DNA from: Deltaproteobacteria bacterium
Lineage (GTDB): Bacteria > Desulfobacterota > GWC2-55-46
Assembly: GCA_016235365.1 (NCBI GenBank)
Contig: JACRLF010000105.1
Coordinates: 1 to 33,159, forward strand
Direction of reading: 5' to 3'
DNA length: 33,159 bases
Positions within the stretch are counted from its first letter, which is position 1, and every line of letters starts with the position of its first letter. The notes beneath the pieces are model-generated. The model made no database searches, was not told the origin of the DNA, and saw only the letters and a program-made list of their open reading frames with translations. Position numbers and translations under genes: made by a program. Shown here piece by piece: positions 1 to 33,159 of this stretch.

Positions 1-459
1 GTCTCGTCCGGCTCTTTTGACGAGGACATGGCGATATTGAGGTCGATGGAAGATAAGAAGGTCATAGTGGCGGCGAACAAGATAGACCTCGCCCCCGGCG
101 GACACGACGTGGAGGGGGCGTTTGGCGGGTGCAGGATGATCTTCATCTCGGCCCTCGGCTCAATCGGCATAGAGGAGCTCAAGGACGCCATATACGCGGA
201 GGCCACGGGGCGCCCTTACGGGGCCGGTCTTGACGCGCCCCCCGGAGAGCTTGTGGCGACCGTGAGGCAGAGGGACGCGCTTGCAAAGGCCCTTGAGGGC
301 GTATGGAGGGCGGGAGCGGCCCTCAAGGAGGGGCTGCCAAGGGAGTTTATCGCAACGGACCTGAGACACTCCGTAGACAGGCTCGGCGAGATAACCGGAG
401 AGACGACGACCGAGGAGATACTCGACAGGATATTCTCCGGGTTCTGCATAGGCAAGTAG
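1..459 (+). CDS. mnmE: tRNA modification GTPase MnmE (TrmE), C-terminal part, truncated by window start
   Basis: Frame open from base 1; NKIDL G4 motif, SALGSIGIEEL G5-like segment, C-terminal ITGETTTEEILDRIFSGFCIGK typical of MnmE. Confidence 0.93.
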   Translation, partial: VSSGSFDEDMAILRSMEDKKVIVAANKIDLAPGGHDVEGAFGGCRMIFISALGSIGIEELKDAIYAEATGRPYGAGLDAPPGELVATVRQRDALAKALEGVWRAGAALKEGLPREFIATDLRHSVDRLGEITGETTTEEILDRIFSGFCIGK

Positions 460-500
460 CAGGCTGTTGAAAAAGTCCCATCTGCTTTGTCGTCATCGTC

Positions 501-617
501 GTTGAAGCTCCCCGCGGCTTTTCCGCGGGGAGCTTCAACATGTAAGGGAGTATATATTTCTATTCGCTCGCTTGACCCCTATCACCAAACTGCGGGCCTC
601 GCTCGCTATGCATGTTC
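501..617. repeat. Palindromic repeat family B, copy 1 (GTTGAAGCTCCCCGCGG...CCGCGGGGAGCTTCAAC followed by a conserved tail ending CGCTCGCTATGCATGTTC)
   Basis: Perfect hairpin arms at the left end; same block recurs at 3273-3391 and 10058-10173. A repeat-A-like piece (caggctgttgaaaaagtcccatctgctttgtcgtc) lies directly to its left. Confidence 0.85.
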
Positions 618-660
618 GTCATTGTGGCGTAAATTATAACGCGCCCCTGCCCCTTTTCAG

Positions 661-2166
<1,506 letters not shown>

Positions 2167-2226
2167 CTAAAGGTTGACAGCTGTAAAAAAAAGGAAGTGA
2201 GAACATACGGCAATTTTGTTAGGTTG

Positions 2227-3198
2227 CTATTGTGGATAAGGCGAGAACTGATCGGCTCCGGCCCTGTCGATGATCACCCCCTCGAGGAGCCCTGCGTCGC
2301 TTACCTTCATCTCCTCGAACCCGAACTCGTCCATAACCGCAAGCGTTATGGCGGCCCCGGGTATTATCAGGTCCTCCCGCCCCTTCTCAAGCGCCAGCAC
2401 CTTCTCCCTCTCCTTGAGCGTAAGGGAGGACAGGTCTTCGTACATCGTCCTTATCCTCTCGCGCCTGAGCGTGTAATTGTTTATCCTGTCGCGGTCGTAT
2501 ACATCGAGGTCCTGGTCCATCGCCGCAAGCGTCGTTATGGTCCCGGCGGTGCCTATGAGGGTCGCGCCCTTTGGACCGGAGTAATCGAACGCCCTTATCC
2601 CGTGGGCCGCAACAGTCGATTTCAGGGTGGATGTGACGTCCCTTATCTCGGTATAGAGGCACTCAAGCTCAAGCTTCAGGGGGGGGTCGCTCTTAAGATG
2701 CCTCTCGGCCAGGTGCACCACCCCCATCTCCACGCTCCAGGCGCCGACAGTGCGCGCGCCACACGTAAAGATAAACTCGGTGGACCCCCCGCCTATGTCC
2801 ATGACAAGCCTTCTCTCGGCCGCGTCCCTTATGACGGAGGCCACACCCAGGAGCGAGAGCCGCGCCTCCTCATCGCCTGAGATGACCTCTATATCCACCC
2901 CGGCCCTCTCCCGGGCCTCCTTGATGAATCGACCACGGTTCCCGGCCCTCCTCACAACGCTCGTTGCTACCGCGTTGACGCTTGAGACCCCGTACCCGGC
3001 AATCGTCCTTCCGAACTCCTCAAGGGCCGACACGGCGCGCCGCGCGGAATCCGCGTCTATGCCGATGGATTCCTTATAGTTCCCTCCGAGGCGAGTTATC
3101 GCCCTCTTGTACACCAGAGGCTTAAGCTCCCTCCCGTCGTACTCGGCTATCAGGAGCCTCAGCGTATTGGTCCCTATGTCTATGGATGCGTGTCTCAT
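2227..3198 (-). CDS. Ppx/GppA family phosphatase
   Basis: ASIDIGTNTLRLLIAE, MDIGGGSTEF, GTAGTITTLAA motifs of exopolyphosphatase/pppGpp phosphohydrolases. Confidence 0.93.
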   Translation of the reverse strand: MRHASIDIGTNTLRLLIAEYDGRELKPLVYKRAITRLGGNYKESIGIDADSARRAVSALEEFGRTIAGYGVSSVNAVATSVVRRAGNRGRFIKEARERAGVDIEVISGDEEARLSLLGVASVIRDAAERRLVMDIGGGSTEFIFTCGARTVGAWSVEMGVVHLAERHLKSDPPLKLELECLYTEIRDVTSTLKSTVAAHGIRAFDYSGPKGATLIGTAGTITTLAAMDQDLDVYDRDRINNYTLRRERIRTMYEDLSSLTLKEREKVLALEKGREDLIIPGAAITLAVMDEFGFEEMKVSDAGLLEGVIIDRAGADQFSPYPQ

Positions 3199-3272
3199 CT
3201 CAGTCGGTCTTCCCGGGCGCGGGGGCCAATACCCTAACAGGTTGTTGAAAAACCCTCGCGTCCGTTCAGGCT

Positions 3273-3391
3273 GTTGAAGCTCCCCGCGGCTTGCCGCGGG
3301 GAATCTTCGACATGTAAGGAAGTATCCATATCCGATTCGCTCGCTTAGCCCCGCTAGCCAAGCTGCGGGCTGGACGCTCGCTATGCATGTT
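3273..3391. repeat. Palindromic repeat family B, copy 2
   Basis: gttgaagctccccgcggcttgccgcggggaatcttcgacatgtaagg...cgctcgctatgcatgttc. Confidence 0.85.
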
Positions 3392-3470
3392 CAAAAAGCT
3401 CCCGACCCACGCCACTTGGCGTGGGCGCCCCGAAGGCGTCGAGGAGCGAGGCAGGGCTCCCATTGCGTCT

Positions 3471-3971
3471 TTACAATTGCAATGGGAAGTCGTATTTCGT
3501 CCATACGCCGCAGCAGAGCGACGTTTTTTTAGCGTTCTGATGCCGAAACGGTTTTTTTAGCCCCAGAGTGTTCATTGACAACGCAGTAGCCCCGGCGAGC
3601 CTCGCAATATCGAGCGCCTTTACAACGACCTTGTAGCGCACCCCCTCGTCGGCCTTCAGCACTACCGTATTTTCAGCCCCGGCGACGAACTCCCTCTTCA
3701 ATGCGTCGTAAAGCCCGTCAATGTTAGTCCCCTTGCCGTTCACGCTTATGAGGCCGGCCTCGCTCACCGTCACTATGACGCCCTTTGCCCCGCCTGATTC
3801 CGAGGTCGTGGCCTTGGGGAGCTTTATCTTGAGCGACTCGTTCATTATGAGCGGGGTCGTGACCATGAATATGACCAGGAGCACCAGCATGACGTCCGTC
3901 AGGGGCGTTATGTTGATCTCCGAGAGCTCCTTTTCGTGCTTGCTATTTGTCCGCCACGCCATCCTTCGCAC
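3471..3971 (-). CDS. ExbD/TolR family biopolymer transport protein; C-terminus runs into repeat sequence
   Basis: EINITPLTDVMLVLLVIFMVTTPL is the ExbD/TolR N-terminal TM signature; alternative start at 3959 (MAWRTNSK). Confidence 0.9.
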   Translation of the reverse strand: MRRMAWRTNSKHEKELSEINITPLTDVMLVLLVIFMVTTPLIMNESLKIKLPKATTSESGGAKGVIVTVSEAGLISVNGKGTNIDGLYDALKREFVAGAENTVVLKADEGVRYKVVVKALDIARLAGATALSMNTLGLKKPFRHQNAKKTSLCCGVWTKYDFPLQL

Positions 3972-4587
3972 CTTCCGCGATATAGTCCGCCAGCGGCACA
4001 GCGGCCGCCTCCAGCGTCAGGGCGCACCTTGACGCGCTCCTTACGTAATAGTTATAGGCCACCACCGCCGGGACCGCCACGAAAAGGCCCGCCGCGGTCG
4101 CCACAAGGGCCTCGGCTATGCCGTCGGCCACGGCCGCCGGGGAGGCGCCCTGGGCCGCCGACAGGTCGGAGAAGGCCCTTATTATCCCCAAGACCGTGCC
4201 GAAGAGGCCTATGAACGGCGCGGTGCTGCCGATGGTGCCCAGGAACCCGAGGAACCTCTCAAGCGCCGTCAGTTCCTGCCTTCCGGCAAGCTCCATGGCG
4301 CTCAGGATTTCCTCCTTGCTACGGCCCTTCTTGCCGTAGCCGGCGAGGAATACCCTGGCAAGCGTCGTCCTGTGCGTGGAGCAGAGCCTTGCGGCCATTG
4401 CCAGCCCGTCCTCCTTGACGGCCCTGTGGAGGGCCTCCGTGAACTCACGGAGGCCTTTTTTAAACCTCCCGAACGTCCACGCCCTCTCGATGATAACCGC
4501 TATCGAGATGAGGGACAGTATCCCTAATATCGCTACGGTAACCCCGCCCTTCTTAAGCAACTCTATGAACGTAAGGTGTGCGAACAT
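3943..4587 (-). CDS. MotA/TolQ/ExbB proton channel family protein
   Basis: LGTIGSTAPFIGLFGTVLGIIRAF and ALVATAAGLFVAVPAVVAYNYY motifs; overlaps ExbD. Confidence 0.93.
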   Translation of the reverse strand: MFAHLTFIELLKKGGVTVAILGILSLISIAVIIERAWTFGRFKKGLREFTEALHRAVKEDGLAMAARLCSTHRTTLARVFLAGYGKKGRSKEEILSAMELAGRQELTALERFLGFLGTIGSTAPFIGLFGTVLGIIRAFSDLSAAQGASPAAVADGIAEALVATAAGLFVAVPAVVAYNYYVRSASRCALTLEAAAVPLADYIAEGAKDGVADK

Positions 4588-4735
4588 ATTTATTGTTTCC
4601 TTCGGGTCTAATCAAACGCAGCTTGGTTGGCGAAAGCTACGACCAACAGTACCAACGGATACCCCGCAGTTTGCTGAGGGGTGGTTGAAGCGGGACCGGC
4701 CTCATGGGGGACTTAAGCCCCCTCAGCCGCGGGCG

Positions 4736-5254
4736 CTAAGGCCCTGTATGGACCGTGTAGTTCCTCGCGTACTCTATATAGTTCATGGCGGAGCGCTTTA
4801 TGCGCCCTATCTCTTCGGGCCTGAGCGCCCTTGCTACCTTGCCGGGTACCCCGATGACAAGGCTTCCGGGCGGGACCCTGGCGCCCTCGGTGACAAGCGC
4901 CCCCGCACCGATTATCGTGTCCTCCCCTATCTGTGCGTTGTCAAGGACTATGGCCCCCATCCCTATGAGGCACCGGTCGTTGACCGTGCAGCCGTGGAGC
5001 ACCACGTTATGCCCTATGGTCACGTCATCGCCTATTATGAGCGGATAGGTCTCCTTGGTGACGTGCAGGGTCGAATTGTCCTGGACGTTCGTCCTCCTGC
5101 CGATGCGTATGTAGTGGACGTCGCCGCGCACAACCGCGTTGAACCAGACGCTCGAGTGCTCCCCAATTTCCACGTCCCCTATTATCATCGAGCCCTCGAC
5201 CGCAAAGACCGTCTCATGGAGCCTGGGGCTAACGCCCTTGTATGGTATCAACAA
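4736..5254 (-). CDS. Gamma-class carbonic anhydrase family protein (left-handed beta-helix)
   Basis: Hexapeptide repeats with IGDDVTIGHNVVLHGCTV and GMGAIVLDNAQIGEDTIIGAGALV. Confidence 0.93.
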   Translation of the reverse strand: MLIPYKGVSPRLHETVFAVEGSMIIGDVEIGEHSSVWFNAVVRGDVHYIRIGRRTNVQDNSTLHVTKETYPLIIGDDVTIGHNVVLHGCTVNDRCLIGMGAIVLDNAQIGEDTIIGAGALVTEGARVPPGSLVIGVPGKVARALRPEEIGRIKRSAMNYIEYARNYTVHTGP

Positions 5255-5354
5255 ACCTATCCACCCCCGACAATCGATTATAAAATTCCAACTATATCAA
5301 AACACGGTATAAATCACAATTAAAACTTAACGGGCTGAAGACGGCAAATTGCGT

Positions 5355-6752
5355 CTACTCAGGCCTCTTAAGGCACCCTATCTTGAGCACCAGTTTCGTA
5401 TCCCCGCCTACCTTGAAGAGCTCCGACCGGCGCAGGCCGACGACCCAGATTATCTCCCGGCCCGCCACGAACACAGGGGTTGAAGCCCTCCTCTCCCTCG
5501 GCACCTTAGCGTCGATGAATATATCCTTGAGCTTCTTGCGCCCCTTCATGCCCATCGGCGCCATCCTGTCCCCAGGCTCCATCCGCCTTATCTTTACCCC
5601 TCCGGCCTCCACGACCGCTCCATAATCGAAACACGCCGACCACGGCCCCTCCTCAAGATTACGCGGCGCCTTTTCAACGACCTCGGCGATAAAGGAATAA
5701 CCCGCGTCCCTGATGACGGTAGTCCCCGGGACCTTAAGCGTCCTTAAAAACCTTCGCGGATTTTTCTTTCCGGAAGCGGTGATGATCACGCGGCCGTACT
5801 CCCTCAAGGCCCTCAAGCCTCCGGGCAGGTCTATTGAAGCGTTGGGCCTGTCGCCGGAGACGAGGGCGCGGAAGGAGTCGAGGTGGACGGAAGTGAACCC
5901 GGCCTCCGCATCCGAACCGAGGGACCTTGCCGCGATTAAAAAGGCCCTGTTGATGAGCGCCGGGTGGAGCCTTAAAAGGGCCGCGCAATCGATGACAACG
6001 GGGCCGCGGCCCGTTGAGACAAGCGCCTTTTCGAGGCCGACTCTGGCGGAGGCGTCCATGTACTCCTCATCGAGCCTCAACGCCGTCGCCACCCGTGAGA
6101 GCGTGGCGGCTACGTTGGGGTTGTATTCCCTCTTAAGGAGCGGCATGAGGTTGTGCCTTATGTCGTTTCTCAGGTACTTATCGCTTGAATTCGATGAATC
6201 GAGGACGTACTCGATCCCATTATCGGCCGCGAACCCCTCTATATCCTCCCGCGAGGTCTCTATCAAGGGGCGGATGAAAGGCCCGCTTACCGGCGGGATG
6301 GCGCAGGGCCCCTTGAGCGAGCTCCCCTTTATAAGCCTCATGACCACCGTTTCGGCCTGGTCGTCGAGGGTATGGCCGAGGGCTATCTTGCCGGCTCCGT
6401 GCCGTTTGGCGGAGTTTTCAAGGAACTCATACCTCTTTGTCCTGGCCAGGGCCTGGAGGGACGCCCCCTTCCTGCCCGAGAGCTCGCCAGCCTTTAACCG
6501 CGCGCCGACGAACCTCAAGCCGAGCCTCTTTGAAAGCTCCCTTACGAACGCGAGGTCCCTCTCGGACTCCCTACCCCTCAGGTTGTGGTTGAGGTGGCAG
6601 ACGACGAGCTTCAACGGAAGGACTTTTGCGGCCTCCATGAGCGCGTGGAGCAGTACGACGGAGTCGACCCCGCCGGATACGGCCACGGCCACGGTCTCGC
6701 CCGCATCACACATGCGGTATCTTCTTATCGTCTCCCTGACTTTTTTGATCAT
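5355..6752 (-). CDS. tilS: tRNA(Ile)-lysidine synthase TilS
   Basis: VAVSGGVDSVVLLHAL PP-loop, CHLNHNLRGRESERD, GHTLDDQAETVVMRLIKGSSLKG; likely start MIKKVRETIRRY (ORF track extends to 6872 through low-complexity/repeat sequence). Confidence 0.95.
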   Translation of the reverse strand: MIKKVRETIRRYRMCDAGETVAVAVSGGVDSVVLLHALMEAAKVLPLKLVVCHLNHNLRGRESERDLAFVRELSKRLGLRFVGARLKAGELSGRKGASLQALARTKRYEFLENSAKRHGAGKIALGHTLDDQAETVVMRLIKGSSLKGPCAIPPVSGPFIRPLIETSREDIEGFAADNGIEYVLDSSNSSDKYLRNDIRHNLMPLLKREYNPNVAATLSRVATALRLDEEYMDASARVGLEKALVSTGRGPVVIDCAALLRLHPALINRAFLIAARSLGSDAEAGFTSVHLDSFRALVSGDRPNASIDLPGGLRALREYGRVIITASGKKNPRRFLRTLKVPGTTVIRDAGYSFIAEVVEKAPRNLEEGPWSACFDYGAVVEAGGVKIRRMEPGDRMAPMGMKGRKKLKDIFIDAKVPRERRASTPVFVAGREIIWVVGLRRSELFKVGGDTKLVLKIGCLKRPE

Positions 6753-6775
6753 GAAAAAACCCTGCAAGGGGGGGG

Positions 6776-6833
6776 GTTGAAATTCCCCGCGGCTTGGGCT
6801 TAGGGGAATCCGCTCGCTATGCTTGTTGAAAAA
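6776..6833. repeat. Degenerate/truncated family B repeat just upstream of tilS
   Basis: gttgaaattccccgcggcttgggcttaggggaatccgctcgctatgcttgttgaaa resembles both ends of family B with the middle missing. Confidence 0.6.
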
Positions 6834-6973
6834 TAAAAGAACGACTTGCGATCTCAAATGCCGGAGACCCATAACACGGCGTATTTTTTGAGATTTTTAT
6901 CGCTTATATTGATTATATTAATTTGTCGGGGGAATTACAAGCCTTGAGTGGGAAAGTGGTGGAGCGGAGCCGG

Positions 6974-7549
6974 TCAGAGGTCTTTCTTCTCCGTGCCGGA
7001 GGACTTGTCCGTCCTCAGCATCTTTCTCTGCCTGGCGAATACGTACCTTATTATCTTGTCCCTCGTGGCCTCGTCCATGCCGATGTACTTGACGGCGACG
7101 TCGTAGCCGCCCTCCGCCCTCGGGGCAACGCGCACCACCTCGCACTTGACGGATACGGTGTGGGCGTAGGTGGGCAGGAATATCTTCATGACGAGCAGGT
7201 CGCCCGCCTTGAACTTGTCAAAACAGTAGAACTGCAGCCCGCCGCCGCTTATGTTGACGTTCCTTGCCTGGGGTATCTTGAAGCCGTGCCGGGTGGAGAT
7301 GTAATCAAGGAGGATGTTGAGCTTGTTGTTCATGTCGAACAATAGCTCGTAGAGCTTCGTGTTTTCCTCGGGGCCGGGCTCTATCTCTTCGAAGAGGGTC
7401 TCCCACCCCTGCGCGGGCTTGATCTCCGAAGCGCCGTCGAGCACTCCATAGTACACCGGCACGCAGTCGTCCGCCCTTACATGCTCGCGCGACACGCCGT
7501 CGCTCTCAGGCTCCTTTTCAGGCCCGCCGCTTCCCCTCTCGGAATCCAT
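6974..7549 (-). CDS. PilZ-domain-like protein
   Basis: ARNVNISGGGLQFYCFDKFKAGDLLVMKIFLP...VKCEVVRV...YDVAVKYIGMDEATRDKIIRYVFARQRKML resembles PilZ architecture. Confidence 0.72.
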   Translation of the reverse strand: MDSERGSGGPEKEPESDGVSREHVRADDCVPVYYGVLDGASEIKPAQGWETLFEEIEPGPEENTKLYELLFDMNNKLNILLDYISTRHGFKIPQARNVNISGGGLQFYCFDKFKAGDLLVMKIFLPTYAHTVSVKCEVVRVAPRAEGGYDVAVKYIGMDEATRDKIIRYVFARQRKMLRTDKSSGTEKKDL

Positions 7550-7555
7550 ATCTCG

Positions 7556-9208
7556 TCAACCCCTGCCGATATTCAATATCCCGCTTGACAGGAACGCCTC
7601 GACCACGGCGGGGTCGAACTGCGTCCCTCCGCATCTTACTATCTCCTCCATGGACATCTCGAAGCTCAACGCATTGCGGTAGGGCCTTGAGGACGTCATG
7701 GCGTCGAACGTGTCGGCGACGCTGAATATCCTCGCCGCAAGCGGTATTGCGTCGCCCTTGAGCCTGTTCGGGTACCCGTCTCCGTCCCACCTCTCATGGC
7801 TGAATATCCTCGCCGCAAGCGGTATTGCGTCGCCCTTGAGCCTGTTCGGGTACCCGTCTCCGTCCCACCTCTCATGGTGGTAGAGGACCACGGCCTTTTC
7901 CGCGGTCAGAAGGTTCAGGGGCCTCAGTATCTCCTCGCCCCTCACCACATGGGTCTTCATTATCTGCTTCTCCTCCTCGGTAAAGATGCCTCTTTTAAGG
8001 AGGACGTCGTCCCTTACGGCGATCTTGCCTATATCGTGGAGGGGGCCGGCGAAGCTTATGCTGTCTATTACGTCCTGAGCGCAGCCGAGGGTCTCGGCTA
8101 TCTTTACGGCATAGGCGGTAACCCTCTTGGAGTGATCCTTGGTGTAGGTGTCCCTCGCGTCCAGCGCGTTGATAAGCGAATTGAGCGCCGCGATGATGCT
8201 GCCGAATATGTTATCATATAACGCTATATTTTCAAGCTTCAAAGACGCCTTGGCCGTCAGGTTCAGCAACAGGGCCACGGAGTCGTTGGAAAAGCCGCTC
8301 TGCTCGTCCTTGCCCGCAAGCCCGAGCACCACGACCACTTCCCTGTTCATCAGCATCGGGGCCAGCAGGATCGACTTCCTCCCGTCCTGTTTATCCGATA
8401 CCAGCGGGAAAAGCCCGTCGTCTTCGGCTACCATGTACGAGTAGCACCTGTTCTTTATGACGCTCTTGAACGGCTCGGCGTCGGAAGAGAACCTCAACCC
8501 CACGACGGAGTCGTCATCATACCCTGAAGAGGCCCTTACCACAAGCTCTCTGTTGTCGTCCTCCACGACCATTATGAACGCCTTTTCCGCGCCCATTATT
8601 ATCTGGGCGATGTCCATCGTCTTCCCGAATATCAGCTCCTTGTCATTCGCCTCATCGAGGGTTTCGCTTATGGTATGGAGGATGGAGAGGTCCCTTATCT
8701 TGTCTTCGAGCCTCTTCCTCGCTACCTCCGGCATCCTTCCGATGGCCCCGTGGTCGGCCACCGGCATTGAAGCCCTGTGCGCCCTGATGACGTGGGCCTC
8801 GTTGGCGGCCTTCCTTACTGCTATCTCAAGCTCCTCGGCCTTGAACGGCTTCGGCAGAAAATCAACGGCGCCTATCTTCATAGCCTCGACGGCCCTGCCG
8901 ATGGTCGGGTACCCGGTGATCATCACAACCGGCACGTCAGGGGCCGTTTGCTTAGCCATCTGGAGAAAATCTATCCCGCTCAGGCCGGGCATGTTTATAT
9001 CGGCCAGCACGACGTCGTAGTTGTTGCCCCTCAAGTCCGCGATGGCCCTCTCGGCGGAATTGAAGTCATTTACGCGCCAGCCCTTCCTCGAGAGTATCTC
9101 GGATATGGCGTCGCGCACGCTGTCGTCGTCGTCGATGACCATTATCTTTATGGAGTTCAAGTCATCATTAATAACCGGCTGCAAGTTCGATCTCCTTTGA
9201 CCGCCCAC
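7556..9208 (-). CDS. Response regulator with REC, GAF-like and HD-GYP domains; 26-aa tandem duplication in the GYP region
   Basis: IMVIDDDDSVRDAISEIL...VVLADINMPGLSGIDFL receiver; HDIGKIAVRDDVLLKRG HD; HHERWDGDGYPNRLKGDAIPLAARIFS GYP segment present twice. Confidence 0.93.
   Translation of the reverse strand: MGGQRRSNLQPVINDDLNSIKIMVIDDDDSVRDAISEILSRKGWRVNDFNSAERAIADLRGNNYDVVLADINMPGLSGIDFLQMAKQTAPDVPVVMITGYPTIGRAVEAMKIGAVDFLPKPFKAEELEIAVRKAANEAHVIRAHRASMPVADHGAIGRMPEVARKRLEDKIRDLSILHTISETLDEANDKELIFGKTMDIAQIIMGAEKAFIMVVEDDNRELVVRASSGYDDDSVVGLRFSSDAEPFKSVIKNRCYSYMVAEDDGLFPLVSDKQDGRKSILLAPMLMNREVVVVLGLAGKDEQSGFSNDSVALLLNLTAKASLKLENIALYDNIFGSIIAALNSLINALDARDTYTKDHSKRVTAYAVKIAETLGCAQDVIDSISFAGPLHDIGKIAVRDDVLLKRGIFTEEEKQIMKTHVVRGEEILRPLNLLTAEKAVVLYHHERWDGDGYPNRLKGDAIPLAARIFSHERWDGDGYPNRLKGDAIPLAARIFSVADTFDAMTSSRPYRNALSFEMSMEEIVRCGGTQFDPAVVEAFLSSGILNIGRG
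7721..7877. repeat. Exact 78-bp direct tandem duplication within the HD-GYP gene
   Basis: gctgaatatcctcgccgcaagcggtattgcgtcgcccttgagcctgttcgggtacccgtctccgtcccacctctcatg repeated head to tail with period 78 and no mismatch seen. Confidence 0.95.
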
Positions 9209-9359
9209 CCGGAGCAGACCATGAATTTACTAACGGCGCTGTGTGTCCTGGCCCGGCAAGCCGTTCCGCTAAACCGGACCCGTGATCAAGCAATGAACCA
9301 CCCCTAAGCCAAGCTGCGCTTAATTGTACCCCGAAGGAAACATTAAAACCTCCCCTTCG

Positions 9360-9968
9360 TCACGCCTTCGAGGCGGTCTTTACCTTGAGGAACCTGTCCG
9401 CCTCCTTGAGATACTCCTGGCGCTTCAACGGGTTCCTGGCCCCGTTCTCCGGCATCCCCATCTTCTCTTCGTAGCCGTCCGTCTCCTGCGCCGCGGGCGG
9501 GGCGCCGCCCGCCCGTGAAAGCGCGTCCTTTAACGCCGCCATCTCGCCATACGCGCTCCTCAGCTCGTCAAGCAGGGCCTTGTTCTGCGCAACGAGCCTC
9601 AAGCGCTCGGAGGCCTTCTTCAGGACTATCATGAGCTCATCGAGCCTGAAGGGCTTGGCTATATAGTCGTATGCCCCGGCCTCGATCGCCTTCACGGCCG
9701 TCTCGATGGTCGAATATCCGGTAATGATTATCACCAATATCGACGGGTCGAGCTCCTTTATCTTCATCAGAAGCGTGATACCGTCCATCCTGGGCATCAT
9801 AAGGTCCGTGATGACGATGTCATACTTCTCCATCCTGAGCCTTCTTATGGCCTCTTCACCGTCCTGCGCGATGGAGGCGGAGTATCCCCAGCCCCCGGCG
9901 GCCTCGGCGAGCAATTCTCTCAGTGCGGAATCGTCGTCCGTAATCAGAATTTTGAAACCGTCGGCCAT
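9360..9968 (-). CDS. Response regulator receiver protein
   Basis: ILITDDDSALRELLAEA, DIVITDLMMPRMDGITLL, IITGYSTIETAVKAIEAGAYDYIAKPF. Confidence 0.93.
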   Translation of the reverse strand: MADGFKILITDDDSALRELLAEAAGGWGYSASIAQDGEEAIRRLRMEKYDIVITDLMMPRMDGITLLMKIKELDPSILVIIITGYSTIETAVKAIEAGAYDYIAKPFRLDELMIVLKKASERLRLVAQNKALLDELRSAYGEMAALKDALSRAGGAPPAAQETDGYEEKMGMPENGARNPLKRQEYLKEADRFLKVKTASKA

Positions 9969-10057
9969 TTATATGCAGACCCCTTCTCTGGATTTTTTAA
10001 CGTCCTGAAACCTCCAGGGGCTTCAAACCCAACGAGGTTTTTTAATGTTCTGCGACC

Positions 10058-10173
10058 TTGAAGCTCCCCGCGGCAAGCCGCGGGGAATCTTCGACATATA
10101 AGGGAGTATCTATTTCTATTCGCTCGCTTGACCCCGCAGCAAGCTGCGGAGAATGCGCTCGCTATGCATGTTC
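10058..10173. repeat. Palindromic repeat family B, copy 3
   Basis: ttgaagctccccgcggcaagccgcggggaatcttcgacatataagggagtatctatttctattcgctcgcttgacc...cgctcgctatgcatgttc. Confidence 0.85.
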
Positions 10174-10220
10174 AGGGGACTTCAACCCCCAGGAGGTTTT
10201 TTTAACAGGCTGCGGAAAAA

Positions 10221-10430
10221 CTACCGCCCCCTCCCCCTGCGCTCCACCTTGCCGGACTCTGAAATAGACGCCCTGACCTGGCCGAGGATGTGCTTTTTCT
10301 TGCCCTCTTCGGATATCGTTACGATATCCCCGTCGCTCGTATTGGGCTTCTCCGCGTGGGTTGCGCCATGCCTGTTCAATAATCTGGTCATGAGAGGCGA
10401 TCCATGTCCAATACCGTCTACACCTGACAT
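10221..10430 (-). CDS. Small 69-aa protein of flagellar regulon (FlgM-like motif possible)
   Basis: Strong SD aaaggaggtgtaagtATG; sigma28-type promoter upstream; DIVTISEEGKKKHILGQVRASI reminiscent of FlgM-type segments. Confidence 0.65.
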   Translation of the reverse strand: MSGVDGIGHGSPLMTRLLNRHGATHAEKPNTSDGDIVTISEEGKKKHILGQVRASISESGKVERRGRGR

Positions 10431-10466
10431 ACTTACACCTCCTTTCCTTAATTCCCTTCTCTTCTA

Positions 10467-10494
10467 TTATCGGCGGACGCGCGTAAAATCTTTA
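10467..10494 (-). promoter_or_regulatory. Sigma28 (FliA)-type promoter TAAA-N16-GCCGATAA
   Basis: Minus strand reads TAAAGATTTTACGCGCGTCCGCCGATAA; one base longer than the N15 optimum. Confidence 0.7.
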
Positions 10495-10615
10495 GGGATA
10501 TTTTTTGTCTCAGTCATGGGTTTGATGCCAGGGGGGAAGCGTTCCGGAAGGGGGTGCGAAAAAACCTTGATGATGCGGATTCAGTTTTAACAGGATGCGG
10601 AAAAACTCAAAATAG

Positions 10616-10743
10616 AACAGGTTGCTCAAAAAGTTACAGATGCGAGGAGTCGAGAAAGTGAGGAATGAGGCGTACTTTGTCCGTACGCCGCAGTGACGAA
10701 CGCCGAGACGACAAAGCAGATGTGACTTTTTCAGCAACCTGTT
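10616..10743. repeat. Palindromic MITE/REP-like element (family A), 128 bp
   Basis: aacaggttgctcaaaaagt...actttttcagcaacctgtt terminal inverted repeats and an internal GGCGTAC-tttgtcc-GTACGCC hairpin. Confidence 0.85.
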
Positions 10744-10796
10744 AAGAAGCCGACGCGCCCGCCTCTTGTTCCGCGGGCCGTCTTCACGGGAAGCCT

Positions 10797-11123
10797 CTAC
10801 CTTGCGGTATAGGCCTTGACGGCCTTTGTCCCGTTTTTTATCTTTTCCAACCTGCCCTTTATGCCGGATAGGGCGCCCTCGATATTCATCCTCAGCAGTG
10901 TGTCGTTCTCCTCTATCTCTTTTACTGCCGGGCGCAGGGTCTCTCTTGGCGGGGTCTCCCCTTCAAGGGCCTTCAACTCGATGAATATCCTCTCCCTTTC
11001 GAGCTGGAGCGCGGATAGCTCTTCCATCCGGTTCTCCTCAAAGAGTTTTTTCTGGGCGTTTGATATCTCAAGCACCTTGAGGAGCTTTTCCATGAACCTG
11101 CCTGTTTCACAGCCCATTGGCAA
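10797..11123 (-). CDS. FliT/FlgN-like flagellar chaperone-like protein
   Basis: Short coiled-coil protein directly after fliS; alternative start 11093 (MEKLLKVLEISNAQKKLF). Confidence 0.55.
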   Translation of the reverse strand: MPMGCETGRFMEKLLKVLEISNAQKKLFEENRMEELSALQLERERIFIELKALEGETPPRETLRPAVKEIEENDTLLRMNIEGALSGIKGRLEKIKNGTKAVKAYTAR

Positions 11124-11523
11124 GCACCCCTATCTGCGCCTGTTTCCCGGGCTGCGCGGCCCTGTCGGTGGCGATAGCTTCCCATCCGGCTTTCAACTCG
11201 GTCATGATCCTGTTTACCACCTCGAGCGGCGCCGGGTTGTTCCTCATGTTGGCGCGCATGAGCTGCTCCGCGGCGAAGTCGTAGAGCCTTGCCAGGTTCC
11301 CGGCTATCTCTCCGCCCTCCTCCATATTGAGTGAGTTGGAGAGCTCGCTTATTATCGCAAGGGACCTGTTGATGAAGTTGGTCCTGGCCGCAATGTTCTT
11401 ATCCTCCATGGCCTTCTGGGCGCACTTGTTGAACCTTAGCACCCCTTCGTAGAGCATTATAACTATACGGACCCTGTCGGCCGTCATAATCTGTATTTCC
11501 TGGTACTGCCTGAAGTTGTTCAT
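11107..11523 (-). CDS. fliS: Flagellar export chaperone FliS
   Basis: FRQYQEIQIMTADRVRIVIMLYEGVLRFNKCAQKAM...ANMRNNPAPLEVVNRIMTELKAGWEAI. Confidence 0.93.
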   Translation of the reverse strand: MNNFRQYQEIQIMTADRVRIVIMLYEGVLRFNKCAQKAMEDKNIAARTNFINRSLAIISELSNSLNMEEGGEIAGNLARLYDFAAEQLMRANMRNNPAPLEVVNRIMTELKAGWEAIATDRAAQPGKQAQIGVLANGL

Positions 11524-11533
11524 TGATACCCTC

Positions 11534-12868
11534 CTAACCCAAGCTCGACAGATAGTTGTTCTGTGCCTTAAGGCTTGTGAGCAGCGATTCGAGCGCCGTG
11601 AATTGGACCCTTAGCTGGGTCTCGTACTCCGCAAGGCCGGTCTCCTTGTTGGTTATATCCATCTGAATCGAGCTTATGTTCTTCGTAAGGCCGTTCTGTT
11701 TGGACTTTATCCTGCCGTCCGCATAGTCGGAGATGTTGTTGGCCATATCATAGACGAGCTTGCCGAAACCGGACGTTGTAGTCCCCTCTATAAAAAGGTT
11801 CACGACGTCATTGAAGTTCGTTGAAAGGGCGCTTGAGAGCTTCGAGTCGTCCACGGACATCACGCCATCGGTATCGCTCGATATGCCGGCGTGGATGAGC
11901 CTGTTCATGGTGTCCGGGAGCCCGGAGACGGCCCCTGTCATGGTGCGCCTCAAATCGTCCCAGATCGACCTTGCGACAGGGTCTCCGAAGAACGCGCCGG
12001 AGGTCTTGGTGGTCGTGTCGTACCTGTTATTGGACTTTATCTGGCTTACGACGGAATTATATTTGCTCACGAAATCGGATATCTTCGACTTTATCGCGGA
12101 GGTGTCACGCGCAACTGTCAGCGTCGTTGTCTTAAGGGGGTCGGCGCTTATCAGATTGATGGATACCCCGGTAATGGCGTCCGACACCGTGTTTGAAGAC
12201 CTCGTCATCGACAGGCCGTCGACCGAGAAGGAGGCGTCCTGGGCGGCCTGGAGGGTCGTGGCGAAGTTGAGCGAGGTGTCGTTCTGCGTTATCGATACGG
12301 CGTTGGACGTGCCCGTGGAGTCGCTTGTGAGTATGAGCCTGTAGGGGTTGGGGGACGAGCCGTCGTTTACGATCGAGGCCGTGACGCCCGCCTTGAGGGC
12401 GTTGACGGAGTCTTTCAGGCCGGTAAGCGTGGTCGTGGCGTCAACGCTTACGGACTGCTCCGTTCCCGAGCCTACCTTGAATTTAAAGGACCCCGCCCCG
12501 GCGGCGACGGTCGAGGTATCGGAGGCCACGCCGTTGGCCGCTATCTTATGGGCCTTGGCGAGGGCGCTGACGACGATATTGAATGTCCCGCTCGATGCGC
12601 TCGAGGAGGCCGTGGCGCTTAAAAGTAACGTGTCTGAGGACGTGGCGGTGAATACGCTGAAACCCGCGGATGTCCTGAGCGCGTCCGCGGCGGTCTTCAG
12701 GTCGAGCACCTTAGAGTTAAGCGTGGAATATGCGGAGTTGGCGCTCTCAAGCGTTGACTTCTCCCTTGAAAGCTGCTGTATGGACTGCCTCTTGATACTG
12801 AGGAGCTGTGTTATAAGAGACTGGTAGTCGATGTTGCTTACCAGGCCTGAAGTCGCGGATATAGCCAT
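11534..12868 (-). CDS. fliD: Flagellar hook-associated protein 2 (filament cap) FliD
   Basis: SGLVSNIDYQSLITQLLSIKRQSIQQL N-terminus, coiled-coil C-terminus LRVQFTALESLLTSLKAQNNYLSSLG. Confidence 0.95.
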   Translation of the reverse strand: MAISATSGLVSNIDYQSLITQLLSIKRQSIQQLSREKSTLESANSAYSTLNSKVLDLKTAADALRTSAGFSVFTATSSDTLLLSATASSSASSGTFNIVVSALAKAHKIAANGVASDTSTVAAGAGSFKFKVGSGTEQSVSVDATTTLTGLKDSVNALKAGVTASIVNDGSSPNPYRLILTSDSTGTSNAVSITQNDTSLNFATTLQAAQDASFSVDGLSMTRSSNTVSDAITGVSINLISADPLKTTTLTVARDTSAIKSKISDFVSKYNSVVSQIKSNNRYDTTTKTSGAFFGDPVARSIWDDLRRTMTGAVSGLPDTMNRLIHAGISSDTDGVMSVDDSKLSSALSTNFNDVVNLFIEGTTTSGFGKLVYDMANNISDYADGRIKSKQNGLTKNISSIQMDITNKETGLAEYETQLRVQFTALESLLTSLKAQNNYLSSLG

Positions 12869-12940
12869 GAAGGTATCCCCCGTGAAAAGGGCCTTGTTTT
12901 AATAGCCGGATTACGTCCTTGTTAAAGTGAAAAACCGCCG

Positions 12941-13300
12941 TTATGTCTGCGTGTCGAAAAGGACCCCTATGATCTCGTCCATCCTCTTGCTAATCTCCAG
13001 CATCTCTTCCGACGGCACCTGTCTGATAACCTGACCGCTGTCCGGGTCTATTATCTTTACGACCACTTTTTTAGATCCGCTGTCGACCTCGAGCCTGAGT
13101 TCGGTGTTGAGCCTCTTGAGGTGTATCTGCATTTCAGAGGCAACCTTCTCAATCTCCTTTGGAGGAAGGTCCCTTTTGGCGTCTGACGCATCCTTTAGCG
13201 CTCCAGCCCTGTTTTCTGCCGTCCTTGCCGCCTGCCGCGCATCGGCATTGTAATCAGGGGCCGGCTGGGCTATATTTTTTATAGCCATTTCCATGCTCAT
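12941..13300 (-). CDS. flaG: FlaG family flagellar protein
   Basis: LNTELRLEVDSGSKKVVVKIIDPDSGQVIRQVPSEEMLEISKRMDEIIGVLFD. Confidence 0.92.
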   Translation of the reverse strand: MSMEMAIKNIAQPAPDYNADARQAARTAENRAGALKDASDAKRDLPPKEIEKVASEMQIHLKRLNTELRLEVDSGSKKVVVKIIDPDSGQVIRQVPSEEMLEISKRMDEIIGVLFDTQT

Positions 13301-13365
13301 AAGACCTCCTAAGGCCGGGCCGGGGGTCGCCCCCCGGCATGACCTTAAAAGCGCCTGCTTCAGCT

Positions 13366-14193
13366 CTACCTGAGTAAGGTAAGCGCCTGCTGCGGCAGGG
13401 TGTTCGCCTGCGCGAGTACCGAGGTGCCGGCCTGGACCATTATCTGGTTCCTTGTGTACACGGCGGTCTCGTAGGCGAAGTCCGCGTCCCTGATCCTTGA
13501 TTCCGCGGCCTGGAAGTTCGTGAACGTCACCTGCAGGTTGTTGAGCGACACCGAGAGCCTGTTCGAGGAAGCGCCGAATATGGCTCTCGCGTCGTTGATC
13601 GACTTGAGCGCGGCGCTCACCGCGTCCAGGGCGCTCAACGCGCCCGTGACGTTTGCCAGGATTCCAGTCGACAGGTTGAGGGTGCTGACCGTGGTGAGGG
13701 CGTTAAGGGATACGCTCAACTGGTCGTTCGATGAGTTCTTGAACCCGATGAACATCGTAAGTGAGGTGAGGCTGCCGTTTAATATCTTGTAGCCTCCGAA
13801 CTCGGTGGTGCTCGCTATCCTGTCTATCTCGCTTACGAGCTTGTCGTACTCGTTCTTGTAGTAGTCCCTCGTGTTGGTGTCGAGCGTGCCCTGCGCGGCG
13901 CTGGCCGCGAGTTCGCCCATCCTCGTGACGATGCCGGTGATCTGCTCGGAGGCCTTGTCGGCTATCTCCATCGTGCTCAGACCGTCGTTGATGTTCCTCA
14001 TCGAGGCCTGGATCATCCTGGACTGGCTCTTTAACTGGTCGGCCCTGGCAAGACCGGCGGCGTCGTCGGCGGAGCTGTTTACCCTGTAGCCTGAAGACAG
14101 CCTCTGCACGCTTACTTTTAATTGGGTGTTGGAATTGGCGAGGTTGGTCTGAGCTACCAATGATGCGATGTTCGTGTTGATGATCAATGACAT
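13366..14193 (-). CDS. Flagellin (short, 275 aa)
   Basis: IINTNIASLVAQTNLANSNTQLKVSVQRLSSGYRVNSSADDAAGLA N-terminal D0/D1; ESRIRDADFAYETAVYTRNQIMVQAGTSVLAQANTLPQQALTLLR C-terminus. Confidence 0.97.
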   Translation of the reverse strand: MSLIINTNIASLVAQTNLANSNTQLKVSVQRLSSGYRVNSSADDAAGLARADQLKSQSRMIQASMRNINDGLSTMEIADKASEQITGIVTRMGELAASAAQGTLDTNTRDYYKNEYDKLVSEIDRIASTTEFGGYKILNGSLTSLTMFIGFKNSSNDQLSVSLNALTTVSTLNLSTGILANVTGALSALDAVSAALKSINDARAIFGASSNRLSVSLNNLQVTFTNFQAAESRIRDADFAYETAVYTRNQIMVQAGTSVLAQANTLPQQALTLLR

Positions 14194-14323
14194 GGTGTAC
14201 CCTCCTTAGTGTTTGTATCCGGCATCCTTGCCGTTTTTTTGGACTTTTTTTGAGGCTTTCAAGCGCGGCCTTTTATCTTCCCTCCTTTTCCGGCCAGGTA
14301 TAGCCTTCCGCCCCTTAATAACC

Positions 14324-14350
14324 TTATCGGCTGCGTCTTTAGAAACTTTA
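14324..14350 (-). promoter_or_regulatory. Sigma28 (FliA) promoter of flagellin: TAAA-N15-GCCGATAA
   Basis: Minus strand TAAAGTTTCTAAAGACGCAGCCGATAA, exact match to FliA consensus with N15 spacing, ~130 nt upstream of flagellin ATG. Confidence 0.9.
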
Positions 14351-14368
14351 AGGGAAAAATCCAGCGCC

Positions 14369-14959
14369 TCAGCCGTTAAATATATCCTTTTCCATCCCCT
14401 CCAAGACCGGCGCAATCTCATATTCAAGGATATCTGCTATGGAGACCATATCGCCTGTGTCCCTGGCGGCCCTTACGGACTCAAGGTGCTTCAACAGCCG
14501 CCCGTAGTACTGCTCAGGGTTCTCCTTGAAGATGGACAGATTGTGCTTGCTGGACCAGATGAAAAGCGCGTTCATCGTCTTTATTATCTCCACCAGGGCC
14601 TGTAGTATCGAGTTAAAACCCCCTCCCCCTGCCCCGCCGAGCCGTATCTCATGGACACAGGGGGCGATGTTTTCCCTTGTAACCATCATATATTCCTTAA
14701 GGATATTGAGCCCTTCAAGGGCGCTTGCCTCGAATGTGGATGCGGATAGCCTGACCTCGCGGCATTCGGAGAGGCCGCGCTCGAGCACGGAATCCAATCT
14801 AAAGTCCTCCATCGGCGCGCCGTCTATCGACAGGGCTGAGATGAAGGCCTTTGAACCCTTCAAATCCTTTTCTACGGCCGTGACCAGGTCCCCCACGGTG
14901 GAATCGTTCCCGGTATCTTCAAAGTCGAGCCTTAAGCCGTTAAGATATATGTCGGCCAT
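14369..14959 (-). CDS. Uncharacterised 196-aa protein between Maf-like gene and flagellin
   Basis: Long ORF MADIYLNGLRLDFEDTGND... in a compact gene string; no family recognised. Confidence 0.8.
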   Translation of the reverse strand: MADIYLNGLRLDFEDTGNDSTVGDLVTAVEKDLKGSKAFISALSIDGAPMEDFRLDSVLERGLSECREVRLSASTFEASALEGLNILKEYMMVTRENIAPCVHEIRLGGAGGGGFNSILQALVEIIKTMNALFIWSSKHNLSIFKENPEQYYGRLLKHLESVRAARDTGDMVSIADILEYEIAPVLEGMEKDIFNG

Positions 14960-14990
14960 ATTCTTCCATCTCCTGTTTAAGCCAGGGCCT

Positions 14991-16876
14991 CTACCGGCCC
15001 AGGACCGCGTTATTCCCCTTGATGAGGCCGATGGAGGCGTTAAGCTCAGGGATGAACTTGACGCACATCTCCTCTATCTTCATGTAAGAGCTCAATACGT
15101 GGTTGAGCTCTTGCTCGAATGCCTCGGGGCTGTTTTCATCGTACTCCCCCCTCTGGTGCTCCTTCAGCTCGCACGTAAGGTCGGTGACGGTCTCCCATAT
15201 GAAGTTCGCCTTATCGGTCTTTTCAAACAGCGCTTCTTCAAGCCGCCTTATCTTATCGACGTGTTTCTTCAGCTCCAAGGTCAATCCATTGTCCTTGAAA
15301 CGCTTTTTCGCGGCCCTGGCCTCTTTCCGTATCCGGGCCGATAAATTTTTAATCTCCCTGGCCCCGCCGTAGAGCTCCTCAAAGGACGAAAGAAGGGCCG
15401 GGAGGTCCGGCGGCCTGCGTCTATTCACGGCCTCTTCCATGATATCGTCCACGTTGACCGTGCCGCGGACATATCTATCCATGGCCTCTTTCAGGGGAAT
15501 ATGGTCCATGCCCTCTATGAACGCCCCGCCCTCGGTGGAGTTGATGACATTAAGCCCCCTGGGCCCCTCCTTCTTCAGATATGCCATGTAGCTCTCGAAC
15601 CACTGGTGGAAGGTGACCCAGTCGTACTTGCTCGCCACCGGCTTTCCGTCAAGGCCCTTGAGCCAGAGGAGCTGATGTGTCCCCATTATCTTCTCAGTCA
15701 CCGTCACGTACTCCTCCTCGGTGACGACCTGGCCGCCGGCCGCGTCTATCCTTATCTTCTGCTCGCCGTACCGACGTGGGTAGCGCCGTCTCCGAAGGCG
15801 AGGTCCTGCCCGACGAATATTATCGGGTCGCACCCGAACATCACCCCGATATCGAGGGCGGTGGTGGTCACGCTCCCGCCGGTCGAAGCGAAGTAGGAGC
15901 TGCCCCAGAGGTACGCCTGGGCTATGCTCAAAGTAACGTAACCGTTGAAGAAAGTGAACTTGCCGAGCACGTCTCTATCGAACATGGCGGGGTGTGAGAC
16001 TTCGGCGAGGACGAGCCTGGTCTTTTTGTCCTCAACGCCGTAGGTGAAGTACTCCGGCAGGTCTATCCTCTCGGCGGCTATCACGAAGTCCGGTATCACA
16101 CCCATCCCGACCAGCGGGAGGTAGGCGGTTATGGCGGCCATTATCAACGCCTTGCCCTTCAACTCCCTCAAAAGATGTCCATTCTTCTTGAGAGAAGGCC
16201 CGGCCCCGGCTATGACCATCGGCACGTCCCTGAACGAGCCCCTCAAAGCGTCTATGGGAGGGTATTTGACAAAGTTCCCGATGTTCTTGAAGTAGTTCTC
16301 TATCCAGCCCAGACGCGAGGCGATGTTGGTCTTTATGGCGACCTTGTTCGTGATATGCGCGTTTTGCACCCTGTTCGTCAGGTCCGAGAGTTCCCCGGGG
16401 AAGCTCAGCCCGTAGGGGGTAAGGTGATAGCAGACGAGGTTATCGAACCCGTCCACGTGGCCCCTCACCGCGTTTATCACTGACGGGATATCGACGCACA
16501 GGAAGACGTTTTCAAGGAGGTACGCCGCTGAAAGGTCGATCTTTTGAAGTACGGAGGCGAGGACTTCGATGGACGGCTCGTATACTATTATCTTCTCCTT
16601 TTTCCCCTCGATGAGCGTCCTCAAGAGGTATCCGCACCCCTGGCCGAAGAGTATCACCCAGTCGGGCTTCCTGTGGAGTATCTCACCGGCCTGTATGGAG
16701 GCCTCTTTCCACGGGTCGTAACGGCTGTGGAAGTACCTGCCGGAGCGCCTGAACGTAAGGTCCCCGGTCCTGGTGGACTCGAGCTCAACGGGACCTCTAT
16801 CGATGGAGAGGAGCCTTTCGGCAAGGACGCGGTCCTTGCCCGCTATGGCATCACAGTTTGCCTTAAATATATCCAT
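14991..16876 (-). pseudogene. DUF115 / motility accessory factor (Maf)-like flagellin glycosyltransferase, split by a frameshift at about 15760-15785
   Basis: ORF 15752-16876 ends FVGQDLAFGDGATHVGTASRR*; the expected continuation EQKIRIDAAGGQVVTEEEYVTVTEKIMGTHQLLWLKGLDGKPVASKYDWVTFHQWFESYMA...VINSTEGGAFIEG is in the other frame (ORF 14991-15833). Confidence 0.8.
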
Positions 16877-16888
16877 AAACCACCTTAT

Positions 16889-18970
16889 TTATATGAGTTT
16901 TAACGCCTTGATTGAGAACGCGATATCGTTATATCCCCTCCATACCCACCATGCGGTGTCGTCCACCTCGCCAAGGGAGTGGTAGAGCCTCAGGAAGAAG
17001 GTCTCTTCAGGCCCGACCCCCCTGAACCTGACCATCGGCACGGAGAAGAGCCTCGATTTGTCGGATGAGAACTCTATCGACTTGGAGGCGTCGCCTATCC
17101 TGACCCAACCTTCGGTTGCGCCCAGGCAACTCGACGCGGAGACGGACTGGCTTACAGGCTCGTCATGGCTTATCTCATGGCCCTTGAGATAAAACCTCTC
17201 AACGTCAAGGCCGCCGTTGACGGTCTCCAGCCACAGGCTGTCGATATCGAAGCCCTCGGGCATCACGGTGAATATGCCGAGCCTCAGGGAAGAGGCGAGC
17301 AGGCCGTTTACCTTGAGCCTGTAAGAAACCCTTATCTCAGGGCTTGACTTGAAGACCTCATAGCTCTTCCAGAGCGTGCCTATCTCAAGCGGTATGCGGA
17401 CGGCCACGGCCACCGAGCCTTCGGTCTCGGTAACGACCGGCTCGACGCTCCTCATGTCCGCGGTCTTCCTGCCGTCCCTTGCCACATGTATGAGGTGGCC
17501 GCTGAAAAAATCAGCCCCGAGGCTTATGTCGTCGTAATAGCCGTGGGCAAGGGTCCCGATAAGCGGACGCGGAGACACGGCCGGGAAGGCGGCGGACCTT
17601 ATGGCGCATCCCTTGTTCGTCAGAAACTCGATATCGACCTGGTCAGTAGAGACCGAGAGCGTGTGCTCGCCCCTTTTGATAACGGCACGATTGATATCCG
17701 CCGCGCCATCAAGGCCGCGCGCCGAGCGTATTGCCGGGTGCGCGGACAAGGGGGCGGCACAAGACCTCAATAGCTCATGTCCTTTATCAATAATACCTTC
17801 CAATTTATTATTTTTTCGGCGTTTATTTAATGATATATTATCAAGTAATCGTCCCGTCTCTATCGTAAGCCAGCCCATCCTGTTCTGGAAATAAAGGAAC
17901 TTCTCGTCAATCGTATTCGTCCTGAAATCGCTCCCCCAGAGGTCGCAAAGCGTCTCTTTGAAGACGCGCATGGCCTCCTCATCCACCCTCCCCCCTTCGA
18001 CAAGCCTTCTTATGTTATCGTACGCCCTGTAACATTCGGAATTGAGGTGCACGCTGTCCCTGCCGGCTACGGCCCACCGTGCAGGGTTGTACTTCTCCTG
18101 TTTCTTGCATACCACGGGGGTCTCGACCGACTCGAGGCTTATCCTGTTGAACGCGTTGGAGTGGCCCTTGAAGCCGTCTATGACCGCGGACAACGGCGCT
18201 ATCTCGATATCCGCGCGTGAGGCGATCTTTCCGAGGAGATCGGCCATGAAGGCGTATTCGTTGGACGGGGCAACGTCCTGGCCGGGCCTGTAGTCAAAGA
18301 CCTCGGCGTCGTTCGTGTAGAGGCCGAACGCCCTCTGTGCGCCCCCGTCGATATGCGAGGACAGGTAGGTGATATACTCCTCTATCGTAATCTCCCCGTG
18401 TATGCACCTCTGGAACTTCTGGAAGGCTATGGAGTGGCTCCATAGGACGTTTATATCGCCTTTTATGCCTACAGTCCTCTGCGGGTAATACTTGTACTCC
18501 CTTGGGTACCGGTTGTGCTGAAAGGAGTTGTCCCAGTCCATGATTATCGTCTCGTAGCCCGCCTCCCTGTATATGTCCGGCAGACCCCTGGAGTACGTCT
18601 GCTCATTGACAAGGGCGATCCTCGGCCTCCTGCCCAGGAGCCTCTCGTACCACCTGTTGCCCGCCTCGAGGTTCCACCTGTTGACCTCGGCCGGGATGAG
18701 CGGGAATATGGCCTGGGAGTACCCGGAGCCGATGAACTCGCACCTGCCCTCGTCCCAGAGCCTCTTGAGCCTCTCCACGAACTCCGGGTCTATCGCGTTT
18801 ACCGCCTTGAGCGTCCACGCCGTCATCTCTATACCGAGCGGATAGCCGGCCTCGCACAGGCCGAGTATCGGCCTGTAGCACCTCTCGATGACTGAGCAAT
18901 AGTCCGCCTCCGGGATCGAGGAGAACGCGAGGTTGCAATGGAACACGCTGTATAGCTTGAGTGACGGCAA
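16889..18970 (-). CDS. Glycoside hydrolase family 57-like protein
   Basis: Opening FHCNLAFSSIPEADYCSVIERCYRPILGLCEAGYPLGIEMTAWTL, NEQTYSRGLPDIYREAGYETIIMDWDN and LYTNDAEVFDYRPG resemble GH57 enzymes. Confidence 0.7.
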   Translation of the reverse strand: MPSLKLYSVFHCNLAFSSIPEADYCSVIERCYRPILGLCEAGYPLGIEMTAWTLKAVNAIDPEFVERLKRLWDEGRCEFIGSGYSQAIFPLIPAEVNRWNLEAGNRWYERLLGRRPRIALVNEQTYSRGLPDIYREAGYETIIMDWDNSFQHNRYPREYKYYPQRTVGIKGDINVLWSHSIAFQKFQRCIHGEITIEEYITYLSSHIDGGAQRAFGLYTNDAEVFDYRPGQDVAPSNEYAFMADLLGKIASRADIEIAPLSAVIDGFKGHSNAFNRISLESVETPVVCKKQEKYNPARWAVAGRDSVHLNSECYRAYDNIRRLVEGGRVDEEAMRVFKETLCDLWGSDFRTNTIDEKFLYFQNRMGWLTIETGRLLDNISLNKRRKNNKLEGIIDKGHELLRSCAAPLSAHPAIRSARGLDGAADINRAVIKRGEHTLSVSTDQVDIEFLTNKGCAIRSAAFPAVSPRPLIGTLAHGYYDDISLGADFFSGHLIHVARDGRKTADMRSVEPVVTETEGSVAVAVRIPLEIGTLWKSYEVFKSSPEIRVSYRLKVNGLLASSLRLGIFTVMPEGFDIDSLWLETVNGGLDVERFYLKGHEISHDEPVSQSVSASSCLGATEGWVRIGDASKSIEFSSDKSRLFSVPMVRFRGVGPEETFFLRLYHSLGEVDDTAWWVWRGYNDIAFSIKALKLI

Positions 18971-18995
18971 TGTGGTTACCTCAAAAAAACTCTAT

Positions 18996-20234
18996 TCAGG
19001 CGGAGGCCCCTTCCGCTGGCGAGGTTTCTATGACTATCTCCCTGACGGCCTCCTCGGCCCTTTCAACCGCCTCGGCGCGGGTATCGCCCTTTGTTATGAC
19101 AAAGCCCGCCCTCTTGGTGTGGTTCGTGACCGGGCCGATGATGTCGCCCGCCTTGACGAAAAACCCTATCCTGTGGACCCACGGGGCCCCATTGAACCTC
19201 TCAAGGTTCCTTATCTCCAATACCCGTCCGGGCCTGGGGAAGAAGTACCGTATGGCCACCCCTTGCCAGTACCTGGGCGTAAGGCCCGCGCCGCTTACCT
19301 CTTCTCCGAGCGCGATCCTTATGGCGGCCCCTACGAGGTCAACGCCCGTGGCAAGCGGTATCTGGTCTGTCGAGAACCAGCCCCCTGAGAGCCGGGCCGC
19401 CACCTCTATGACCATGGGGCCGCTCTTGGAGAGCACCATGTCCCCTTTTACTATCCCGTTTTTTATCCCTATGGCCCTGCCCGCGTCCTCGGCCATGCGC
19501 GACACGCTCAGACGGTCGGCATCGCTCAAGACCGAGGGCTGCTGGCCGCCGTTCTCTATCATGTACGGGGCGAACCTGTCGATAAGCTCGTAGTTCCGGT
19601 CGGTAAAACCGGGGGTGTATCCCCTGTCCCCCAACAGGACCGATTCAGTGCTTATCTGCGGCCCCTCTATATATTCCTCCACCATGACCCTTTTGCCGGG
19701 CGAGCAGCCGATGGAATGGCTGAAGGCCCAGTCCGGGTCCACGGTTGAATCGAGCCTCAAGACCCCCCTTGCGCCCCTGCTGTCAACAGGCTTTATGACG
19801 AACGGCAGGCCCCTTTCCTTTATGATGCTCTTCAGTTGCGCGGGGGATTCCACGGCGCTGAACCACGGCGCCGGTATCCTTGATTCGACAAAGCGCCTCT
19901 TCATCGCGAGCTTGTCCGAGGCCAGTGCCGCGGTCTCCACGGTTATCCCCGGCAGGCCAAGCGAGGAGGCCACCTTCGCAACCGTCATCGGCACGTCTGA
20001 AGCGATGGATATGACGCCGTGGACGGGCCGGTTCTTCCTGCTATACTCAAGGGCCGCCTCCGCGGTAGCCGCGGCGTCATAGGTGGACGCTATTACCCTG
20101 TCGTCCGCGAACGCGAAGCCGGGGGCTTCCGCGTCCATGTCGCTTACGACCACGCGCAGGCCCATCTCCTTAGCCCTCTTTATCCCGGGCACAGCCTCAA
20201 CCCCGCCGCTCACTATCCAAAGCGTCTTATCCAA
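18996..20234 (-). CDS. ATP-grasp domain protein (carboxylate-amine/thiol ligase-like)
   Basis: DKLAMKRRFVESRIPAPWF, LPFVIKPVDSRGARGVLRL, VMVEEYIEGPQISTESVL, VIEVAARLSGGWFS. Confidence 0.88.
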   Translation of the reverse strand: MDKTLWIVSGGVEAVPGIKRAKEMGLRVVVSDMDAEAPGFAFADDRVIASTYDAAATAEAALEYSRKNRPVHGVISIASDVPMTVAKVASSLGLPGITVETAALASDKLAMKRRFVESRIPAPWFSAVESPAQLKSIIKERGLPFVIKPVDSRGARGVLRLDSTVDPDWAFSHSIGCSPGKRVMVEEYIEGPQISTESVLLGDRGYTPGFTDRNYELIDRFAPYMIENGGQQPSVLSDADRLSVSRMAEDAGRAIGIKNGIVKGDMVLSKSGPMVIEVAARLSGGWFSTDQIPLATGVDLVGAAIRIALGEEVSGAGLTPRYWQGVAIRYFFPRPGRVLEIRNLERFNGAPWVHRIGFFVKAGDIIGPVTNHTKRAGFVITKGDTRAEAVERAEEAVREIVIETSPAEGASA

Positions 20235-20982
20235 AGTACATGCCGCCGTTCACGTTTATCGTCTGTCCGGTTATTGACCCTGACCTGTCCGACGCCAAGA
20301 AAGATACGGCGTGCGCAACCTCCGCGCACGTGGCGATCCTTCCGATGGGGATGTTCTTAACCTTCTCCAGCCCGGCAGGCGTTTCAAGCTCACCGGCCGC
20401 CATATCGGTATCCACAAGGCCTGGGGCAACGGCGTTCGCGGTTATGCCGTTCCTGCCGTATACCTTTGCCAGCGATTTCGTAAGCCCTATTAGCCCTGCC
20501 TTGGACACGGCATAGTGTACCTGGTTGACCCCGCCCCACTGGCCTCCGATGGAGGTTATGTTTATGACCCTGCCCCACCCCTTCCGTACCATGTCCGGCA
20601 GCACCTCCTGCGAGCAGGCGAAGGCGCCCCTCAGGTTCACCCCCATCACCAGGTCCCAGTCCTTGTCGGTTATCTCCTCAAAGGGCTTCTCCTGCGCCAC
20701 AGCCGCGTTATTGACGAGTATATCTATCGGGCCTATGGCGCTTCTTACCTCTCCGATAACGTGCCTGACGCTATCCCTATCCTCCACCCTCATCCGGTAT
20801 GTTGCCGCGGCCCCGCCAATTGAAACTATCTCTCTTACCACGCCGTCGGCAAGGGCCTTGTTTGCGTTGTAGGTAAGGACTACGGATATGCCGTCCCTTG
20901 TTAGGGCTACGGCTATGGCCCTGCCTATGCCGCGGCTCCCGCCCGTTACGAGGGCGACCCTTTTTGCCATTCCGGATTTCAT
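20227..20982 (-). CDS. Short-chain dehydrogenase/reductase (FabG-like)
   Basis: ALVTGGSRGIGRAIA, NNAAVA, YAVSKAGLIGLTKSLA, PGLVDTDMA. Confidence 0.95.
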   Translation of the reverse strand: MKSGMAKRVALVTGGSRGIGRAIAVALTRDGISVVLTYNANKALADGVVREIVSIGGAAATYRMRVEDRDSVRHVIGEVRSAIGPIDILVNNAAVAQEKPFEEITDKDWDLVMGVNLRGAFACSQEVLPDMVRKGWGRVINITSIGGQWGGVNQVHYAVSKAGLIGLTKSLAKVYGRNGITANAVAPGLVDTDMAAGELETPAGLEKVKNIPIGRIATCAEVAHAVSFLASDRSGSITGQTINVNGGMYFG

Positions 20983-20994
20983 GATGAAGACCCT

Positions 20995-22746
20995 CTATTT
21001 CGCATAAGGCCACATCCTGTCTATGGTCTGCCCGGCCAGGAGCATGGGCGAGATATCCTCTTTATAATCCACGATGCAGTTGACGAGCGCCGGGCCTTTG
21101 TGATCGAGGGCCGCCTTTGCCGTGGCCTCAAGGTCCCGCGGCCTCCTTACAGTGAAGGACCTTATGCCGTAGGCCTTTGCTATGGCCGCGAAGTCCGGGT
21201 TCTTCTTGTTCCCGGTCGTCGGGTCCGTCTTCCAGTTGAAGAGCTGGAACTGGGAGACGAGGGCGAGCCTCGAATTGTCGAGGACGAATATCTTTACAGG
21301 GGTGGAGTAGTCTACTATCGTCTGGAGCTCCTGGATGTTCATCTGTATGGAGCCGTCACCGGCAAAGCATATGACGAGGGCGTCGGGGTTGGCGAGCTGC
21401 GCGCCTATGGCGCTCGGCAGGTCATAGCCCATCGCGCCGTGGCCCGCCGAGGTGAGCCATACCCTTTCGGGGAAGTCGAAGTCGAAGTGCCGGGCGGCCC
21501 ACTGCTGGTGGGAGCCCACCCCGGAGGTCACTATCGCCTTCCTGCCTGATGTCAGCCTGCTTACGGTCTCTATCACCTGCTGGGGCTTCAGTACCCTTGA
21601 GCTCCTCTCATACGCGAGCGGGAACTCCCTCTTCCATCCCTCGATCCTCTCTATCCATGCCGAGAGGTCTTTGATTGGCCTCGGTTCCAGGGCCTTCAAT
21701 ATGGCGGTGAGGGCCTCTCTCGCGTCCGCATGGATATTGATATGCGCGCCGACCCTGGGGTGATCGAGCTCGGAGGTGTCGAGGTCTATCCTGACGACCT
21801 TGCCTTCCTTCATGAACCTGTCGGTGAGCGTCCCGGTCTGGCGGACGTCGAGCCTGGCGCCGACGATAAGGAGGAGGTCCGCGTTATGCACGGCGCACCC
21901 GGCGTACTGGTTGCCGGTGTGGCCGATGAAGCCGAGGGAGAGCGGCGAACCGGACGGCATTGCCCCGAGGCTCAAGAGGCTCATGACCACCGGGATATTG
22001 CGCCCGTAGCTGAGCCTCCTCAGCTCTTCAACGGCGCCGGAGAGAAGCACACCGTTGCCGGCGAATATCACCGGCCGGCTCGCTTCGGATATGAGCCGCG
22101 CCGCCTCTTCAATGGTTTTCGGGTCTATGGCCGGGTTGGCTGAAGCTACCCTTGCCCTTGGCCTCAAGGGGCCTTTGACCGTGCCCCTCTGAACGTTCAT
22201 CGGCAGGTCCACCACCACGGGGCCGGGGCGGCCTGCAATAGAGATGGCTATCGCCTCCTCCATCACCACGCAGAGGTCTTCGGGAGACTCGGGCTGGAAC
22301 GCGGCCTTTGAAACAGGGGCCATCATCGACACGGTATCGACCTGCTGGAAACCTACCTGCCTGACCTGCCTGCCGCTCTTGAGGTCCACTGTGCCGACCT
22401 GCCCGGTTATCGCTATAAGGGGGGTGGAGTCGAAGTACGCGTCGGCTACAACCGTGGCGAGGTTGGTGGCCCCTGGGCCTGAAGTGACCATGACGACCTG
22501 CGGGGTCCTCGTGAGCCTCGCTATGGCGAGGGCCATGTACCCGGCGCCCTGTTCGTGGCGCGCGCATACTATCTCGATCCCGACCTTGCCAAGCTCCTCA
22601 AAGACCGGGGCGATTGTGCCTCCGGGGAAGGTAAAGACCCTATCGATCCCGTGCTTTTTCAATATGCGCGCGATGACCGACGCCCCTGTCTCTACTACCG
22701 GCTCAATGTGTGGAGATATTTTCAGATTCATTTTCAGACCCCTCAA
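20995..22746 (-). CDS. ThDP-dependent acetolactate-synthase-like enzyme
   Basis: RHEQGAGYMALAIARLTRTPQVVMVTSGPGATN, AITGQVGT, GAMGYDLPSAIGAQLANPDALVICFAGDGSIQMNIQELQTIV; probable start MNLKISPH at about 22731. Confidence 0.93.
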   Translation of the reverse strand: MRGLKMNLKISPHIEPVVETGASVIARILKKHGIDRVFTFPGGTIAPVFEELGKVGIEIVCARHEQGAGYMALAIARLTRTPQVVMVTSGPGATNLATVVADAYFDSTPLIAITGQVGTVDLKSGRQVRQVGFQQVDTVSMMAPVSKAAFQPESPEDLCVVMEEAIAISIAGRPGPVVVDLPMNVQRGTVKGPLRPRARVASANPAIDPKTIEEAARLISEASRPVIFAGNGVLLSGAVEELRRLSYGRNIPVVMSLLSLGAMPSGSPLSLGFIGHTGNQYAGCAVHNADLLLIVGARLDVRQTGTLTDRFMKEGKVVRIDLDTSELDHPRVGAHINIHADAREALTAILKALEPRPIKDLSAWIERIEGWKREFPLAYERSSRVLKPQQVIETVSRLTSGRKAIVTSGVGSHQQWAARHFDFDFPERVWLTSAGHGAMGYDLPSAIGAQLANPDALVICFAGDGSIQMNIQELQTIVDYSTPVKIFVLDNSRLALVSQFQLFNWKTDPTTGNKKNPDFAAIAKAYGIRSFTVRRPRDLEATAKAALDHKGPALVNCIVDYKEDISPMLLAGQTIDRMWPYAK

Positions 22747-24017
22747 TATACCCTTACATCGTCATAGAGCGTTGTTATCCTATCCTGCGGGACGTTCATG
22801 GAGATGGCCGCCTCTGCTATCTCGTTCTGGCTCCCGTAGCTCGATATCAGGAGCGATGCGACCGACCAGTCGACCTTTGAGAGCGCGGACGGACCGTATA
22901 TCCGTATGCCCCTCCACGACCTGCCCTGCTTGAGCCTGTCCCCGTCAACGATCATGTATTCCCTTTCGGGTGCGGCGTGAAAGAAGGACGTCGTATGGTA
23001 GAGGAACTCCGTATGCATGCCCCCGCCCCATACAACCCACCTCTTCGTATCAAGGGTTCGCTCTATCCTTTTGCCCGCCTCAAAGAGCGCCCTGTGCCAC
23101 TCCGAGAGATAGGCGTGCAGGAGCGGGATGTCCCCCGCCCCTTTTACTAATCCCCCCTCACCCCCCTTTATTAAAGGGGGGATTAAGGGGGGATTAGCAA
23201 AGGGGGGTGAGGGGGGATTCTCGCCGGGCATTGCCAGGACCCTGAAGCCGTTGTAGCCCGCGCATTCGTATGCCTCTACCACCCTCCACCCCGCCCTCTT
23301 CAGGGCATTGCCGAGGCTCGCCTTGCTGAAGTGCGTCATGTGCTGCACGGAGAAGAACCCGTTGATGTCTTTCGTGGCCCCGTTCTCTAATATCGGCACC
23401 TCTATGAGCGCCTTTGTCCCGGCGTGGGAGATAGCCCGGAGTTTTTTGAGCACCTCCACCGGCCCTGGCAGGTGCTCAAGGACGTGGAAGACGGTTATAA
23501 GGTCCGGGGTCTTATCGATATCGAAGGTCTCGAAGGCCCCGTGGATGAACTCTATCCCCGTACGGGCGTGCCTCTCCCTGCCGCGCAGTATGGCGGGGCC
23601 GTCTATATCGACCCCTGTCTTCAATACGTTTTCCGGGAGCTTGGAGAGGAACCCTCCGTCGTAGCACCCGACGTCAAGCACCCTCTTCCCTTCCCCGAGA
23701 AGCCCCCTCCCATCCAGCCAGTCCCTCTGCTCATCCGCCCTGCCGGACATTGAGCCGTACGAGCAACCGGCCTCGGCAAATAGCGTCTTGAACCCGTAGC
23801 TTGAGTACCCTGGGTTCATGAAGAGCGCGAAGCAGTCGAGGCAGAGGCACTGGCAAACATCCGCCCTCTTGGGCTCCTCCGCCGAATCGGTGAAGAACTG
23901 AAAGCCGTTGAAAACGGTTATTGTCCTGCTTTGTATCGAGCCGCAGACAGGGCACGGACGATAGGGCGACGTGCGGTTGGCGTTGAATGAGTCCACCCTG
24001 TTCCATGAAAGTCCCAT
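22743..24017 (-). CDS. Class I SAM-dependent (C-)methyltransferase-like protein with N-terminal zinc-binding region; contains an in-frame palindromic repeat
   Basis: CPVCGS...CLCLDCF zinc-binding; VLDVGCYDGGFLSKL SAM motif; FHVLEHLPGPVEVLKKL; C-terminal WGGGMHTEFLYH. Confidence 0.88.
   Translation of the reverse strand: MGLSWNRVDSFNANRTSPYRPCPVCGSIQSRTITVFNGFQFFTDSAEEPKRADVCQCLCLDCFALFMNPGYSSYGFKTLFAEAGCSYGSMSGRADEQRDWLDGRGLLGEGKRVLDVGCYDGGFLSKLPENVLKTGVDIDGPAILRGRERHARTGIEFIHGAFETFDIDKTPDLITVFHVLEHLPGPVEVLKKLRAISHAGTKALIEVPILENGATKDINGFFSVQHMTHFSKASLGNALKRAGWRVVEAYECAGYNGFRVLAMPGENPPSPPFANPPLIPPLIKGGEGGLVKGAGDIPLLHAYLSEWHRALFEAGKRIERTLDTKRWVVWGGGMHTEFLYHTTSFFHAAPEREYMIVDGDRLKQGRSWRGIRIYGPSALSKVDWSVASLLISSYGSQNEIAEAAISMNVPQDRITTLYDDVRVY
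23140..23219. repeat. Palindromic C/G-run repeat inserted in the methyltransferase CDS
   Basis: cttttactaatcccccctcaccccccttta-ttaaaggggggattaaggggggattagcaaaggggggtgaggggggatt, encodes NPPSPPFANPPLIPPLIKGGEGGLVKG. Confidence 0.9.
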
Positions 24018-24019
24018 AG

Positions 24020-25081
24020 CTATCTCCGCAATCCCCCCTTAATCCCCCCTTTAGTAAAGGGGGGTGAGGGGGGATTAATCAGGGCCTCTATCACCCCGGC
24101 CACCCTCGATGCGCCGTTGCCGTCGATGAGGGCCGAGGCCCTCCCGGACATGGAGGCGTATCTCTCCCCGTTATTCTTAAAAGATTCAACCGCTCCCCTT
24201 ATCATCTCCCCGCTCACATCAATGCCGACGCCGAGGCTCACAAAGGCCCCTGTAGATCCAAGGGCGGAAAGGGTTTCCCGGTCTTCCGCGTAATTGGCGA
24301 TAAGCACCGTCGGCACACCCATGTACGCAAGCTCATAGACCGTGGTGCCGATCGCCGTGAACGCGATATGGACGGTACTCATGAGGGTAGCCATGTCCTT
24401 GACACCGTGGACGAACTCCATCCATCCTGGCTTGTTTATCTTAAGCCCATCAAGCTCCGGCGTAATCCGCTTCGCCGGCCCCAGCACGACCGTCGCCTCT
24501 ATTCCTTCCATTCCGGCTATGGCCGCTACGACCTTTTCCGTGAGGCCGAAAGGGTCTGCCCCGCCCATGGTGACGAGCACCTTTAGCGGCAATCCGTAAA
24601 CGGGCCTACGCCTCTCTTCCCTTACCCGCCTGAAGCCCTCCCCTATGATTACGTACTCCTTGCCCGCGAGGATTTTATCATTTGGCGGCAGGCCGTAAGC
24701 GACCGCGGAGGGGATGATGGTCTTATCCGCTATATCAACGGCGCAAAGGTTGTCGATGACGACCACCTTCCTGCCCCTATCCTTCAACCCCCGAACGTCT
24801 TCTCTTATATCCCTCTTCGTATCTATCACGACCACCCCGTCTGTAGTTTCCAGGGCCGCCGCAAGGTGAGATCCGCATATCCGGTAGGCCACCCCGAAGT
24901 CCTCGATGCGTCCGCGCACGGCCGCGTCGTCGTTTACGAGGAAGCGCGCCGACATGCCGCGTCCGATAACGGCTAACGCAATATTTAGAGACCTCGCAAC
25001 ATGGCCCATCCCTATCGCGCTTCCGCCCTCGCTCCAGAAGGCGACAGAGCCGTGAACCTCCTTATCCGCGCCTTTTATCAC
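24020..25081 (-). CDS. PseG/SpsG-like UDP-sugar hydrolase (GT-B fold)
   Basis: GSAIGMGHVARSLNIALAV, VVIDTKRDI, VLVTMGGADPFGLTEKVV, AIGTTVYELAYMGVPTVLIANYAEDRE. Confidence 0.88.
   Translation of the reverse strand: MIKGADKEVHGSVAFWSEGGSAIGMGHVARSLNIALAVIGRGMSARFLVNDDAAVRGRIEDFGVAYRICGSHLAAALETTDGVVVIDTKRDIREDVRGLKDRGRKVVVIDNLCAVDIADKTIIPSAVAYGLPPNDKILAGKEYVIIGEGFRRVREERRRPVYGLPLKVLVTMGGADPFGLTEKVVAAIAGMEGIEATVVLGPAKRITPELDGLKINKPGWMEFVHGVKDMATLMSTVHIAFTAIGTTVYELAYMGVPTVLIANYAEDRETLSALGSTGAFVSLGVGIDVSGEMIRGAVESFKNNGERYASMSGRASALIDGNGASRVAGVIEALINPPSPPFTKGGIKGGLRR
24030..24080. repeat. Second copy of the C/G-run palindromic repeat, forming the 3' end of the PseG-like CDS
   Basis: aatcccccctt-aatccccccttta-gtaaaggggggtgaggggggatt; encodes INPPSPPFTKGGIKGGLRR-stop. 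Confidence 0.88.
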
Positions 25082-26069
25082 CAGACCCCTTTACCTTTAG
25101 GGCGAACTTGAGCGTCCTGTAGCCATCTGACAGGTTGAGGACGGCCCCGCTCTTTTTCACGACGCATTCGAGGAAGTGTCTCATCTCGGCTACGTACATC
25201 CCGTTTACCTCAAAGGGGACCTTGACAATAGTCCACCCCTTTGTCTCCGCGAGATAAGTCTCAAGCGTGCCGTCGAGGAAGTCGCACCTGACCGTCCCCC
25301 TCTCCCCGGCTATCACCATCCTGTGCTGGTTCGCCCTCTGGAGGAAGTCGGAGGCCCAGTTGACATAGATACCGCTCTCCATCCTGAATATCCCGGTTGC
25401 GATGTCCTCCACGTCCATCTCAAGCCCGCTTACCCTGTCCGTGAAGGCCTCGACCGTTTCCGGCTCACCGAAAAACCACCTTATGTTGTCGAGGCTGTGG
25501 ATGCTCGTGAGTATCACCCCGCCGCCCAAGTCCCTGCGCGCGGCGTACTCCCTCCTGTAATCCGCGTCGGGGTGCCAGTCCGGCAGGTAATGCCCTCCGT
25601 AGTAGTTGGCGTGGTATACCTTTCCAAGTATACTCGAATCGAGAAGGTTTTTCACGTGGAGCATCACCGGATGGAACCTGTAGCACATCGCCATCATGGC
25701 TATGACGCCCCTGTCCTCAACCGCCCTGATCAGCTCCTCGACCCCGGCGAGAGTATGGGAGAGGGGCTTTTCCATCAGCATGTGCACCCCGCTCTTCGCC
25801 AGCTCGAGGCCCATCGATAGGTGCATGGACGATGGCGTTGCCACAACGGCCGCATGGGGGCCGGCGGATAGCGCCTCCTTGAAGTCCGTGGTAAGCCGGG
25901 GCCTGGGCCCTGTTACGCCGGCGGCGGCCTCCTCGAGCCTTCGCATGTCCGTGTCGCAGAGGATGAAATCCCTCACGCCGAGGGAATTGAGGTTCCTCAG
26001 GTGCCTCCTCCCGATGGAGCCGCAGCCGATTATAAGTACCTTCATGTCGGATATCATGATCTCAAGCAA
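25062..26069 (-). CDS. Gfo/Idh/MocA family oxidoreductase
   Basis: VLIIGCGSIGRRHLRNL, VVATPSSMHLSMGLELAKSGVHMLMEKPLSHTL. Confidence 0.95.
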   Translation of the reverse strand: MLEIMISDMKVLIIGCGSIGRRHLRNLNSLGVRDFILCDTDMRRLEEAAAGVTGPRPRLTTDFKEALSAGPHAAVVATPSSMHLSMGLELAKSGVHMLMEKPLSHTLAGVEELIRAVEDRGVIAMMAMCYRFHPVMLHVKNLLDSSILGKVYHANYYGGHYLPDWHPDADYRREYAARRDLGGGVILTSIHSLDNIRWFFGEPETVEAFTDRVSGLEMDVEDIATGIFRMESGIYVNWASDFLQRANQHRMVIAGERGTVRCDFLDGTLETYLAETKGWTIVKVPFEVNGMYVAEMRHFLECVVKKSGAVLNLSDGYRTLKFALKVKGSGDKRRG

Positions 26070-26084
26070 CCTTTTTTTGTTTTT

Positions 26085-26228
26085 AGGGTGCCTCTAAAAA
26101 TTAGATATTTTTTCTGAGGTCGAGGCGGGGTGAAAATAAAAAGCGGAGCATATATGCTAATATGTGAGCATTTTTATTTTCGACCCAACGAAGAGATCGG
26201 GAAAAAGAGCAATTTTTAGAGGTACCCT
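26085..26228. repeat. MITE-like palindromic element (144 bp) between operon genes
   Basis: Terminal inverted repeats agggtgcctctaaaaatt / aatttttagaggtaccct (18 bp, 1 mismatch) plus inner stem gaaaataaaaa / tttttattttc. Confidence 0.85.
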
Positions 26229-27539
26229 TTAATTCCTCTGCCTGAAGACAACCCCTACGGGCTCGCCTTCGAGGAACGTCGCCGGGTCCGCGCTCTCGGA
26301 CGCCTTCTTGAGCACCTCTATCGCCTCGCAGGACGCCTCCACGGTCTTTTTGATATCCTCGGCGCTGTGGGAAAAGCTTATGAAGACCGGGCCGCCGTAA
26401 AGTATGCCGCGCTTTACCGTCTCCTGGAGGAAGAGGCTCTTGAGGATAAGGTCGTCCTCGCCCCTGGCGTTCTTTATCATGAGCCCTCCCCTCGGGGGCT
26501 TGCCGAATATCTTGAAGTCGACCCCGAGCCTCGAGGCGTAGGCGTTCACCTCGCTGTGGAGCCTTGCCCCAAACTCCCATATATGCTCTATCACCGGCTT
26601 TGTGAGGATTTCGTTTATTGTGGCCTTTGTTGCCGCGAGCCCCACCGTGTCGCCGGAATAGGTCATCGAGAAGAAGACCTCGTCGAGCTCCTTCATGAAC
26701 TCCTTTTTCCCGACGATGGCCGAGATGGCGAAGCCGTTGGCCATCCCCTTGCCGAAGGCGGCGAGGTCCGGCGTCACGTCGTAGTACTTCTGCGCCCCTC
26801 CTATGGAGTACCTGAAGCCCGTGACTATCTCATCGAGTATGAATACCGCCCCGTTCCTGTGGGCCACGTCCCTTACCCTCTGGAGGAAGTTCAGGCCGGT
26901 CGCGGGGTCCACCTCAGGGTCGCTCCCAGGCACCTCCATTATCACGCCGGCTATCTTTCCGGGGTTCTCGGCAAAGACCTTCTCAAGGGTATCTATCTTA
27001 TTGTATTCGAACTGGTGCATGAGGTCTTTAAGGACGGCCGGTATGCCCTTGTTCCTCGGCGTGGTGACGGCGTACCAGTCCTGGCACCCGTGATACCCGC
27101 AGTACGCGATATGCTCCCTGCCGGTAGAGGCCCTGGCCACCTTCACGGCGGCGCTCGTTACGTCGGCCCCGTTCTTGGCGAACCTCACCATCTCGGCGCA
27201 GGGTATCACGGAAGTGAGGAGCTCCGCCACCTCCACCTCGAGCGGGTGCATGAGCGTGAACGTGGTGCCGTCCTTTATCTGCCTTATGACCGCCTCGTTA
27301 ACCGGTCCGTAATCGTAGCCGAGCAATATCGGGCCGAGCGCCATCGGGTAGTCTATGTACTCGTTGCCGTCTACGTCCCATACATGCGAGCCCGAACCCC
27401 GCTTGAGGTACTTGGGCGTAACCCCGCGCACGAACTGGTCAGGGCCCTTGCTCAGGGTCTGCGTGCCCGCCGGTATGAGCCTCCGGGCCCTTGCCCATAG
27501 GTCCTCGGATACCGGGAATGTCCTGTCGGCTACCTTCAT
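26229..27539 (-). CDS. Class-III aminotransferase (glutamate-1-semialdehyde 2,1-aminomutase-like)
   Basis: WDVDGNEYIDYPMALGPILLGYDYGPVNEAV, VRFAKNGADVTSAAVKVARA, FILDEIVTGFR, FGKGMANGFAISAIVGKKE. Confidence 0.92.
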   Translation of the reverse strand: MKVADRTFPVSEDLWARARRLIPAGTQTLSKGPDQFVRGVTPKYLKRGSGSHVWDVDGNEYIDYPMALGPILLGYDYGPVNEAVIRQIKDGTTFTLMHPLEVEVAELLTSVIPCAEMVRFAKNGADVTSAAVKVARASTGREHIAYCGYHGCQDWYAVTTPRNKGIPAVLKDLMHQFEYNKIDTLEKVFAENPGKIAGVIMEVPGSDPEVDPATGLNFLQRVRDVAHRNGAVFILDEIVTGFRYSIGGAQKYYDVTPDLAAFGKGMANGFAISAIVGKKEFMKELDEVFFSMTYSGDTVGLAATKATINEILTKPVIEHIWEFGARLHSEVNAYASRLGVDFKIFGKPPRGGLMIKNARGEDDLILKSLFLQETVKRGILYGGPVFISFSHSAEDIKKTVEASCEAIEVLKKASESADPATFLEGEPVGVVFRQRN

Positions 27540-27548
27540 ATCCTCACC

Positions 27549-28334
27549 TCATCTTACGGTTTTGTCTTCCCTGAGAGATTTCGCGTAGCCTTCGTTCCTC
27601 ATGGTGGAGGAGTTTATGCCGAGGAGCTCCGGGTTCCTGCCGAGGAACTCCAGTATCTCCCCCATGTGGAATACCCTGTCCGCGCACTTGAAGCCCTCGA
27701 ATATCCGCGTCACGAGAGTAAAGTCCTTTTCGTCGTCCACTGTCCAGCGCATGTGCGAGAGGTCTACCGCGTTCCTTACGCCAACGACCCTGAAGATGTC
27801 CTTGTTCTTCCAGATGTACGGCGTGACGTGCTCGCGCTCGGAGGCAAGGCGCGCCTCGCGGAACGCCTTCTCAAGGGCCCGGAAGCTGAAGACCTCGGTA
27901 TCGAGCCCGTCCGGATAGGTCGCCTCGGTGCCTGCGTGGTCGAAGTCCCCTGTTGAAAACTTCTCTATGACCGTATCGACTATCTCGGGGTCTATGAGCG
28001 GGCAGTCGGCCGTTATCCTGACTATGGTCGCGGCCCCGGCCTTCCGCGCCGCCTCATAGTAGCGCTCAAGTACGTCGTTCAGGCTCCCCCTGTGGCACTC
28101 AACGTTATTATCCCTGCACCATCGCTCTATGACGCCGTCGGACGGCTCTACGGTGGTGGCGACCATGATGCGCTCTATGAGCCTTGAGTACCTGAGCCGG
28201 TTGACCACATGGAAGAGGACGGGATGGCCGCATATCTCCTTCATCACCTTGCCAGGGAGCCGGGTCGAGCTCATCCGCGCCTGTATTATCGCCACTACCG
28301 GGCGCACACCCTCTTTCACTTCGCCTATCGGCAT
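27549..28334 (-). CDS. SpsF/PseF-type cytidylyltransferase
   Basis: VVAIIQARMSSTRLPGKVMKEICGHPVLFHVVNRL, RITADCPLIDPEIVD. Confidence 0.92.
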   Translation of the reverse strand: MPIGEVKEGVRPVVAIIQARMSSTRLPGKVMKEICGHPVLFHVVNRLRYSRLIERIMVATTVEPSDGVIERWCRDNNVECHRGSLNDVLERYYEAARKAGAATIVRITADCPLIDPEIVDTVIEKFSTGDFDHAGTEATYPDGLDTEVFSFRALEKAFREARLASEREHVTPYIWKNKDIFRVVGVRNAVDLSHMRWTVDDEKDFTLVTRIFEGFKCADRVFHMGEILEFLGRNPELLGINSSTMRNEGYAKSLREDKTVR

Positions 28335-29368
28335 ATGTCTTCTTTCCTGACGGGCATGTTCCTCGCTATATCCGAGGCCGCTTTTTTGCCTATGACGTTC
28401 GGAAGTTCACGCGGCTCAAGCCCGTAGGCATGCCTGACTATCTTTAACATGTCCCCGGATATCACCGTGCCCCTGACGATATCCTCCCTTGCGTATATGG
28501 ACCTGCGCGCCCCTATCCTCTCCCCCTCCTCCGCAGGTGAGGGCCTCTTGACGCCGTCGCCGAGCGCCTTCTCTATATTCCTTATGTCCGTGACCATCGC
28601 CTTGAACTCCTCCACCTCCATGGCGTAGGGGTGGTCGGGGCCTGGGGCCTTCCTGTCGAGCGTGATGTGCTTTTCTATGATGGAGGCGCCGAGGGCTACC
28701 GCCGCCACAGGGACCGCGGAACCGGGGGTGTGGTCGGAGAAGCCCACCGGGCACCCGAACTCCTCTCTCATCGTAGCCATGGCGCGTATGTTCACGTCCC
28801 CGTAGGAAGGCGGGTAGAGCGAGGCGCAGTGCAGGAGCGCGAGGGAGCGGTTGCCCTGCCCCGCCATCACCTCAACCGCCCTCTTCACCTCGTGGAGATA
28901 TGACGCTCCGGTGGAAATGATGACGGGCTTGCCGTAGGCGGCCACCTGCTCAAGGAGCGGCTCGTTGGTGAGGTCGCCGGAGGCTATCTTGAACGCCTCC
29001 ACCCCGATGTCGTTCAAGAGCCGCGCCCTCCGGGCCTCGAACGGCGCCGAGAGGAACGTTATCCCCTCTCTCGTCGAGAAATCCATCAGGGCCCTGTGCC
29101 ACTCCTCCGGCATTGTCAGCCTCTCTAACACGGGGAACGCGGGGTGAAGGACCCATTTGCCGTCCTTATCGGGCATGAGCTGGTTTAAAAGCCCCTCCGC
29201 CGTGAACGACTGGAACTTGACCACATCGGCCCCGGCGTACCTGCACGCCCTTATAAGCTCCTTTGCCTTTCCGAGGTCTGAATCGTGGTTCGAGCCTATC
29301 TCGGCGATGACGTAGACCGGGTGGCCCGGCCCTATCGCCCTTTTTCCGATATGAATGACGCTTTTCAT
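28325..29368 (-). CDS. NeuB/PseI-family N-acylneuraminate/pseudaminate synthase with SAF domain
   Basis: VYVIAEIGSNHDSDLGKAKELI, ADVVKFQSF, FKIASGDLTNEPLLE, VGFSDHTPGSAVPVAAVALGASIIEKHITLD. Confidence 0.93.
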   Translation of the reverse strand: MKSVIHIGKRAIGPGHPVYVIAEIGSNHDSDLGKAKELIRACRYAGADVVKFQSFTAEGLLNQLMPDKDGKWVLHPAFPVLERLTMPEEWHRALMDFSTREGITFLSAPFEARRARLLNDIGVEAFKIASGDLTNEPLLEQVAAYGKPVIISTGASYLHEVKRAVEVMAGQGNRSLALLHCASLYPPSYGDVNIRAMATMREEFGCPVGFSDHTPGSAVPVAAVALGASIIEKHITLDRKAPGPDHPYAMEVEEFKAMVTDIRNIEKALGDGVKRPSPAEEGERIGARRSIYAREDIVRGTVISGDMLKIVRHAYGLEPRELPNVIGKKAASDIARNMPVRKEDICR

Positions 29369-29371
29369 CCC

Positions 29372-30424
29372 TTATCTGCTCCTTACGCTCAATTCCATGT
29401 CCTCAAGCGGTAGATATATCCTCTTTGAAGAGCCCATTGCCGAGAGGTGTATCGCCAGGGCTATCTCAAGGGCGTTATACCCGTCCTCCGGTGAGCTCAG
29501 GTTCTCTTGAACGCCGTCCACGCAATCAAGGAGGTTTTTTAGCGCCCCGGTCCAGACGTTGCCTGCCTCGCAGGCCGGGAACGGCTCCGGGTATAACTCC
29601 ATTATACCCGTATTGTTGCGGCTTTTCCTGGGGGTCTGGTATTCGAGCAGGCCGTTATTCCCAATCCTTATCCTTCCGTCGGAGCCCACCACGTCGAACT
29701 CGAATATGAAGTAGTTCTTTGTCTCGGCGTGTATGGTGGCGTAGGCGCCGTCCCTGAACTGTATAAGGGCCCTGCCGCCCCGGTCTTCGGGCGCGTCCCA
29801 GGCCATGCGGCCGGCCCTGTCCTCAAGCCTGCCTTCGACCCAATCGACCGGGCCGCAGAACCATCTGAGCACGTCGAAGGCGTGGGTGCCGGTGTGTATG
29901 AGGCTCCCGCTGAAGCGGCTTACGACGGACTCAAGCCTCCCTATGGCCCCCGCGTCTATCATCTCCTTCGCCTTTTGGTACTGCGGGCTCCACCTGCGCA
30001 TGTGGGAGACGATGAGCGGCACTCCGTCCCTGGCGCAGGCCTCTGTCATTATCCGGGCCTCCTTAAGCGACGAGGCGAACGCCTTTTCACACCATATGCC
30101 CCTAACGCCCGCCTTGAGGGCGTCCATTACCATCCGGAACCTGTCGCCCGCGTAAGCGCAAACGCTGACGATATCGGGGCGGACTTCCTTGAGCATCTGT
30201 CTGTAATCCGAATAAAGGGAGGTTGATTCGAATCTCCGCCCGAACGCGGAGAGCCTTTCATGGTCGAGGTCCGCGCCGGCCGCGAGCTCTACCCTGCCTG
30301 TTTTAGCAAGCTCGATATACGCCCCGGCGTGGGTGCAGGGCTTGCTGTCAAGGGGGTCGTCCTCGAGCATCCATGCCACCCTTCCGCATCCGATGACAAC
30401 GGCGGTGTAGCCCCTGGATGTCAC
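29372..30424 (-). CDS. Gfo/Idh/MocA family oxidoreductase (second)
   Basis: AVVIGCGRVAWMLEDDP, GVRGIWCEKAFASSLKEA; GTG start overlaps stop of the preceding small ORF. Confidence 0.93.
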   Translation of the reverse strand: MTSRGYTAVVIGCGRVAWMLEDDPLDSKPCTHAGAYIELAKTGRVELAAGADLDHERLSAFGRRFESTSLYSDYRQMLKEVRPDIVSVCAYAGDRFRMVMDALKAGVRGIWCEKAFASSLKEARIMTEACARDGVPLIVSHMRRWSPQYQKAKEMIDAGAIGRLESVVSRFSGSLIHTGTHAFDVLRWFCGPVDWVEGRLEDRAGRMAWDAPEDRGGRALIQFRDGAYATIHAETKNYFIFEFDVVGSDGRIRIGNNGLLEYQTPRKSRNNTGIMELYPEPFPACEAGNVWTGALKNLLDCVDGVQENLSSPEDGYNALEIALAIHLSAMGSSKRIYLPLEDMELSVRSR

Positions 30425-30585
30425 GCGGCCGTCTTATCGCCGCCGGGGTCTTTTCTCTCGTTGTGCGAGCATACCAGGGCGCCTCCGCAAGCCGGACAGG
30501 ACTTCACCCCGCCGCCCGGCGGCCGGCAGCATAACGACCACCCCCAGAATTCGCTACCGCACTCTTCACATACCCAGCCGGGCAT
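30421..30585 (-). CDS. 54-aa zinc-ribbon protein (not in supplied ORF track)
   Basis: Translation MPGWVCEECGSEFWGWSLCCRPPGGGVKSCPACGGALVCSHNERKDPGGDKTAA; CxxC...CC...CxxC; SD aaaggagg upstream; stop overlaps downstream GTG (GTGA). Confidence 0.85.
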   Translation of the reverse strand: MPGWVCEECGSEFWGWSLCCRPPGGGVKSCPACGGALVCSHNERKDPGGDKTAA

Positions 30586-30609
30586 ATTCAATAGCGGCCT
30601 CCTTTCGTC

Positions 30610-32881
<2,272 letters not shown>

Positions 32882-32963
32882 TTAAATATATCGGCATTTA
32901 TCCGATTTCTTTAAAATTTTCATGGGAGTTCCATGCATTTGCGCGGCAAAAGGGATTCATCTC

Positions 32964-32999
32964 CGTCAAATTAATGACCTATGGACGGCTAATTTGACG
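32964..32999. promoter_or_regulatory. Inverted repeat CGTCAAATTA-N16-TAATTTGACG, candidate upstream activator site
   Basis: Perfect 10-bp arms about 110-145 nt upstream of the predicted sigma54 start. Confidence 0.5.
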
Positions 33000-33096
33000 A
33001 AAATCCTGAGTTTAGGCCGGTAACCCTCCCCTAAAATAGAGCCGTTGTAAAATGGAGTTTTCCGGCATACGATGTATGCGAAAGGAGGACTTCAGG

Positions 33097-33159
33097 ATGA
33101 GGAGGACGAGATTTACCGAGACGCAGATTTTGGGAGTGCTGAAGCAGGTTGAAGGAGGA
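33097..33159 (+). mobile_element. IS3-family transposase OrfA, N-terminal fragment cut by window end
   Basis: SD aaaggagga then MRRTRFTETQILGVLKQVEGG, the typical IS3-family OrfA opening; left IS terminus not resolved. Confidence 0.85.

Follow-up and report, generated by a model that had tools for sequence, protein, structure and literature searches.

The 78-nt tandem doubling within an HD-GYP response regulator gene of this Deltaproteobacteria bacterium is probably an assembly error, a reading that we argue from a genome-wide pattern, because perfect doublings recur across the source genome and some of them wreck conserved genes. The window studied here (33,159 nt) spans the whole of contig C81, one of 144 that make up a draft genome of 1.99 Mb and 88.5% completeness. 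We infer that two overlapping pieces of one locus were joined end to end and that an overlap of about 78 nt was left uncollapsed at the join, which would have written it twice. On this reading the real gene would be unremarkable and encode a REC-GAF-HD-GYP response regulator with a single GYP, as its orthologues do.

At the level of the DNA, the doubling is perfect. Positions 7721-7798 and 7799-7876 (78 nt each) are 100% identical in a direct comparison of the copies, TRF reports two copies at 7721-7877 (period 78, 2.0 copies, match 100%; not assigned to a strand), and a maximal-repeat scan gives a longest exact match of 79 nt (7721-7799 = 7799-7877) with a junction homology of 1 nt. Chance cannot account for an exact repeat of 79 nt in a sequence of 33 kb. 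There are no Ns at the join, and TRF finds no other tandem repeat in the window. All three approaches confirm the exact, mismatch-free head-to-tail duplication that an earlier note on this DNA had described, and the frame does stay open through it as claimed there: the doubling repeats HERWDGDGYPNRLKGDAIPLAARIFS in frame within a 550-aa ORF on the minus strand, with the two 26-aa copies forming residues 445-470 and 471-496.

The affected gene (7556-9208, minus strand) begins with GTG and encodes 550 aa as assembled or 524 aa with a single unit. Matches to the Pfam families Response_reg, GAF_3, HD_5, and HD lay out a REC domain at residues 22-131 (Response_reg, E 4e-28), a GAF domain at 190-327, and an HD-GYP domain at 344-504 (HD_5, E 5e-44; HD, E 3e-20), and the phospho-acceptor D70 of the receiver (VVLADINMPG) is invariant among orthologues. 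The closest solved relative is PmGH, the GAF-HD-GYP phosphodiesterase of Persephonella marina (PDB 4mcw/4mdz/4me4, E 4e-45), which likewise has GAF followed by HD-GYP over residues 169-541 of the window protein, with an unchanged order of the HD, HH, and GYP motifs and the alpha10 Asp, but has a single GYP loop and no match to the REC domain. Together, the Pfam and PmGH matches bear out the earlier assignment as an HD-GYP response regulator. A PilZ-domain gene (6974-7549) lies directly downstream, a second receiver-domain gene (9360-9968) upstream, and FliD and flagellin genes farther out; the HD-GYP gene is therefore nothing unusual in this neighbourhood of c-di-GMP and motility genes.

Comparison with orthologues, which the earlier note had asked for, revealed a single copy of the HERWDGxGYP...ARIFS unit in 16 of 16 full-length sequences aligned (59-69% identity), in agreement with its statement that HD-GYP proteins normally carry the GYP signature once. 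Against each of these sequences the window protein shows a clean 26-residue insertion, and the search match ends near residue 470 and restarts near 471. The closest named orthologues come from metagenome genomes of uncultured Deltaproteobacteria; these REC-GAF-HD-GYP regulators (e.g., of the draft genome GWB2_55_19) share the domain order of the window protein at roughly 59-69% identity, but have one unit each where it has two. A genome of the same genus, G001 (79% complete), is without a close match to the HD-GYP gene (best 37% identity).

Alignment to PmGH (PMC4159591) locates both copies relative to the metal ligands. The first in gene order (7799-7876, minus strand; residues 445-470) is preceded by H444, and the HH metal-ligand pair H444-H445 is thus kept directly before its GYP; the second (7721-7798, minus strand; residues 471-496) is preceded by Ser470 rather than His and followed directly by VAD499, of which D499 corresponds to the PmGH ligand D305 in helix alpha10. 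The unit therefore runs from H445, the second of the HH pair, to two residues before Asp499, with HH-GYP retained by copy 1 and GYP-helix-Asp by copy 2. An HDIGK motif and a metal-ligand set matching that of PmGH are present (H359, H391, D392, K395, H420, H444, H445, and D499), as is the HHExxDGxGYP signature, its unit doubled as assembled; should the doubling prove to be an artefact, the protein would be fully in keeping with one signature per HD-GYP domain. Tyr355 stands where PmGH has E185, which on sequence grounds places the protein in the Y/F subfamily, predicted to be binuclear (PMC4159591).

A scan for tandem doublings with periods of 18 to 200 nt across 960 kb of the source genome (81 contig stretches, approximately 48% of the genome) showed that the doubling in the HD-GYP gene has company. 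This sample contains 12 perfect whole-unit doublings with periods between 19 and 92 nt (78, 19, 24, 39, 92, 51, 28, 28, 71, 34, 43, and 76), 10 of which have a junction homology of only 0-1 nt. By comparison, just 2 doublings are 90-99.9% alike. Since nearly all are perfect and few are diverged, there is no continuum of ages, whereas diverged copies, too, would be expected from a real process acting steadily. The identical scan found no perfect doubling in three relatives, for which it covered 646 kb in total: 400 kb from a single-contig genome, 157 kb from the same-genus genome, and 89 kb from another draft genome. At equal rates the probability of all 12 falling in the source genome is P ~0.002; a few perfect short-period arrays were also found in 495 kb of unrelated loci. 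At least two of the non-coding doublings, at L137 and L152, fall within a dispersed repeat family and may have arisen differently.

The doublings that fall into coding sequence (6 of the 12) carry no sign of selection. Three are in frame (78, 24, and 39 nt) and three break it (19, 28, and 76 nt), in line with chance. We had considered the open frame of the HD-GYP gene as proof that its doubling is real, and rejected this after finding frame-breaking doublings in other genes. The 28-nt doubling at L134:1398 breaks a PssA-type CDP-alcohol phosphatidyltransferase gene, which need not be essential, as the source genome has two more matches of this kind; the 19-nt doubling at L107:10360 breaks an S4/PseudoU_synth_2 (RluB/RsuA-type) pseudouridine synthase gene; and the 76-nt doubling at L204:597 breaks the only PgpA locus of the genome, with Pfam matching PgpA in two pieces. 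The same-genus genome covers three of the doubling sites and lacks the extra unit at all of them, being exactly 28 nt shorter at the PssA-type site (98% identity), exactly 39 nt shorter at L116 (94%), and 24 nt shorter at L112 (93%). Similarly, the RluB-type gene of a relative is 19 nt shorter at the doubling site. The same-genus comparison for the PgpA gene at L204 is confounded by dispersed repeats and distance. The unit is thus single in close relatives, both among the HD-GYP orthologues and at the three same-genus sites, and perfect doublings recur in the source genome regardless of frame.

Repeats of other kinds are present as well. A dispersed element of around 125-135 nt, with copies at 10618-10749 and 457-503 of the window, forms a single long, imperfect hairpin when folded (RNA MFE -54 kcal/mol over 132 nt) and gives 67 BLAST matches in 960 kb of the source genome, 20 of them at least 110 nt long; the same-genus genome and relatives within the family have copies as well. 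Rfam has no match in the window. One copy at L112:2444-2575 has an apparent empty site as its counterpart in the same-genus genome: contig G001:C109 (1563-2110) matches both flanks but has about 3 nt where the copy has some 130 nt, which suggests a mobile MITE-like element. Separately, a 915-aa open frame at L122:6902-7300 has internal repeats with periods of 90, 150, and 240 nt and probably encodes a genuine repeat protein, because these repeats are partly diverged.

The source genome bears other marks of its assembly. Contig ends overlap exactly by 141 nt (three pairs) or 119 nt (one pair), as expected for a multi-k de Bruijn (MEGAHIT-type) assembly, and 141 is the largest value in the default k list of MEGAHIT. 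One sampled contig contains a run of 25 N that may be a scaffold gap. The same contig-end length of 141 nt is seen in an exact direct repeat within one contig (L124:14597 and 15938, 1,341 nt apart), a possible misjoin. The value 79 also belongs to the default k list of MEGAHIT, and we considered a pure k-length artefact as the whole explanation, but dropped it since most of the 12 match lengths differ from the k values: 3 of the 12 (29, 39, and 79) fall on the list, an excess over expectation that is weak (P ~0.03). Metagenome assembly errors that have been described include overlaps that are left uncollapsed at joins and so duplicate sequence, and the artificial concatenation of identical sequence (PMC7111523). 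The 78-nt doubling resembles these in consisting of an exact extra local copy that is missing in relatives and has near-zero junction homology, with the difference that it has no Ns at its join. Spurious frameshifts are known to arise in low-coverage assemblies (PMC11017572). The literature search yielded no exact account of this artefact in MEGAHIT, and the descriptions cited here are general ones.

Overlapping ends joined uncollapsed would be one technical cause and the simplest account of all twelve doublings, and such joins fit better than a selected or slippage-maintained duplication. Some observations run counter to an artefact: the 78-nt doubling keeps the frame, as 1 in 3 would by chance; the match lengths fail to converge on a single k, so that no one simple k-mer error covers all twelve; and the doublings at L137 and L152 and the perfect short-period arrays of unrelated loci count on the same side. 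With most match lengths lying off the MEGAHIT k values, uncollapsed joining is a tentative mechanism. Of the three readings offered by the earlier note (a very recent event, maintenance by slippage, or an artefact of assembly), the last fits best, and any genuine recent duplication is, all told, unlikely. Slippage fares worst among them: a two-copy repeat that is slippage-maintained or phase-variable and tunes c-di-GMP turnover has in its favour only the in-frame unit and the identical copies, and a junction homology of 1 nt leaves little to start from. Copy number does not vary among the aligned orthologues either, which have one unit each, with no relative at 0, 2, or 3, and a 78-nt change never shifts the frame and cannot switch the gene off in that way; we regard this reading as extremely improbable. 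No more credible is a genuine burst of homology-free short tandem duplications, e.g., by fill-in and joining of staggered breaks. It would suit 12 perfect doublings per 0.96 Mb, both in and out of frame and 10 of them with 0-1 nt of homology, as well as their absence from three relatives, but it would need to have started only a short time ago in this lineage and already have fixed breaks in PssA-type, PgpA, and RluB-type genes, and an assembly fault is simpler.

A single real and very recent 78-nt duplication in the source strain, inserting 26 aa between the HH pair and the helix of Asp499, is rather unlikely but keeps some standing. The frame is open across the 550-aa gene, and all first-shell ligands shared with the Y/F subfamily are retained in order (H359, H391, D392, H420, H444, H445, and D499). 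The enzyme could survive an additional GYP, given that alanine substitutions in the GYP motif of PmGH do not greatly reduce activity (PMC4159591). Against it stand the junction homology of 1 nt, the absence from all 16 full-length orthologues aligned, and membership in a genome-wide class with gene-breaking and almost no diverged members; whatever explains a very recent event would also have to explain the 11 other perfect doublings of the sample, some of them gene-destroying. If the doubling were real, 26 residues must loop out between two ligand-bearing helices. To judge from the sequence, the GYP of copy 1 and helix alpha10 of copy 2 could in principle rebuild the site around them, and by analogy the predicted enzyme might tolerate such an insert because the PmGH alanine mutants remain active. 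AlphaFold predictions for the doubled protein and a single-copy orthologue control, based on 15-16 aligned sequences, reach a pLDDT of only ~30-45 in a region that begins where the HDIGK helix ends and takes in the GYP loop, and these models are too poor there to judge whether a doubled loop folds. The functional enzyme with a doubled GYP loop that the earlier note envisaged is unsupported; a real doubling would most likely lower activity or be neutral, with no particular selection on the allele. That the doublings are real, homology-free duplications of 20-90 nt arising across the genome at a high rate, and that one of them results in a viable HD-GYP enzyme whose GYP loop is doubled, seems very improbable.

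Reading the doubling as an uncollapsed join keeps a two-GYP phosphodiesterase from being claimed in error. The source genome, and possibly others made by that pipeline, also call for caution, since they contain perfect doublings that introduce spurious insertions and spurious pseudogenes; in an annotation of the source genome, such pseudogenes would be called at L134:1398, L107:10360, and L204:597. A cheap screen is to count perfect versus nearly perfect tandem doublings and to ask whether those in genes are blind to the reading frame.
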